NCBI GenBank assembly: GCA_001438205.1
Contig: LICG01000001.1
Coordinates: forward strand, 62,001-126,000
From: Cryomorphaceae bacterium BACL7 MAG-120322-bin74
GTDB taxonomy: Bacteria; Bacteroidota; Bacteroidia; Flavobacteriales; Schleiferiaceae
DNA length: 64,000 nt
Direction of reading: 5' to 3'
The position numbers were made by a program, and so were the translations under genes. Below are positions 1 through 64,000 of this stretch, one piece after another. The notes below the pieces were generated by a model, which was not told the origin of the DNA, made no database searches, and saw only the letters and a program-made list of their open reading frames with translations. The first letter of the stretch is position 1. The number at the start of each line of letters is the position of its first letter.

Positions 1-2457
1 CACGAATACCGCTCCGCCTATCGCAATGAGCAAGAGGAGTGAAAAGGCGAGATCAAGCTTTTCGCCTGTTTCATAGGTTTCTGGGGCAAATGTGAAGACA
101 ACTTCCTTTGTTCCAGCAGGGATCACCGATGCGCGCAGTACATAATCACTGCGCAGGATCGTCAAGGATTGACCATCTGCGGTGGCGGTCCAACTTTGAC
201 CGGGTGCCTGATAATACACTTCTGAGAAGAGGGCTAATTGATCCTGATTCAGGTCATTCACCTTGTATACCATACGGTTTGGTGCATAGGAGGTCAAGGC
301 GATGCTCGGGGCCTGGGCAGAATCATCTGGGCGGGGGAGCTTGCTCACCCAGTCTTCGGCATTTTCTTCTGCAATCATGTCGGATTCAAAAATCGCTGTT
401 TGCATGGGGTCAAAATCATCCATGGCCGTCATAGCTTCTTGCGCTCCTTTTACCAACTTGAGTTCGCTTGGGAACCAAGCGTGCCCGCAAGCCGTTGGGT
501 TCATTTGTGCAGTTGTACCACCTTGCCCATTGTCCACAATAAACCATTTGGTGTTGAGCATGCTGAATACCGCCATATTCCCTTTGGACATTTGTCCATT
601 GATAAGATCTTGATAGCGGGCAAGTTTCGCACCATGGTATCCACCTACAGATTTGTGAAAGGCAGAGGTATAGGCATCAGAGGTTAAACTCACGGTGGTA
701 TTCAACACTCGGTAATGGGGATCAGTGTCCTTTAAGATGAAAAGATCAGTGGCCGTAGGCTCTTGCTGCTTTGCCAAGTTTTTGGATGAGATAAGATCAT
801 CTTCCCCTAGTTGGTCTTTGTCAAAGCCCCATAAGTCCACCAGTACAAGTAGACCGAGTGCTGCTGCCAAAATGGGCATCTTGATTTTGTCTGTGACGTA
901 CAGCCAAATGACTGCTGCTGCAAGTGAAATGTACAGTAAACTCCGTAGGGCAGAAGCACGAAGTAGGTCCGTGCGATCGCCCAAAATCATGTCAAGATTC
1001 AATCCTTGTTCTGCCCACATAGCATCATTGGCGCCATTTACCCCCAATAGACTGCTGCCGAGTGCCCATAATACCATCGCAATTCCACCAGAGATAGCGA
1101 AAGAACGAAGTAAGATTTGGGTGGCTTCTTTGCGGTTTTTTTGCAATAATAGTTCGAGTCCTTTAAAGCCGATCAGGGGAAGGAGGACAAAGGTCACGAC
1201 CAGCGCCATACTAGGAACGCGGAATTTATTGTATAAAGGAAGGTGATGGAATAAAAACTCATTGAACCATGCGGCATTTTTGCCCCATGCCATGAGCAGG
1301 GCGATGGCCAAAGCACCTAGGCTGCCCCACAGCAAGGGACCACGCACGAGCATAAGCCCGAGGATGAACAAGAAGAAGATAATGGCGCCCACGTAGTAGG
1401 CCCCATTGACCATGGATTGATCACCTGAATACAAAATTTGCCCTGCATATTGGTTTGCAGTGCGCTCGGCTTGCGCTCGGCCCATGCCTTGGTTCTGAAA
1501 ATTCTGTGTTAAGAAATCAACGGTTTGGGTTCCCTCATAAGATTGCTTTGAACCGCCGCCTGTCGCGTTGGGGACAAAAAGGTTCATCGTTTCACCCACG
1601 CCATAGGACCAGCTCATCGCATAGTCAAAGTCTAGGCCTTGGGCTGTTTCACCCGATGCATCAGCCAGGGCAGAATGACCGCCACGCATAGATTCTTGGG
1701 TATAGGCGTAACTGGACCATAGATTGCCAAAGTTGGGGCCCATGCCCAGCAAGGCTGCGGCAGCCAACAAGCCAGTTCGCTTGGCCCAGGTAGGCACATT
1801 CCCCTCGCGCAAGGCCGCTACAAAGTAGGCGACGATCATGGCCAATACTGGGATGGCCGTGTAATAGGTTACCTGGAAGTGGTTGGCGTGGATGCTCAAT
1901 CCTGTAAACAAGGCGGTCAAAGCAAGCCCAAGCCAAAGGCGTCCGCGAAGGGTCAAGAGAACGCCCATTAGCAGGGGTGCCATGTATGCCGCGGTGCGAA
2001 TCTTGGCATTGTGCCCGGCCCCCAGAGAAATAATAAAGAAGGCACTAAAGCCAAACGCTAAGGCACCTACTACGGCAAGTTCTGTGCGTACCCCTTCGGT
2101 TCGGAGCAGCGCAAAAAAGCCTATCATAAGAGAGATAATGATGTAAATCCCCGACTTTTCAATCAACAAAGAAGACAAAGCCCCTTGTACGTAACTGAGC
2201 CCATTATGGGGGTAATCTGTCGCAATTTGGAAAGTGGGCATTCCGCTAAACATGGCATTGGTCCAGAGTGGCTCTGATCCATGCTCAGCGCGGAATTCTA
2301 CAATTTCTCGGCCCTTGGCTAAGCCCATCAAAATGTCATCTTGGGCAATCTGTTTGTCGCCAAAGACGACAGGGGCAAAATACACGGCAGAAGCTCCCAT
2401 CAAGAGGAGGCAGGGAAGGATCCAAGCAAAGAAGTGCTTTTTAAAGACGTCGGTCAT
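1..2457 (-). CDS. YfhO family polytopic membrane protein (3' end beyond window)
   Basis: An uninterrupted minus-strand frame begins at the ATG at 2457 and runs off the left edge after 819 codons, so the C-terminus is missing. The protein opens with a hydrophobic segment after MTDVFKKHFFAW and has many hydrophobic helices through its first ~550 residues. A soluble stretch of ~200 residues follows, and another membrane helix lies at the window edge. Size and layout fit the YfhO family (GT-C-like membrane proteins; characterised Firmicutes members help glycosylate cell-envelope polymers). The substrate here is unknown. It is divergent from a sulfotransferase-flippase-glycosyltransferase cluster, consistent with a role in surface glycans. 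Family assignment is by recognition of the overall sequence. Confidence 0.8.
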   Translation of the reverse strand, partial: MTDVFKKHFFAWILPCLLLMGASAVYFAPVVFGDKQIAQDDILMGLAKGREIVEFRAEHGSEPLWTNAMFSGMPTFQIATDYPHNGLSYVQGALSSLLIEKSGIYIIISLMIGFFALLRTEGVRTELAVVGALAFGFSAFFIISLGAGHNAKIRTAAYMAPLLMGVLLTLRGRLWLGLALTALFTGLSIHANHFQVTYYTAIPVLAMIVAYFVAALREGNVPTWAKRTGLLAAAALLGMGPNFGNLWSSYAYTQESMRGGHSALADASGETAQGLDFDYAMSWSYGVGETMNLFVPNATGGGSKQSYEGTQTVDFLTQNFQNQGMGRAQAERTANQYAGQILYSGDQSMVNGAYYVGAIIFFLFILGLMLVRGPLLWGSLGALAIALLMAWGKNAAWFNEFLFHHLPLYNKFRVPSMALVVTFVLLPLIGFKGLELLLQKNRKEATQILLRSFAISGGIAMVLWALGSSLLGVNGANDAMWAEQGLNLDMILGDRTDLLRASALRSLLYISLAAAVIWLYVTDKIKMPILAAALGLLVLVDLWGFDKDQLGEDDLISSKNLAKQQEPTATDLFILKDTDPHYRVLNTTVSLTSDAYTSAFHKSVGGYHGAKLARYQDLINGQMSKGNMAVFSMLNTKWFIVDNGQGGTTAQMNPTACGHAWFPSELKLVKGAQEAMTAMDDFDPMQTAIFESDMIAEENAEDWVSKLPRPDDSAQAPSIALTSYAPNRMVYKVNDLNQDQLALFSEVYYQAPGQSWTATADGQSLTILRSDYVLRASVIPAGTKEVVFTFAPETYETGEKLDLAFSLLLLIAIGGAVFV

Positions 2458-2481
2458 GTCAGGGATATTGTTGCGAAAGGG

Positions 2482-2511
2482 CAATGTTACGAACAAATCA
2501 TCGTTACTTTG
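2482..2511. promoter_or_regulatory. Divergent promoter boxes for the YfhO gene and sulfotransferase
   Basis: On the minus strand TAACATTG (2482-2489) lies 24 bases before the YfhO start. On the plus strand TTACTTTG (2504-2511) lies 8 bases before the sulfotransferase ATG at 2520. Each is one mismatch from the Bacteroidota -7 consensus TAnnTTTG. Confidence 0.4.
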
Positions 2512-2519
2512 AACGAAAT

Positions 2520-3365
2520 ATGGAGCCAATTCGCCTACCTAACGCCATTGTGGCTGGCGCCCCCAAGTGCGGGACGAGCTCTCTGTACTTTTGGCTAGCC
2601 GCACACCCTGAAGTTTGCGCCTCTCCTGTCAAAGAAACTTTTTTCTTTGCCGATGAAGTCAACCGGTTTAACAAAACCGCCAACATACGGGAGCATTCTC
2701 TTGATGATTATGCCGTTTACTTTGAGAAGTGCCACAAAGCGCCCATCCGGTTAGAAGCCACCGCGCCCTATATCTACTACCAAAACGCGTTGCAGCATAT
2801 TCCTGGGCTACCGAGCCAACCCAAGTTGCTATTTGTGTTGCGCGAACCCAGTGCCCGTCTCTACAGTCAATACCGATTTGAGCGGTTCCGCACCAAACGC
2901 ATCACAGAAGACTGGGCCACCTATGCCCAGCGCAAAGAATTGTGGCTTCACGGCGATTATATGCATTACTTACAGCCTTGGTTGGAGGCACTGGGCCCAG
3001 AGCGTATGCATGTGAGCACTTTTGAGGCCCTAGTGCAAGACCCGCAAGCTTCTCTGCAAAGCATGGCTGCATTCTTGGGGATTGACCCCTCCTTTTACGC
3101 CACGTATTCATTTGTGCAACACAATGAGACCGTGGCCATTAAAAATAAAAAATTCCATCGCCTTGGACTTGCATTTCAGCGCTATGTTCCCCATCCGTTG
3201 CAAGAAGCCCTCTTACCGCTTTATTTGCGTTTAAATGCGGGAAAGATGCCGCAGAAAGACCCGGGGGACAAGGGCATAACGGCCCGTGTCAAGCAAGACT
3301 ATGCGGCCTCAGTCCATGCGCTGGCCAAAGCCTTTCCCACGTTGGATTTGACGCCATGGGCATAG
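2520..3365 (+). CDS. Sulfotransferase domain protein (PAPS-dependent)
   Basis: A 281-residue protein likely to transfer sulfate from PAPS to a glycan or lipid. The 5'-phosphosulfate loop is visible at residues 13-20 (GAPKCGTS, with Lys16), and a 3'-phosphate-binding element reads LREPSARLYSQYR near residue 115. The frame is open 36 bases further upstream, but the ATG at 2520 places the P-loop at the usual distance from the N-terminus, so it is preferred. There is no signal peptide, so it is probably cytoplasmic. Its end overlaps the flippase start by 10 bases, suggesting translational coupling and a shared role in making a sulfated surface polysaccharide. The acceptor cannot be read from sequence. 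Confidence 0.85.
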   Translation: MEPIRLPNAIVAGAPKCGTSSLYFWLAAHPEVCASPVKETFFFADEVNRFNKTANIREHSLDDYAVYFEKCHKAPIRLEATAPYIYYQNALQHIPGLPSQPKLLFVLREPSARLYSQYRFERFRTKRITEDWATYAQRKELWLHGDYMHYLQPWLEALGPERMHVSTFEALVQDPQASLQSMAAFLGIDPSFYATYSFVQHNETVAIKNKKFHRLGLAFQRYVPHPLQEALLPLYLRLNAGKMPQKDPGDKGITARVKQDYAASVHALAKAFPTLDLTPWA

Positions 3366-4909
3366 TACAACGCCAGTCAGCCTGGAATGCGGTGTCAGGT
3401 TATATTGGCGTCCTCCTTGGGGCATTGAATGCGTTGGTTTTATTTCCGTTGGCTTTTCCCAACCCCGAAAACATGGGAGGGATTCGATGGCTCATTTCCG
3501 CTTCCTTGTTGTTGGGTGCGGTGGCACATTTGGGATGGCCCCAAACGTTGGTCACTTTTCTGCCCAAAATTCCCCCAAGGGCACATCGGGAGGCCATGCG
3601 GTTTGGACTTATTCTTTCTGCCTTTATCCTTGGGTCCCTTGCGCTGTTCATCGCAACCCCCCTAGGGAAATCAATGTTTGTCTATTTATCTGGAGGGGGA
3701 GAACGGGCCGAACTCGCATTTTTACTCCCCATGGCAATCGCCTATGTGGGCTTTGAAATGTTTGCGGCAAGGTTGATCCATGCACAGCAAGTCATTTTAC
3801 CCTATTGGCTCAAGGATTCTGGCAGAAAGGGATGGTTGAGCCTATTGCTCCTGATCCGAATGGGCGGCTACTTCACCGAGCAGGTGCCTTTTCTCACGGC
3901 CTTATTGCTGGGGTATGTGCTTCAGGCACTTTGGATATGGATACGCTGCGGACAATTAGATAAAGGGAAAGCGCCTCAGGATCTCTCGCTAGATGCCACC
4001 TGGCCTCGCAATGCCATGCTGGAATATTCGGGCGTCATGCTCCTAACGGTTGCGGCGCAAATGGCATTTGGACAATTGGATATTCTGATGGTCGGGGCTT
4101 GGCTCGGCCTAACCGCCGTTGCGCATTATAGTATTGCCTTCAATTTTGGCATTGTCGTAGCGATGCCCATGAAGGCCATGAATGCCTCATTGCGCCCTAT
4201 CATCGCAAAACTGGTGGCCACAGAAGCTTGGGAAGAAGTCAGGGCCCTAGGTGAGCGATCACTTCAAGCGCAATGGCTTGCCTCAGGCTGGATTTTCCTG
4301 ATAACCCTCGCGGTCAGCCCATGGGCCTTTCACATGCTGCCATCGTCCTATCAAGGGGGTTTAGGTGCCGTAGTATGGGTGGCCGCTGCACAGTTAGTGA
4401 ACGTTTCTACAGGGCCCAGTGGATTGGTCTTAGTGGCTTCCAAATCCTTCCGGTGGGAGTTGTATGCTAATGTGGTGCTCATTTCTTTTGCGCTCCTCAT
4501 CGGAGGACTTTGGATTCCGGGCCACGGCGTTACCGGTGCAGCCCAAGTGATTTTTACCGCTATGGTAGCCTATAATGGGGTGAAGCTTTTTGCACTCCAT
4601 CGCCTGACGGGCCATTTTTGGCTGGGAAAAGGATTTGTAAAGGGGTTGCTTTGGTTGGCCGTCGGGGTGTTGTTGCATTTTGGTTTTTGGGCTTTGCTCC
4701 TCGGGTGGGCGGGGCCCACGATGGACGCCTTTGGTATAGCGCAACCCGGCATGCCTGTCATGGAACGCCCATGGGGAAATCAACTTTTGTATGCAGGCGC
4801 AGAAGTGGGACTTCATAGTGTTTGGGCATGGATGGGGATGTATCTATTCGGTTTGGCACCAGACTTGCGTAGCTTCATACAGAAAATCTTTCATCGCATG
4901 AAATCATGA
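3356..4909 (+). CDS. MOP-superfamily flippase (Wzx-like polysaccharide biosynthesis protein)
   Basis: A 517-residue integral membrane protein with about 12-14 hydrophobic helices spread over its full length and short basic loops. This is the pattern of Wzx/RfbX-type flippases, which move lipid-linked oligosaccharides across the inner membrane. There is no soluble domain. The start overlaps the sulfotransferase end by 10 bases and its stop overlaps the following glycosyltransferase start (ATGA, 4906-4909), so the three genes read as one operon. Family-level identity is fairly secure; the transported glycan is unknown. Confidence 0.75.
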   Translation: MGIVQRQSAWNAVSGYIGVLLGALNALVLFPLAFPNPENMGGIRWLISASLLLGAVAHLGWPQTLVTFLPKIPPRAHREAMRFGLILSAFILGSLALFIATPLGKSMFVYLSGGGERAELAFLLPMAIAYVGFEMFAARLIHAQQVILPYWLKDSGRKGWLSLLLLIRMGGYFTEQVPFLTALLLGYVLQALWIWIRCGQLDKGKAPQDLSLDATWPRNAMLEYSGVMLLTVAAQMAFGQLDILMVGAWLGLTAVAHYSIAFNFGIVVAMPMKAMNASLRPIIAKLVATEAWEEVRALGERSLQAQWLASGWIFLITLAVSPWAFHMLPSSYQGGLGAVVWVAAAQLVNVSTGPSGLVLVASKSFRWELYANVVLISFALLIGGLWIPGHGVTGAAQVIFTAMVAYNGVKLFALHRLTGHFWLGKGFVKGLLWLAVGVLLHFGFWALLLGWAGPTMDAFGIAQPGMPVMERPWGNQLLYAGAEVGLHSVWAWMGMYLFGLAPDLRSFIQKIFHRMKS

Positions 4910-6066
4910 TTCTTTGGCTGACTTATTGGTACCCAGATGCGGACAACCCGGTGCGTGGAAATTTTATTCGCGCTCAGTGGCTTGCTGCCCGTGCAGCGGG
5001 GGCAGAGGTAGAACTTCTTTTTGTGGATATGGCCAAAGGGCCAAAGGTTATTGACGTAACATGGAAGCGTGGACCAGAGGGGGAGCACATCCTCCAAGTT
5101 CGGTCACGCATGTGGAAGACATTATACCACACCCCGATTTGGGCTACCAACCTGCTCGCCAAAAAATGGACGAATAAAACGGGGCTACCAAAGCCAGATG
5201 CTTTGCACGCCCAAGTGGTTTTCCCCGCGGGCATTCTAGCCGATCAGTTGTCACGGCGTTGGAATATTCCCTTTGCTATTACCGAACATTGGTCAAAAGC
5301 GGGTCGTTGGACGCAGCATAAACTTTTCGGGCAACGTGTGCGTGGTGCCTATCAAGATGCGGCAGCGATTTATCCTGTTTCTGAACATTTGAAGCAGGAG
5401 CTTCAGCAAGTATTGCCTGCCATTGAACAGCAGCGCTTCACGGTTATACCGAACGTAGTAGACCTAGATAAATTCCCGTATAAAGCCCATCATATTTCGC
5501 AAGAGTCAAAGCAGGTTACCCTTCTTGGGGTGGCCAGTCTGATCCCAGCCAATACAAAAATTAAGCGAGTAGATCTGGTACTTGAGACGCTCGTATCATT
5601 AGTCGCCCAATACCCACAGGTGGATTGGCAATACCGGCATGTGGGATCAGGTGGGCGTTTGGCGCGACTTCAGACTAAAGCGGCACAGTTGGGCATAGCA
5701 AACCGCGTCACTTGGCTTGGGGGCCTTGATTCTGCGAGCCTCTGTAGCGAGTACCATGCCGCAGATCTGTTCCTTCAGCCATCTCATACGGAAACCTTTG
5801 GGATCGTCGTGCTTGAGGCGATGCATGCCGGTTTGCCTGTGATCGTTAGTGATATCCCAGCCTTTTCTCATTGGGTTGTACCAGAAAATGGTCTTCGTGT
5901 GCCCCTCACTACAGAGGGCTTCACGGAAGGAATTCTCAGTGCATGGAAAGACGGAATGGCCCCGCCTGCCCTTGGGGTGATGGCAAAAAAATACGCCCCC
6001 ACCGAAGTAGGGGCGTACATAGTCGAGATGTATCGCTTGTTATTTGGCAAGCGTCCAGCTCGTTGA
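4906..6066 (+). CDS. Glycosyltransferase family 4 protein
   Basis: A 386-residue GT-B fold glycosyltransferase. The N-terminal domain begins with LTYWYPDADNPVRGNFIRAQ, typical of GT4 enzymes acting on surface polysaccharides. The C-terminal domain has the EX7E donor-site motif (Glu296 and Glu304 in ETFGIVVLE) followed by AMHAGLPVIVSD. It overlaps the flippase stop by 4 bases and is the last gene of the cluster. Its final 27 bases overlap the convergent DUF2147 gene. The segment encoding residues ~363-371 also forms an intrinsic terminator for that opposite gene (separate entry). Sugar specificity cannot be inferred. Confidence 0.88.
   Translation: MILWLTYWYPDADNPVRGNFIRAQWLAARAAGAEVELLFVDMAKGPKVIDVTWKRGPEGEHILQVRSRMWKTLYHTPIWATNLLAKKWTNKTGLPKPDALHAQVVFPAGILADQLSRRWNIPFAITEHWSKAGRWTQHKLFGQRVRGAYQDAAAIYPVSEHLKQELQQVLPAIEQQRFTVIPNVVDLDKFPYKAHHISQESKQVTLLGVASLIPANTKIKRVDLVLETLVSLVAQYPQVDWQYRHVGSGGRLARLQTKAAQLGIANRVTWLGGLDSASLCSEYHAADLFLQPSHTETFGIVVLEAMHAGLPVIVSDIPAFSHWVVPENGLRVPLTTEGFTEGILSAWKDGMAPPALGVMAKKYAPTEVGAYIVEMYRLLFGKRPAR
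5985..6017 (-). terminator. Intrinsic terminator of the DUF2147 gene, inside the GT4 coding region
   Basis: Perfect 8-bp inverted repeat TACGCCCC (5992-5999) / GGGGCGTA (6010-6017) with a 10-base loop. Read on the minus strand it is followed at once by seven T (5991-5985), the classic Rho-independent layout. It starts 23 bases after the DUF2147 stop and lies wholly in the convergent glycosyltransferase ORF. Confidence 0.8.
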
Positions 6067-6483
6067 CCGGCCAATGAAGCGCATACCTAATAGATAGCCC
6101 TTAAAATAAAGCGAGCCGTCTTTTTGGAGATAAGCGTAGCAATCATAGGTATTGCCAGACTTGGTGTCATAAATCTCACCGCCAGCCCACTCTTTGTCGC
6201 CTGAATCATACTTCAATCCCGTCAAGATGGTGGTGCCCATGATCACCCGAGAACGTAATTTCTCATCGGGATTTTCATTGTCGTTCTTTGGAGAAGTTCC
6301 GTCTGGATTGGTGTTGTTTTTTACATACACTACACGGCCACGGTATTCGTCTCCCACCTTGTAGACTTCAACTTTGCCGTCTTTTTCTTCATTCCACCAG
6401 ACGCCAAGAATGCCGTCTGCGCTTTGCGCCATAAGGTTGCCACCCAAGAGGAGGGCTATGGCAAGGAAAATCGTCTTTTTCAT
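6040..6483 (-). CDS. DUF2147 family secreted protein
   Basis: A 147-residue protein with a clear signal peptide (MKKTIFLAIALLLGGNLMAQ) followed by a small beta-rich domain. The sequence GVWWNEEKDGKVEVYK and the later segment GKVYDCYAYLQ-like/RFIGRSTSWT pattern match the DUF2147 family (lipocalin-like fold, periplasmic or outer-membrane associated, function not established). Length is normal for the family. It stands alone, 26 bases downstream of the YihY gene on the same strand, and converges on the GT4 gene with a 27-base overlap. Confidence 0.85.
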   Translation of the reverse strand: MKKTIFLAIALLLGGNLMAQSADGILGVWWNEEKDGKVEVYKVGDEYRGRVVYVKNNTNPDGTSPKNDNENPDEKLRSRVIMGTTILTGLKYDSGDKEWAGGEIYDTKSGNTYDCYAYLQKDGSLYFKGYLLGMRFIGRSTSWTLAK

Positions 6484-6509
6484 AAAATTTTGCTTATCTA
6501 ATTTATGTT

Positions 6510-7430
6510 CTAAGAGTTTGAAGATACGCGGTTTTTTGCTTCTGCCATACTTGCGTTTAATTCAAAGCCGACAAGTAGACCCATAGCATTGACATAGATC
6601 CATAATTGTATAATGAGCAGCGTACCTATGGAACCATAAAACTGGTTGTAGGTAGAGAAATAGGTCACATAGGTGCCAAACAGCGTAGATGAAGACACGA
6701 CCAGTACGGTGGCCAGAATCGAGCCTGGCGACACAAAGCGCCAAGGCGCAGACCGCATAGGGCCAAAATAAAAGAGCATAGAAATGGTCAGGAGAATGAT
6801 GATAAGTACAATGAAATTCCGCACCCATATGAGCATAGACCCCAATGGGATCCCGAGCCATTCATCTTGTATATAGTGCGACAAAAAGGTCTTAGATACC
6901 AAGATCAAGGCAATTCCAATCATGAGAAGGAGGGCCAAGACAACCGTCAGCACCAAGGCAGCAAGATATTGGGACCAAAATCCTCGCACATTCAATTTGT
7001 GTATGGTCAAGCCAAAGTTTCCTATCAATGAAAGCGTTCCATTGGTAGAGAATATTAAGGTGGCAATAATGGTAACACTAAGCAGATCGCCGCGTTTAAT
7101 CGTTAAAATATCCGTAATGGTAGAATACGCGGCGTCAAAGCTGTTGGGAGGCAAAACTTCTCTCAGCAATTCAAAGAGCTGTTCCTGAAAGCCCTCCATG
7201 GGGATAAAAGGAATCAAGGTGAAAAGAAATATAACACCAGGAAAAAGCGCAAGAAAAAAGGAAAAGCTAATGGCTGCAGCTCTACTTGACACAGCGCCTT
7301 CAAGGATGCCGCGCCAAAAAAAAACGGTTACATCATAGATGGACAAACCATCGAAAAACGGCAGAATAATTCGCTTAGTAGACTGGAGTATGCGTTTTTT
7401 TAAAGGGGCAAGTGGAGGACGCACTGACAT
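6510..7430 (-). CDS. YihY/virulence factor BrkB family membrane protein
   Basis: A 306-residue inner-membrane protein with about six hydrophobic helices after a basic N-terminus. The signature segment is the first helix region RAAAISFSFFLALFPGVIFL, with a following PFIPMEG loop, typical of the YihY/BrkB (UPF0761) family. The molecular role of the family is not firmly established; older annotation as ribonuclease BN is incorrect. The start codon overlaps the nadC stop (TGATG around 7430), so the two genes are co-transcribed and probably translationally coupled. Confidence 0.88.
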   Translation of the reverse strand: MSVRPPLAPLKKRILQSTKRIILPFFDGLSIYDVTVFFWRGILEGAVSSRAAAISFSFFLALFPGVIFLFTLIPFIPMEGFQEQLFELLREVLPPNSFDAAYSTITDILTIKRGDLLSVTIIATLIFSTNGTLSLIGNFGLTIHKLNVRGFWSQYLAALVLTVVLALLLMIGIALILVSKTFLSHYIQDEWLGIPLGSMLIWVRNFIVLIIILLTISMLFYFGPMRSAPWRFVSPGSILATVLVVSSSTLFGTYVTYFSTYNQFYGSIGTLLIIQLWIYVNAMGLLVGFELNASMAEAKNRVSSNS

Positions 7431-8293
7431 CAGGAAATCTCTGCTTTAAAATGAAGATCTAAGCTTGGAACAGAATGGGTTAAAGCGCCTATCGAAATAT
7501 AGTCAACGCCGGTTAAGGCATAGGCGCGAAGGGTTTCATGCGTAATACCACCACTCGCTTCTGTCTCTTTATTTCCGGCAATTTTGTTCACCGCTTCTGC
7601 GCAGGCGTCCACGCTAAAATTATCCAACATGATGCGGTTAACCCCCGGCAAAGAAAGGGCTTCCTTCACCTCTGCCATATTCCGTGTTTCTACTTCAATT
7701 CTGCGGTGAAGATGATGTTCTTGGAGGTAGGCCTGGGTGTTCTGAACGGCTTGTGTTATGCCACCGCAGAAGTCAATGTGATTATCTTTTAACATGATGT
7801 AGTCATATAAACCCATCCTGTGGTTACGGCCGCCGCCCACTTGAACCGCCCATTTCTCCAATTTCCGCCATCCTGGGGTCGTTTTTCTGGTGTCCAGCAT
7901 CGTCGCGGTGGTGCCCACGAGCAATTGCTTCCATAGATGCGTTTGGGTCGCAATTCCCGAAAGGCGCTGAAGATAATTAAGCAATGTACGTTCTACGGAC
8001 AGCAAGGAAGTGAGGGGTCCATGGGCCGTCAGCAAGGTCTGTCCTGCAACCACTTTCGCACCATCTTGTACCTTTTCGTTCCATTGAATATCCGCAGACA
8101 TCGTCTGAAAAATACTGGGAGCGAGGGCCATCCCTGCCACTATGCCTGGCGCCTTCGCACGTAAAACGGCGGTACCGGTAGCCTTCGGGCCAAAACAAGC
8201 TAAAGAAGAGTGGTCGCCCGATTCGGGACCTGTACCCAAGTCTTCAGCCAAAGCCGTAGCTAAGTGGGCATTCCATTCGGAGGGGGGGATCAT
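7430..8293 (-). CDS. nadC: Nicotinate-nucleotide pyrophosphorylase (carboxylating)
   Basis: Quinolinate phosphoribosyltransferase of de novo NAD synthesis, converting quinolinate and PRPP to nicotinate mononucleotide, CO2 and PPi. Family landmarks are all present: AEDLG...GDHSS near the N-terminus, DTRKTTPGWRKLEKWAVQ, the GGGRNHRMGLYDYIMLKDNH region (substrate and PRPP binding), VETRN, and the phosphate-binding IMLDNF and SIGALTHS segments. I use the ATG at 8293 (287 residues, usual length); an in-frame GTG at 8311 would add six residues. nadA and nadB are not in the window. It is divergent from rlmH. Confidence 0.95.
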   Translation of the reverse strand: MIPPSEWNAHLATALAEDLGTGPESGDHSSLACFGPKATGTAVLRAKAPGIVAGMALAPSIFQTMSADIQWNEKVQDGAKVVAGQTLLTAHGPLTSLLSVERTLLNYLQRLSGIATQTHLWKQLLVGTTATMLDTRKTTPGWRKLEKWAVQVGGGRNHRMGLYDYIMLKDNHIDFCGGITQAVQNTQAYLQEHHLHRRIEVETRNMAEVKEALSLPGVNRIMLDNFSVDACAEAVNKIAGNKETEASGGITHETLRAYALTGVDYISIGALTHSVPSLDLHFKAEIS

Positions 8294-8308
8294 GTCCCAA
8301 ATTGGTCT

Positions 8309-8324
8309 CACCTTTGCAAAGTAA
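8309..8324. promoter_or_regulatory. Back-to-back promoter-like boxes between nadC and rlmH
   Basis: CACCTTTG (8309-8316, plus strand, toward rlmH) directly abuts TTACTTTG on the minus strand (8317-8324, toward nadC). Each is one mismatch from TAnnTTTG. Placement in the divergent gap supports them, but neither is perfect. Confidence 0.35.
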
Positions 8325-8334
8325 GCGTATCAAA

Positions 8335-8760
8335 ATGGAAATCGTCCTTCTTGTTGTGGGGAACACCCAAGAAAAATATGTGCAGCTTGGACTGACGGAA
8401 TTCAGTTCGAGGATTAATCGTTACGCAAAATTTTCCCTTCAGTCCGTCACAAATAGGGACAAGCAAGCGGAAGCTTTGCGCCCGGGGGATGTACTCATTT
8501 TGTTGGATGAACGTGGCGCTGCCCTTACGAGCAATGGTTTTGCGGAGCAGCTGCAAAAATGGATGAATCAAGGGCCTAAGCGATTGGTTTTTGCCGTGGG
8601 GGACGCCTATGGTTTTTCGGATGCGTTTCGCGCTCAGGCCCAAGCAGACATCGCCTTGGGCATGATGACCTTTCCGCATGACTTGGTCCGACTTCTCTTT
8701 GCCGAACAATTGTATCGTGCATGGACGATACTGCACAACGAGCCCTATCATCACCGTTAG
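8335..8760 (+). CDS. rlmH: 23S rRNA (pseudouridine(1915)-N3)-methyltransferase
   Basis: SPOUT-family methyltransferase that methylates pseudouridine 1915 in helix 69 of 23S rRNA. The conserved C-terminal half is intact: LILLDERG, FAVGDAYGFSD (SAM-binding knot region) and MTFPHDLVRLLFAEQLYRAW ending in NEPYHHR. The start at the ATG 8335 gives MEIVLLVVG and 141 residues; the upstream extension to 8302 would run into nadC. It is about 15 residues shorter than the usual ~157, with the loss in the variable segment after residue 40. The usual IGG(P) of the knot reads VGDA here. Still a confident RlmH. Confidence 0.92.
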   Translation: MEIVLLVVGNTQEKYVQLGLTEFSSRINRYAKFSLQSVTNRDKQAEALRPGDVLILLDERGAALTSNGFAEQLQKWMNQGPKRLVFAVGDAYGFSDAFRAQAQADIALGMMTFPHDLVRLLFAEQLYRAWTILHNEPYHHR

Positions 8761-8858
8761 AGATGGGCGGAATAGAGCCTATGTAACGCAGGCTAGAGAT
8801 CCCTATGTCACATTTGATACACCGCTATGATCCACTCCTTCTCTTGCTCCGTAAAGCG

Positions 8859-8866
8859 TACTTTTG
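8859..8866 (+). promoter_or_regulatory. Promoter -7 box of holA
   Basis: TACTTTTG is a perfect TAnnTTTG match and ends only four bases before the holA ATG at 8871, which would make the transcript leaderless or nearly so. The 110-base gap 8761-8870 shows no other feature. Confidence 0.55.
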
Positions 8867-8870
8867 AAGG

Positions 8871-9878
8871 ATGGCGGTTACCCTAGATGTATTGCAACGT
8901 GAATGGCAGGCCAAAACCTTCCGTCCCGTGTATGTTTTTGCTGGGGATGAACCTTTTTTCATGGACCAAGCCATGGAGGCATTAGCGACGCAAACGCTGG
9001 AGAAGCATGAAAGGGACTTCAATCTGACCGTGCTTTATGGCCGCGATACCGATGCAGGAAGTGTGATAAGTGAAGCGAAGCGCTTTCCTATGATGGCCGA
9101 GCGTACGGTCGTGTTGGTGAAAGAAGCACAGAATTTGAAGGACCTTGAAGCGCTTTCCGCCTATGTAAACCAACCTCAGCCCAGTACTATTTTGGCACTG
9201 GCCCTCAAGGGAAAAAAGTTGGATAAGCGCAAAGCATTGTTCAAAGCCTTACAAAAACAGGATGCCGTCTACCTAGAATTCCCCAAACTCTATGACAACC
9301 AAGTACCGAGTTGGGTAGAAGCCCAAGGGCGTGCGATGGGCCTGAAGCTCAGCGGCAAGGCAGCTGCACTCCTCGCAGAGTACATTGGTTCAGACCTTTC
9401 CCGTATCTACCACGAGCTTGAAAAATTGCTCGCCTTTGTTGGAGAAGGGGGAGAAGTCAGCGCGCAAACCATTGAAGAAAAGACCGGTATTAGCAGAGAA
9501 TTCAACACATTTGAGTTGATCAAGGCGCTGGCTATTAAAGATGCAGACCAAGCGTATCGCATTGCCAAGAGTATGGGACAAAATCCTAAAAACAATCCCT
9601 TGGTGGTGACGCTTTCCTTGTTGTATGGCAACTTTTCTAAGGCATTGGTATACGGGGCCTTGCCAGATAAAAATCCCCGAACCTCAGCCGCAGCACTTAA
9701 AGTGTCTGAATTTGCCTTACGTGATGTGGCGCGTTTAGCCCAGTCTTATCCCCCTGCAAAATTGGTACGCATCGTGGGGTATCTTCGTGACGCAGACCGC
9801 CAAGCAAAGGGTATGGGCGCACCCCATATAACTGATTCTGACATCTTGCATGAGATCCTTTTCAAAATCCTGTACTAG
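8871..9878 (+). CDS. holA: DNA polymerase III subunit delta
   Basis: Clamp-loader delta subunit, which opens the beta sliding clamp during replication. The 335-residue protein begins MAVTLDVLQREWQ and has the N-terminal AAA+-like fold with PVYVFAGDEPFFMDQAMEAL. This is followed by KRFPMMAERTVVLVKEA, PSTILALALKGKKLDKRK and the helical C-terminal region containing GSDLSRIYHELEKLLAF. Length is typical (~330-345). The last 29 bases overlap the start of the downstream TonB-dependent receptor in another frame. Confidence 0.93.
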   Translation: MAVTLDVLQREWQAKTFRPVYVFAGDEPFFMDQAMEALATQTLEKHERDFNLTVLYGRDTDAGSVISEAKRFPMMAERTVVLVKEAQNLKDLEALSAYVNQPQPSTILALALKGKKLDKRKALFKALQKQDAVYLEFPKLYDNQVPSWVEAQGRAMGLKLSGKAAALLAEYIGSDLSRIYHELEKLLAFVGEGGEVSAQTIEEKTGISREFNTFELIKALAIKDADQAYRIAKSMGQNPKNNPLVVTLSLLYGNFSKALVYGALPDKNPRTSAAALKVSEFALRDVARLAQSYPPAKLVRIVGYLRDADRQAKGMGAPHITDSDILHEILFKILY

Positions 9879-12177
9879 CCTTTTCTTCCTTCTATATTCT
9901 GCAGGAATGTTATTCGCCCAAAGTCCCCTTCCAGGTGGACTGCGCGGCAATATTCAAGAGATGGGCAGTCAAATGCCCCTGGAATACGCCCAAATCATCC
10001 TTACAGCTGAGGCAGGAGGGAAGACTTTTGATGCCTTTACCAATTCGGATGGCTATTTTCAAATGAATGGCCTCCTCGTCGGCAATTACATCGCACAGGT
10101 AAAATTAGCCGGCTTCAAAACCATGTCCCGCGCTATTCAAGTGAAGTCCGGGCGTATTGGATTTGAGCGTTTTCTTTTAGAAGAGTCCGTGGTCACCCTA
10201 GACGACGTTGTGATTGACGTAAGGCGCCAGGAGCAGCAAACCAAGGTGGCAACTGCGTTGGTTCAACTCAGCCCTAAGTCGATTACTACATTTTCTATTG
10301 GTGGCGAACCAGATTTGATGCGCGCCTTGCAAGTCTTACCGGGTGTGATTACCACAGGAGACCAAGGGGGACAGTTGTACATACGTGGTGGTGCACCTAT
10401 CCAAAACCTAGTAAAATTGGATGGGATGATCTTGTACAATCCCTTCCACAGTATTGGTTTTTTCTCCGTCTTTGATACCGATATTTTGCAAAAAGCGGAT
10501 GTGTATACAGCGGGCTTTGGTGCCCAATATGGCGGTAGGAACTCTTCGGTCATGGATATACGCACCCGAAGTGGAAATCGGCAACGCATCGCAGGGAAGG
10601 TGAGTGGCTCTACCTACATGGGCAAAGCTCTTATAGAATTACCCATGGGGGAACGTGGCAGTGATGGCTTGGCACCAAGTTCGTTGTTGATTAGTGCAAA
10701 AACGTCCTACCTAGATGTCTTGGCGCCCTACGTATATCCCTATGTGGCAACGGAATTTGGAGGCCTGCCCTTTGAATTCAGCGACTTGTATGGCAAGTAC
10801 ACGGTAGAGTCAAAAGGCGGAAACAAAGCGAATCTTTTTGGATTCAATTTTAGTGACGCGGTGCAGTTTGCGGGAGATAAGTCGATCTCATGGAATTCTA
10901 CGGGATATGGTGCAGACTTCTTTGTGGTGCCAGCTTCTTCGGGAACCATCATTGAAGGCCACTTAGCGCAAAGTGATTACGTCATTCAATCCACTGAACT
11001 AGAAAATCGTCCAAGGGAAAGTCAAATTGACGGTTTCAATGGTGGACTAGATTTTACCTACTTGTTGCGCAAGTATGATGAGTTCAAATACGGTTTGGAA
11101 TTTGTGGGATACCATACCAAATACCAGTATACCAATACGGTGGGCCGAACCCTCGAGCAGGAGCAAAACACGACTGAATTGGGCGGATATGTGGATTATA
11201 AGCGTCAACAAGGTCGTTGGCTTTTGCAGCCAGGATTGCGCTTGCACAATTATGGTTCGCTTGCCGTTGTGCGCGTCGAGCCACGCCTTGGTTTGAAATA
11301 CAATGCCACCGAATATTTGCGCTTTAAACTTTCGGCCGGCCGCTATTCTCAAAACTTGGTTGCGGCCAACAGCGACCGTGATGTGGTGAATCTTTTTTAC
11401 GGCTTCCTGAGCGGTGCAGATGACTTACCCAGTGAGTTCAATGGCAAACCCTTAAATACCAAATTGCAAACAGCGGATCACTTAGTCTTTGGGGGTGAAT
11501 GGAACGTGGTAGGTCGATGGACGTTGGAGTTAGAGGGCTATGTAAAACGTTTTAATCAGATCACCAATATCAACCGGTACAAGATTTACGATGACATTCC
11601 GGTCTATGAGGATCAGCCTGAAAGTTTGCGTAAAGATTTCATGGTAGAAACAGGCCTGGCAAGGGGTCTTGATGCCTTGGTCACGTATGAAGACAAGCAT
11701 TGGTACTTCTGGGGGGTATATTCTTTGGGTAAGGTGACTCGATACGATGGGGTCACCACTTATGCGCCGCAATTTGACCGTCGTCATAACTTAAACCTTT
11801 TAGTAGCGTACAAGGGAACGAAAGATTGGGAAGTAAATGTTCGCTGGAACTATGGCTCAGGATTCCCCTTTACGCCTATCCGAGGGTACTATGAGCAACA
11901 GACTTTTACAAACCCTCAGGGTCAGCCTTTTATTGATTATCCCTACACAACGCAAAATGGCCAAATGGGCATCCTCTATGGCGATTTAAATAGTCAAAGA
12001 TTGCCAGCGTATCACCGATTGGACATGACAGCAAAGAAAAATTGGCAGCTCACCAAAACGCAGCGCGTAGAAATGGCTTTGGCGGCAACCAATGTATATA
12101 ATCGTCCGAATATTTTTTATTACGATACACCCCGTGCAAAAAGGGTAAATCAATTGCCAATTATGCCCACATTGATG

Positions 12178-12195
<18 letters not shown>
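9850..12195 (+). CDS. TonB-dependent receptor with carboxypeptidase-regulatory-like N-terminal domain
   Basis: Outer-membrane transporter of 781 residues. A signal peptide (about residues 1-24, ending LFAQ) is followed by a CarboxypepD_reg-like beta-sandwich (~28-115), then a plug domain (~120-230) with LMRALQVLPGV, LYIRGGAPIQN and LDGMILYNPFH. The rest is a beta-barrel ending in a C-terminal aromatic-type strand, LMLSYAF. The start overlaps holA by 29 bases; later methionines would remove the signal peptide, so this start is kept. No SusD-like partner lies next to it, so a polysaccharide-uptake role is not supported. The substrate is unknown. Confidence 0.9.
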
Positions 12196-13839
<1,644 letters not shown>

Positions 13840-13840
13840 C

Positions 13841-15613
13841 ATGTTAGAAGAAAAATCCATTGACCGCAACCAGATTGTGGGGTTTGTCCTCATTGCGGCC
13901 ATCCTCTTTGGTATGAGCTTTTGGGCTTCGGAAACGCAGCCCGCAGAAACTAAAACCCAAGAAACAACTACAGACCTGGCTAAGGATGATGCGGCACAAG
14001 AAGCGCCTGCTGCCCCTGTCTCAGATGCCGTGCCTATGCTGGTGGAAGCTTCGGATAGTGCGGCACTCGCCCCTGAAAATATTGTGCTAGAGAATGAAGT
14101 CGTTAAATACACTTTTACCACTGCAGGCGCCCAACTCCTTGAAGTTCAATTAAAGGACTTTAAGCGATACAATGGTGAAGACCTCTACCTGGTGCAAGGA
14201 CGTCAATCCATGACAGGTGCCCATCAAGGGATCTTTGTGGCAGTTATTGCAGAGGGGAATGATGGGTCCCAATCGTTGACGATGACGTCGGGCACCACCG
14301 CATGGACTTACATTTTGGGTGCTAGTAATGCCTATGGTCTCAACTGGTCACTAGATATGGACGGTGCTGCCAATGTTACTTTGGATTGGAAACAGGACGG
14401 GATTCGTCAAGAAAAAAGCCTAGAAAATGAGGCGCAAAATACCTCCACGTACTTTTGGGATGCGACGGATCAATCGGACGATTATCTCAGCGATGGGCGC
14501 GATGATGAAGAGTCGGTAACCAACATTGCGTGGGTTGCCCATAAGCAGCAATACTTCTCTAGCATCTTTACTAGTGAGACCCCCTTTTCACAGGCGCATT
14601 TGCTTACACAGACGCCAGCCATCACGGATACGGGCTTTACCCGTTTATTTAGGTCAAGCCTCACATTAGCTGGGAGCAACGGAGGAGTTCATGCCAAAGG
14701 GTTATGGTACCATGGTCCGAATCAATACAACCTCCTTAAAGACTACGATCAGCATTTTGATGAAATCATCCCATTTGGTTGGGGCATTTTTGGATGGATT
14801 TCAAAAGGCGCTGTGATACCTATGTTCAACTTATTTGATGGTTTCGGCTGGAATTATGGCCTGATCATCTTTTTAATGGCCCTTATTATCAAGTTGGCCT
14901 TATCGCCCCTTACATTCTCTTCGTACAAGAGCATGGCGAAGATGCGGGTGTTAAAGCCTGAGTTAGACGAAATCAATGAGCGCCACAAAGACAGTGATGC
15001 AGCCAAAAAGCAGCAAGAAGTCATGTCCTTGTATCAAAAGGTGGGTGTAAACCCCCTAGGAGGGTGTATTCCCCAGTTATTGCAATTCCCTATTCTCATT
15101 GCCATGTTTCGCTTTTTTCCCGCGAGCATTGAATTGCGTCAACAGTCGTTCTTATGGGCAACGGATTTGTCATCGTATGACTCTGTTTTTGAGTTTGGTC
15201 AATGGTTTACCATTCCCTTTTATGGTGATCATGTGAGTTTGTTTACCATTTTGATGGCGATTTCTACGTATATCTATACCAAGTTCAATAATTCCATGAC
15301 GCCTCAATCAGGGAATAGTATGATGCAACAACAAATGGTCATCATCCAATACCTCATGCCCGTGATGCTTTTGGTTTGGTTCAATAATTATGCTTCGGGC
15401 CTTTCTTTCTATTACTTTGTAAGTAACATTTTAATTTTTGGTCAGCAGTGGATGATTCGTCGCTTCTTTATTGATGAAGAATCGATTCATGCCAAATTGA
15501 TGGCCAATAAAGCGAATGGCGGTAAGACCTCAAAATTGCAACAGCGTATGAATGATATGATGGAAGCCCAAAAAGAAGGGGGAAATCGTCGCATGCGCCG
15601 TCAAGAGAAGTAA
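13841..15613 (+). CDS. yidC: Membrane protein insertase YidC
   Basis: Inserts and folds inner-membrane proteins, with or without SecYEG. The 590-residue protein has an N-terminal helix (about 9-26), a large periplasmic beta-sandwich (~55-340) and the conserved 60 kDa inner-membrane domain (~345-560). The latter contains YNYGLIIFLMALIIKLAL-like TM2, LKPELDEINERHKD, QQEVMSLYQKVGVNPLGGC and FRFFPASIELR. A basic tail (GGNRRMRRQEK) may contact ribosomes. The pyrG-yidC pairing is close (one base) and a terminator hairpin follows at 15687-15735. Confidence 0.97.
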   Translation: MLEEKSIDRNQIVGFVLIAAILFGMSFWASETQPAETKTQETTTDLAKDDAAQEAPAAPVSDAVPMLVEASDSAALAPENIVLENEVVKYTFTTAGAQLLEVQLKDFKRYNGEDLYLVQGRQSMTGAHQGIFVAVIAEGNDGSQSLTMTSGTTAWTYILGASNAYGLNWSLDMDGAANVTLDWKQDGIRQEKSLENEAQNTSTYFWDATDQSDDYLSDGRDDEESVTNIAWVAHKQQYFSSIFTSETPFSQAHLLTQTPAITDTGFTRLFRSSLTLAGSNGGVHAKGLWYHGPNQYNLLKDYDQHFDEIIPFGWGIFGWISKGAVIPMFNLFDGFGWNYGLIIFLMALIIKLALSPLTFSSYKSMAKMRVLKPELDEINERHKDSDAAKKQQEVMSLYQKVGVNPLGGCIPQLLQFPILIAMFRFFPASIELRQQSFLWATDLSSYDSVFEFGQWFTIPFYGDHVSLFTILMAISTYIYTKFNNSMTPQSGNSMMQQQMVIIQYLMPVMLLVWFNNYASGLSFYYFVSNILIFGQQWMIRRFFIDEESIHAKLMANKANGGKTSKLQQRMNDMMEAQKEGGNRRMRRQEK

Positions 15614-15686
15614 CAGGTCATAACGAAGCCATCCTGAGCTTCATTTTACAGCCTGGAGAAAGGATGATGGTCAACCTATTTTCGCA

Positions 15687-15735
15687 TTAAAAGCAGATCC
15701 CCGCGTTCTTCGATGGACCGGGGATCTGCATTTTA
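15687..15735 (+). terminator. Hairpin downstream of yidC
   Basis: Perfect 11-bp inverted repeat GCAGATCCCCG (15693-15703) / CGGGGATCTGC (15719-15729) with a 15-base loop, flanked by TTAAAA and ATTTTAA that extend the stem with one bulge. The T-tract is short, so termination is likely but not textbook. Confidence 0.6.
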
Positions 15736-15929
15736 AAGAAGGGGGAAGCATAGGACTTTGTCCAGCAATAGAATCAATTTTCAGCTTTTGGCTCAGGCTA
15801 CTCTTCCGAAATACAGATCATATCTGATTGGGATGGTGAGGTCTGCCTAATACGCAAAAGGACATGGACTTGTGCGCGTGGTTACATGCCGCTTATGGGA
15901 ATCAAGGCTAGGCCACAATGGCGCGAGAG
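15736..15929. other. Non-coding stretch within the 545-base yidC/Omp28 gap
   Basis: I see no convincing ORF, RNA gene or promoter here. The whole gap is 15614-16158: hairpin at 15687-15735, this stretch, an acetyltransferase-like remnant (15930-16108) and a terminator (16110-16138). Confidence 0.5.
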
Positions 15930-16108
15930 GTAACTATACGCTGGGCAGAAGAGCAAAAAACAGACAGACTATGATAGTGCAGCACCATGTTGAGCATAGG
16001 GCTTCTGCTAAGGTGTTAAAGCATCTTGGCTTTCAAGAAATAAGGGGAGCGGATGGCCACGCCGAAAAAGACGTGTGTCAATACCAACGAATAGCGCTGT
16101 TAAAATGA
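15930..16108 (+). pseudogene. Remnant of a GNAT acetyltransferase C-terminus
   Basis: The frame ending at the TGA at 16106-16108 encodes MIVQHHVEHRASAKVLKHLG and then FQEI, the typical end of RimJ/RimL-type GNAT N-acetyltransferases (acetyl-CoA-binding N-x-x-S-x-x-V-L-x-x-LGF pattern, with His in place of Asn). The helix expected just before it (TIRWAEEQK) lies in the +1 frame (15930 onward). The frames meet near an A6 run at 15955-15960, so loss of one base there would explain the break. No acceptable N-terminal domain is visible upstream. Probably a decayed gene; a sequencing error is an alternative for the frameshift but not for the missing N-terminus. Confidence 0.45.
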
Positions 16109-16109
16109 A

Positions 16110-16138
16110 AAAAGGCGCACCCAGAGGGCGCGCCTTTT
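16110..16138. terminator. Bidirectional intrinsic terminator
   Basis: AAAAGGCGC (16110-16118) / GCGCCTTTT (16130-16138), a 9-bp stem with an 11-base loop, with A and T tracts on both sides so it works in either direction. It serves the minus-strand Omp28-like gene ending at 16159. Confidence 0.75.
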
Positions 16139-16158
16139 AAAATCTGAATTGGAAGGTC

Positions 16159-17091
16159 TTATTTGCCTTCGTAGCCGTTTACAAAAAGAACGCCTGCAGT
16201 GCCATCAAAGCGCTCAGACCAGATCACCGTAACAACTTCATATTCTACACCCGGAAAAGCAGGAAGCAATTTTGGAAGCTTCAGTTGGATAGGGGTATAC
16301 TTTGATCCAAAGATGTCACCCTTGAAATACGAGCGTCCCAATGGGTTTACCGTATCAAGGGTAACGCCCCAATCAAAAGCTGTCACGCCTTGTACTACGG
16401 GAATATGGTCATGGGTGTAAACGTCACCGGCTTTTCTGCCCACCGTATCAACAGCCCAAGTGGAAGGAGTCACACCGGACCCCGTCGTAACAATAGGTAC
16501 GGAAGAAACTTGGTTTAAGTTGACGGGCATACTGTTTACGGTGTATTCACGTGCTTCAATACCTGTTGCGAGCAAATAGCTCTGAACGAAGTAAGAAGTG
16601 TTCTTGCTGTCTTCAAAGAATTGCACTTTGATATCCACAATCACGGTATCACCTTCTGCATTTTCATGCGTAATGTGCGCAACACCGACAACGGGAATAC
16701 CGCTCAAAGCAGCACTTACTGGGCCAGAAACACTTTGGCCAGCATCAGCATTGTTGACATAGAAGTTAGGAACCCCACTCGTAGGGAATGTATTGTTCAA
16801 TAAAGTTTGAACTGGGGTAACAAGAGGGTCTCCGGTATGTGAGGCAAAGCCAATGACGCGGATATTGCTATCGCCATCCACATTGTACTTGCGCATTTCT
16901 TTTAACATCAATGCTGCACCATTTGGGCAATATTGACACCACGTACCCGTGGTTTCGATTAAGAAAGCTTTTTGATCTTCCGTTACCACCAAATCATCGG
17001 TGATATACTTTTCGGGAGTGGGCTCTGGTTCATTCGTTGTGCAGCTTGCAAAGGCAATGGCGACAAGGGAGAGCACTACATACTTTTTCAT
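16159..17091 (-). CDS. Omp28-related lipoprotein with thioredoxin-like CxxC
   Basis: A 310-residue protein starting at the ATG at 17091 (MKKYVVLSLVAIAFASC), with a lipobox whose Cys17 would be lipidated; a longer frame exists upstream but would bury the signal. Shortly after comes FLIETTGTWCQYCPNGA, a thioredoxin-like active-site CxxC, then a beta-rich C-terminal domain. This is the layout of the Omp28-related family common in Bacteroidota. It is probably an envelope thiol-disulfide or adhesin-like lipoprotein; substrate unknown. It follows the endonuclease-like gene on the same strand, starting 6 bases after that stop. Confidence 0.82.
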   Translation of the reverse strand: MKKYVVLSLVAIAFASCTTNEPEPTPEKYITDDLVVTEDQKAFLIETTGTWCQYCPNGAALMLKEMRKYNVDGDSNIRVIGFASHTGDPLVTPVQTLLNNTFPTSGVPNFYVNNADAGQSVSGPVSAALSGIPVVGVAHITHENAEGDTVIVDIKVQFFEDSKNTSYFVQSYLLATGIEAREYTVNSMPVNLNQVSSVPIVTTGSGVTPSTWAVDTVGRKAGDVYTHDHIPVVQGVTAFDWGVTLDTVNPLGRSYFKGDIFGSKYTPIQLKLPKLLPAFPGVEYEVVTVIWSERFDGTAGVLFVNGYEGK

Positions 17092-17096
17092 GGTAC

Positions 17097-18050
17097 TTAA
17101 CGTGTAGAAGTTGAACCATAAATATACGGAGATACGGGGTTCTTCCACACTTTGATGAACAAGGGTAGGTGGTCGGATGCGCCTCCGTAGTATTTCCCCG
17201 CGTAAAAGGTGGGTTTAATGGTGGGGCTGTTGCCTGGCTTTGAGTGCGTTCCGAAGGGTATTGCCTGATATGCTCCCTGCCATTGGGATGAAACCGAAGA
17301 CCAAGCACTATCCAAATGACTCCACCTCTTGCCAAAGGCATAGGTGCCCCATGGGATGATGGAATGTAATTCGATCAAGCCAATCTGAGACATCCAAATA
17401 CCGAGGGGTCCATTGGGATGCGTATTCAGATCTCCAATGATTAGGTCCACTTCTCGATGAGATACAAGAAGATCCAACGCTTCTTTTCTCACACGTTCAT
17501 TAGGCTGCCGCAGAGAGGGGAGGTGCACCCATACCAGCACGATGGTATCGTCCTCACTTTTAGACTGGAACAAAGTCCATACCCCTTCACGACTCTTTCC
17601 TGTGTGTACTTGCGCAATAAATGCAACGGAGTCTAGGCGCCATCGTTGATGGTTGTAGAAAACAGCTACGTCTATACCTCGTGCGTCCGGACTATCACGG
17701 TGGCAGCGCCACATAGGCCACTCCCAAGGAAAACTTTCCTGAAGATCATCTAATACTTGCGCATTTTCAACTTCGCAAACGCCTATGAAGTCTGGGATGT
17801 TTTGACCTGCGGCCGCGCGCAGGCCCTTGCTTAGCCGTTGCATTTTACGGTAATACCTGTAGCGTGTCCATTCTTTGATTCCATTTGGGGTGAAGTCATC
17901 ATCCCGCGTAGTAGGATCTTTCAGGGTGTCAAATGCATTTTCCAGATTCCACCAAAGCGCGATAAGGGTATCGCCATTTTCCGGCGCAGATTGTTTCACC
18001 CCTTCGGGGATCACATCACAGCAAAATAGGGACAGTAGAAAAAGAAGCAC
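17097..18050 (-). CDS. Endonuclease/exonuclease/phosphatase family protein
   Basis: A 317-residue protein of the Mg-dependent EEP superfamily (DNase I-like fold). Conserved motifs in order: WWNLENAFD (Asn of the metal site), IGVCEVEN (catalytic Glu), VWVHLPS, IIGDLNTHP (Asp/Asn) and the terminal SDHLPLF (catalytic Asp-His). It starts at a GTG (18050); no ATG is available in frame before a stop. The first residues (LLFLLSLFCC) resemble a short export or lipoprotein signal, as seen in many Bacteroidota relatives, so it may be periplasmic. Substrate (nucleic acid, phospholipid or other phosphate ester) is not determined. Confidence 0.85.
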   Translation of the reverse strand: MLLFLLSLFCCDVIPEGVKQSAPENGDTLIALWWNLENAFDTLKDPTTRDDDFTPNGIKEWTRYRYYRKMQRLSKGLRAAAGQNIPDFIGVCEVENAQVLDDLQESFPWEWPMWRCHRDSPDARGIDVAVFYNHQRWRLDSVAFIAQVHTGKSREGVWTLFQSKSEDDTIVLVWVHLPSLRQPNERVRKEALDLLVSHREVDLIIGDLNTHPNGPLGIWMSQIGLIELHSIIPWGTYAFGKRWSHLDSAWSSVSSQWQGAYQAIPFGTHSKPGNSPTIKPTFYAGKYYGGASDHLPLFIKVWKNPVSPYIYGSTSTR

Positions 18051-18125
18051 GGTCCAAAATTCTGCGCATGCCCCAAAAAAACCGGTTGAAAACGTCTAAA
18101 AATACTTGACAATCCCTACACAAGT

Positions 18126-19331
18126 TTATGGCCCGTTGGAAAGCCGAAATAAACACGCGTCGCCGTAGCTCAAAAATCGATATTCCTGAGCCAACGCTTG
18201 GGTATAGAGATCTTTCCAGGGGGACCCAATCCCAGCGGCAATTAGAAGAAGTAGGGTGCTCTGTGGCTGGTGGAAATTGGTCATCAAAAGATCGACAACC
18301 CGAAAAGAATAGGGCGGGGCGATCAAGAGGGCCGTATGGCTTGTAAGGCTGCTTTGACCTGTTTCGTCTAGATACGTCCCCAAGGCCCGCAGCGCTTCTG
18401 AACGCGACATTTTGGGTACATCAAGATCATAAGGGGTCCATTGATCCAACACTTTCGGTAAAGGCATGCCGCTAGCGCTAATGCAGCCTAGCCAGTACAC
18501 GCTCTCAAGTGTGCGCGCAGCCGTTGTGCCTACTGCCCAAATGGGTCGACCATCCGCCAGCGACTGCAAGGTCTCTCTGGTTATGTGGATCTCTTCCGCA
18601 TGCATGGGGTGGCCTTCCATCGCATCGACTAGGACGGGCTGAAAAGTTCCCGCACCCACATGCAATCGGACGGACTGAGTCTTCCAACCAAGGGCATCCA
18701 TGTCTGTGAGCAATGCTGGTGTCCAATGTAAGCCCGCCGTGGGCGCGGCAACTGAACCCTCCACTCGGGCAAAAACAGTTTGATAGCGATGTTGATCATG
18801 TTCCTCTGCCTTGCGTCGCATGTAGGGAGGTAGGGGCAGCTCACCTAGGTGTGCCAAGATCTCCGACCACGTTTTGGGTCCATCCCAAAAAAAACGCACG
18901 ACAGACACATCTCCTTCGATATGAATGCGCTCAGCAGACAGTGAATCCATTTGAAGGACTTGTCCCGCTTTCCATTTTTTTGAAAAACGCACCTTGCACC
19001 GCGCAATAAGTTCCCTGGTAGCTTCCATGGCTTGTTCGACTGAACCCGCTTCGGGACTCAAATAGAATAATTCAAAGGGGTGCGCCTCCCCGCGCGGGAA
19101 AAACAAGCGGGCCTGCACCACGCGGGTTTCATTCAAGACAAGGTGCCCGCCAGATCTAAAGCCAAGATCTTCTAATGCTGAAGCCATTTGCGCAACTTGG
19201 CGGTGGGATGTTTTCCCCTGGCCATGAACCAGCAGTTTTGCCGCATCACGCGGCTCTATGGCAAATTGGGCTATCCGGTCCTCTGGGAGTACATAGCTAT
19301 AGTCAGAAATGCGCAGTTGCTTCGGGTCCAT
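18126..19331 (-). CDS. queA: S-adenosylmethionine:tRNA ribosyltransferase-isomerase (QueA family)
   Basis: Transfers and isomerises the ribosyl group of SAM onto preQ1-modified tRNA to form epoxyqueuosine. Family motifs are present: LVLNETRVVQARL, LGELPLPPYM, YQTVFARVEGSVAAPTAGLH, RLHVGAGTFQPV, AVGTTAARTLES and LLMTNFHQPQSTLLLLIAA. At 401 residues it is longer than E. coli QueA (356), as is common in a Bacteroidota QueA-like group, so a diverged paralogue is possible; other queuosine genes are not in the window. It is divergent from a glycosyltransferase, with promoter boxes only 15 bases apart. Confidence 0.85.
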   Translation of the reverse strand: MDPKQLRISDYSYVLPEDRIAQFAIEPRDAAKLLVHGQGKTSHRQVAQMASALEDLGFRSGGHLVLNETRVVQARLFFPRGEAHPFELFYLSPEAGSVEQAMEATRELIARCKVRFSKKWKAGQVLQMDSLSAERIHIEGDVSVVRFFWDGPKTWSEILAHLGELPLPPYMRRKAEEHDQHRYQTVFARVEGSVAAPTAGLHWTPALLTDMDALGWKTQSVRLHVGAGTFQPVLVDAMEGHPMHAEEIHITRETLQSLADGRPIWAVGTTAARTLESVYWLGCISASGMPLPKVLDQWTPYDLDVPKMSRSEALRALGTYLDETGQSSLTSHTALLIAPPYSFRVVDLLMTNFHQPQSTLLLLIAAGIGSPWKDLYTQALAQEYRFLSYGDACLFRLSNGP

Positions 19332-19336
19332 GGCTG

Positions 19337-19344
19337 CAAAGATA
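19337..19344 (-). promoter_or_regulatory. Promoter -7 box of queA
   Basis: TATCTTTG on the minus strand, a perfect TAnnTTTG match, ends five bases before the queA ATG at 19331, implying a leaderless transcript. Confidence 0.55.
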
Positions 19345-19359
19345 GCCGTTGCTATGGCC

Positions 19360-19367
19360 TACCTTCG
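19360..19367 (+). promoter_or_regulatory. Promoter-like box of the two-domain glycosyltransferase
   Basis: TACCTTCG, one mismatch from TAnnTTTG, ends five bases before the ATG at 19373. It faces away from the queA box across a 15-base interval (19345-19359). Confidence 0.4.
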
Positions 19368-19372
19368 TGGGT

Positions 19373-21619
19373 ATGCCCACGGTGCTTCTTTCGGTAATCA
19401 ATGATTTGCATTCGGACCAACGGGTACATCGCACCTGTTTGGCTTGGATGGAGCGGGGCTATCATCCCATCCTGGTGGGTCGAACCTTTCCCAATCCATC
19501 CCCCGTGGAGCGGCCCTATGAAACCATTCGATTGCCTTGCCGATTTCAGCGGGGCCCCTTCTTCTACCTAGAATATCAAATGCGCCTTTGGTCCCTTTTG
19601 CGCAAGGCCCGACCGGATGTGTATTTGGCTAACGATCTTGACACGCTTTGGCCTCAGGCTTTTTGGGCAAGCCGCCGTCAAAAGCCCTTGGTGTATGATA
19701 GCCATGAGTACTTTTTAGGTGCGCCTGAGTTAGAATCACGGCCTTGGATTCAGTCCCTTTGGCGCTGGGTCGAACGGCGCACCATGCCCAGGGTTGATTT
19801 TGGTGTAACGGTCAATGCCTCCATAGCCCAAGCGTACTATGCGGAGTATGGTCAATCCATGGATATTGTGCGCAATGTTCCGCTGCTACCTGAGGGTGGA
19901 TTGCCCTTTGCCGCAGAAGGAGACCTTCAGCAAGAAGAACGGAGACTATTGGCTTGTCGGGCACTTGGACTGCCCGAAGATCGACCCATTTGGATTCTTC
20001 AAGGTGCGGGAATTAACATGGATAGAGGGGCAGAAGAGCTCTTGCAGGCGGCGGGTGCACATGCGTCTGCTCTTTTGCTCTTGGTTGGGTCAGGTGACGC
20101 TATTCCATCGCTACAAGCAGAGGCCCAACATCAAGGTTGGATCCATGAAAAAGTTCGCTTTGTGGGACGTGTAGGACGCGAAGAACTGGCGCAGTACACC
20201 CGTGCCGCCCACGTCGGGTTTTCATTGGACAAGCCCAAAAGCCAAAACTACCGTTGGAGCCTACCCAATAAATTGTTTGATTATTTCCAGGCGGGCATTC
20301 CCGTGATTGCAAGTGGTTTAGTCGAAGTAGAGAAGCATTTGGGAACGGCAGGGAAGGTTCTTTCACATATTACACCCGAGACCATCCTCGAAGCGGTAGG
20401 GTCCCTTATGAAGTCCGATACCTACGCCAGTGCTTCGCGGGCTGCGCAGGCATCGGCACATCGCTTCCATTGGGGAAATGAAAAGCGTGTTTGGCACCAA
20501 CTTATCGATCGAATGGAGGGCATCCACACTGTCCATATTTGGTCCATGGACCGCCTAGAGCCCCCTCCGTATGGGGGAACCTTAGAAGTGAAAGGACAAC
20601 TCGAAAGCCTCCTAGCGGCTGGTTTTCAGGTGGTGCTTCATGCCACGGCCAAGGAAAGATTAGCGCATCCTGTTCCGCTGCAAATGACCGATTATCCAGG
20701 GGTGCAATGGCGCACGTATCGCAGAAAAAAAGGGGCTTTTTGGTTGTTTTTTACTGCAGGGATTCCCTACATGGTCGGCAGTAGAAAGAGCCGGCAAATG
20801 CAGCATAGCCTCAACATGGCTAAGGGACATCACCTCGTGCAAGGAACCCACCTAACGGGCCTCACGTATCCGGCTTCGGCCATCTTGCGTTGGCATAATC
20901 CAGAAGCACTGTACTATAAGAGCCTTGGGGAAATACAAAAAGGGTTCAAAGCCTTGTATCTGCGTCGTGAAGCCACCTTACTTTCACGTTGGGAGACGAA
21001 CTTAGCCAAGCGATGGCAAGGACCTGTGTGGGTTTTGAGTCCCGTAGATGCCCTCTTATGGATCGCCCTAGGTGGAAAGCCCCCCCTTGTTCTCCCCCCG
21101 CAGAAAAAATTCCCAGGAAGCATCCCTCTTGAACCTGCACAGCGCACTATGTTACTCGTCCCTGGAAAATTTTCTGTACCAGAAAACGCCCAAGCGGCAT
21201 GTTTAACGCATGGGCTTTCTGTTTCGGTAACATGGGCGGGTCATGGTTTTTCAAAGGAATTACGTCGGTCCGCCGCACATCATGGAATTACTGTCCTAGA
21301 TCAACCCGATGATGCCATGATGCATACCGCATTTGCCCAAGCCTCTATGGTTTTGGTTCACGCAGAGCACAGCCTAGGGGTCAAGTTGAAGTTGATTCAA
21401 GCACTCTATCAAGCGCGATGGATTTTGGCGCATGAGGCAGCTGTTCAAGGTTTGTCCTTGTCCGAAGAAGCGGGAATTTTGACCTATACGGACCGTTTAA
21501 GCCTTGAAAAGGCGATTCAGACCGTTGAAAATCTTGGATGGGATACCGATAGAGCAATCAAAGCCGAGGAGGCGCGACGTTTTTGGACACAGCCCTTGCA
21601 AGCCTCCTCATTACTCTAG
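19373..21619 (+). CDS. Two-domain (fused) glycosyltransferase
   Basis: A 748-residue protein starting at the ATG at 19373 (MPTVLLSVINDLHSDQRVHR); the open frame begins upstream at a TTG with no support. The first ~385 residues form a complete GT-B glycosyltransferase (GT4-like): a Rossmann start, VYDSHEYFLGAPELESRP, VRNVPLLP, ILQGAGINMDRGAEELLQA and the donor-side SLPNKLFDYFQAGIPVIASG. The second half restarts as another GT-like Rossmann domain (IWSMDRLEPPPYGGTLEVKG) with RWHNPEALYYKSLGEIQKG, resembling Bacteroidota GT4-type enzymes that normally stand alone. The second half lacks a clear EX7E motif and may be degenerate. Likely surface-glycan synthesis; specificity unknown. Confidence 0.75.
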   Translation: MPTVLLSVINDLHSDQRVHRTCLAWMERGYHPILVGRTFPNPSPVERPYETIRLPCRFQRGPFFYLEYQMRLWSLLRKARPDVYLANDLDTLWPQAFWASRRQKPLVYDSHEYFLGAPELESRPWIQSLWRWVERRTMPRVDFGVTVNASIAQAYYAEYGQSMDIVRNVPLLPEGGLPFAAEGDLQQEERRLLACRALGLPEDRPIWILQGAGINMDRGAEELLQAAGAHASALLLLVGSGDAIPSLQAEAQHQGWIHEKVRFVGRVGREELAQYTRAAHVGFSLDKPKSQNYRWSLPNKLFDYFQAGIPVIASGLVEVEKHLGTAGKVLSHITPETILEAVGSLMKSDTYASASRAAQASAHRFHWGNEKRVWHQLIDRMEGIHTVHIWSMDRLEPPPYGGTLEVKGQLESLLAAGFQVVLHATAKERLAHPVPLQMTDYPGVQWRTYRRKKGAFWLFFTAGIPYMVGSRKSRQMQHSLNMAKGHHLVQGTHLTGLTYPASAILRWHNPEALYYKSLGEIQKGFKALYLRREATLLSRWETNLAKRWQGPVWVLSPVDALLWIALGGKPPLVLPPQKKFPGSIPLEPAQRTMLLVPGKFSVPENAQAACLTHGLSVSVTWAGHGFSKELRRSAAHHGITVLDQPDDAMMHTAFAQASMVLVHAEHSLGVKLKLIQALYQARWILAHEAAVQGLSLSEEAGILTYTDRLSLEKAIQTVENLGWDTDRAIKAEEARRFWTQPLQASSLL

Positions 21620-21626
21620 AGGACGT

Positions 21627-22316
21627 TTAGAGGGTTCGTTGCACCGTGCTGCTGATTCCCCCATTGGCGCATTTCCAAGTTGGGTGCGGAAATTTCAGAA
21701 GCAAGGCATAGTCATGGGTCGCCATAAGAATGGTTCTACCTGAAGCAGAAATCTCTTCCATCAAATGCATGATTTCTTCCGAAGTATGAGGGTCTAGATT
21801 ACCCGTAGGCTCATCCGCAAGTATGAGCGGCGGGTTGTTCAATAAGGCGCGAGCAATGGCTACGCGCTGTTGCTCACCACCCGACAATTGGTAAGGCATT
21901 TTGTGCTCCTTGGTGGCCATGCTGACGCGCTTGAGCACCTGTTGAATGCGGTCGCTGTTTTCTGATTTGTTGTGATGTCCGGTCGCCTGCAAAACAAAAT
22001 CGAGGTTGTCGAAGACACTTCGGTCCATCAGCAATTGAAAATCCTGAAAGACGATGCCCAAATTTCTGCGCAAGAAGGGAATGTCTTTATCCTTCATGCT
22101 GGGCAAATCATATCCAACTAATTGCCCTTCCCCTACAGTCAAAGGCAAGTCTGCGTACAAAGTTTTGAGTAAAGAGGATTTTCCAGAACCCGTTGCCCCA
22201 ATCAAATAGACAAAGTCTCCTTCTTGCATTTCGAGGCTTATCTGGCTCAAAATCAAGTGATCACCTTGATAAATATCGGCGTTGGATAGGGATAAAATGG
22301 GCGTAGTTGCAGACAT
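21627..22316 (-). CDS. ftsE: Cell division ATP-binding protein FtsE
   Basis: ABC-type ATPase that with FtsX controls peptidoglycan hydrolases at the division septum. Walker A is GATGSGKSS, the Q-loop lies in [10 protein letters not shown], the ABC signature is LSGGEQQR, Walker B is [12 protein letters not shown] and the switch His is in MATHDYA. Length (229 residues from ATG 22316; an ATG two codons earlier at 22322 is also possible) is normal. FtsX is not adjacent, as is common in Bacteroidota where the two genes are separated. It is divergent from a large TPR gene and converges with the glycosyltransferase (7-base gap). Confidence 0.88.
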
Positions 22317-22333
22317 GGGCATGGTTTATGCCA

Positions 22334-22370
22334 CAAATTAACAGGATTTTCCCCGTCCGGACTACCTTTA
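22334..22370. promoter_or_regulatory. Divergent promoter-like boxes, ftsE and TPR gene
   Basis: TTAATTTG on the minus strand (22334-22341) toward ftsE and TACCTTTA on the plus strand (22363-22370) toward the TPR gene, each one mismatch from TAnnTTTG and 11-18 bases from the starts. Confidence 0.35.
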
Positions 22371-22381
22371 TGCTTCTTACA

Positions 22382-25300
22382 ATGATGCGAAGACTATTCT
22401 TGATACTCTGCTTGGTCGGTGCCGCAGCGGCGCACGGACAAGCCCCGTTCTCTCATACCACACCCACTTCGCGCTATGCGGATAGCCGTGCGCTTTTTGA
22501 TCGTGCCTTGTATGCACCTGCTGCGGAAGGCTTTGACATCGTGCTTTCACAGATGGATCCACAGACTGATTTGGCAGAGCAGGCAGCATTTTTCCGTTCG
22601 ATTTGTGCCGTGCGCCTAATGAACCGTGATGCGGATGACCAAGTTTTGGCTTTTTTGGATGCCTACCCAAGCACTTCTCGCCGAAAGGAAGCGGTGTTGG
22701 AAATGGCGGAATATTCCTTTAACCGTCGCCGATATGCAGATGCGCGCGATTGGCTTCGCCGACTCGATGGCTTATACCTTCCCAAGACAGAGCGGGCAGA
22801 AGTACAGTTTAAGCTGGGCTATTCACATTTCTTGCTTGAAGAATATGATGCAGCACGTCCGCAATTTGCCGCCGCGAAGGCAACCAGATTTCCAGTTGCC
22901 GCTTCTGCACAATACTATTACGGCCACATCGCGTACCTAGACACCAACGATGTGACGGCGATGGAGAATCTTGAACCGTTGCAGGACCATGAAGAATTTG
23001 GCGCTGTGGTGCCATACTATTTAGCCCAGATGTATGCCCGCCAGGGCTTGGACGATAAGTTGCTCACTTTGGGGCAGTCTTTGATGGAGAATGCCTCCGC
23101 CAAGCGCACACCTGAAATCGCCAAACTGATTGGCCAAAGTCTTTACAAGAAAAAGCGCTATCCCGAAGCCTTGCCCTATCTCGCGATGCACCGTGATCTT
23201 GGGGGAAAGATGACCGCTGATGACTACTATCAACTCGGGGTGGTCAGCGCCCAAACCGGCCGCTACAAAGAAGCGATTCAAGCCCTGAATAAAATCTCGC
23301 TGAACAACAGCCAAGTTTCTGAATTTGGCCTCTATCTATTGGCTGATTGCTATGTGAAAGAAGGGCAGTTTGAAGAAGCCTTGAGCGCATTTGCCGCCAT
23401 CAGTTCAACAGCGAACGATCCGGTCATACAAGAAGAGTCTGCGTTTCAGGCAGCCAAATTGACCTACAAGAGCTCGAGTCCTTTTGGGGATGCCCTGAAT
23501 CTTTTTAAACGCTTTTTGGTAGACTTCCCTCAAACAGAACACCGACGTGAGGCGAATGAATACCTCGCCAATCTCTACATCACTTCGAAGGATTACGGCC
23601 GTGCCATGGAAGCGATTGTGCAAACGGGCATGGGCACTATGGCCATGCGTGAGGCCTATCAACGTGTGGCCTATTTTCGCGCGGTAGAGTTGTTTCAGGT
23701 CAGTGACTGGAGTGGCGCGCAGGAGTACTTCAATAAATCCTTGGGCTATCCCCAGAACTTAACCTTTGTCGCTTTGAGTCATTTTTGGTTGGGCGAATTG
23801 GCCTACCGCAAAGGTGATGCGCAAGAAGCCTTGGCGCAATTTGAATCTTTCCTCAAAACGCCAGGTAGTTATACCCTAACCGAGCGCTCTACGGCATTAT
23901 ATAACAAGGCGTATTGTCTCTATAAATTAGATCGATTAGAAGATGCGGCATCCGGCTTCCGCGTATATCTGCAAGATGCGAAGCCCACCGACCGTAAGAC
24001 CTTTGACGCTACCCTGCGCCTTGCTGATTTGTATTTCTTACTCGGAAAGCACGCTTTGGCGCAAGAATATTATGAGAAATCTGTGCGCAATGAGCCGAAA
24101 GGACGTTATCTCGGCTATGCAAAATATCAACAAGCGCTGTGCATGGGCCTGTTAGGCAAAGACCAACAGAAAATGGATCTTTTGCGCAAACTGTCCCAAG
24201 CCAAGGATGGACAAGATGCATTTGGTGGAAAGTATGCAGAAGAAGCCTTGTTTGAGCTGGCACAAACAGAATTACGCCGCGGTGACAACAGCGCCGCAGA
24301 GGCAGATTTTCTTCAATACATGCGGAGGGTACCCGGTTCTGAACAAGCAAGGCGTGCTGCCCTCAACGTGGCTATAGCGCAACGCAATGACCAGCGATTA
24401 GATGCGGCCATTCTCACTTTTCAGGAGGTGGTGAACAAGTACCCAGGCACCCCAGAAGCACGTGAGGCAATCACGACGGCACGTTCAGTCTATGATGAAG
24501 CAAACCGCATTGATGATTACCTCACCTGGGTTCAGGGCATTGATTTTGCTCAGGTGCGTGCAAGCGAATTAGACAGCGTTGCCTATATGTCAGCCTATGA
24601 CAAGTACGCGCAATCCAATTTTGAAGAAGCTGCAAAAGGTTTTGGACGCTATTTGACGCGTTTCCCTGACGGATTCTTCACCGAAAAAGCCCACCATTAT
24701 ACCGGTGAGTCTGCGCGTCGTCTGAATAAGCCCGATGAAGCGTTGGCGTCCTTCCGTAAGATAACCCAAGGTCCCATTGGCGAATACCATATTAATGCTT
24801 GGACCTGGATACTCCGTATCTCAACAGCCCGAAAGAAGGCAGATGAAATGCTGCTTGCCGCTGAGTCTTTGCTTTCCTTGTCGGACGACCCGAGTTTGCT
24901 TCGCGAGGCCAATGTAGCCATGATGCAGGGCAACCAACAGAGGGCAAACCTAGAGGTGGCTTACGGCTATTCAGAAGTGGTGGCAGCGGATGAGCGAAAC
25001 AGTCCCGAAATGCGAACGGAAGCGAAAGCCAATATGGCGCGTGATGCCATGGCCCTTGCTTTAAAGGCCCAGCAGGTCACTAAAACGGCGGACTTTATCC
25101 CGAGTTGGGGTAGCGTTGGACTCGAAGTAGGTGCACAAATGTGGGTGGACAAATCACTCAGTGCCTATGCTGCGCTTAAAAAAGAGGGCCCAGCACTCCT
25201 TCAGGCAGAGGCATCGTACTTTGAAGCACTCGTGTCTTATTTGGACGGGGCCTACACTGCCTCTAATGATGAAATATTTTGGTTGATCGATAATCTTCCA

Positions 25301-25528
25301 AGTCAAGGTGCGTGGCGTTATAAAGCCCTACTGGTCTTAGCGCATAACTATGCGGGATTAGAAGATTTGTTCCAGGCGAATTACACCTTGGACTTTGTCA
25401 TCGCAGAAAATTTTATTGCCGAAACGGCAGAGCTGGCCAAAAAATTCAAAGCATCGCTAAATACGGTCCCAGAGGATCAGACAGGCGCTGCAGTTGACAC
25501 AATCCTTGAAACGCCCACCCTTCCATGA
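22382..25528 (+). CDS. Large secreted tetratricopeptide-repeat protein
   Basis: A 1048-residue protein starting at ATG 22382 (MMRRLFLILCLVGAAAAHGQ), which gives a clean signal peptide; the frame is open further upstream, into the divergent ftsE promoter. Nearly the entire mature protein is TPR-like helical repeats, for example residues with AQYYYGHIAYLDTND, GLYLLADCYVKEGQFEEAL, FWLGELAYRKGDAQEALAQF and AHHYTGESARRLNKPDEALA. Such solenoids scaffold protein complexes, here in the periplasm. Its stop overlaps the start of an outer-membrane barrel gene (ATGA), which suggests the two products work together at the outer membrane. No enzyme domain is seen, and the exact function is not known. Confidence 0.8.
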   Translation: MMRRLFLILCLVGAAAAHGQAPFSHTTPTSRYADSRALFDRALYAPAAEGFDIVLSQMDPQTDLAEQAAFFRSICAVRLMNRDADDQVLAFLDAYPSTSRRKEAVLEMAEYSFNRRRYADARDWLRRLDGLYLPKTERAEVQFKLGYSHFLLEEYDAARPQFAAAKATRFPVAASAQYYYGHIAYLDTNDVTAMENLEPLQDHEEFGAVVPYYLAQMYARQGLDDKLLTLGQSLMENASAKRTPEIAKLIGQSLYKKKRYPEALPYLAMHRDLGGKMTADDYYQLGVVSAQTGRYKEAIQALNKISLNNSQVSEFGLYLLADCYVKEGQFEEALSAFAAISSTANDPVIQEESAFQAAKLTYKSSSPFGDALNLFKRFLVDFPQTEHRREANEYLANLYITSKDYGRAMEAIVQTGMGTMAMREAYQRVAYFRAVELFQVSDWSGAQEYFNKSLGYPQNLTFVALSHFWLGELAYRKGDAQEALAQFESFLKTPGSYTLTERSTALYNKAYCLYKLDRLEDAASGFRVYLQDAKPTDRKTFDATLRLADLYFLLGKHALAQEYYEKSVRNEPKGRYLGYAKYQQALCMGLLGKDQQKMDLLRKLSQAKDGQDAFGGKYAEEALFELAQTELRRGDNSAAEADFLQYMRRVPGSEQARRAALNVAIAQRNDQRLDAAILTFQEVVNKYPGTPEAREAITTARSVYDEANRIDDYLTWVQGIDFAQVRASELDSVAYMSAYDKYAQSNFEEAAKGFGRYLTRFPDGFFTEKAHHYTGESARRLNKPDEALASFRKITQGPIGEYHINAWTWILRISTARKKADEMLLAAESLLSLSDDPSLLREANVAMMQGNQQRANLEVAYGYSEVVAADERNSPEMRTEAKANMARDAMALALKAQQVTKTADFIPSWGSVGLEVGAQMWVDKSLSAYAALKKEGPALLQAEASYFEALVSYLDGAYTASNDEIFWLIDNLPSQGAWRYKALLVLAHNYAGLEDLFQANYTLDFVIAENFIAETAELAKKFKASLNTVPEDQTGAAVDTILETPTLP

Positions 25529-27228
25529 AGCGTATCCTATTTACCTTATTTGCAAGTGCCGCTATCACGGCCTTGGCACAGCCTGTGATGAACGGTTTGG
25601 AGATTTCCGTCACTGAAAAATACAAGGCACAAGTGGCAGAAGGCATCAAGATTACAGGACAGCCCAATGTGATGGACACAACAGTAGAAAAACTGCCCGT
25701 CTCTGTGAGCCTACGAACCCGTACGTGGGTGCCCGAACCCAGAATGGAAGCGATACCGCCTATCAAAATCAGTCGCACGCGCTTGGAGCGATTGCCTGCA
25801 AATACGGGGCACATGTCCTTTGGCAATTACGCTACTGCAGATGTCGGTTTTGCGCTAGGAAATGCCCGCTCAGATTTGCAACGCTGGGGTATTTCGGGCC
25901 AACATTTTTCTACGCAAGGGGGTTTTAGCGCGAAGGATGCACAGGGAACACCGCTTCAGGTATTTAACCGTGCTCTGTGGATGGAAAACAATCTTAGTGG
26001 CCACTATGCACGTATTATCGGTCGCGGGCGTTTGAGTACCAAAGGGAGTGCCGACTGGAATCGCTATGCCTTTTATGGTCAGCCTTTGAGTCCGTTTAAT
26101 GCAGCGGATACTGCAAATGCAGCACCTGGACGATGGATACAGGATTACCAATTAGGCGTTGACTATACCATGAGCCGTATACGCCGAAAGCAAATTTTCC
26201 ATGGTGCCCATCTCAATGGCCATCATTGGATTGACCAAGGAGGTCGGCAAACAGAGTCAGGTTTAGGTGGAGGGATTGATTGGAAATTACCTGTCCAAGA
26301 TGTGGATTTAGAACTGCCTCTTACGGGTTCTTGGAACCATCTTTTTCAAGCCGGAAATCAAGACAGCACTGGACTGCCTATTGGCCCGCAAGACTTTTGG
26401 GCGGGGCAGTTTTCTCCTGCTGTATCGGATAGTGTGGGCAATTTGTATTTCAGGGTGGGATTGAATGCCATTTTTACGGGCCGCGGTGCAGTATTGGACA
26501 AGCCTTACCTGCCTCCCGTAGTCCACCTTGAATTTCCTTTGGTGAAGCAGGTTTTAAACCTCTACGCCGGACTCGAGGGGTCTACTGACAATGGCGGCAT
26601 GCGCTCCAGGGTGAACGACATGTCCTTTTTATCCGAGACGGCTGCCTATGAAGCGGTGCGTCAAGCCAGTTTGTATGCTGGGGCATCAGGACGTTTAACT
26701 TCTACGATTGGCTATCGATTCGGGGTTCGTCAGCGGTCCTACGCCAATTATGCTATGTATACCCGAAATGCGGCAGATATGTCATCAGGAATGGACAGTG
26801 GCCGTTTTCAGGTTGAGTATGTGGGCGTAACCATGCTCGAGCCATCGGGTGAATTGAGTTTTCAAAATGGACTCGGTTGGGAAGTGCGGGCCTTTGCCCT
26901 GTTGCGCAATGCCACAAGAACAGATGGGGGTGCCTTATATCACGTACCCAACGCCGAAATAGGGGGACAGGCTTTCTTCAATATCAAGGATAAGATTCGA
27001 TTGGAGTCAACGGTTATTTACCATGGATCGCGCCTTGCACCAGGTGCATCAGAGCCAATTTCATTGCCTGGATTTTTGGATGGACGACTCTCTGCGGTAT
27101 ACACGTACAATGCGCAGTTGAATGCCACATTTAAAGTAGAAAACCTGTTTCACAGCCGGGCGACCTGGTGGTTGGGCTACCCCATTCAGGGAATTAGGGC
27201 AAATTTGGGCTTGGTTTACAAATTTTAA
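25525..27228 (+). CDS. Outer-membrane beta-barrel protein (TonB-receptor-like barrel without plug)
   Basis: A 567-residue protein with a signal peptide (MKRILFTLFASAAITALAQ) and a mature region made of alternating amphipathic strands, ending with an aromatic C-terminal strand (ANLGLVYKF). This is the pattern of a TonB-dependent receptor barrel, but no plug domain or TonB box is recognisable in the first 150 residues. It overlaps the preceding TPR gene by four bases, so the two are translationally coupled. It may be a porin-like or anchoring partner of the TPR protein; this is inference from gene order. Confidence 0.7.
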   Translation: MKRILFTLFASAAITALAQPVMNGLEISVTEKYKAQVAEGIKITGQPNVMDTTVEKLPVSVSLRTRTWVPEPRMEAIPPIKISRTRLERLPANTGHMSFGNYATADVGFALGNARSDLQRWGISGQHFSTQGGFSAKDAQGTPLQVFNRALWMENNLSGHYARIIGRGRLSTKGSADWNRYAFYGQPLSPFNAADTANAAPGRWIQDYQLGVDYTMSRIRRKQIFHGAHLNGHHWIDQGGRQTESGLGGGIDWKLPVQDVDLELPLTGSWNHLFQAGNQDSTGLPIGPQDFWAGQFSPAVSDSVGNLYFRVGLNAIFTGRGAVLDKPYLPPVVHLEFPLVKQVLNLYAGLEGSTDNGGMRSRVNDMSFLSETAAYEAVRQASLYAGASGRLTSTIGYRFGVRQRSYANYAMYTRNAADMSSGMDSGRFQVEYVGVTMLEPSGELSFQNGLGWEVRAFALLRNATRTDGGALYHVPNAEIGGQAFFNIKDKIRLESTVIYHGSRLAPGASEPISLPGFLDGRLSAVYTYNAQLNATFKVENLFHSRATWWLGYPIQGIRANLGLVYKF

Positions 27229-27340
27229 GGTAAAACGAGCCCCGCATGCGAGAGTGCGAGAAAAGCGCTCTTGTTGAAAAAAATGTTCATAAACGCGCAT
27301 GTTTTTGTTTGCGCTGAACCCCTAGGAAAACTGCTGAAGT

Positions 27341-27348
27341 TATCTTTG
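27341..27348 (+). promoter_or_regulatory. Promoter -7 box of gyrB
   Basis: TATCTTTG, a perfect TAnnTTTG match, 29 bases before the gyrB ATG, in the 149-base gap after the barrel gene. No convincing -33 TTG at the expected spacing. Confidence 0.6.
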
Positions 27349-27356
27349 TAGGATAG

Positions 27357-29333
<1,977 letters not shown>

Positions 29334-29366
29334 CAGTCCATTCACAAACAAAAGATCCTACTACAT

Positions 29367-30296
29367 ATGAAAATCACAGTAGTTGGCGCCGGTAACGTAG
29401 GTGCTACATGTGCAGAAGCGATGGTCCGCATGGAACTCGCCACAGAAGTTGTTCTTCTGGATATCAAAGAGGGCTTTGCTGAAGGCAAGGCCATGGACAT
29501 GAACCAGACGGCAACCCTGCATGGTTTTAACACCAAAGTAAAGGGTGTGACCCATAACTATGCTGCTACAGCAGGCTCTGCGGTAGTGGTAGTAACGAGC
29601 GGCTTACCCCGTAAGCCAGGCATGACCCGAGAAGAGTTGATTGGCACTAATGCGGGCATTGTGCGCACAGTAGTGTCACAGGCCTTGACGCATTCACCCA
29701 ATGCAATCATCGTGGTGATTTCGAATCCAATGGATACTATGACCTACTTGACGGCGAAGGAAAACGGCTTGCCAAAGCATCGCGTCATCGGGATGGGCGG
29801 TATTTTGGACAGTAGCCGTTTCAAGTATTACCTATCTGAAGCCATGGGGGTTCCTGCAAGTGACTTACAAGGCTCAGTCATTGGGGGCCATGGGGATACG
29901 ACGATGATTCCACTTACAAGATTGGCATCTTACCAGTCCACGCCTGTAGCGCAGCACCTTTCTGCCGAAAAGTTAGAAGAAGTCAAGGCAGCTACCATGG
30001 TAGGGGGCGCCACGCTCACGGGACTTATTGGCACCTCTGCATGGTATGCGCCAGGGGCCGCAGGTGCGGCGTTGGTCGCAAGTATTGTACGAGATCAGAA
30101 AAAAATCTTTCCTTGCTGTGTTTATCTCGAGGGCGAATATGGCCAAAAGGATATCTGTCTTGGGGTGCCCGTTGTCATTGGAAAAAATGGCTGGGAGTCG
30201 ATAGTAGAATACAACCTCACAGATTCAGAACAGGCAGCATTCAATAAGAGTGCGGATGCGGTTCGCGCCATGAACGCGGTCCTGGACACGTTGTAA
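29367..30296 (+). CDS. mdh: Malate dehydrogenase
   Basis: NAD-dependent oxidation of malate to oxaloacetate in the TCA cycle. The 309-residue protein begins at ATG 29367 (MKITVVGAGNVGATCAEAM), the first methionine that keeps the nucleotide-binding GxGxxG at the N-terminus; an upstream in-frame start at 29331 falls in the promoter. Other landmarks are SGLPRKPGMTREELI (active-site loop with Arg residues), SNPMDTMTYL, the catalytic His in VIGGHGDTTMIPL and TMVGGATLTGLIGTSAWYAPG. The sequence is of the LDH-like MDH type common in Bacteroidota. Its terminator lies inside the convergent DCC gene. Confidence 0.96.
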   Translation: MKITVVGAGNVGATCAEAMVRMELATEVVLLDIKEGFAEGKAMDMNQTATLHGFNTKVKGVTHNYAATAGSAVVVVTSGLPRKPGMTREELIGTNAGIVRTVVSQALTHSPNAIIVVISNPMDTMTYLTAKENGLPKHRVIGMGGILDSSRFKYYLSEAMGVPASDLQGSVIGGHGDTTMIPLTRLASYQSTPVAQHLSAEKLEEVKAATMVGGATLTGLIGTSAWYAPGAAGAALVASIVRDQKKIFPCCVYLEGEYGQKDICLGVPVVIGKNGWESIVEYNLTDSEQAAFNKSADAVRAMNAVLDTL

Positions 30297-30657
30297 GCGC
30301 CTCTTCCTTTTTCCCGAAAATGCTGTACCGGTGCTGCGCAAGCCACCGGTACATTTTTTTTAGGCCAGGTGTATAGGCCAGGCAAAAAGCCCCTATGCGG
30401 TAGCGCCCTCCTAGTTGTTTGCATGCCATGACCACAGCCTCAGCGCCCTCCCAGTAGTGTGATCCAGCGACCAACATGACGGATTGAGGCAAGGGGATGC
30501 CTTGTTGCTCACAGAAGGTTTGCGTCCATGTGCTTTGTAAGGGCGTATATCGAAAGAGTGCGTGCTTGTCGCGTTCCATGATCCAACGAACGGACCTTTG
30601 ACATAAAGCGCAAGGGCCATCATAGACCAAAACCCATTCTTGAAAGCCTAAGGGCAC
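30241..30657 (-). CDS. DCC-family thiol-disulfide oxidoreductase (DUF393)
   Basis: A small protein with the family motif DGPCALC (D-x-x-C-x-x-C) near the N-terminus, SVRWIMERDKHALFRYTPLQS, and the C-terminal MYRWLAQHRYSIFG typical of DUF393. The start is uncertain: a GTG at 30657 gives 138 residues and begins just after the upstream FG-GAP stop (30665); the nearest ATG (30723) would overlap that gene by 59 bases. The 3' end overlaps mdh by 56 bases in the convergent orientation. Codons for the YRWLAQHRY stretch also form the mdh terminator. Predicted redox-active; substrate unknown. Confidence 0.8.
   Translation of the reverse strand: MPLGFQEWVLVYDGPCALCQRSVRWIMERDKHALFRYTPLQSTWTQTFCEQQGIPLPQSVMLVAGSHYWEGAEAVVMACKQLGGRYRIGAFCLAYTPGLKKMYRWLAQHRYSIFGKKEEALTTCPGPRSWREPHPHSY
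30324..30361 (+). terminator. Intrinsic terminator of mdh, inside the DCC coding region
   Basis: Perfect 10-bp stem TGTACCGGTG (30324-30333) / CACCGGTACA (30344-30353), 10-base loop, followed by eight T (30354-30361). It lies 28 bases past the mdh stop and within codons of the opposite DCC gene. Confidence 0.9.
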
Positions 30658-30664
30658 CAAGGGC

Positions 30665-33343
30665 TTAATGCGTCTTAATCCAACGAACAAACTGGGATCC
30701 TTGCTGGATAATATACACCCCATCGGGCCATTGGTTGGTACGTATGTAGGGCACTGAAGCGCATTCGACATCAGCTTGTTGGTGCATCGGTCGTCCTTGT
30801 ATATCTAGGATGCGAATTTCACCATCCCCTCCGTTAAGCCAGAATCCTTCATTTCCTGGGTTGGGAAATACTTCCAAGCTTTGGATGGGGGGCGAAGAAG
30901 GCCATGGCCATTCGGGCAGATTGATAGAGGTTGTATCGCCCGCAAAAAAGCGCAATCCACCCGTTGACAGTCCCATCACCATTTCTGGGCGGCCATCACC
31001 GTCCATGTCTGCAATAACAGGTGCATTATGCCGCCCATCCCGCAGCCAGTGACGCCTTATAGGCATGCGTGGAATGAGCGTGAATCGGAAGTCAGGCCGT
31101 AAGCTGTCACTTCCTAAATAGGGCATTGTGCAGCCGTTGGTCGTGATGCTATTATGGTTAAATACATCACCAAAGGCATGGGAGGGAAAGGCGGTTGGCG
31201 TAGCCGCCAAATGCACATCTGAGCTCGGTACATTTTTGCTAAAACAGATCTCAATCACGACGTTTGATACCCCATTATAGTCAAAGGGGGATTGCAGGGT
31301 AATCGCATTCCAGCCTTGGGTGGGGACATGAATGTATGAATAGCACAGCTGACCTTCTGGGGCATAACCCTTGAGGCTATCAAGCGAGCTGTGCCCTATG
31401 CGAAGACTAAATCCTTGACTTAGGTAGGGCGAACTTACAGAGACCACATTAAGGCTTAGATGTGTTATTCTACTTGCACTCAGCCCTGCAGCAGCCATTT
31501 CGGAGGCCTTGATGAGGTACTGATGGCGTCCTGCTCTTTTACTGCTTCCCCATGGCGTTTCAATGACGCTGGAGGTTGCTGTAGATCCGGTACCAATGGT
31601 AAGGTCCACACTGGTAGGGGCATTTTGCGTGAAGCTCAATGAATCCAACTGATAGACGCCTGAGTCTGCCGTTCCAAGGGCTAAAAATCCACGCCCGTCC
31701 AAGTTGACGTAGCGGGGGATAGCACGCCCAGCGGATACGCCCCGAAAATCTGCATCAATGGCACCGAACTGATTCGTCACTAGCGTGTAGACCGTGTTGA
31801 TGTTTTCATAATAGGCGACGGCACCCAATTCATTCCCTACCAAAAGGTCCATGTCACCGTCCCCATCAAGGTCAGCCAATTCAGGGGTGGCAAACTGCCC
31901 AACGTCAATTCCCTGAAAGGCACTGCTTACTTGGCCCGTAAAGGCAGGGTTAAAATAAGTCCCCGAATTGGCCCAAAAAGCCAATTTCCCATCATTGCGC
32001 CCAATGAGTAAATCGAGCAAGCCATCTCCATTGAGGTCTGCCGCGGTCGGGGCGCACCATGCTGCCTTCAGCGCGGCTTGTGCGGCAGGCGAAACATTCA
32101 GGGATTGGCGTTGCCAATCGGGATGGGTTGCGCTGCCTACATTTTTCCAAAATTCGATGCCTTGGGCGGTCCCTACAATGAGGTCCAACAACCCGTCGGT
32201 GGTCAAGTCTGCTAGTTCTGGGACCGCATAGCGTCCAGCATCCAACATGTGTCCTTGTAAAAAGCTAGAATCCGTCAAGGTCCATATAGGGGCGGTTGCG
32301 GTCCCAGTATTCTGGTAGAGCCAAACACAGGTGTCGCTGATGCCCGTAGGCATGGTTGGCGAGGCGATGACATCGACAAGTCCATCAAGGTTTGCGTCCG
32401 CAGCTGAAAACATGGGATACACGGGGAGGTGAATGGGAATATGGCTACTCGGCCAAGTGCTGTCTTGCGATTCAATATTGGCCACCGCTATGCTGCCTAT
32501 GTTATACCCGGCTACAGCGTTACTAAAGCTGACATCGCCGAGAAGAATATCTAGTAACCCATTGCCCGTTAAATCAAGGGTTAGTAGGGTGGAACCACTA
32601 TGTAAACCGCCTTCCGTTTGCGCTCCAGCCCCTAGGCTCCCAGTACAAGCATCAAGGGTGATGGCATTGGTTAAATTATTTTCAAGAAAATCCCCCCAGC
32701 AAGCATCCGCCCTGCTGAAATCTAGGGCGCAAGCGCTGCTATTGCTATGAAACTCTACGGCTGCAGCCTGTTGGCCAAAGGTTAAAATATCTACGGTTCC
32801 GTTGCCATCGACATCGCGTATGGCGGGAACATCTGTGGAAGTGACCAATAAATTGATCGGTGCTTGACCTGTGGAATATGTGGAGGTAAGATAGGCTCCT
32901 GTCAAGGCCCATGAATAATGGACAAAACCATTGATGCGGCTGGCTTTGTACACGCCAACTCCGTTCACAACGGAGCAAAAGAGATCTGGGATACCATCAC
33001 AACTGTAGTCTGCAAACACGACCCAGTTGTCCACTTTTGGAAAATGTTGGGTCCAATGTGGGCGGTATTTCCAAAGTCCATTCACGCGCTGAAAAGGAAG
33101 CCAGCGGCTGCCTTCACGGTCAAAGACGATCAGGTCAGGGGTACTATCCCCATTAATATCTAGATTAAAAATTTGGGCATTGTTTAATCCGCCAGCAAAA
33201 CCATTCGGCAGGGAATCTGTCGCTGAGGTCCATAATTGCGCTCGGCTGGATGCGCTAAATCCATAGCTTTCTTGCGCACGGGATGAAATCGCACTGAGGA
33301 AAAGGAAGGACATGAGACAGAAGGAGAAGCGGAGTCTTTTCAT
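30665..33343 (-). CDS. FG-GAP/VCBS repeat protein with T9SS C-terminal sorting domain
   Basis: A secreted protein of 892 residues, starting at ATG 33343 (MKRLRFSFCLMSFLFLSAIS, signal peptide). It carries at least eight FG-GAP/VCBS-type Ca-binding repeats, for example LDINGDSTPDLIVFD, DVDGNGTVDILTFG, DLNGDGLLDLLIGRNDG, DLDGDGDMDLLVGNELG and DMDGDGRPEMVMG, which build a beta-propeller. A ~170-residue insert (about 590-760) with HQYLIKASEMAAAGLSASRI and SPFDYNGVSNVVIEI is a beta-sandwich found in many Bacteroidota surface proteins. The last ~75 residues (SLEVFPNPGNEGFWL ... DGVYIIQ) are a type A T9SS sorting domain. Predicted T9SS-exported surface or extracellular protein; ligand unknown. Confidence 0.9.
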   Translation of the reverse strand: MKRLRFSFCLMSFLFLSAISSRAQESYGFSASSRAQLWTSATDSLPNGFAGGLNNAQIFNLDINGDSTPDLIVFDREGSRWLPFQRVNGLWKYRPHWTQHFPKVDNWVVFADYSCDGIPDLFCSVVNGVGVYKASRINGFVHYSWALTGAYLTSTYSTGQAPINLLVTSTDVPAIRDVDGNGTVDILTFGQQAAAVEFHSNSSACALDFSRADACWGDFLENNLTNAITLDACTGSLGAGAQTEGGLHSGSTLLTLDLTGNGLLDILLGDVSFSNAVAGYNIGSIAVANIESQDSTWPSSHIPIHLPVYPMFSAADANLDGLVDVIASPTMPTGISDTCVWLYQNTGTATAPIWTLTDSSFLQGHMLDAGRYAVPELADLTTDGLLDLIVGTAQGIEFWKNVGSATHPDWQRQSLNVSPAAQAALKAAWCAPTAADLNGDGLLDLLIGRNDGKLAFWANSGTYFNPAFTGQVSSAFQGIDVGQFATPELADLDGDGDMDLLVGNELGAVAYYENINTVYTLVTNQFGAIDADFRGVSAGRAIPRYVNLDGRGFLALGTADSGVYQLDSLSFTQNAPTSVDLTIGTGSTATSSVIETPWGSSKRAGRHQYLIKASEMAAAGLSASRITHLSLNVVSVSSPYLSQGFSLRIGHSSLDSLKGYAPEGQLCYSYIHVPTQGWNAITLQSPFDYNGVSNVVIEICFSKNVPSSDVHLAATPTAFPSHAFGDVFNHNSITTNGCTMPYLGSDSLRPDFRFTLIPRMPIRRHWLRDGRHNAPVIADMDGDGRPEMVMGLSTGGLRFFAGDTTSINLPEWPWPSSPPIQSLEVFPNPGNEGFWLNGGDGEIRILDIQGRPMHQQADVECASVPYIRTNQWPDGVYIIQQGSQFVRWIKTH

Positions 33344-33461
33344 AGAATGTAACCTACCTTTCAAAGGTCTGTAATCCTATGCGGATAACCGCAAAGAATT
33401 TTCCTTCGAACGGATTGCAAGTGTAAGCGTCCCAATCCTTTTAGTATAGATAAAGAAGGAC

Positions 33462-33469
33462 TATATTTG
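33462..33469 (+). promoter_or_regulatory. Promoter -7 box of secDF-tatA
   Basis: TATATTTG, a perfect TAnnTTTG match, 25 bases before the secDF ATG at 33495. Confidence 0.6.
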
Positions 33470-33494
33470 CCGCCTATTTCCAAAAAGAAAAACC

Positions 33495-36400
33495 ATGCAG
33501 AATAAAGGGGTTATCCGTCTGTTCACTATTGTATTTGCAGCTGCATCGCTGTTTGAACTTTCGTTCAGTTATGTTGCGAGTCAAGTAGAGTCAAATATCC
33601 ATGCCAAGTATGGCGACAATGCGACGAAGGTCCAGTATGCATTGGATTCTATGTCAAATGAGGTCGTGTACGATTTAGGCTTTGCATCCTATTCATACAA
33701 GGAAGTCAAGGCTAAGGAGATGAATCTTGGATTGGATCTACGTGGTGGAATGAACGTGATTCTTGAAGTGTCTGTTCGTGACGTTCTCAAAGGTCTTGTA
33801 GGCAATCCAGATGACGCACAATTTAAAGCAGCTATTACAGCTGCAGATGCTGCGCAAGCCAATAGCCAATTAGGCTATTTACCCCTTTTCATGGAGGCAC
33901 TTAATGTGGAACGTGACACACGTCCATTGAGTGATCCAGGCCTGTATGGAACCAAAGACATGACCGATCGTTTAGGTTTCAATGCAACCGATGAAGCCAT
34001 TCAACAAGCGATTCAGGAAGATGTAGAAGCAGCGATTCAGAATGTATACACCGTATTGAAGGCTCGTATTGACCAATTTGGTGTAGTACAGCCCAATATT
34101 CAGCGTTTGGACGGCACGGGTCGCATCTTGGTTGAACTACCGGGTGTAAAAGATCCTGTTCGCGTACAGCGTTTGCTTCAAAGCACCGCGCGTCTTGAGT
34201 TCTGGCGTGCTGACCAAGGAGCAGCATGGATGCAATACATCGTAAATGCCAATGACAAGCTACGCTCCCTCATAGAAAACCCTGTTAAGAAAGTTGCCAC
34301 TTCTGAGGAAGCTGGGGCAGAAGCCACAGACTTCACGTTGCCCACATCTATTGGCGAAAACACGGACGAAAACACCGTGGCTGCAGCAGAAAGCACCGAA
34401 GCATCGCCAGACTCATCTGCACTTGGATTTAATCCATTGTTAAACGTATTCCAACTAAACGTCAATCCACAAACTTTTGTACCAAACGAAGGTCCTATTG
34501 TGGGCTATGCGTTAACGCGAGACACGGCCACCATCAATGGCTACTTGGCCATGCCTGAAATACGCAATTTGATTCCTGGCAATGCCCGTTATGTGCGATT
34601 TGCATGGACGCGTCCGGAAAACAATAGCGAAGTCACTTTACTGATTGCACTTCAAGGCAACCGCAACAATGAACCTGAATTAGATGGTGGCGTTATTGTA
34701 GATGCCCGTCAAGAATTTGACCAAGGAAACAATCCAGTTGTGACCATGGCGATGAATGGTCAAGGGGCGCAAGTGTGGCAACAATTGACCAAAGAAGAAG
34801 GAAGCAAGACCCCAAAGGGTCACGTTGCCGTCGTGTTGGACAATTTAGTGTACAGCTATCCACGTGTGAATGGCGAGATTTCGGGTGGACGCACACAAAT
34901 TGAAGGCGGATTTAGCCTGGATGAAGCAACCGATTTAGCCAACGTGCTTAAGGCAGGTAAACTACCTGTTCCTGCGCGTATTATTCAATCGGATGTCGTA
35001 GGACCAAGCCTTGGTAAGGAAGCGATTTCTGCCAGTATGAATTCCTTTGCCTTTGCCTTGTTGGTCGTGCTTCTCTATATGGTCTTCTATTATAGCGGAG
35101 CAGGATTTGGTGCAAGCTTAGCCCTAGTGGTCAACATGTTCTTCATCTTTGGTATCCTAGATGCGTTTGGCGCGGTACTCACCTTGCCCGGTATGGCGGG
35201 TATTGTCCTGACCATAGGTATGGCGGTAGATGCGAACGTACTTATTTATGACCGAATCCGGGAGGAATTGGCCACAGGTAAAGCAGTCAGAACGGCAATT
35301 GCAGACGGATATAAAGGTTCGCGTAGTGCCATCATTGACGCAAACGTAACAACCCTATTGACGGCGATCATCTTATTTGTATTTGGTACGGGACCCATCC
35401 GAGGTTTTGCTACTACCTTGATTATTGGTATTGCCTCCTCGTTGTTTACGGCCATCTTCATTACGCGTTTGTATTTTGAATGGAGGTTGAAGCGCTCGGA
35501 GCACATGTCCTTTGCGACATCTATTACGAAGAACTGGTTCACAAACACGAACTTTAAATTCATGTCATTGCGCAAGCCTGCGTACATCTTCTCTGCTATC
35601 CTCATTATAGCGAGCTTGGGATCTTTGTTTACACGTGGACTGAGTTTAGGCGTTGATTTTGAAGGTGGACGTACGTATCAAGTGCGCTTTGATCAACCGG
35701 TAGAAGTGGCTGCTGTTGCGGCCTCTTTAGGTAGCCAATGGGTCGATGCGGATGGCCGTGCCTACACGCCAGCTGTAAAGACGCTCGGAAGCCCAGATCA
35801 GGTTGTTATCACCACCAATTACCGCGTAGATGAAAATGGGGCTGACGTGGAAGAAGCCATTCAAGCCAGCCTCTATGCAGGGATCAAGGGTTTCTATGCG
35901 CAACCAATGGATGAGGCTACTTTTATCAACCCATCTGCGGAAGAAGAGAATGCCATGGGTCTTGTTGCGTCCCGCCAAGTAGGTCCTACCGTGGCAGATG
36001 ACATCAAAGACACTGCCGTCTGGGCAGTCATCTTCTCTCTAATTGCCATCTTCTTGTATTTGTTGATGCGGTTCAACAAGTGGCAATACTCAGTAGGAGC
36101 TGTAGCGGCAACCGTTCATGATACCATCATTGTATTAGGTGCTTTCTCTTTGTTGGATGGTGTATTGCCTTTCTCTTTAGAAGTAGATCAGGCGTTCATA
36201 GCGGCGATCCTTACGGTGATCGGTTATTCGTTAAACGATACGGTTGTTGTATTTGACCGTATTCGCGAATTCTTTGGGGGAAGTACCAAAGGTCAAATGA
36301 AGTCAGAAGTTTTAGATGACGCACTCAATGCAACCTTGAGCCGTACGTTTAATACCTCGTTCACGACCATTCTTGTATTGCTCATCATCTTTGTTTTTGG

Positions 36401-36530
36401 CGGTGAGGTATTGCGCGGTTTCATCTTTGCAATCTTGCTGGGCATTGTGGTAGGTACCTATTCATCCCTCTTTATTGCTTCGCCGGTGTTGCACGACACG
36501 AGCAATCGTTTGGGTAAGGAAAAACCGTAA
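33495..36530 (+). CDS. secDF: Protein translocase SecDF (fused SecD and SecF)
   Basis: Proton-driven accessory of the Sec translocon. The 1011-residue protein fuses SecD (about 1-640) and SecF (about 680-1011), as usual in Bacteroidota. SecD features: one N-terminal helix, MNLGLDLRGGMNVILEV, a long periplasmic region, and the membrane motif TIGMAVDANVLIYDRIREEL with the functional Asp. SecF features: GLSLGVDFEGGRTYQVRF and TVIGYSLNDTVVVFDRIREFF. Twelve membrane helices are expected. An extra acidic, low-complexity stretch in the periplasmic part (residues ~255-315, rich in Glu, Ala, Thr, Ser) seems lineage-specific. tatA follows after 8 bases. Confidence 0.97.
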   Translation: MQNKGVIRLFTIVFAAASLFELSFSYVASQVESNIHAKYGDNATKVQYALDSMSNEVVYDLGFASYSYKEVKAKEMNLGLDLRGGMNVILEVSVRDVLKGLVGNPDDAQFKAAITAADAAQANSQLGYLPLFMEALNVERDTRPLSDPGLYGTKDMTDRLGFNATDEAIQQAIQEDVEAAIQNVYTVLKARIDQFGVVQPNIQRLDGTGRILVELPGVKDPVRVQRLLQSTARLEFWRADQGAAWMQYIVNANDKLRSLIENPVKKVATSEEAGAEATDFTLPTSIGENTDENTVAAAESTEASPDSSALGFNPLLNVFQLNVNPQTFVPNEGPIVGYALTRDTATINGYLAMPEIRNLIPGNARYVRFAWTRPENNSEVTLLIALQGNRNNEPELDGGVIVDARQEFDQGNNPVVTMAMNGQGAQVWQQLTKEEGSKTPKGHVAVVLDNLVYSYPRVNGEISGGRTQIEGGFSLDEATDLANVLKAGKLPVPARIIQSDVVGPSLGKEAISASMNSFAFALLVVLLYMVFYYSGAGFGASLALVVNMFFIFGILDAFGAVLTLPGMAGIVLTIGMAVDANVLIYDRIREELATGKAVRTAIADGYKGSRSAIIDANVTTLLTAIILFVFGTGPIRGFATTLIIGIASSLFTAIFITRLYFEWRLKRSEHMSFATSITKNWFTNTNFKFMSLRKPAYIFSAILIIASLGSLFTRGLSLGVDFEGGRTYQVRFDQPVEVAAVAASLGSQWVDADGRAYTPAVKTLGSPDQVVITTNYRVDENGADVEEAIQASLYAGIKGFYAQPMDEATFINPSAEEENAMGLVASRQVGPTVADDIKDTAVWAVIFSLIAIFLYLLMRFNKWQYSVGAVAATVHDTIIVLGAFSLLDGVLPFSLEVDQAFIAAILTVIGYSLNDTVVVFDRIREFFGGSTKGQMKSEVLDDALNATLSRTFNTSFTTILVLLIIFVFGGEVLRGFIFAILLGIVVGTYSSLFIASPVLHDTSNRLGKEKP

Positions 36531-36538
36531 CGTTTCTT

Positions 36539-36790
36539 ATGTTCCTATTTATCAGCACCGGAGAAGTAGTATTCCTGCTTTTTGCGGTGCTGATGCTTTT
36601 TGGCACGGACAAACTTCCTGAAGTTGCTCGTATGGCAGCAAAGACCATCAAAATGGTCCGAAATGCCAGCAATGATCTCAAAGCTGAAATCACCAAGGCA
36701 GCGGATCAAGATCCGACGCTGAAGGACGCAAAAGACAGTATCAAGGAAATTCAAGACTCAATCGAAGACACGGTAGGCCGCTTGAAGTAG
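36539..36790 (+). CDS. tatA: Twin-arginine translocase subunit TatA/TatE family
   Basis: An 83-residue protein with one N-terminal membrane helix (about 3-21, GEVVFLLFAVLMLFG), the family-typical FG hinge followed by TDKLPEVARMAAKTI, an amphipathic helix, and a charged C-terminal tail. This is the TatA/TatB architecture of the Tat export pore. It starts 8 bases after secDF, pairing two protein-export systems in one transcript. TatC is not in the window; TatA versus TatB cannot be separated by sequence alone here. Confidence 0.88.
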   Translation: MFLFISTGEVVFLLFAVLMLFGTDKLPEVARMAAKTIKMVRNASNDLKAEITKAADQDPTLKDAKDSIKEIQDSIEDTVGRLK

Positions 36791-36874
36791 TCTGGTTCGC
36801 TCTTTTTATTCTTTTTCTAAAGAAGACCCCCTTAATATTGTTGGAAAAATGGTTTAAAAATTGTTTTTTTGTCA

Positions 36875-36905
36875 TTGTACCCCTAAAAAATAGGGGGTAA
36901 CTTTG
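36875..36905 (+). promoter_or_regulatory. glnA (GSIII) promoter with inverted-repeat operator candidate
   Basis: TTG (36875-36877), a 20-base spacer and a perfect TAACTTTG (36898-36905) ending 17 bases before the start codon. The spacer holds the inverted repeat TACCCCTA (36878-36885), AAAAA, TAGGGGGTA (36891-36899), which overlaps the first two bases of the -7 box. A regulator bound there would block RNA polymerase. The 132-base gap upstream is AT-rich with nothing else visible. Confidence 0.6.
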
Positions 36906-36922
36906 AAAAAATTAAATAAACC

Positions 36923-39112
36923 ATGGCACTAGTACGATTTTCCGGCTTAGCACAAGCCTTTTTGCACCAACCGGTTGAATTTGTCAACCCTTTCAATAAG
37001 TCTTCTGAGTATTATGGCTCACATGTCTTCAATCAAAAGGCCATGCGTGAATACTTGTCAAAAGAAGCGTATGAAAGGGTTCTCAGTGCAATTGAAAAGG
37101 GGAATAAAATTGACCGATACATGGCGGATCAAGTGGCTACAGCGATGAAAGCATGGTCTATTTCTAAAGGCGCCTCTCATTATACCCATTGGTTCCAGCC
37201 TCTAACGGGTGCTACGGCAGAAAAGCATGATGCTTTTTTTGAGCCTACGGAGGATGGTCACGCCATCGAAAAATTTAATGGTGGAATGTTGGTTCAAGCA
37301 GAACCAGATGCATCTTCTTTCCCGAATGGGGGTATTCGCAATACGTTTGAAGCACGTGGCTATACTGCTTGGGATCCCACGTCTCCTGTGTTTGTATTTG
37401 GAAGTACGTTGTGCATCCCTTCCGTTTTTGTTTCCTACACGGGAGAGGCACTCGATCACAAAGTTCCTTTGCTAAGGGCGCTTCAAGCGATTGATCATGC
37501 CGCCGTTGAAGTGGGACAATATTTTGATAAGAACATTAGCAAAGTCAATGCTACCCTTGGTTGGGAGCAAGAGTATTTTCTTGTGGATGAGGCTTTGTTT
37601 CATGCGCGTCCTGATTTGGTTATGACAGGCCGTACGCTTGTAGGCCATTCCCCGGCTAAAGGTCAGCAAATGGATGACCATTATTTTGGAAGCATTCCAG
37701 AACGTGTCATGAGTTACATGCGCGAGGTAGAGTATGAATGTCACAAATTGGGTATTCCGGTAAAGACCCGTCACAATGAAGTGGCGCCAGGACAATATGA
37801 ATTTGCCCCCATTTATGAAGAAGCGAACGTGGCGGTTGACCACAACTCCTTGTTCATGGACATCTTAGATAAAGTGGCACGACGCCATGCTTTCCGCATC
37901 TTGCTGCATGAAAAGCCATTTGCGGGCATCAATGGTTCGGGTAAGCACAACAACTGGAGCCTAAGTACCAATACGGGTATCAACCTTTTGGCCCCTGGTA
38001 GCACGCCAAAACGCAACTTGTTGTTCTTGACATTCTTCATCAATACCATCAAGGCAGTAAATGACCGTGCGGACTTGATTCGCGCAGCCATCGCAGCGGC
38101 AAGTAATGACCATCGCTTAGGTGCCAATGAGGCACCTCCTGCGATTATTTCCGTGTTCATTGGCACACAATTGTCTGAGGTACTCGACGAGCTGGAGAAA
38201 CTAGAAAGCGGCAAAATGTCTCCTGAAAAGAAGACGGAACTCAAATTGAATGTGGTGGGAAAAATACCCGAAATCCTTTTGGACAATACGGACCGAAACC
38301 GCACCTCTCCTTTCGCGTTTACAGGCAATAAGTTTGAACTGCGTGCAGTAGGCTCTACGGCAAACTGCGCTGTACCTATGACGGTGCTCAATACCATCGT
38401 CGCAGATCAATTGGTGCAATTCAAAAAGGAAGTCGATGCCTTGATTAAAAACGGCATGAAAAAAGATGATGCCATTTTCAACATCTTAAAAGAGTATATC
38501 AAGTCATCAAAAGCTATTCGCTTTGAGGGTGATGGGTATTCAGATGCTTGGAAAGTAGAGGCAGAAAAGCGCGGACTTAAGAACACGCCCGACACGCCTC
38601 GCGCCTTGGATTTCTATGTAACTCAGGACGCCAAAGACCTTTTTGCTAAGCACGGCATTCTCAATGAGGTTGAGTTGGAAGCACGCTATGAAATTCTTCA
38701 AGAGGAATACTACAAAAAGATTCAAATTGAATCACGCACCCTGAGCGATTTGGTGCAGAATCAAATTGTTCCAACTGCGATTCAATATCAATCTATTTTA
38801 AGTCAAAATGTGATGCGTTTAAAAGAGGTGCTTCCGGTAGAGACCTTTACGCGAGTGAGCAGGGAGCAAATGGACATGATCATTGAAATTTCTGAACGTA
38901 TTTCTGCCATCTTGACGCAGTCTGGAGAAATGATTGAAGAGCGCAAAAAAGCCAACAATATTGCCCATGCGCGCGAACGTGCTTTAGCCTATTGCGATCA
39001 TGTGAAACCTTACTTTGAACAGATTCGTTATGAGGTGGACAAATTAGAATTGTTGATTGACAATGAAATGTGGCCTTTGCCGAAGTACCGCGAAATGCTG
39101 TATATCCGCTAG
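36923..39112 (+). CDS. glnA: Glutamine synthetase type III
   Basis: ATP-dependent synthesis of glutamine from glutamate and ammonia, the main ammonium-assimilation step. At 729 residues this is the large GSIII (GlnN) form, not the ~470-residue GSI. Landmarks: N-terminal SSEYYGSHVFNQKAM, SHYTHWFQPLTG, WEQEYFLVDEALF (metal ligands), KTRHNEVAPGQYEFAPIYEE, and the ATP-site INGSGKHNNWSLSTN. The GSIII-specific C-terminal helical extension runs from ~residue 560 to the end. The name glnN is also used. It has its own promoter with an operator-like palindrome, and a strong terminator follows. Confidence 0.95.
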   Translation: MALVRFSGLAQAFLHQPVEFVNPFNKSSEYYGSHVFNQKAMREYLSKEAYERVLSAIEKGNKIDRYMADQVATAMKAWSISKGASHYTHWFQPLTGATAEKHDAFFEPTEDGHAIEKFNGGMLVQAEPDASSFPNGGIRNTFEARGYTAWDPTSPVFVFGSTLCIPSVFVSYTGEALDHKVPLLRALQAIDHAAVEVGQYFDKNISKVNATLGWEQEYFLVDEALFHARPDLVMTGRTLVGHSPAKGQQMDDHYFGSIPERVMSYMREVEYECHKLGIPVKTRHNEVAPGQYEFAPIYEEANVAVDHNSLFMDILDKVARRHAFRILLHEKPFAGINGSGKHNNWSLSTNTGINLLAPGSTPKRNLLFLTFFINTIKAVNDRADLIRAAIAAASNDHRLGANEAPPAIISVFIGTQLSEVLDELEKLESGKMSPEKKTELKLNVVGKIPEILLDNTDRNRTSPFAFTGNKFELRAVGSTANCAVPMTVLNTIVADQLVQFKKEVDALIKNGMKKDDAIFNILKEYIKSSKAIRFEGDGYSDAWKVEAEKRGLKNTPDTPRALDFYVTQDAKDLFAKHGILNEVELEARYEILQEEYYKKIQIESRTLSDLVQNQIVPTAIQYQSILSQNVMRLKEVLPVETFTRVSREQMDMIIEISERISAILTQSGEMIEERKKANNIAHARERALAYCDHVKPYFEQIRYEVDKLELLIDNEMWPLPKYREMLYIR

Positions 39113-39137
39113 TCAATTCTTGCCTCTTCTATAAAAT

Positions 39138-39172
39138 TAGACCCCGAGGTACACCCTCGGGGGTCTTTTTTT
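39138..39172 (+). terminator. Intrinsic terminator of glutamine synthetase
   Basis: GACCCCGAGG (39140-39149) pairs with CCTCGGGGGTC (39155-39165) across a 5-base loop, with one bulged G, followed by seven T. Confidence 0.88.
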
Positions 39173-39228
39173 GCTTGGATTTGGCTACTTTAGTGGTTTA
39201 ACCCCAATATGCACACTTTCACGCGGTC

Positions 39229-41745
39229 ATGAAGAAGGCATTTTATCTATTTACACTTCTCTTTTTAGTAGGCGCTTCTGCCACTGTTCTTGCCCAAGAG
39301 GCAGAGGCAGAAGTGTCCAAGCGTCCACGTCCAGCGCGTCAGGCGGATGGTTTTTATGCCGGTAGAGAATACGCCCAGGCCATCAACTTGTACAAAAAGG
39401 CGTATTCTAAAGTGAAGACGCGCCCTGAAAAAGCGGAAATCGCATACCGTTTGGGAGAATGTTACCGCAATACATTCCAATACAAACAGGCTGAAGCGCA
39501 GTATACCCGTGCCTTCAAGATGAAGCTCGAGACGCCAGAAGTGTATTTGGGCATCGCAGAAATGCTAAAATATCAAAGTGAGTATGAGGATGCCCTCAAG
39601 GCGTATGAAGACTTTGCCCGCGCTTTCCCTGGTGATCCCCGCGGACCATTGGGCGTTCAATCCTGTCAAGATGCTGTAGCATGGCAAAAATCTTTGACGC
39701 GTTTCCAAGTAGGTAATTTGACTTCGCTAAACTCTTCCTCCCATGAATTTGGGATGACCTTCAGCGGTCGTCCGGATACGTATGAAGAAGTATTGCTTAC
39801 CTCTATGCGTGAAGGAGGCATTGGCCGCAAGAAAGATGGCTGGACCGGGGAACGCTTTTCAGACATCTACAGCGCTGAACGTCTGAATTCTGACGGTAGT
39901 TCTCGTAGCAAACGTAGTCGTGGTCGTACACCAAAAGCAGATGCTTCAGCGGCAAAAGTGCAAACTTTCTCTGAGCCCGTGCTGCTTCCTGAAGCGGTGA
40001 ACACAGAAGACCATGAAGGAAGTCCTGTTTTTGATGCCCGTCGCCGTACCATGTACTTCACACGGTGTATGGATGTCAAGCGCCAACAATTAGGTTGCGC
40101 TATTTATTCAACCCGAAAGGCAGGTTTAACTTGGCAGGAGCCACAGTTGATCGTTTTATCCCCTGATTCATCTTCATCAGTAGGCCATCCTGCGATTAGC
40201 CCAGACGATCAAACCTTGTTCTTTGCAGGTGATTTGGAAGGTTCCGTTGACGGATCCAAAGATCTTTGGATGGTCAAAGTAGATAAGAAAAAACGCGGTT
40301 GGGGAGACCCAATCAATCTAGGACCCTTGGTTAATACCAATGGCGACGAATTATATCCATTCCTTCACGATGACGGGTATCTATACTTTGCTTCAAGTGG
40401 CTTGCCCGGAATGGGTGGGTTTGACTTGTTCCGTGTGGAACTAGGTGCAGATGGCATGCCTATTGGAATTCCTGAAAACTTAAAGTCGCCAATCAATAGT
40501 CCTTCAGATGACTTTGGTATTTTACTCCGACCAGGAGGCATGCAAGATGGCTACTTTGTGTCTAACCGCGACGGCGGACAGGGGGGCGATGATATCTGGA
40601 CCTTGTATGAAGTTCCTTTGCGTTATCGTATTTCCGGCACACTAGTAAGCTCTAAAGATAGCGACCCTATCGGGGGTGCCGCAGTAAAAATCACGGGCAA
40701 CGATGGCTTCAGTCAAGTAATTCAAACAGGTAAGGATGGCATCTTTGTCTTAGAGTCAGAAGATTTGAATGGCGATGTCATGTACTCCTTCTCCTTTGAA
40801 AAGAAGAAATTCTTGAATTCTGGAGCACGGGTAAACACCAATGCCTTAGCACTCGAATCCTTCCATTATCTCGAGGCGCAAAACGTGTACATGCACACCG
40901 CAGAGGTCAAGGCTAAAATGGATCCTATCGAGATTCCTATCATCTTACCTGACGTGTACTTTGCTCTGGCAAAGTGGGATTTGAATGACCAAGCACGGAC
41001 AGCACTTGATACAGTCGTGAAAACGTTGACGCTTAATCCGAACATTGTGATTGAGCTTCGTTCTCATACAGATTACCGTGACGTGGATGAAAAAAACATT
41101 ATTCTGTCGCAACATCGTGCAGATACCTCGGTGAAATATTTGATCTCTCGAGGTATACATCCAGATCGATTGGTCGCCGTGGGTATGGGCGAGAGCCAGC
41201 CATTTGAGATTCCGCAAGGATACAAAGGACTTGGTGCGGATCTCTATCCTGCAGGAACACAGTTGACAGAGCGCAACATTAAGCGCATGTCGACTTCACA
41301 GCAAGAAGTAGCGAATCAAATTAACCGTCGTACGGACTTCCGTGTGGTTCGGGATGATTATGAACCGCCTGTTGATGCTGTAGCACTGGCAGCCTCCACT
41401 GAAGCGCAAGCAAAGGAAGATGCAAAGGCAGCTATTGGCCAGATGTATACTGTACAGGACCGTGATTCGTACACGACCATCTGTCGGAACAATAACATCA
41501 CGATTTCCAACTTGAAGCGCCTGAATGATGGACTTCGAGGTGTACGTCCCTTCCCTGGTATGGTGCTCAAAGTAACCGTAGGGGGTGATTATGCCGAGTA
41601 TGATAAGACGCACCGTCAAGTGGCCGTGGGTGAATCATTCAAGACAATTGCCAAAGAATTGGGCCTACGCTCCAAGGAATTGGAAGCCTTGAATCCTGAG
41701 TATGAAGACGAGCTTCCCGCTGGCACCTACATCCGCATCCAGTAA
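39229..41745 (+). CDS. OmpA-family protein with TPR, PD40 propeller, CRD-like and LysM regions
   Basis: An 838-residue envelope protein with signal peptide MKKAFYLFTLLFLVGASATV (cleavage near LAQ; no lipobox). Order of parts: TPR-like helices (~40-150, IAYRLGECYRNTFQYKQAEA), a PD40/WD40-like beta-propeller (~165-460, GHPAISPDDQTLFFAGDLEG and YFVSNRDGGQGGDDIW), and a carboxypeptidase-regulatory-like domain (~465-555). An OmpA C-terminal peptidoglycan-binding domain follows (~575-690, VIELRSHTDYRD), then two LysM-like modules (~740-835, YTVQDRDSYTTICRNNN and VAVGESFKTIAKELGL). The TPR-propeller-CRD-OmpA order is that of PorE of the T9SS; the LysM pair and non-lipoprotein signal differ. No PorP/SprF-like neighbour is present, so PorE identity is not claimed. 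Confidence 0.82.
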   Translation: MKKAFYLFTLLFLVGASATVLAQEAEAEVSKRPRPARQADGFYAGREYAQAINLYKKAYSKVKTRPEKAEIAYRLGECYRNTFQYKQAEAQYTRAFKMKLETPEVYLGIAEMLKYQSEYEDALKAYEDFARAFPGDPRGPLGVQSCQDAVAWQKSLTRFQVGNLTSLNSSSHEFGMTFSGRPDTYEEVLLTSMREGGIGRKKDGWTGERFSDIYSAERLNSDGSSRSKRSRGRTPKADASAAKVQTFSEPVLLPEAVNTEDHEGSPVFDARRRTMYFTRCMDVKRQQLGCAIYSTRKAGLTWQEPQLIVLSPDSSSSVGHPAISPDDQTLFFAGDLEGSVDGSKDLWMVKVDKKKRGWGDPINLGPLVNTNGDELYPFLHDDGYLYFASSGLPGMGGFDLFRVELGADGMPIGIPENLKSPINSPSDDFGILLRPGGMQDGYFVSNRDGGQGGDDIWTLYEVPLRYRISGTLVSSKDSDPIGGAAVKITGNDGFSQVIQTGKDGIFVLESEDLNGDVMYSFSFEKKKFLNSGARVNTNALALESFHYLEAQNVYMHTAEVKAKMDPIEIPIILPDVYFALAKWDLNDQARTALDTVVKTLTLNPNIVIELRSHTDYRDVDEKNIILSQHRADTSVKYLISRGIHPDRLVAVGMGESQPFEIPQGYKGLGADLYPAGTQLTERNIKRMSTSQQEVANQINRRTDFRVVRDDYEPPVDAVALAASTEAQAKEDAKAAIGQMYTVQDRDSYTTICRNNNITISNLKRLNDGLRGVRPFPGMVLKVTVGGDYAEYDKTHRQVAVGESFKTIAKELGLRSKELEALNPEYEDELPAGTYIRIQ

Positions 41746-41756
41746 GGCTTAGGCCT

Positions 41757-41764
41757 TACCTTTG
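41757..41764 (+). promoter_or_regulatory. Promoter -7 box of the purM operon
   Basis: TACCTTTG, a perfect TAnnTTTG match, ends four bases before the purM ATG, implying leaderless translation of the first gene of a four-gene operon. Confidence 0.6.
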
Positions 41765-41768
41765 CGGC

Positions 41769-42944
41769 ATGGAGCAGAGCGCACGATATGCGGGCCGAGG
41801 CGTGTCCTCAGGCAAGGAAGAAGTACATAAGGCCATTGCGCACATTGACAAGGGGCTCTTTCCCAAGGCCTTCTGTAAAATTGTACCCGATGATCTGACT
41901 GGTTCTGAAGAACATTGTTTGGTCATGCACGCAGACGGTGCTGGTACAAAATCTTCGTTGGCATATCTCTATTGGAAAGAAACGGGCGATCTATCTGTTT
42001 GGCGCGGCATTGCCCAGGATGCGGTGATCATGAACGTGGACGACCTTCTATGCGTGGGGGCTACAGGTCCCATTCTTTTGTCCAGCACCATTGGTCGAAA
42101 CAAGAACCGCATTTCAGGTGATGTGTTAACTGCCTTGATTGAAGGCACAGAATCTGTTTTGGCAGATTTGCGCGCTAATGGCCTGGATATCCGCTCCACA
42201 GGGGGCGAAACTGCGGATGTTGGAGATCTTGTTCGCACGGTCATTGTCGACAGCACGGTGATGGCTCGCTTGCGCAGGGATCAGGTCATAGACAATGCAG
42301 GCATTGCCCCAGGTCAAGTGATTGTTGGGCTCAGCTCTTCGGGGCAAGCAGCCTATGAAAAGGAATATAATGGCGGTATGGGGTCCAATGGATTAACCTC
42401 TGCCCGCCATGATGTCTTTCATAAACTTTTGGCGGAACGCTACCCTGAGAGTTTTGATCCAGAGATGGAAGCTTCTTTGGTGTATTCAGGGAGCAAGCAG
42501 CTGACCGATGCCATAGCCGGAACCCCATTGGATGCGGGTAAGCTGGTTCTATCTCCTACACGTACATATGCACCCATTATTGTGGAGATGTTAAAACACA
42601 TGCGTCCGCACATCAAAGGCATGGTACATTGCTCCGGAGGTGCCCAAACCAAAGTCTTACACTTTGCGACACAAGGCAAAATTGTCAAGGATACGTTGTT
42701 TCCTGTTCCGCCGCTTTTTGAACTTATTCAAAAGGAATCCAATACCTCATGGCGCGAAATGTACCGCGTCTTTAATATGGGCCACCGAATGGAACTTTAT
42801 ATGGACCCTGCCCATGCACAAGCGGCCATAGATATCTCCCGTTCTTTTGGGGTTGAAGCACAAATCATTGGACGCATTGAGCCCCAAGCCATCCCTGAAG
42901 TTCACTTGCTAGCCCCCGATGGCTGGCATATCTACAAGGCCTAA
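41769..42944 (+). CDS. purM: Phosphoribosylformylglycinamidine cyclo-ligase (AIR synthase)
   Basis: Fifth step of purine synthesis, ATP-dependent cyclisation of FGAM to AIR. The 391-residue protein begins MEQSARYAGRGVSSGKEEVH and shows the PurM-fold motifs: HADGAGTKSSLAYLYW, the metal/ATP-binding AQDAVIMNVDDLLCVGATGP, STGGETADVGDLVRTV, VGLSSSGQAAYEKEYNGGMG and MVHCSGGAQTKVLHF. It is of the diverged Bacteroidota type, longer than E. coli PurM (345). It heads an operon: prfA follows after 3 bases, then pyrF and an SDR gene by 4-base overlaps, mixing purine, translation-termination and pyrimidine functions. Confidence 0.92.
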   Translation: MEQSARYAGRGVSSGKEEVHKAIAHIDKGLFPKAFCKIVPDDLTGSEEHCLVMHADGAGTKSSLAYLYWKETGDLSVWRGIAQDAVIMNVDDLLCVGATGPILLSSTIGRNKNRISGDVLTALIEGTESVLADLRANGLDIRSTGGETADVGDLVRTVIVDSTVMARLRRDQVIDNAGIAPGQVIVGLSSSGQAAYEKEYNGGMGSNGLTSARHDVFHKLLAERYPESFDPEMEASLVYSGSKQLTDAIAGTPLDAGKLVLSPTRTYAPIIVEMLKHMRPHIKGMVHCSGGAQTKVLHFATQGKIVKDTLFPVPPLFELIQKESNTSWREMYRVFNMGHRMELYMDPAHAQAAIDISRSFGVEAQIIGRIEPQAIPEVHLLAPDGWHIYKA

Positions 42945-42947
42945 GCG

Positions 42948-44027
42948 ATGAACTTACAGGATAAACTCGATGCTATTTATGTCCGCTTTGAAGAGGTGAA
43001 TGACCTTTTAATGCAGCCTGAATTGGCAGCAGATCGGCAGCGCTTTGTCCGCTTGCACCGGGAATTCAAAGAATTACAAGCAGTCGTAGAGGCCCGTGGT
43101 CGATGGATGGAATTGCATGGGCGCCAGGAAGAAGCAAAGCGCATGGTGTCCCTGGAAAAGGACCATGAAATGCGTCAAATGGCGGAAGAAGAGCTTGCTG
43201 ACATTGCGCCCGCATTAGAAGCGTTGGTTCTAGAAATTCAGCAATTGCTTATTCCCAAAGATCCTGAAGATGCCAAGGATGCGGTGTTAGAAGTTCGGGC
43301 GGGCACAGGGGGCGATGAGGCAGGACTTTTTGCGGGAGAGCTGTTGCGTATGTATTTGCGCTATCTAGAAGAACGAGGTTGGACCTATGAATTGCTCAGC
43401 GCCACAGAAGGTTCTGCTGGTGGTTATAAAGAAGCGAGTATTCAAGTTCGCGGTGAAGATGTCTATGGTACATTAAAGTATGAATCCGGCGTGCACCGTG
43501 TTCAGCGCGTACCCGCAACAGAATCGCAGGGTCGGGTCCACACTTCCGCTGCTACTGTGGCAGTTTTGCCAGAAGCCGATGAACTCGATGTGCAAATTCG
43601 TGATGTCGACATCCGCAAAGACACCTTTCGTTCGAGTGGAGCAGGAGGACAGCACGTCAACAAAACGGAATCGGGCGTTCGCCTAACACACTTTCCAACC
43701 GGAATAGTCGTAGAATGTCAAGATGGGCGCTCGCAGCATCAAAACTATGACCGCGCATTAACGGTTCTCCGTGCGCGTATTTGGGATAAAGCCAGGGCAG
43801 CCCAAGATGCTGATGTAGCCGAAAAGCGTAAGAGCTTAGTCAGCACCGGAGATCGTTCGGCCAAGATTCGAACGTACAATTTTCCGCAAGGCCGTGTGAC
43901 CGATCACCGCATTGGCCTCACCTTGTACAATCTACCCGATGTCATGAACGGACAAGTGGGTAAATTCATGGACGAATTGCGCATGGCTGAGAATGCCCAG
44001 CGCTTAAAAGATGGAACGGGAGAATGA
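42948..44027 (+). CDS. prfA: Peptide chain release factor 1
   Basis: Recognises UAA and UAG stop codons and triggers peptide release. The 359-residue protein has the N-terminal helical domain, the stop-codon-reading segment with P-A-T in [16 protein letters not shown] (marking RF1 rather than RF2), and the catalytic GGQ in [19 protein letters not shown] (Gln methylation target). [20 protein letters not shown] near the end is diagnostic. Length is normal. Its start is 3 bases after purM and its stop overlaps the pyrF start (ATGA at 44024-44027). Confidence 0.97.
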
Positions 44028-44839
44028 CACGTGAATTACTGGAGGCATTCATTGCACAAAAGAAATCAGTCCTATGTGTGGGCTTGGATCCCGATGTGGA
44101 TAAACTCCCCCATGCCTTTCCAAAGACGGCACAAGGCATAGCAGATTTTTGCTGCGCTATCATTGATGCCACTGCCGAATATGCGGTAGCATACAAGCCC
44201 AATTTGGCCTTCTTTGAAGCCATGGGTCCTGCTGGATGGAGCGCTTTGGCACAAGTCGCAGAACACCTTCTACAGTATCCGCATCACTTTACCATCGCCG
44301 ACGCCAAACGAGGCGATATTGGCAATACGGCAAAGCAGTATGCCAAAGGAATCCTAGAAGGCTTTGGTTTTGATGCCATAACCGTTGCGCCCTACATGGG
44401 GCGTGATAGTATAGAGCCCTTCGCTTTGCCAGGGAAATGGGCTATAGGTCTGGGCCTAACCAGCAATCCAGGCGCGCAAGATTTTCAGCTTCAGCCTATG
44501 GCAGATGGTCGCCCTTTGTATGCACATGTATTAGATGCCTACAAGAATTGGGCGGATCCGGGTCAATGGATGGTAGTCGTGGGTGCAACCCGGCCCGAAG
44601 GACTTGCTGCAGTCCGCGCGCAATTGCCTGAGCATTTCTTTCTGGTTCCTGGGGTTGGCGCCCAAGGCGGCAGCGTCCAGGAGGTGATGCAATCTGGGGC
44701 TTGTCAAAAAGGTGTGGGCTTGCTGATCAATTCTTCTCGCGGAATAATCTACGCTAGCAGCGGCGATGATTTTGCAGAGGCAGCCCGTCAGGAAGCAAAA
44801 AGGTTAGTGGACCAAATGCAAATGTATTGGCCTCAATGA
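44024..44839 (+). CDS. pyrF: Orotidine 5'-phosphate decarboxylase (type 2)
   Basis: Last step of UMP synthesis. The 271-residue protein is of the type 2 family, longer than E. coli Pyr[13 protein letters not shown] near the N-terminus, [16 protein letters not shown], the catalytic Asp-Lys-Asp cluster in [45 protein letters not shown] and the phosphate-binding [10 protein letters not shown]. It is translationally coupled to prfA and to the following SDR gene by ATGA overlaps (44024-44027 and 44836-44839). Confidence 0.95.
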
Positions 44840-45732
44840 CACCATCGAAAAAACGCATTCTAATAACGGGCGCCAATGGATTGCTGGGGCAATCCCTTTT
44901 ACATGCCAACCAAGGCCGCTTTGCGCTTTGCGCTACAGGCAGAGGTGCCGTGCGTTCTGATTTAAAGGGGGCAACCTACCATGTATTGGACACGACCCAA
45001 CCTGAAGATTATGTGGATGTGTTTAAGGCGTTTCAGCCGGATGTCGTGATTCATGCAGCGGCGATGACCCAAGTGGATGACTGCGAAACACAGCCTGAAC
45101 AATGTCAGAAGCTAAATGTAGAAGCTACGGCCTATTGTATTGCAGCATGTGAAGCGGTCAATGCCCACCTGATTTTCATTAGTACCGATTTCATTTTTGA
45201 CGGAAAGGAAGGCCCATACGGTGAAGCGGCGTTACCATCGCCTTTGAGTGTTTATGGCCAATCAAAAGCCGAGGCAGAAGCCTTTGTGATGAAGGCACAA
45301 TGCCCGTGGACTATTGCCCGAACCGTGCTAGTTATTGGTTATGTGCCTGGGCTGAGCCGGAGCAACATCATTCTCTGGGCGCGCGACGCCCTAAGTCGTG
45401 GCGAACGCATTAAAGTCGTAGATGACCAAGTGCGAAGCCCTACCTGGTCCATGGATTTGGCTGAAGGTTGCTTGCAAATAGCAAAACACGGCGCCCAAGG
45501 CATTTACCACCTTTCAGGTCCTGACACGATGACTATTTTGGATTTGGTGCAAAAAGTCGCTGCGCATGGAGGTTATGATGCAAGTCTAATTGACCGCGTA
45601 AACAGCGCCACACTTGCCCAGCCGGCAAAACGTCCACCGATTACCGGGTTTGACATTACAAAGGCCCAAAAAGATTTCGGATTTGCCCCCCACACATTTC
45701 AAGAGGTCTTGGATGTGATTCCCTATATTTGA
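44836..45732 (+). CDS. RmlD-like NAD(P)-dependent sugar-nucleotide reductase (SDR family)
   Basis: A 298-residue extended SDR protein. It has the nucleotide-binding motif TGANGLLG (residues 11-18), HAAAMTQVDDCE, FISTDFIFDGKEGPYGE with the serine/threonine-type active-site region, and the catalytic YGQSK. It resembles dTDP-4-dehydrorhamnose reductase (RmlD/RfbD), but no rmlA/B/C genes are nearby, so the substrate is not assigned. I use the ATG at 44836, which overlaps the pyrF stop by 4 bases; an upstream TTG at 44827 is less likely. Last gene of the purM operon. Confidence 0.82.
   Translation: MTPSKKRILITGANGLLGQSLLHANQGRFALCATGRGAVRSDLKGATYHVLDTTQPEDYVDVFKAFQPDVVIHAAAMTQVDDCETQPEQCQKLNVEATAYCIAACEAVNAHLIFISTDFIFDGKEGPYGEAALPSPLSVYGQSKAEAEAFVMKAQCPWTIARTVLVIGYVPGLSRSNIILWARDALSRGERIKVVDDQVRSPTWSMDLAEGCLQIAKHGAQGIYHLSGPDTMTILDLVQKVAAHGGYDASLIDRVNSATLAQPAKRPPITGFDITKAQKDFGFAPHTFQEVLDVIPYI
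45724..45731 (+). promoter_or_regulatory. Promoter -7 box of the NSS transporter operon
   Basis: TATATTTG, a perfect TAnnTTTG match, 17 bases before the transporter ATG. It overlaps the last codons and stop of the SDR gene. Confidence 0.55.
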
Positions 45733-45748
45733 GGTATATCCCTAAAAT

Positions 45749-47569
45749 ATGAGTGCAGAAACACAGTCATGGGGTTCACGTGTGGGCCTCATTCTCGCTA
45801 TGGCAGGCAATGCCGTAGGTCTTGGTAATTTTCTTCGATTTCCCGTGCAAGCGGTGCAAAACGGGGGTGGGGCCTTCATTATTCCTTATCTAGTATGTTT
45901 CCTTCTGATGGGGATACCCCTCCTTTGGATTGAATGGTCTTCAGGGCGATACGGTGGGCGCAGCGGCAACCATAGTACCCCCTTCATATTGGGGTCTATG
46001 GGCCGAAGAAAATTCTGGAAGTACTTCGGTGTCTTTGGGATTTACACCAATATTGCGGTAGCTGCCTATTATTGCTATATCGAAAGCTGGACCTTATCCT
46101 ATGTTTTCCATTCCTTGGGACAATCTTTTACAGGCCTGAGTCAAACAGAGGTAGCGGCCTTCTTTGACTCGTATGTCAATATTTCTGAAAGCACCTTTGG
46201 AATTCCATACGAGGCAGTATTCTTTTATATCGTCTGTTTGGCGCTAAACACGTGGATTCTTACAAAAGGATTAAAGGGTGGAGTAGAGAAGGTGGCCAAA
46301 ATTGGCATGCCCATGTTGATCATCTTCGGGGTGATTTTAGCGATTCGCGCGTTAACGCTTGGCGCATCCGGTGCCCCAGAAGGATGTCTCGATTGTGATG
46401 CCACTATAGGATTAAATTTCCTCTGGGAGCCACAGTTTGATTCCTTGACCAACTTTAATGTTTGGCTCGCCGCAGCGGGACAGATCTTCTTTACCCTTTC
46501 TGTGGGGATGGGGACGATCCATTGTTATGCGGCTTACGTCCGTCCAAAAGATGACATTGCGCTTAATGCCATGTCAGCAGGCTGGATGAACGGCTTTGTC
46601 GAAATCGTTCTTGGGGCGTCCGTCGTCATTCCTATTGCGGTGGGTTACCTCGGCCTAGATTGGGTCAAAGAAAATGCAGGCTTCTCAATGGCATTTCAAA
46701 CCATGCCCTTCCTCTTTGGTAAATGGGGTATGGTCCTAGGTACCCTTGCCGGTGTTATGTGGTTTGGGTTGCTGTTCTTTGCCGGCATTACCAGCTCGTT
46801 AGCCATGGGGACCCCTTGGATGGGCTTCATGCAAGATGAGTTTGGTTACAGTGTGAAAAAATCAGCCATCACCTTTGGACTTATCACCTTGGTTATGGGA
46901 CTTCCGACCGTCTTCTTCTATAATGAGGGAGTATTTGATCAATATGATTATTGGGGCGCAACCGTGGGTATTGTCATCTTTGCCTTGGCAGAATCGATAC
47001 TATTCTCATGGGTTTTTGGTATTGACAAGGGATGGGATGAAATCAATGCAGGCTCGGACATCACCTTGCCTCGTATCTACAAACCCATTATTAAATATGT
47101 GACGCCCACCATTTTGTTGGTCATCTTCACCATGAGCCTCATCACACCCAAAGACAATGATTTTGCCAATGCAATTGAAAATGGATGGGAGTTGGACGAG
47201 GGCTCCATCATTGGACGCGCCCTGAATATGAGTCGCCCGTATAACCGTTCATCTTTTGCAGATCATTTTGAATCAGAAGCGGAAGGCATTGCGGAAGTGC
47301 AGCAACAGGAGGGCGTTTTTTCCATTATCATCCACAGCCAGTCCGCACCTGAAGAAGTTCAAGCCATGTATGTCTTTACGGAAGAAGATAACGCTCCCTT
47401 GGTGGCGACTGGCGAAAGTGTTGCCCCTGGGCAGCCCATTGCTTCGGGTAGCTTCATCAATGACATTTTCTATATTCATTTAGCGCGCTTTATGCTGATT
47501 GGATTGTTTATCTTTATCGTAGCCCTTGTCTGGCGCGCTTCTATGAACCGAAATCCTATTGAATCATGA
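45749..47569 (+). CDS. Sodium-dependent transporter, NSS (SNF) family
   Basis: A 606-residue inner-membrane symporter with about 12 hydrophobic helices. TM1 holds the NSS sodium/substrate signature AMAGNAVGLGNFLRFP, and TM2 follows with GGGAFIIPYLVCFLLMGIPL. Substrates of the family are amino acids or related amines; the one here is not predicted. An unusually long loop (~residues 470-570) before the final helix (FMLIGLFIFIVALVW) is acidic. Its stop overlaps the start of a 45-residue membrane protein (ATGA 47566-47569), the arrangement known for MetP/MetS-type transporters. Confidence 0.92.
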   Translation: MSAETQSWGSRVGLILAMAGNAVGLGNFLRFPVQAVQNGGGAFIIPYLVCFLLMGIPLLWIEWSSGRYGGRSGNHSTPFILGSMGRRKFWKYFGVFGIYTNIAVAAYYCYIESWTLSYVFHSLGQSFTGLSQTEVAAFFDSYVNISESTFGIPYEAVFFYIVCLALNTWILTKGLKGGVEKVAKIGMPMLIIFGVILAIRALTLGASGAPEGCLDCDATIGLNFLWEPQFDSLTNFNVWLAAAGQIFFTLSVGMGTIHCYAAYVRPKDDIALNAMSAGWMNGFVEIVLGASVVIPIAVGYLGLDWVKENAGFSMAFQTMPFLFGKWGMVLGTLAGVMWFGLLFFAGITSSLAMGTPWMGFMQDEFGYSVKKSAITFGLITLVMGLPTVFFYNEGVFDQYDYWGATVGIVIFALAESILFSWVFGIDKGWDEINAGSDITLPRIYKPIIKYVTPTILLVIFTMSLITPKDNDFANAIENGWELDEGSIIGRALNMSRPYNRSSFADHFESEAEGIAEVQQQEGVFSIIIHSQSAPEEVQAMYVFTEEDNAPLVATGESVAPGQPIASGSFINDIFYIHLARFMLIGLFIFIVALVWRASMNRNPIES

Positions 47570-47703
47570 GCACAAGTGCTTTTTGGATGATGCTGATCAC
47601 ACAGGTCACCGTCACCGCTATCACGGCTTACTTTTTTATCAAAGTGCTTCGGACGCCTTCAAAGGTCGAGCCTGACTCTTATGAGGACAATGATTCGGAA
47701 TGA
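47566..47703 (+). CDS. MetS-like small subunit of NSS transporter
   Basis: A 45-residue ORF, too short for usual ORF cut-offs: one membrane helix (about 5-25, with FWMMLITQVTVTAITAYFF) and an acidic tail ending SYEDNDSE. It starts within the NSS stop codon (ATGA) and its own stop overlaps the next start (ATGA 47700-47703). Size, single helix and position match the MetS family of NSS-transporter partner subunits, needed for activity in the characterised corynebacterial MetPS methionine/alanine system. Identity rests mainly on context. Confidence 0.75.
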   Translation: MSTSAFWMMLITQVTVTAITAYFFIKVLRTPSKVEPDSYEDNDSE

Positions 47704-48371
47704 GGCGTAAGCCAGATAGTGCAACCATTTTATGGGCGGGGATTTTCCTCGCCCTTTTTTTGTTAAATAATTACCAACGCAAGGCTCCGCCGTTCGTTCC
47801 CTGGGATCGCTGGACACCAAAGGAACCAAATGCGGTAAAGGAACTTTCTAAAGAGGGAAACCAAGAACGAAGGGGAACGCGTGGAATAGAAGAGTCTACT
47901 AGATACAATCGCCCCTTTCTAACTCCTTCTAAAATGCGGACACAAGTACTATCGACCATCGCAGTAGGGCTTGACACCGTAGGGGCACATTGGTTAGTTC
48001 ATACTGGGGGGTGGCCCTCCTGGAAAGCAGCGCGACTAGATGAACGTAGAAGGCGATGGGGTGGGGTCAATGCGGAAATTGCACAAATGGAGGAATGGGA
48101 TGTAGTTCCGTGGCAGTGGATTTGGGTTGAGCCGCCTGTATTTGTTTTAAATGAAGTCAATACAGACATGCTGTATCAACACCCCCTATGGAAACCAGAG
48201 CAAGTCCGCGCTGTTCAGCGATTTCGCTCACGGGTTCGGCCCTTGCGCACGTGGGACGAAGTATTTCAATTGGCCTCATTCGATAGTCTACAGCAATACT
48301 GTCTGCCTAAGTACTTTAGGTTCAACATACCTCCAGGACAAGAAAATCCGTTAGATGCGCTATTTCAATGA
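47700..48371 (+). CDS. Helix-hairpin-helix domain protein with N-terminal membrane anchor
   Basis: A 223-residue protein with a membrane helix (about 9-22, ATILWAGIFLALFLLN) followed by a basic, Pro-rich linker. The C-terminal half has two segments resembling the ComEA/HhH pattern, clearest in VLNEVNTDMLYQHPLWKPEQ followed by RAVQRFRSRV (compare LNxAxxxxLxxHPxxxxxxAxxIxxYR). Bacteroidota HhH proteins of this kind are often annotated near transport or competence genes, but their role is not established. It overlaps the MetS-like gene by four bases. Moderate confidence in the domain call; no function proposed. Confidence 0.55.
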   Translation: MRRKPDSATILWAGIFLALFLLNNYQRKAPPFVPWDRWTPKEPNAVKELSKEGNQERRGTRGIEESTRYNRPFLTPSKMRTQVLSTIAVGLDTVGAHWLVHTGGWPSWKAARLDERRRRWGGVNAEIAQMEEWDVVPWQWIWVEPPVFVLNEVNTDMLYQHPLWKPEQVRAVQRFRSRVRPLRTWDEVFQLASFDSLQQYCLPKYFRFNIPPGQENPLDALFQ

Positions 48372-48382
48372 GGTATTTAGCC

Positions 48383-48390
48383 TACATTTG
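48383..48390 (+). promoter_or_regulatory. Promoter -7 box of rpsU
   Basis: TACATTTG, a perfect TAnnTTTG match, 29 bases before the rpsU ATG, leaving a short leader that contains the SD sequence. Confidence 0.6.
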
Positions 48391-48403
48391 CCGTCCTAAA
48401 GAG

Positions 48404-48412
48404 AGGAGGTGA
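48404..48412 (+). promoter_or_regulatory. Strong Shine-Dalgarno sequence of rpsU
   Basis: AGGAGGTGA, strongly complementary to the 16S rRNA 3' end, with GGAGG ending 10 bases before the ATG at 48420. Other start regions I examined have A-rich leaders without an SD. In Bacteroidia, bS21 helps occlude the anti-SD and its own mRNA keeps an SD, giving autoregulation. Confidence 0.85.
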
Positions 48413-48419
48413 GAGCATT

Positions 48420-48614
48420 ATGTTAGTTATTCAAGTAAAAGAAGGCGAAGGAATCGACCGCGCGCTCAAGCGCTACAAGCGTAAATTCGACCGCACGCAA
48501 ACCATGCGTCAATTACGCAAGCGTCAAGCCTTTGTAAAGCCTTCCGTTAGCCGTCGCGAAGAATTCATTAAAGCGGCCTACGTGCAAGATTTGCGCATCA
48601 AGGAAGCAGAATAA
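48420..48614 (+). CDS. rpsU: 30S ribosomal protein bS21
   Basis: A 64-residue basic protein of the small-subunit platform near the 16S rRNA 3' end. Sequence markers: MLVIQVKEGEGIDRALKRYK, FDRTQTMRQLRKRQAFVKPS. Length is normal. In Flavobacterium johnsoniae, bS21 with bS6 and bS18 forms the pocket that hides the anti-SD, and low bS21 derepresses SD-dependent mRNAs such as rpsU. The strong SD here fits that loop. Monocistronic: promoter just upstream and terminator just after. Confidence 0.96.
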   Translation: MLVIQVKEGEGIDRALKRYKRKFDRTQTMRQLRKRQAFVKPSVSRREEFIKAAYVQDLRIKEAE

Positions 48615-48636
48615 TCTCTGCAGACTTAATCATATT

Positions 48637-48671
48637 GCCCCGGGAAGAAGTATCTTCTCGGGGCTTTTTTT
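48637..48671 (+). terminator. Intrinsic terminator of rpsU
   Basis: GCCCCGGGAAGAAG (48637-48650) pairs with CTTCTCGGGGC (48654-48664), imperfect stem, 3-base loop, followed by seven T. It ends 12 bases before the recombinase gene. Confidence 0.8.
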
Positions 48672-48683
48672 AGATCCCATCAG

Positions 48684-49577
48684 ATGACTTCATACAGCGA
48701 TACGCTTCAATCATACCAGGATTACCTCATCTTGGAGCGTAGGTTGTCTACAGCAACGGCAAAGGCATATGGAATTGATGTCGCGCAATGGATGACATTT
48801 CTTGAATGGGAAATAGGCATAACCCAGGCGGAAGAAGCAAACCGCAGTCATGTCCGGTCTTGGTTGGCACAATTGGTCGACCGTGGCATAGACCATCGAT
48901 CCGTGAACCGTAAGCTTTCCACATTGCGGTCTTTCTACAAATTCATTCTCGCCACAACGCCTTTGGAACAAAATCCAGCGGTTGGAATTCCTGCCCTCAA
49001 GGAGAAAAAGCGATTGGTTCGCGCATTAACTCAAGAGGAAGTAGAGTCGCTTTTAGACCCCGTGTCTTTCCCTGTAACAGAAGAGGGAGAGCGCGACAGA
49101 TTTTTATTGTTCACCCTATACGCATTTGGATTGCGCAGAGCAGAGCTTATAGGGTTGACGCATGGCGCAGTATCCTTGTTCGAAAAGGTCATTCGTGTGG
49201 TGGGAAAGCGAAATAAAGAAAGAATGCTGCCCATGCTTCCGGAATGGGAACAGGCCTATGTGAATTTTCTATCAAGGCAGACATGGATCGCATCATCAGC
49301 CCCCGTATTCCAAACCCTTGATCAAAAACCACTCCCTCCTCGAGTTGTATATTCCCTTGTTCATGCGTATCTTCAAAAAGCAAGTAGCATTGAAATCAAA
49401 AGCCCGCATGTCCTGCGACACACTTTTGCGACACATCTACTTGAGATGGGGGCCGATCTCTCTGCGATTCGCAGTCTTCTAGGCCATGCGAATTTGTCGG
49501 CTACGCAGATTTACACGCACGCCTCCATGGAACAACTAAAGCGTGTGTATCATGAATCGCATCCGAAAGGCCGCTAG
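48684..49577 (+). CDS. xerC: Tyrosine recombinase XerC/XerD
   Basis: Site-specific recombinase that resolves chromosome dimers. The 297-residue protein has the N-terminal SAM-like core-binding domain (1-~95) and the catalytic domain with all active-site residues: Arg151 (GLRRAEL), Lys175 (VGKRNKER), His242 and Arg245 (HVLRHTFATH), His268 (LLGHANL) and Tyr277 (TQIYTH). Size and full similarity to housekeeping Xer enzymes, and the core-gene neighbourhood, argue against a mobile-element integrase. XerC and XerD are hard to tell apart by eye, so the symbol is provisional. hpf follows 20 bases later. Confidence 0.9.
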   Translation: MTSYSDTLQSYQDYLILERRLSTATAKAYGIDVAQWMTFLEWEIGITQAEEANRSHVRSWLAQLVDRGIDHRSVNRKLSTLRSFYKFILATTPLEQNPAVGIPALKEKKRLVRALTQEEVESLLDPVSFPVTEEGERDRFLLFTLYAFGLRRAELIGLTHGAVSLFEKVIRVVGKRNKERMLPMLPEWEQAYVNFLSRQTWIASSAPVFQTLDQKPLPPRVVYSLVHAYLQKASSIEIKSPHVLRHTFATHLLEMGADLSAIRSLLGHANLSATQIYTHASMEQLKRVYHESHPKGR

Positions 49578-49597
49578 GGTGCATAATTTTATCTCTT

Positions 49598-49906
49598 ATG
49601 CAAGTAGCTGTTCATTCTATTCATTTTAAGGCAAGTAGTCGTTTACTCCAATTCATCGAAAAGAAAGTGACGTCCATTTCGAAATTCTCAGATAGAGCAA
49701 ATAGGGCTTCGGTTTTCCTGCGGCTGGATAATAATCACATCAAGGCGAATAAGATCGCGGAAGTGTGCATCCAACTTCCAGGTAAAGAAGTCGTTGTAAG
49801 GAAAGAGGCAAGCACCTTCGAAAAATCAGTCACCCTGGCCATCGATTCTATGCGACGAATCGTCAAACGAAGCAAGGCAAAAAACTTGTCAAAGAAAAAG
49901 CGTTAG
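49598..49906 (+). CDS. hpf: Ribosome hibernation-promoting factor, short form (HPF/YfiA family)
   Basis: A 102-residue protein that binds the 30S subunit in the mRNA/tRNA channel and inactivates ribosomes in stationary phase. It begins MQVAVHSIHFKASSRLLQFI, continues with the conserved beta-alpha-beta core (VFLRLDNNHIKANKIAEVCI) and a helix with IDSMRRIVKRSKAK. It lacks the C-terminal dimerisation domain of long HPF, so it is the short type. A TAATTTTA element (49584-49591) lies six bases before the start and may be a weak leaderless promoter; otherwise it is read with the recombinase gene. Confidence 0.92.
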   Translation: MQVAVHSIHFKASSRLLQFIEKKVTSISKFSDRANRASVFLRLDNNHIKANKIAEVCIQLPGKEVVVRKEASTFEKSVTLAIDSMRRIVKRSKAKNLSKKKR

Positions 49907-49913
49907 TTAGCGC

Positions 49914-49943
49914 TTGTAGACATCCTTTTATTTTCTACATTTG
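49914..49943 (+). promoter_or_regulatory. Promoter of the tRNA-tuf-secE-nusG cluster
   Basis: TTG (49914-49916), 19-base spacer and perfect TACATTTG (49936-49943): the best full match to the Bacteroidota -33/-7 promoter in the window. The first tRNA begins 87 bases downstream; the leader holds a small GCTGC/GCAGC hairpin. Confidence 0.7.
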
Positions 49944-50030
49944 CAGTCCGTTTGAAAATAGCGGGAAAGCTGCTATGCAGCAACGTTCTTTTTTAATGCA
50001 TTGCTAAGGACCACTTGTCCTTGATTGTTT

Positions 50031-50103
50031 GCCAGCATAGCTCAGTTGGTAGAGCCACTGATTTGTAATCAGTAGGTCGGGGGTTCGAGTCCCTCTGCTG
50101 GCT
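50031..50103 (+). tRNA. tRNA-Thr (anticodon TGT)
   Basis: A 73-base cloverleaf: acceptor GCCAGCA/TGCTGGC, anticodon stem ACTGA/TCAGT with loop TTTGTAA (TGT, reads ACA), T-loop GGTTCGAGT. The 3' CCA is not encoded. First of four clustered tRNAs before tuf. Confidence 0.96.
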
Positions 50104-50145
50104 CAAAGATGGTCGTCTAGCAAGCGTTAATTTTACGGGTAAAAA

Positions 50146-50227
50146 GGGAGTGTCGCATAGTGGCTATTGCAGCAGACTGTAAATCTGTCACCTTACGGTA
50201 TCGTTGGTTCGAGTCCATCCACTCCCA
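50146..50227 (+). tRNA. tRNA-Tyr (anticodon GTA)
   Basis: An 82-base class II tRNA with acceptor GGGAGTG/CACTCCC, anticodon stem GCAGA/TCTGT region with loop CTGTAAA (GTA), and a long variable arm as expected for bacterial tRNA-Tyr. CCA is not encoded. Confidence 0.96.
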
Positions 50228-50233
50228 CAAATC

Positions 50234-50306
50234 GCGGAAGTAGCTCAGTTGGTAGAGCATCAGCCTTCCAAGCTGAGGGTCGCGGGTTCGAACCCCGTCT
50301 TCCGCT
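50234..50306 (+). tRNA. tRNA-Gly (anticodon TCC)
   Basis: A 73-base cloverleaf: acceptor GCGGAAG/CTTCCGC, anticodon stem CAGC/GCTG with loop CTTCCAA (TCC, reads GGA/GGG), T-loop GGTTCGAAC. CCA is not encoded. Six bases after tRNA-Tyr. Confidence 0.96.
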
Positions 50307-50318
50307 CATGACACATCA

Positions 50319-50390
50319 GCCGATGTAGCTCAGGGGTAGAGCGTTTCCTTGGTAAGGAAAAGGTCAGGGGTTCAATTCCCCTCATTGGCT
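50319..50390 (+). tRNA. tRNA-Thr (anticodon GGT)
   Basis: A 72-base cloverleaf: acceptor GCCGATG/CATTGGC with a G-T pair, anticodon stem TTTCC/GGAAA with loop TTGGTAA (GGT, reads ACC/ACT). CCA is not encoded. It lies 47 bases before the tuf start. Confidence 0.96.
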
Positions 50391-50437
50391 CAACAATGAC
50401 TTCTTTCTTTGGGTTCAATCACTTAATCTTAAATCAA

Positions 50438-51625
<1,188 letters not shown>

Positions 51626-51648
51626 TTGTACATCAAAGAAGGAAGTAA

Positions 51649-51677
51649 GGTGTCCCGGGTTTCCGGGATACCTTTTT
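51649..51677 (+). terminator. Intrinsic terminator after tuf
   Basis: GGTGTCCCGG (51649-51658) pairs with CCGGGATACC (51663-51672), 4-base loop, followed by five T. It sits seven bases before tRNA-Trp, so it may limit readthrough from tuf into secE-nusG. Confidence 0.8.
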
Positions 51678-51683
51678 CCATCT

Positions 51684-51754
51684 ACGGGTGTAGTTCAAGG
51701 GTAGAATAGTGGTCTCCAAAACCATTGATGGGAGTTCGAATCTCTCCACCCGTG
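51684..51754 (+). tRNA. tRNA-Trp (anticodon CCA)
   Basis: A 71-base cloverleaf: acceptor ACGGGTG/CACCCGT, discriminator G, anticodon loop CTCCAAA (CCA). No encoded 3' CCA. Between tuf and secE as in most Bacteroidota. Confidence 0.95.
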
Positions 51755-51781
51755 CAATCAACGTTTAACCAAGGGAATCCC

Positions 51782-51976
51782 ATGGAATCAGTTCGTCAAT
51801 ATCTCAAAGAATCCTACTCCGAGTTCATGCACCGCGTGACTTGGCCAACATGGATTAGCTTGCAAAAGAGTACCCTTGTGGTCATTGCAGGTTCTTTGGT
51901 TTTTGCTTTGGTCATATATGCCATGGACAAAGTGATTACCCAGGTGGTTGGTTTCGTTTATGAACTTTTAGCTTAA
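51782..51976 (+). CDS. secE: Preprotein translocase subunit SecE
   Basis: A 64-residue subunit of the SecYEG channel. It begins at ATG 51782 (MESVRQYLKESYSEFMHRVT); the longer open frame would start inside tRNA-Trp and is rejected. The conserved amphipathic segment with RVTWPTW precedes the single membrane helix (about 29-50). Single-helix short SecE is usual outside Gammaproteobacteria. nusG follows after four bases. Confidence 0.95.
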   Translation: MESVRQYLKESYSEFMHRVTWPTWISLQKSTLVVIAGSLVFALVIYAMDKVITQVVGFVYELLA

Positions 51977-51980
51977 ACGA

Positions 51981-52535
51981 ATGAGCACGCATGAAGGAAT
52001 GAATTGGTATGTGGTTCGGGCTATTAGTGGCCAGGAGGCCAAAACCAAACATTACATTGAAACGGAGATTACCCGCATGGGTATGACCGATCTATTGGGT
52101 CAGATTTTGATCCCGACAGAAAAGGTATATCAGGTCCGAAATGGAAAAAAAGTGCTGAAAGAGCGCAACTTCTTTCCCGGCTACATCATGGTAGAAGGCA
52201 TTTTGACGGGTGAATTTGTTCACACGATAAAAAACATTCCTGGTGTGATTGGTTTTCTTGGCGAAACAAAAGGGGGTGAACCCACCCCATTGCGTTTGAG
52301 CGAAGTAAACCGCATGCTTGGTAAAGTGGATGAGTTAGCAGAATCATCTGACATGGTCGCCATTCCCTTTGTGATTGGTGAATCTGTAAAGGTTATTGAT
52401 GGACCTTTCCGTGATTTTGTCGGATTGGTTGAAAAAATCCATGAAGACAAGCGCAAGTTGGAGGTGATGGTCAAAATTTTTGGTCGTCGCACACCGCTTG
52501 AATTAAGCTTTATGCAAGTTGAAAAAGAAAATTAA
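51981..52535 (+). CDS. nusG: Transcription termination/antitermination protein NusG
   Basis: A 184-residue RNA-polymerase-binding factor. The NGN domain (about 8-115) begins NWYVVRAISGQEAKTKHYIE and includes FFPGYIMVEG. The KOW domain follows (about 130-175) with VKVIDGPFRDFVGLVEKI. Couples transcription to translation and affects pausing and Rho activity. Located between secE and rplK as in most bacteria. Confidence 0.97.
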   Translation: MSTHEGMNWYVVRAISGQEAKTKHYIETEITRMGMTDLLGQILIPTEKVYQVRNGKKVLKERNFFPGYIMVEGILTGEFVHTIKNIPGVIGFLGETKGGEPTPLRLSEVNRMLGKVDELAESSDMVAIPFVIGESVKVIDGPFRDFVGLVEKIHEDKRKLEVMVKIFGRRTPLELSFMQVEKEN

Positions 52536-52555
52536 AACGGCGTGAGCTCCCGTTC

Positions 52556-52589
52556 GTCTCGTAAGTAGAGCTTCCAACTACGAAGAGAC
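52556..52589 (+). promoter_or_regulatory. Stem-loop in the rplK leader, candidate L1 autoregulatory site
   Basis: Two perfect helices, GTCTC (52556-52560)/GAGAC (52585-52589) and GTAG (52565-52568)/CTAC (52578-52581), flank an asymmetric internal loop (GTAA against GAA). L1 represses the rplK-rplA mRNA in other bacteria by binding two helices joined by an asymmetric loop. This is the only notable structure in the 94-base nusG-rplK gap. Confidence 0.4.
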
Positions 52590-52629
52590 AAAATAGGCTG
52601 TCAAATAAAGCAAAAAAGAACAACAGAAA

Positions 52630-53073
52630 ATGGCGAAAGAAATCAGTGCGATGATCAAGTTGCAAGTCCGAGGTGGCGCCGCAAACCCTTCTCCTCCCGT
52701 AGGTCCAGCCTTGGGTGCGAAGGGGGTGAACATCATGGAATTCTGCAAGCAGTTCAATGCACGTACGCAAGAAAAGCAAGGCAAGCTGTTGCCCGTTGTT
52801 ATTACGGTATATACAGATAAGTCTTTTGATTTCATCGTAAAGCAACCCCCAGTGGCTGTTCAATTATTGGAAGCGGCGAAGCTTAAAAGTGGATCCGGAG
52901 TACCTAACCGCGAGAAAGTGGGTAAGGTAACCTGGGCTCAAGTTCAAGTAATCGCAGAAGATAAAATGGTAGACCTGAATTGCTTCACGATTGACTCGGC
53001 GATGTCTATGGTCGCGGGCACAGCTCGTAGCATGGGACTCAACGTAACCGGAGTAAAACCGAGTAACAATTAA
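52630..53073 (+). CDS. rplK: 50S ribosomal protein uL11
   Basis: A 147-residue protein of the ribosomal stalk base, contacting elongation factors. Begins [20 protein letters not shown], with the family segments [20 protein letters not shown], and C-terminal RNA-binding [20 protein letters not shown]. Normal length. First gene of rplK-rplA, with a structured leader upstream. Confidence 0.98.
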
Positions 53074-53084
53074 TTCTCTATATC

Positions 53085-53774
53085 ATGGCAAAATTGACAA
53101 AAAAGCAAAAAGCCGCTGAGGAGAAAATTGTTCCCGGCAAACTGTATTCTTTAGATGAGGCATCTGCCTTAGTTAAAGAAGTAAGCACAACCAAGTTCGA
53201 TGGATCTGTGGATCTAGCCGTTCGTTTGGGTGTTGACCCCCGTAAAGCCAATCAAATGGTGCGTGGTGTGGTTAGCCTTCCTAACGGAACAGGTAAGAGC
53301 ATTCGCGTCCTCGCTTTGGTTACCCCTGACAAAGAAGCTGAAGCAAGAGAAGCTGGAGCTGACTTTGTGGGTATGGACGAATACTTGGACAAGATTAAAG
53401 GCGGATGGACAGATATTGATGTGATCATCACTGTCCCTGCTGCGATGGGTAAACTCGGACCTTTGGGTCGTGTGTTAGGTCCACGTGGTTTGATGCCGAA
53501 TCCCAAGTCTGGTACAGTAACCATGGATGTTGCGAAAGCAGTAGCCGAGGTGAAAGCAGGTAAGATTGATTTCAAGGTAGACCGTTACGGCATCGTGCAT
53601 GCTGGAATTGGTAAGGTGTCTTTCACCGCCGAGCAAATCAAGGAGAATGCGGACGAGCTCATTAAGACACTCGTGCGCATGAAGCCAACCTCTGCGAAAG
53701 GTACCTATGTCAAGAGCATCACATTGAGCCCTACGATGGGCCCAGGTGTTCCCGTTGAAGCGAAAAACGCCTAA
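53085..53774 (+). CDS. rplA: 50S ribosomal protein uL1
   Basis: A 229-residue protein of the L1 stalk that moves deacylated tRNA out of the E site, and translational repressor of its own operon in well-studied bacteria. Conserved segments: [59 protein letters not shown] and [16 protein letters not shown]. Eleven bases after rplK. Confidence 0.98.
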
Positions 53775-53786
53775 TGCGATAGTCCT

Positions 53787-54311
53787 ATGACCCGCGAAGA
53801 AAAGAATCAACTTATCGAAGACCTCACCGCCACGTTGGAATCAACGGCGACGGTGTACATCACGGACATTGCTGGTTTGGATGCAGAAAACACGAGCAAC
53901 TTGCGTCGTGCCTGCTACAAAGCAGACATTAAAATGACCGTGGTCAAGAACGCCCTCTTGTTGAAGGCCATGGAACGCTCTACCAAGGATTTTGGTGAGC
54001 TTACTGCGGTTCTAAAGGGCAACTCAAGCATCATGATTGCAGAGGCCGGAAACGCTCCTGCAAAATTGATTAAAGAATTCCGCAAGAAGAGCAAAAAGCC
54101 CGTCTTGAAAGGAGCCTATGTGGAAGAGTCGATTTATATCGGCGACGACCTGCTTGATACTTTGACCAACTTGAAGTCGAAGAACGAACTAATTGGGGAC
54201 GTTATCCTGTTACTACAGAGCCCGATGAAGAACGTTATTTCAGGTCTTCAAGCTGGTGGTGGCCAAACCATTGCTGGTTTGATCAAGGCGCTGGAAGAGC
54301 GCAATTCCTAA
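53787..54311 (+). CDS. rplJ: 50S ribosomal protein uL10
   Basis: A 174-residue scaffold of the L7/L12 stalk. Starts MTREEKNQLIEDLTATLEST, contains LRRACYKADIKMTVVKNALL and a C-terminal helix (GGQTIAGLIKALEERNS) where L7/L12 dimers bind. Twelve bases separate it from rplA, so no room for a long L10 leader of the Firmicutes kind. Confidence 0.97.
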   Translation: MTREEKNQLIEDLTATLESTATVYITDIAGLDAENTSNLRRACYKADIKMTVVKNALLLKAMERSTKDFGELTAVLKGNSSIMIAEAGNAPAKLIKEFRKKSKKPVLKGAYVEESIYIGDDLLDTLTNLKSKNELIGDVILLLQSPMKNVISGLQAGGGQTIAGLIKALEERNS

Positions 54312-54375
54312 CCCCTGTACGCACTCACGCTTCCAACAACGTGCTTTTTAATTAGAAATCTCAAACTCAACCAAA

Positions 54376-54753
54376 ATGGCTGATATCAAATCACTCGGAG
54401 ACTCTTTGGTCAACCTGACTGTTAAAGAAGTTAACGAACTCGCAACTTACCTTAAAGACGAATATGGCATTGAGCCTGCTGCTGCTGCTGTAGCTGTAGC
54501 TGCTGGACCTGCTGCTAGTGGCGAAGCTGCTGCTGAAGAGAAGACTTCTTTTGATGTCATCTTGAAGAGCGCTGGCGCTTCTAAATTGGCCGTCGTTAAG
54601 GTCGTAAAAGAACTCACTGGACTTGGCTTGAAAGAAGCGAAGGACGCTGTGGATGCTGCACCTGCTCCTATCAAGGAAGGCGTCAGCAAGGACGAAGCAG
54701 AAGCCCTCAAGAAGCAACTTGAAGAGGCTGGTGCTGAAGTAGAGCTCAAGTAA
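54376..54753 (+). CDS. rplL: 50S ribosomal protein bL12 (L7/L12)
   Basis: A 125-residue stalk protein, present in several copies per ribosome, that recruits translational GTPases. N-terminal dimerisation helix ([20 protein letters not shown]), an Ala-rich flexible hinge (about 36-52), and the C-terminal domain with [20 protein letters not shown] and [15 protein letters not shown]. Followed by a strong hairpin before rpoB. Confidence 0.98.
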
Positions 54754-54772
54754 GAGCCCTAATAAACTCTCA

Positions 54773-54815
54773 GGTTTAGGCCCTTGGAACTTCGGTTCCA
54801 AGGCCTAAACCTTTT
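54773..54815 (+). terminator. Terminator/attenuator between rplL and rpoB
   Basis: A long stem GGTTTAGGCCCTTGGAAC (54773-54790) / GTTCCAAGGCCTAAACC (54795-54811) with one bulged C and a TTCG tetraloop closed by C-G, followed by four T. Stable but with a short T-tract, suiting partial termination that lowers rpoBC relative to ribosomal protein genes. Confidence 0.85.
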
Positions 54816-54851
54816 CGTATTTCATTCATATTCATCAATCTGTCGAGCTCC

Positions 54852-57800
54852 ATGGCGCACGTTCAACCGCGAATCAATTTCTCCTCAACCTTCGCACAGG
54901 CGGATTGCCCGGATTTTCTTGATATCCAAATCAAGTCGTTCCGGGATTTTTTTCAGATCGATACCAAACCGGAGAATCGGTCAAATGAAGGCTTGTTTAA
55001 GACCTTCAATGAAAACTTCCCCATTACGGATTCCCGCAACCAGTTTGTACTGGAATTCATTGACTACTTTGTTGATCCCCCCCGTTATAGGGAGATGGAA
55101 TGCATCGAGCGCGGGCTAACCTACAGCGTGCCTCTCAAGGCCCGCCTCAAATTGTATTGTACTGACCCAGAACACGAGGACTTTGAGACCATTGTCCAGG
55201 ATGTGTATTTGGGTACGATCCCTTATATGACGCCACGTGGAACCTTCATTGTCAATGGAGCAGAGCGTGTCATCGTATCACAATTGCACCGCTCACCTGG
55301 TGTTTTCTTTGGGCAAAGCTTCCACGCCAATGGGACCAAGTTGTACTCAGCGCGTGTGATCCCATTTAAAGGTAGCTGGATCGAATTTGCTACAGACATC
55401 AACAATGTCATGTATGCGTACATCGATCGTAAGAAAAAGTTACCTGTCACTACCTTATTCCGTGCTATTGGCTACGAACGCGATAAGGACATTCTCGAAA
55501 TCTTTGACCTAGCAGAAGAAGTAAAAGTTTCTAAAGCGGGATTGAAACGCACGGTGGGTCGCAAGTTGGCTGCGCGTGTTTTAAAGTCTTGGATTGAAGA
55601 TTTCGTAGACGAGGATACGGGCGAAGTTGTTTCTATAGAGCGTAACGAAGTCATCTTGGACCGTGATACCATCCTTGAAAAGGAGCACGTAGAGTTGATC
55701 CTTGACGCCGAGGTAGCGACAATTCTGCTTCATAAAGAAGGTATTATTGAAGGAGAATACTCTATCATCTACAATACCTTACAAAAAGATCCTACCAACT
55801 CAGAAATTGAGGCTGTAGAACATATCTATCGTCAATTGCGCAATGCTGAACCACCGGACGAGGAGACCGCACGGGGCATCATTGACAAACTCTTCTTCTC
55901 TGAGCAACGCTATAGCTTAGGTGAAGTAGGTCGTTACCGCTTGAATAAAAAACTCAATCACGATATTGGGAAAGAGAAGCAAGTATTGACTAAGCAGGAT
56001 ATCATTGCTATCATTAAGTACTTGATCGAATTGATCAATTCTAAGTCAGAGATTGACGATATCGACCACTTGTCTAACCGTCGTGTTCGCACAGTGGGTG
56101 AGCAGATGGCAAACCAATTTGGCGTGGGCTTAGCCCGCATGGCCCGTACGATCCGCGAGCGAATGAACGTGCGCGATAACGAGGTCTTTACGCCGGTTGA
56201 CTTGATCAATGCCAAAACATTGAGCTCGGTCATTAATTCATTCTTCGGAACGAATCAGCTGAGCCAGTTCATGGACCAGACAAATCCTCTATCTGAAATC
56301 ACGCACAAGCGCCGTCTGTCTGCACTAGGACCCGGTGGTTTGAGTCGTGAACGTGCAGGATTTGAGGTGCGTGACGTACACTACACGCACTATGGTCGTC
56401 TTTGCCCTATCGAAACACCTGAAGGACCGAACATTGGTTTGATTTCTTCCTTGTGCGTCTATGCAAAGGTGAATAGCATGGGCTTCATTGAGACCCCATA
56501 CCGCGAGGTAAAGGATGGTCAGGTGAAGTTGGACACTACGCCGCTTTACTTTTCTGCAGAGGAGGAAGAAGAGAAGGTGATCGCCCAAGCAAATGCACCT
56601 TTAAACCAAAATGGCACATTTGTCAATGACCGTATTAAGGCACGTGACGAAGGTGACTTCCCCGTTGTTGAGCCCGCCAAGGTGGACTTAATGGACGTGG
56701 CACCAAACCAAATTGCTTCAATTTCGGCATCATTGATTCCATTTTTGGAGCATGATGATGCAAACCGTGCTTTGATGGGATCTAACATGATGCGTCAGGC
56801 GGTGCCATTGCTCCGTCCAGAAGCACCGATTGTAGGTACTGGTTTGGAACGCCAAGTAGCACATGATTCACGCGTTTTAATTAACGCAGAAGGACCTGGT
56901 ACGGTACGTTATGTTGATGCCAATGAAATTGTCATTGAATACGACCGAACGGAAGATGAAGAGTTGGTGAGCTTCGAACCCGCAACCAAATCCTATCCTT
57001 TAACCAAGTTCTTAAAGACCAACCAAAGCACGACGATCAACTTGAAGCCGATTGTTTCAAAAGGAGAGCGTGTAGATCGTGGTCAAGTTTTGTGTGAAGG
57101 TTATGCTACGCAAGGTGGAGAATTGGCCTTAGGCCGTAACCTATTGGTTGCCTTCATGCCTTGGAAAGGTTACAACTTTGAGGATGCTATTGTGATTAAC
57201 GAGCGTGTCGTTCGTGAGGATATTTTCACTTCTATCCATATTGATGAATACACCTTAGATGTCCGTGACACCAAGCTGGGTATGGAGGAATTGACTTCGG
57301 ATATACCGAACGTGAGTGAAGAGGCGACCAAAGATTTGGATGAGAATGGCATTATCCGCGTAGGTGCGGAGGTGAATCCAGGTGACATCTTGATCGGTAA
57401 AATCACACCGAAAGGTGAGAGTGACCCTTCTCCTGAAGAAAAATTGTTGCGCGCCATCTTTGGTGACAAAGCCGGTGACGTAAAGGATGCTTCATTGAAA
57501 GCTTCACCATCCCTAAGTGGAGTGGTCATTGACAAGAAATTGTTTAGCCGCAGCATGAAGGACAAGCGCCAACGTGTCCGTGACAAGGAAGAATTGGAAG
57601 CATTGGATCTTAAATTCTCTACACAGTTAGAAGAGATTCGGACGACATTCTTGGAGAAATTGGCCAAACTAGTCAGCGGCAAAACTGCCCAGGGTGTGAC
57701 GAATGATCTCAACGAAGAAGTGATTCCAAAAGGCACAAAGTTTACCTTGAAAGTGTTGAATGCTGTTGAAGATTATACGCACCTTACGGGGGGCACTTGG

Positions 57801-58658
57801 ACAACGGATGATGAGAAAAACAAACTCATCGACACACTCCTTCACAACTACAAGATCATAGTGAGCGATGTTGCCGGTGTTAACCGTCGCAACAAGTTCA
57901 CGATCAGCGTAGGGGATGAATTGCCTGCAGGTATTGTGAAAATGGCGAAGGTTATCATCGCGAAGAAGCGCAAGCTGAAAGTAGGGGATAAAATGGCTGG
58001 ACGTCACGGTAACAAGGGGATTATCGCCAAGATTGTACCTCAAGAGGACATGCCATTCCTGGAGGATGGAACGCCTGTTGATATAGTCTTAAACCCCTTG
58101 GGTGTGCCTTCCCGTATGAACATTGGTCAGATTTATGAGACGGTGTTAGGATGGGCAGGCCTCAAGACGGGTCAGAAATTCTCTGCACCCATCTTTGATG
58201 GTGCCACGTTGGACGAAATCACAGAACACACTAAAATAGCGGGTATCCCAATGTTTGGTCATACCCAGTTGTATGACGGTGGATCGGGTGATGCCTTCGA
58301 TCAGAAAGCGACTGTAGGGGTTATCTACATGTTGAAACTCGGACACATGGTGGACGACAAGATGCATGCACGCTCTATTGGTCCGTACTCGCTCATCACA
58401 CAACAGCCGTTGGGTGGTAAAGCACAGTTTGGTGGACAGCGTTTTGGTGAGATGGAAGTTTGGGCATTGGAAGCATTTGGTGCATCCAATATCCTACGTG
58501 AAATCTTGACGGTGAAGTCAGATGACGTCGTTGGACGTGCGAAGACTTATGAGGCCATTGTGAAGGGAGACCGAATGCCAGAACCTGGTATTCCAGAATC
58601 CTTTAATGTCTTGCTCCATGAGTTGCAAGGCCTTGGCTTGAAAGTATCCCTAGACTAA
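54852..58658 (+). CDS. rpoB: DNA-directed RNA polymerase subunit beta
   Basis: A 1268-residue catalytic subunit. Conserved features: N-terminal [14 protein letters not shown], the region around [20 protein letters not shown], the rifampicin pocket ([20 protein letters not shown], then [20 protein letters not shown]), [19 protein letters not shown], and the C-terminal clamp-anchoring [20 protein letters not shown]. In the rifampicin cluster the residues equivalent to E. coli D516, H526 and S531 appear wild type (FMDQ, THKR, LSALG), so no resistance change is visible. rpoC follows after 32 bases. Confidence 0.98.
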
Positions 58659-58690
58659 TCCGACAGATCAGGAACCTCATTTAGAATACC

Positions 58691-61600
58691 ATGCGTAAAA
58701 TCGAACAGCAAACAGCAGGAAGCTTTAACTCAATCACCATTGGGCTGGCTTCTCCTGAATTCCTTTTGGAGCGCTCCAGCGGCGAAGTGCTGAAGCCCGA
58801 AACGATCAACTACCGTACGCACAAGCCAGAGCGTGATGGACTCTTTTGTGAGCGCATTTTTGGCCCTGTAAAGGATTTTGAATGTGCTTGTGGAAAGTAC
58901 AAGCGTATCCGCTATAAAGGCATTGTATGTGACCGTTGTGGTGTAGAAGTAACAGAAAAGAAAGTGCGTCGTGAGCGCATTGGCCACATTAATTTGGTGG
59001 TCCCAGTAGCGCACATTTGGTACTTCCGTTCGTTGCCTAACAAGATGGGCTATCTCTTAGGTATCCCAACCAAGAAGTTGGACATGATCATTTACTATGA
59101 GCGTTACATTGTCATTCAGACAGGTGAGGCTGTAGATAATGAAGGCAATCCTTTTGACCATATGCAATTCTTGACAGAAGAGGAGTACCTCGACGCACAA
59201 GATCGCTTGCCTATGGAGAACCAATACATGGACGATACAGATCCGAACAAATTCATCGCGAAGATGGGTGCTGAGGCTTTGTTGATGTTGCTCCAGCGTT
59301 TGGATTTGGCTGCCATGTCATACGACTTGCGTGATCGTGCCAGCCGTGAAACTTCACAGCAACGTAAGCAAGAAGCGCTTAAGCGTCTAAATGTGATAGA
59401 AGCCATGCGTGATGCTAATGTCCGATTAGAGAATAAGCCTGAATGGATGATCATTAAGGTTGTGCCTGTGATCCCGCCTGAATTGCGCCCATTGGTGCCT
59501 TTGGATGGTGGACGCTTTGCCACTTCTGACTTGAATGACTTATACCGTCGCGTGATTATCCGCAACAATCGCCTTAAGCGTTTGTTAGAAATCAAAGCCC
59601 CTGAAGTCATTTTGCGCAACGAAAAGCGTATGCTTCAAGAGTCCGTTGACAGCTTGTTCGACAATACGCGTAAAGCCAGTGCAGTAAAAACGGAAAGCAA
59701 CCGTCCATTGAAGTCTTTAAGTGATAGCTTGAAGGGAAAGCAAGGACGGTTCCGTCAGAACTTATTAGGTAAGCGTGTAGACTATTCTGCACGTTCGGTG
59801 ATTGTGATCGGTCCTGATTTGAAGCTCCACGAATGTGGTCTTCCAAAGGACATGGCAGCGGAGTTATATAAGCCGTTTATCGTTCGTAAGTTGATTGAAC
59901 GCGGCATTGTAAAAACAGTGAAATCTGCCAAGAAGATCATTGACAAGCGCGAAGCGGTTGTTTGGGACATTTTGGAAAACGTCATGAAGGGCCATCCGGT
60001 CCTCTTGAACCGAGCTCCAACACTTCACCGATTGGGTATTCAGGCCTTCCAGCCTAAAATGATTGAAGGAAAAGCAATCCAATTGCATCCTTTAACATGT
60101 ACGGCATTTAACGCTGACTTTGACGGTGACCAAATGGCGGTTCACTTGCCACTGGGCCCAGCGGCTATTTTGGAAGCGCAAATCTTGATGTTGGCATCGC
60201 ACAACATCTTGAATCCTGCAAATGGTTCCCCTATTACGGTACCTTCTCAAGACATGGTCTTGGGTCTGTATTATATGACCAAAGCAAAGCGCAATATGGA
60301 AGGTGATCCAGTGAAAGGGGAGGGCATGACCTTCTATTCAGCTGAGGAAGTAAACATCGCCTACAATGAAAAGTGTGTGGACCTCAATGCGTTCATCAAA
60401 GTCCGTACCCTCGTGGATGGTGACAATGGTGAGTTGGTCTACAAAGTAATTGAAACCAGCGTGGGTCGTGTTCTATTTAACCAGGTCGTTCCTTCGGAAG
60501 TTGGTTTTATTAACGAGTTGTTGACGAAGAAGGCCTTGCGTGAAATTATTGCACGTATTTTGACGCGCACCGATGTTCCTCGTACCGCCAAATTCTTGGA
60601 TGATATGAAAGATCTAGGGTATACCAACGCATTCCGTGGAGGTTTGTCTTTTTCTTTAGGTGATATCCAAGTGCCTGAAATCAAGACGAACTTGATTGAT
60701 GGTGCCAACGCGGAAGTTGAATCGATTCTCATGAACTATAACATGGGTCTGATCACCAACAATGAGCGTTACAATCAAGTTATTGATGTTTGGACGAACG
60801 CCAATGCGCGTTTGACACAAGCGGCAATGAATCAGTTGATCACGGATCGTCAAGGTTTCAATCCTATCTACATGATGTTGGATTCTGGAGCACGTGGATC
60901 TAAGGAGCAGATTCGTCAGCTCTCTGGTATGCGTGGTCTGATGGCGAAGCCTCAGAAATCTGGATCCAGCGGAGGGGAGATTATTGAAAACCCGATTATC
61001 TCCAACTTTAAGGAAGGCCTGTCCATCTTGGAGTACTTCATTTCTACCCACGGTGCCCGTAAGGGTCTTGCAGATACGGCTTTGAAGACGGCGGATGCGG
61101 GTTACTTGACACGTCGTTTGCATGACGTAGCACAGGACGTTATTGTGAATGAAGTGGATTGTGGCACTTTGCGTGGCCTCGAAATCCATGCATTGCGCAA
61201 AAACGAAGAAGTTGTTGAAAGCTTGAAAGATCGTATTGCTGGTCGTGTTTCATTGGCAGATGTCATTGATCCTTTGACCGGCGAGGTGTACGTAAAATCA
61301 GGTGAAATGATTTCTGATATCGTGGCTACCAAAATCAATGAAAGTCCAGTTGAGTCAGTAGAGGTGCGTTCACCGCTTACGTGTGAGTGCAAGCGCGGTA
61401 TTTGTGCCAAGTGCTACGGCCGAAACCTTGCTACGGCAAAAGGTGTACAAGCGGGTGAGGCTGTAGGTGTTATTGCCGCACAGTCCATTGGTGAACCTGG
61501 TACTCAGTTAACCTTGCGAACCTTCCACGTGGGTGGTACCGCGGGTAACGTATCTGAGGTTAGCAGTTTGATGGCTAAGTTCGATGGTATCCTTGAGTAT

Positions 61601-62995
61601 GAAGAAGTTCGTACTGTTACGAGTGATGTTGTAGACGGAGAAAAATCTGAGATTGTCATTGGCCGTACAGGTGAAATGCGGATCGTAGATGCCAAAACCG
61701 GTATCTCGATCATGACAGGTAATATTCCTTACGGTTCAACTTTGTTGATCAAGGGTGGCTCCAAGGTGAAAAAAGGCGATGTCATTTGTACATGGGATCC
61801 TTACAACGCGGTTATTATTTCTGAGCACGCGGGTAAAATTGCCTACATGGACATCGTTCAAGGTGTTACCTATAAAGTTGAGATTGACGAACAGACAGGT
61901 TTCCAAGACAAGGTTATTTCTGAGAGTCGTAACAAGAAGCTCGTACCGATGCTTCAGGTTGTGGACAAGAAAGGAAATGAAATCAAGCATTATACGTTAC
62001 CCGTAGGTGCACACTTGATGGTGGACGAAGGCGAGGCAATCAAGGCGGGTAAAGTCTTGGTCAAGATCCCTAGAAAAGGCGCGAAATCCGGTGACATTAC
62101 GGGTGGACTACCCCGTGTAACGGAACTCTTTGAAGCACGTAATCCATCTAACCCAGCCGTCGTGGCAGAAATTGATGGCACGGTCTCTTATGGTAAGATC
62201 AAGCGTGGTAATCGCGAAATCATGATCGAAAGCCGTACAGGTGAGCAACGCAAGTATTTGATCAATCTTTCCAAGCAGATCTTGGTTCAAGAGAATGACT
62301 TTGTACGCGCAGGTTCACCGCTAAGTGACGGGGCGATTACCCCAGCAGACATCTTGGCAATTCAAGGACCTACAGCCGTTCAGGAGTACTTGGTCAATGA
62401 GATTCAAGAAGTCTATCGTTTGCAGGGTGTAAAGATCAATGACAAACACTTTGAAGTGATTGTTCGTCAGATGATGCGCAAAGTGGAAATTGTAGATGGA
62501 GGGGACACCTCTTTCTTGGAAGGCCACTTGGAGCATACCATTGACTTTATCAATGAGAACGACCGCATCTTTGACAAGAAAGTTGTAGTTGAATCAGGAG
62601 ACAGTGAGACTTTAAAAGTAGGTATGATGGTGTCTTCACGCCGCCTACGTGATGAGAATTCCTTATTGAAGCGCTCAGATAAAGCAATGGTTGAGGCGCG
62701 TGATGCACAAGGTGCAACGGCGAAGTTGATTCTTCAAGGAATTACGCGTGCTTCATTGCAAACAAAGTCATGGGTTTCAGCTGCATCGTTCCAGGAGACC
62801 ACCAAAGTATTGAATGAAGCGGCTATTGCGGCGAAAGTTGACACCTTGGAAGGGCTGAAGGAAAATGTCATCGTAGGTCACCGCATTCCTGCGGGTACAG
62901 GCTTGAAGCGCTATTATTCTTCGGTGGTGGGCAGCCAAGACGAATACGATCAAATGATGACCCGAAAGACGGTCGATGTTGAACCTGCTGAATAA
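58691..62995 (+). CDS. rpoC: DNA-directed RNA polymerase subunit beta'
   Basis: A 1434-residue catalytic subunit. N-terminal zinc site [20 protein letters not shown] (about residues 65-85), [20 protein letters not shown], the active-site NADFDGDQM (about 475-483, three Asp binding Mg), the bridge-helix/trigger-loop region ([40 protein letters not shown]) and a second zinc site ([13 protein letters not shown]). A Bacteroidota-type insert-free layout of usual length. The following DUF3467 gene starts 8 bases after its stop. Confidence 0.98.
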
Positions 62996-63003
62996 TAGGT
63001 AAG

Positions 63004-63312
63004 ATGAGTACAGAGAACGAAAACCAAATGCAAATTGAACTATCACCAGAAATGGCTGATGGGGTCTATAGCAACTTGGCCGTGATCAACCACTCTCCTT
63101 CTGAGTTTGTGCTGGATTTTATTCAATTGATGCCAGGCCTTCCGAAAGCACGTGTGAAAGCACGTGTCATCCTAACTCCGCAACATGCGAAAAGGTTGAT
63201 CAAAGCCATGGAAGAGAATGTGCAGCGTTTTGAAGCGGCCCATGGGCCTATTGAAGAATCTGAGCAACCCCAAATCCCCATACAGTTTGGGGGTACGACG
63301 GGACAAGCATAA
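63004..63312 (+). CDS. DUF3467 domain protein
   Basis: A 102-residue small protein: a beta-strand-rich core (IELSPEMADGVYSNLAVINH, then EFVLDFIQLMPGLPKARVKA) and a helix with HAKRLIKAMEENVQRFEAAH, typical of DUF3467. Function is unknown, but the gene commonly follows rpoC in Bacteroidota and ends the operon here, just before a strong terminator, which hints at a link to RNA polymerase or gene expression. Confidence 0.88.
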   Translation: MSTENENQMQIELSPEMADGVYSNLAVINHSPSEFVLDFIQLMPGLPKARVKARVILTPQHAKRLIKAMEENVQRFEAAHGPIEESEQPQIPIQFGGTTGQA

Positions 63313-63315
63313 AAG

Positions 63316-63347
63316 TAAAAAGCCGCCCCATTGGGGCGGCTTTTTTT
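63316..63347. terminator. Bidirectional intrinsic terminator after DUF3467
   Basis: GCCGCCCC (63322-63329) / GGGGCGGC (63333-63340), 8-bp perfect stem with a tiny ATT loop, A-tract before and seven T after; it serves both the rpoBC operon and the minus-strand DUF6095 gene. Confidence 0.92.
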
Positions 63348-63364
63348 ATGTTCTGTCATTTGCC

Positions 63365-63595
63365 TTAGTGGTGGTCAAAAAAACCATCTAAAACTAAGGC
63401 GATGCCTCGAACAACAAGTCCAACAGCGACAAACATCATGATGACAATAAAGGCGGCCCATCCCCAATTGCCTACTCTAAGTGCTGGTGCGCCTACCCAA
63501 TAATAGAATGCTGGCCCAGCAAATAAAAAGGGGAAGGCAATAGATAAGAAGGTGACTCCCTTCACGAGTTTTTCTTTGTTGGAGGAGGGTGTCAT
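63365..63595 (-). CDS. DUF6095-like small membrane protein
   Basis: A 76-residue protein starting at ATG 63595 (MTPSSNKEKLVKGVTFLSIA), with two membrane helices (about 11-30 and 43-63) and a short tail ending DGFFDHH. It resembles small Bacteroidota membrane proteins of the DUF6095 type; function unknown. Its start overlaps the stop of the upstream aminotransferase gene (ATGA 63592-63595), so it is translationally coupled; an ATG at 63631 would add 12 residues inside that gene. Confidence 0.7.
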   Translation of the reverse strand: MTPSSNKEKLVKGVTFLSIAFPFLFAGPAFYYWVGAPALRVGNWGWAAFIVIMMFVAVGLVVRGIALVLDGFFDHH

Positions 63596-64000
63596 AGCGT
63601 TTGTTTTATGGCTTTGATGATCGCCGTGCATGCACTAGAAAGTTCTTCTAGTGTGATGGAGAGTGGAGGCGCTAGGCGTAGGGCATTATTTTCAAAAAGA
63701 AACCAATCCGTCAGGTAACCTTCTTGTATCAGGTCCTTTTGTACAGCGAGTACACGCTCAAAAGAACCGAGTGGGAGAGCCAGGAGCAATCCAAGGCCAG
63801 AGAGTTGACCTGTGTAACTGTATGGGCCGAGTTGCGTGTGAAGGAAGGCTTCTTTTTGTGTAACTTCTGTAAGCCAGTTTGATTCTTGCAGGACTTCTAG
63901 TGATGCCCAGCCCGCTGCGCAACTGACAGGATGTCCCCCAAAGGTGGTTAGATGGCCTAACATAGGGTTGGTGGCCAGTGTCTGCATCCGTTCTTGGCTG
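63592..64000 (-). CDS. Class III (acetylornithine-type) aminotransferase, C-terminal part
   Basis: Partial gene: the frame enters from the right edge and ends at 63592, covering about the last 135 residues. The first readable segment has NPMLGHLTTFGGHPVSCAAG, the conserved class III PLP-aminotransferase stretch after the active-site Lys (which lies outside the window). The end shows LRLAPPLSITLEELSSAC, with the Arg of the substrate-binding region. The family includes acetylornithine, ornithine and GABA aminotransferases; substrate is not assignable from this part. Confidence 0.85.
   Translation of the reverse strand, partial: SQERMQTLATNPMLGHLTTFGGHPVSCAAGWASLEVLQESNWLTEVTQKEAFLHTQLGPYSYTGQLSGLGLLLALPLGSFERVLAVQKDLIQEGYLTDWFLFENNALRLAPPLSITLEELSSACTAIIKAIKQTL

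Follow-up and report, generated by a model that had tools for sequence, protein, structure and literature searches.

A probable phased operator array upstream of type III glutamine synthetase and a predicted nitrogen-assimilation regulon in Bacteroidota

Bacteroidota are among the main polysaccharide degraders of the gut and the ocean, and to our knowledge the control of nitrogen assimilation in these bacteria is not known. Several of the closest described systems come from other organisms. GlnR and TnrA of Bacillus, which belong to the MerR family, act at palindromic operators at glnA, amtB/glnK and gltAB, with paired sites at some promoters; NtcA of cyanobacteria controls the type III glutamine synthetase (GSIII) gene glnN; and tandem CRP sites lie about 52 bp apart at class III promoters of E. 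coli. The element analysed here, at the promoter of a GSIII gene, resembles each of these in part. With GlnR/TnrA it shares palindromic operators, paired in places, at glutamine synthetase, amtB/glnK and glt genes; with NtcA, a GSIII gene presumed to be under nitrogen control by palindromic sites upstream of the promoter; with NtrC/sigma-54, tandem phased upstream sites at nitrogen genes; and with tandem CRP, two sites for what would be dimers, five helical turns apart and in fixed phase to the promoter. The differences are equally clear, as we know of no 53-bp array for GlnR/TnrA, the promoter is of the TAnnTTTG type, unlike that of sigma-54, and the half-sites of CRP (TGTGA-N6-TCACA) have their centres 11 bp apart as compared to about 14 bp in the operator described here, which, when it lies over the spacer between the -33 and -7 elements, is not activator-like, unlike class III CRP sites.

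In the window, by which we mean the whole 64-kb stretch of DNA that was analysed, the initial annotation had placed a palindrome between the -33 and -7 boxes of the GSIII gene, with its right half overlapping the -7 box, and both observations were confirmed (Table 1). TACCCCTAAAAAATAGGGGGTA is a palindrome without mismatches, its C4 and G5 arms being separated by a 9-bp spacer, and its right arm ends one base past the start of TAACTTTG. There are 20 bp between the TTG and TAACTTTG, which we take to be the usual spacing of Bacteroidota TTTG/TAnnTTTG promoters, and the ATG of GSIII follows 17 bases past the end of TAACTTTG. Allowing up to 3 mismatches, TACCCCTAAAAAATAGGGGGTA has this sole match in the window, and shuffled windows gave a mean of 0.08 such matches, with at least one in 8 of 100 shuffles. 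The lone palindrome is only moderately significant by this chance expectation, and conservation therefore had to decide. A second predicted operator, missed by the initial annotation, is centred 52 bp, or five helical turns, upstream of the first; one arm only (ACCCCC) is kept in it and the right arm is degenerate. No other AT-linked operator pair of this type is present in the 64 kb. The other ACCCC...GGGGT matches of the window genome that were examined (L050, L053) lie within coding sequence or at its end. The closest relatives (L002-L009) have kept the G-tract arm alone of the proximal site, its left arm being decayed, and a full palindrome lies one register upstream in members of the window genus such as L010 and L012. 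Our reading of the locus is that the palindrome is the proximal member of a predicted two-operator array and not the whole feature.

Table 1. Predicted features of the GSIII promoter region, in window coordinates.
Feature	Position	Strand	Details
Distal operator (predicted)	36826..36845	+	ACCCCC 36826-36831; spacer 36832-36840; degenerate right arm 36841-36845; centre 36836
Linker A-tract AAAAA	36856..36860	+	Matches the consensus A-tract (+19 to +24 relative to the distal centre)
Linker T-tract TTTTTTT	36864..36870	+	In or adjoining the consensus position, +30 to +35
Predicted -33 element TTG	36875..36877	+	Bacteroidota promoter type
Proximal operator (predicted)	36878..36899	+	TACCCC 36878-36883; spacer TAAAAAATA 36884-36892; GGGGGTA 36893-36899; centre 36888
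Predicted -7 element TAACTTTG	36898..36905	+	Overlaps the right arm; phase to the array common to other genomes
GSIII, 729 aa, presumed regulated gene	36923..39112	+	Pfam GSIII_N, 3.8e-78

To follow the element beyond the window, we compared 135 regions upstream of GSIII genes, 47 from relatives and 88 from the class. At E <= 0.001 the GSIII search gave a match in 55 of 60 relatives, in five of which it was only a weak one, to another glutamine synthetase; of the 159 genomes sampled from the class, 152 had GSIII. A second, distant glutamine synthetase of G031 (L046) and two duplicates (L049 and L206) were left out before counting, the partial GSIII matches of G008, G021 and G036 are not in the set, and the class matches without a locus contributed 60 members, picked for spread over families, with start codons taken from the query alignment. 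These regions held 208 pairs of sites 20-120 bp apart, of which 89 were spaced by 51-55 bp and 42 by exactly 53 bp. Dinucleotide shuffles gave 4.3 pairs at 51-55 bp (maximum 13) against the 89 observed, and at most 11 regions with such a pair against 76 of 135, though the 135 regions are related, so that the shuffles overstate independence. The full palindrome, ACCCCN9-11GGGGT, occurs in 22 of the 135 regions (shuffle mean 0.10), and some promoters carry three operators (L021, L023, L025 and L026). The recurrence of tract-defined sites every 53 bp led us to replace the single-palindrome view by that of an array. The element is conserved upstream of orthologous GSIII genes, where the initial annotation had proposed to look for it. 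Its distribution is uneven, with 26 of the 62 GSIII families sampled carrying the array, 59 of the 135 regions being without a 51-55 bp pair, and the 36 families without the array in the samples taken being mostly those with less similar GSIII. In one family (f3), one of four genomes has the array at GSIII, and G038 and G053 of that family carry related tracts at amtB. The pattern GGGGGTN31-35ACCCCC was found at 48 places in the 159 class genomes, 14 of them at GSIII, and at 55 places when reversed as a control, so that the pattern alone is not enriched and only its location is informative.

None of the motifs of other nitrogen regulators that were compared accounts for these sites. The GlnR/TnrA site TGTNAN7TNACA occurs in 1 of the 135 regions (shuffle mean 0.56), the NtrC site GCACN7GTGC in 1, the sigma-54 promoter TGGCACN5TTGC in 0, and neither the NrpR site GGAAN6TTCC (1 region) nor the actinobacterial GlnR site GTNACN6GTNAC (0 regions) is found more often than in shuffles. 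The NtcA site GTAN8TAC was seen in 13 regions against a shuffle mean of 4.4 and a maximum of 10, but its matches are scattered and do not coincide with the operators of the array, and we do not assign the array to this regulator. A candidate from within the phylum is Cur (BT4338), a Crp-family regulator of Bacteroides (PMC6989115; PMC3878776). It invites comparison through its 22-bp palindrome and through the Crp-family gene found just downstream of GSIII in some Bacteroides loci. Membership of the Cur regulon was rejected, as the exact core of its TATGTTnTAnAACATA site occurs in 0 of 135 regions and its published consensus, wwwTATGTTnTAnAACATAwww, is unrelated to the array motif (PMC6989115). 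The initial annotation had known of no described binding motif of this form, and in this respect it agrees with our survey: no description of the array motif was found in the literature searched, a scope outside which most subscription papers fall, and the motifs of NtrC, GlnR/TnrA and NrpR, like that of Cur, do not fit.

The aligned pairs give a detailed picture of the element. The operator reads ACCCCC-N9-GGGGGT with an A/T centre, and averaged over the 89 pairs it comprises a C-tract at -9 to -5, the A/T centre at -2 to +2, a G-tract at +5 to +9 and a T at +10. In the linker, positions +19 to +24 form an A-tract and +30 to +35 a T-tract, the two being symmetric about +26.5, the midpoint between the operators. 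Both (as runs of at least 4) are in place in 34 of the 89 linkers, whereas shuffling the linkers gave 0.45, with a maximum of 4; a T-tract before an A-tract, the swapped order, was found in 0 of the 89. The A/T tracts near 0, 21, 32 and 53 are separated by roughly integral numbers of helical turns, which bending or wrapping of the DNA towards one side would predict, and since the operators recur at 51-55 bp, with a mode of 53 or five turns, all of them share one helical face. The promoter shares this register. Measured from the centre of the last operator, TAnnTTTG starts 3-12 bp further downstream in 31 cases and 56-61 bp in 19, with few elsewhere, and this clustering of the -7 boxes at two distances places the promoter in phase with the array whether or not an operator covers the -33/-7 spacer. 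The window promoter is of the first type; in the alternative layout the nearest operator is one register, about 53 bp, upstream of the spacer.

We propose that an oligomeric protein would bind two or three neighbouring operators cooperatively on one face of the helix and would bend or wrap the linker between them. Under nitrogen excess this protein may shut the promoter, its action being most direct when the -33/-7 spacer is itself covered by an operator, which is the case in the window, and under nitrogen limitation it would be released. Binding over the spacer should exclude RNA polymerase, and for this reason repression under nitrogen excess is the mode that we favour, with some reserve. 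The statement of the initial annotation that the position is ideal for repression does not extend to the group as a whole, because the conserved site of many genomes is not over the promoter but some 70 bp before the predicted transcription start. At promoters whose only operators are at about -72 and -125, repression is not accounted for by simple occlusion, which keeps activation in consideration. The same array and regulon could then serve an activator or dual regulator that recruits RNA polymerase under nitrogen limitation from about -72 and -125, much like tandem CRP sites, the spacer site being auto-limiting or MerR-like. The 19 promoters of the second layout and the middle register, which is the most widespread operator position, speak for such a protein, whereas in the 31 promoters of the first layout an ordinary activator would block polymerase, and on balance we consider activation less likely than repression, if its main rival. 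The palindrome also folds well as RNA (-13.6 kcal/mol, z -2.49), and an attenuator hairpin, riboswitch or terminator in place of a DNA operator would make use of that fold. The left arm of the proximal site, however, is upstream of the -7 box and hence is not transcribed from the predicted GSIII promoter, all sites are upstream of the promoter in many genomes, the strict 53-bp helical phasing is a property of DNA, and there is no Rfam match and no terminator-like site, which together make an RNA element extremely improbable.

The array is also found beyond GSIII, at several other genes of nitrogen assimilation. Among the relatives the motif occurs upstream of amtB or glnK-amtB, for example in G035, G022 and G026, and in a genome-wide search of the 60 relatives all 5 matches to the palindrome with at most 2 mismatches were at GSIII or glnK-amtB. 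When all genes of the neighbourhoods were considered, an upstream pair was present at 17 of 21 GSIII and 14 of 20 amtB genes; of the 478 other ORFs only 12 had one, and these include at least one divergent neighbour of amtB. We also scanned 84,980 species with the exact array pattern AGGGGGTN8-9W4N7W4N7-8ACCCCCT and obtained at least 120 stretches; among those listed, 97 lie within 650 bp upstream of nitrogen-assimilation genes, these figures being counts of matches listed under the demand for the exact pattern and not frequencies. The genes, labelled by similarity to members that were named by eye from their sequences, are GSIII (68, four of them also with GSII), glnK/amtB (12), gltB (8), alanine dehydrogenase (ald; 6), GSII alone (2) and nirB with a siroheme gene (1). 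All 97 listed stretches at nitrogen genes have Bacteroidota-type titles, while the 23 others listed include 9 with non-Bacteroidota titles and 2 titled only 'uncultured bacterium'. The hosts listed range from Bacteroides cellulosilyticus, B. finegoldii, B. faecalis and B. faecis to Zobellia, Leeuwenhoekiella, Robiginitalea, Pontibacter, Rufibacter, Hymenobacter and Fluviicola.

Judged by the genes beside which it lies, the array is a nitrogen-assimilation regulon motif in much of the Bacteroidota, gut Bacteroides included. The initial annotation had suggested a nitrogen-responsive regulator and named GSIII, amtB, glnK and gltBD as the upstream regions in which to look for the repeat. The element is present at GSIII, amtB/glnK and gltB and, beyond that list, before ald, GSII and nirB, so that the link to nitrogen has been borne out even as its single palindrome gives way to an array with a period of about 53 bp. 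The location of the copies also bears on the view that phased A- and G-tracts are no more than a structural feature of promoters, as curved DNA or as a site for a nucleoid protein, without a dedicated nitrogen regulator. The A/T tracts are in helical phase, as this would have it, but the concentration of the listed stretches at nitrogen genes, the scarcity of the pair at other genes of the same neighbourhoods and the conservation of the G/C arms as inverted repeats make it improbable. The palindrome of the window is probably one operator in an array for a putative widespread Bacteroidota regulator of nitrogen assimilation. In the window genome itself (G000) no match was found to the ammonium transporter PF00909 (amtB) or to PII (PF00543), and GOGAT is represented by a weak, partial match to PF01645 only; it seems to assimilate ammonium through GSIII with only a few of the partners that usually accompany this enzyme.

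What appears new here is the operator and the architecture of the array, whereas a nitrogen regulon is of a known kind. More tentatively, the nitrogen control of Bacteroidota, from ocean Flavobacteriales to gut Bacteroides, may be unrelated to NtrC, NtcA, GlnR/TnrA, AmtR and NrpR and may rely on an oligomeric protein of uncharacterised kind that wraps promoter DNA through operators five turns apart, with a dyad of A- and T-tracts midway. The array supplies a precise and portable operator definition together with a target set (GSIII, GSII, glnK-amtB, gltB, ald and nirB), with which the regulator can be sought directly in strains open to laboratory work, and the five-turn spacing with its midpoint A/T dyad amounts to a clear structural prediction of how the protein binds.

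The neighbourhoods of GSIII revealed no recurrent linked regulator gene. In the window, positions 33495-44027 hold secDF, tatA, GSIII, an OmpA/LysM protein, an AIR-synthase-like gene and prfA as a block, and the block from secDF to prfA is conserved in many other Bacteroidota families. The conserved secDF-tatA-GSIII-ompA block holds no regulator, and the Crp gene of Bacteroides and the MarR, XRE and response-regulator genes of a few lineages, considered as linked regulators, look like local synteny. A candidate of a different sort is an Lrp/AsnC protein, whose octamers wrap DNA. The single member detected in the window genome (G000:C31:10323-10787) shares 58% identity with the product of a gene divergent from amtB in G037, and G033 and G052 have similar proteins in the same arrangement. 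The AsnC-amtB intergenic regions of G037 and G052 carry copies of the motif, and in all 6 of the 6 ald loci a second AsnC group is found near the ald gene with its array. Across the regions, however, array and orthologue do not go together: both are present for 32, the array alone for 44, the orthologue alone for 23 and neither for 36 (Fisher p 0.73). The near-complete genomes G035, G025, G049 and G023 carry the array and have no PF01037 match, and at amtB of G033, G043 and G056 the AsnC neighbour is present and the motif is absent. We therefore rejected an operon under Lrp/AsnC control, 44 of the 76 array-bearing regions coming from genomes without an orthologue at the bit-score cut, and regard such a protein as a quite unlikely binder.

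Several arrangements of genes were observed alongside these results. An Lrp/AsnC gene divergently adjoins amtB in G033, G037, G052, G043 and G056 (L180, L088, L089, L176 and L082), and the second Lrp/AsnC group, of the IDGIDKKILRFLMEDARKP type, lies within a few kb of the array-bearing ald in L453, L455, L456, L491, L505 and L509. In L432, L444, L503 and L537 a predicted outer-membrane beta-barrel gene and gltB flank one array-bearing intergenic region, with glnK nearby in several of the four, and the beta-barrel gene is possibly that of a nitrogen-regulated porin. Finally, in the Bacteroides loci L434, L458, L474 and L477 the next gene downstream of GSIII, in the same orientation, is of the Crp/Fnr family; its position resembles that of Cur (BT4338), and this may be the Cur locus.
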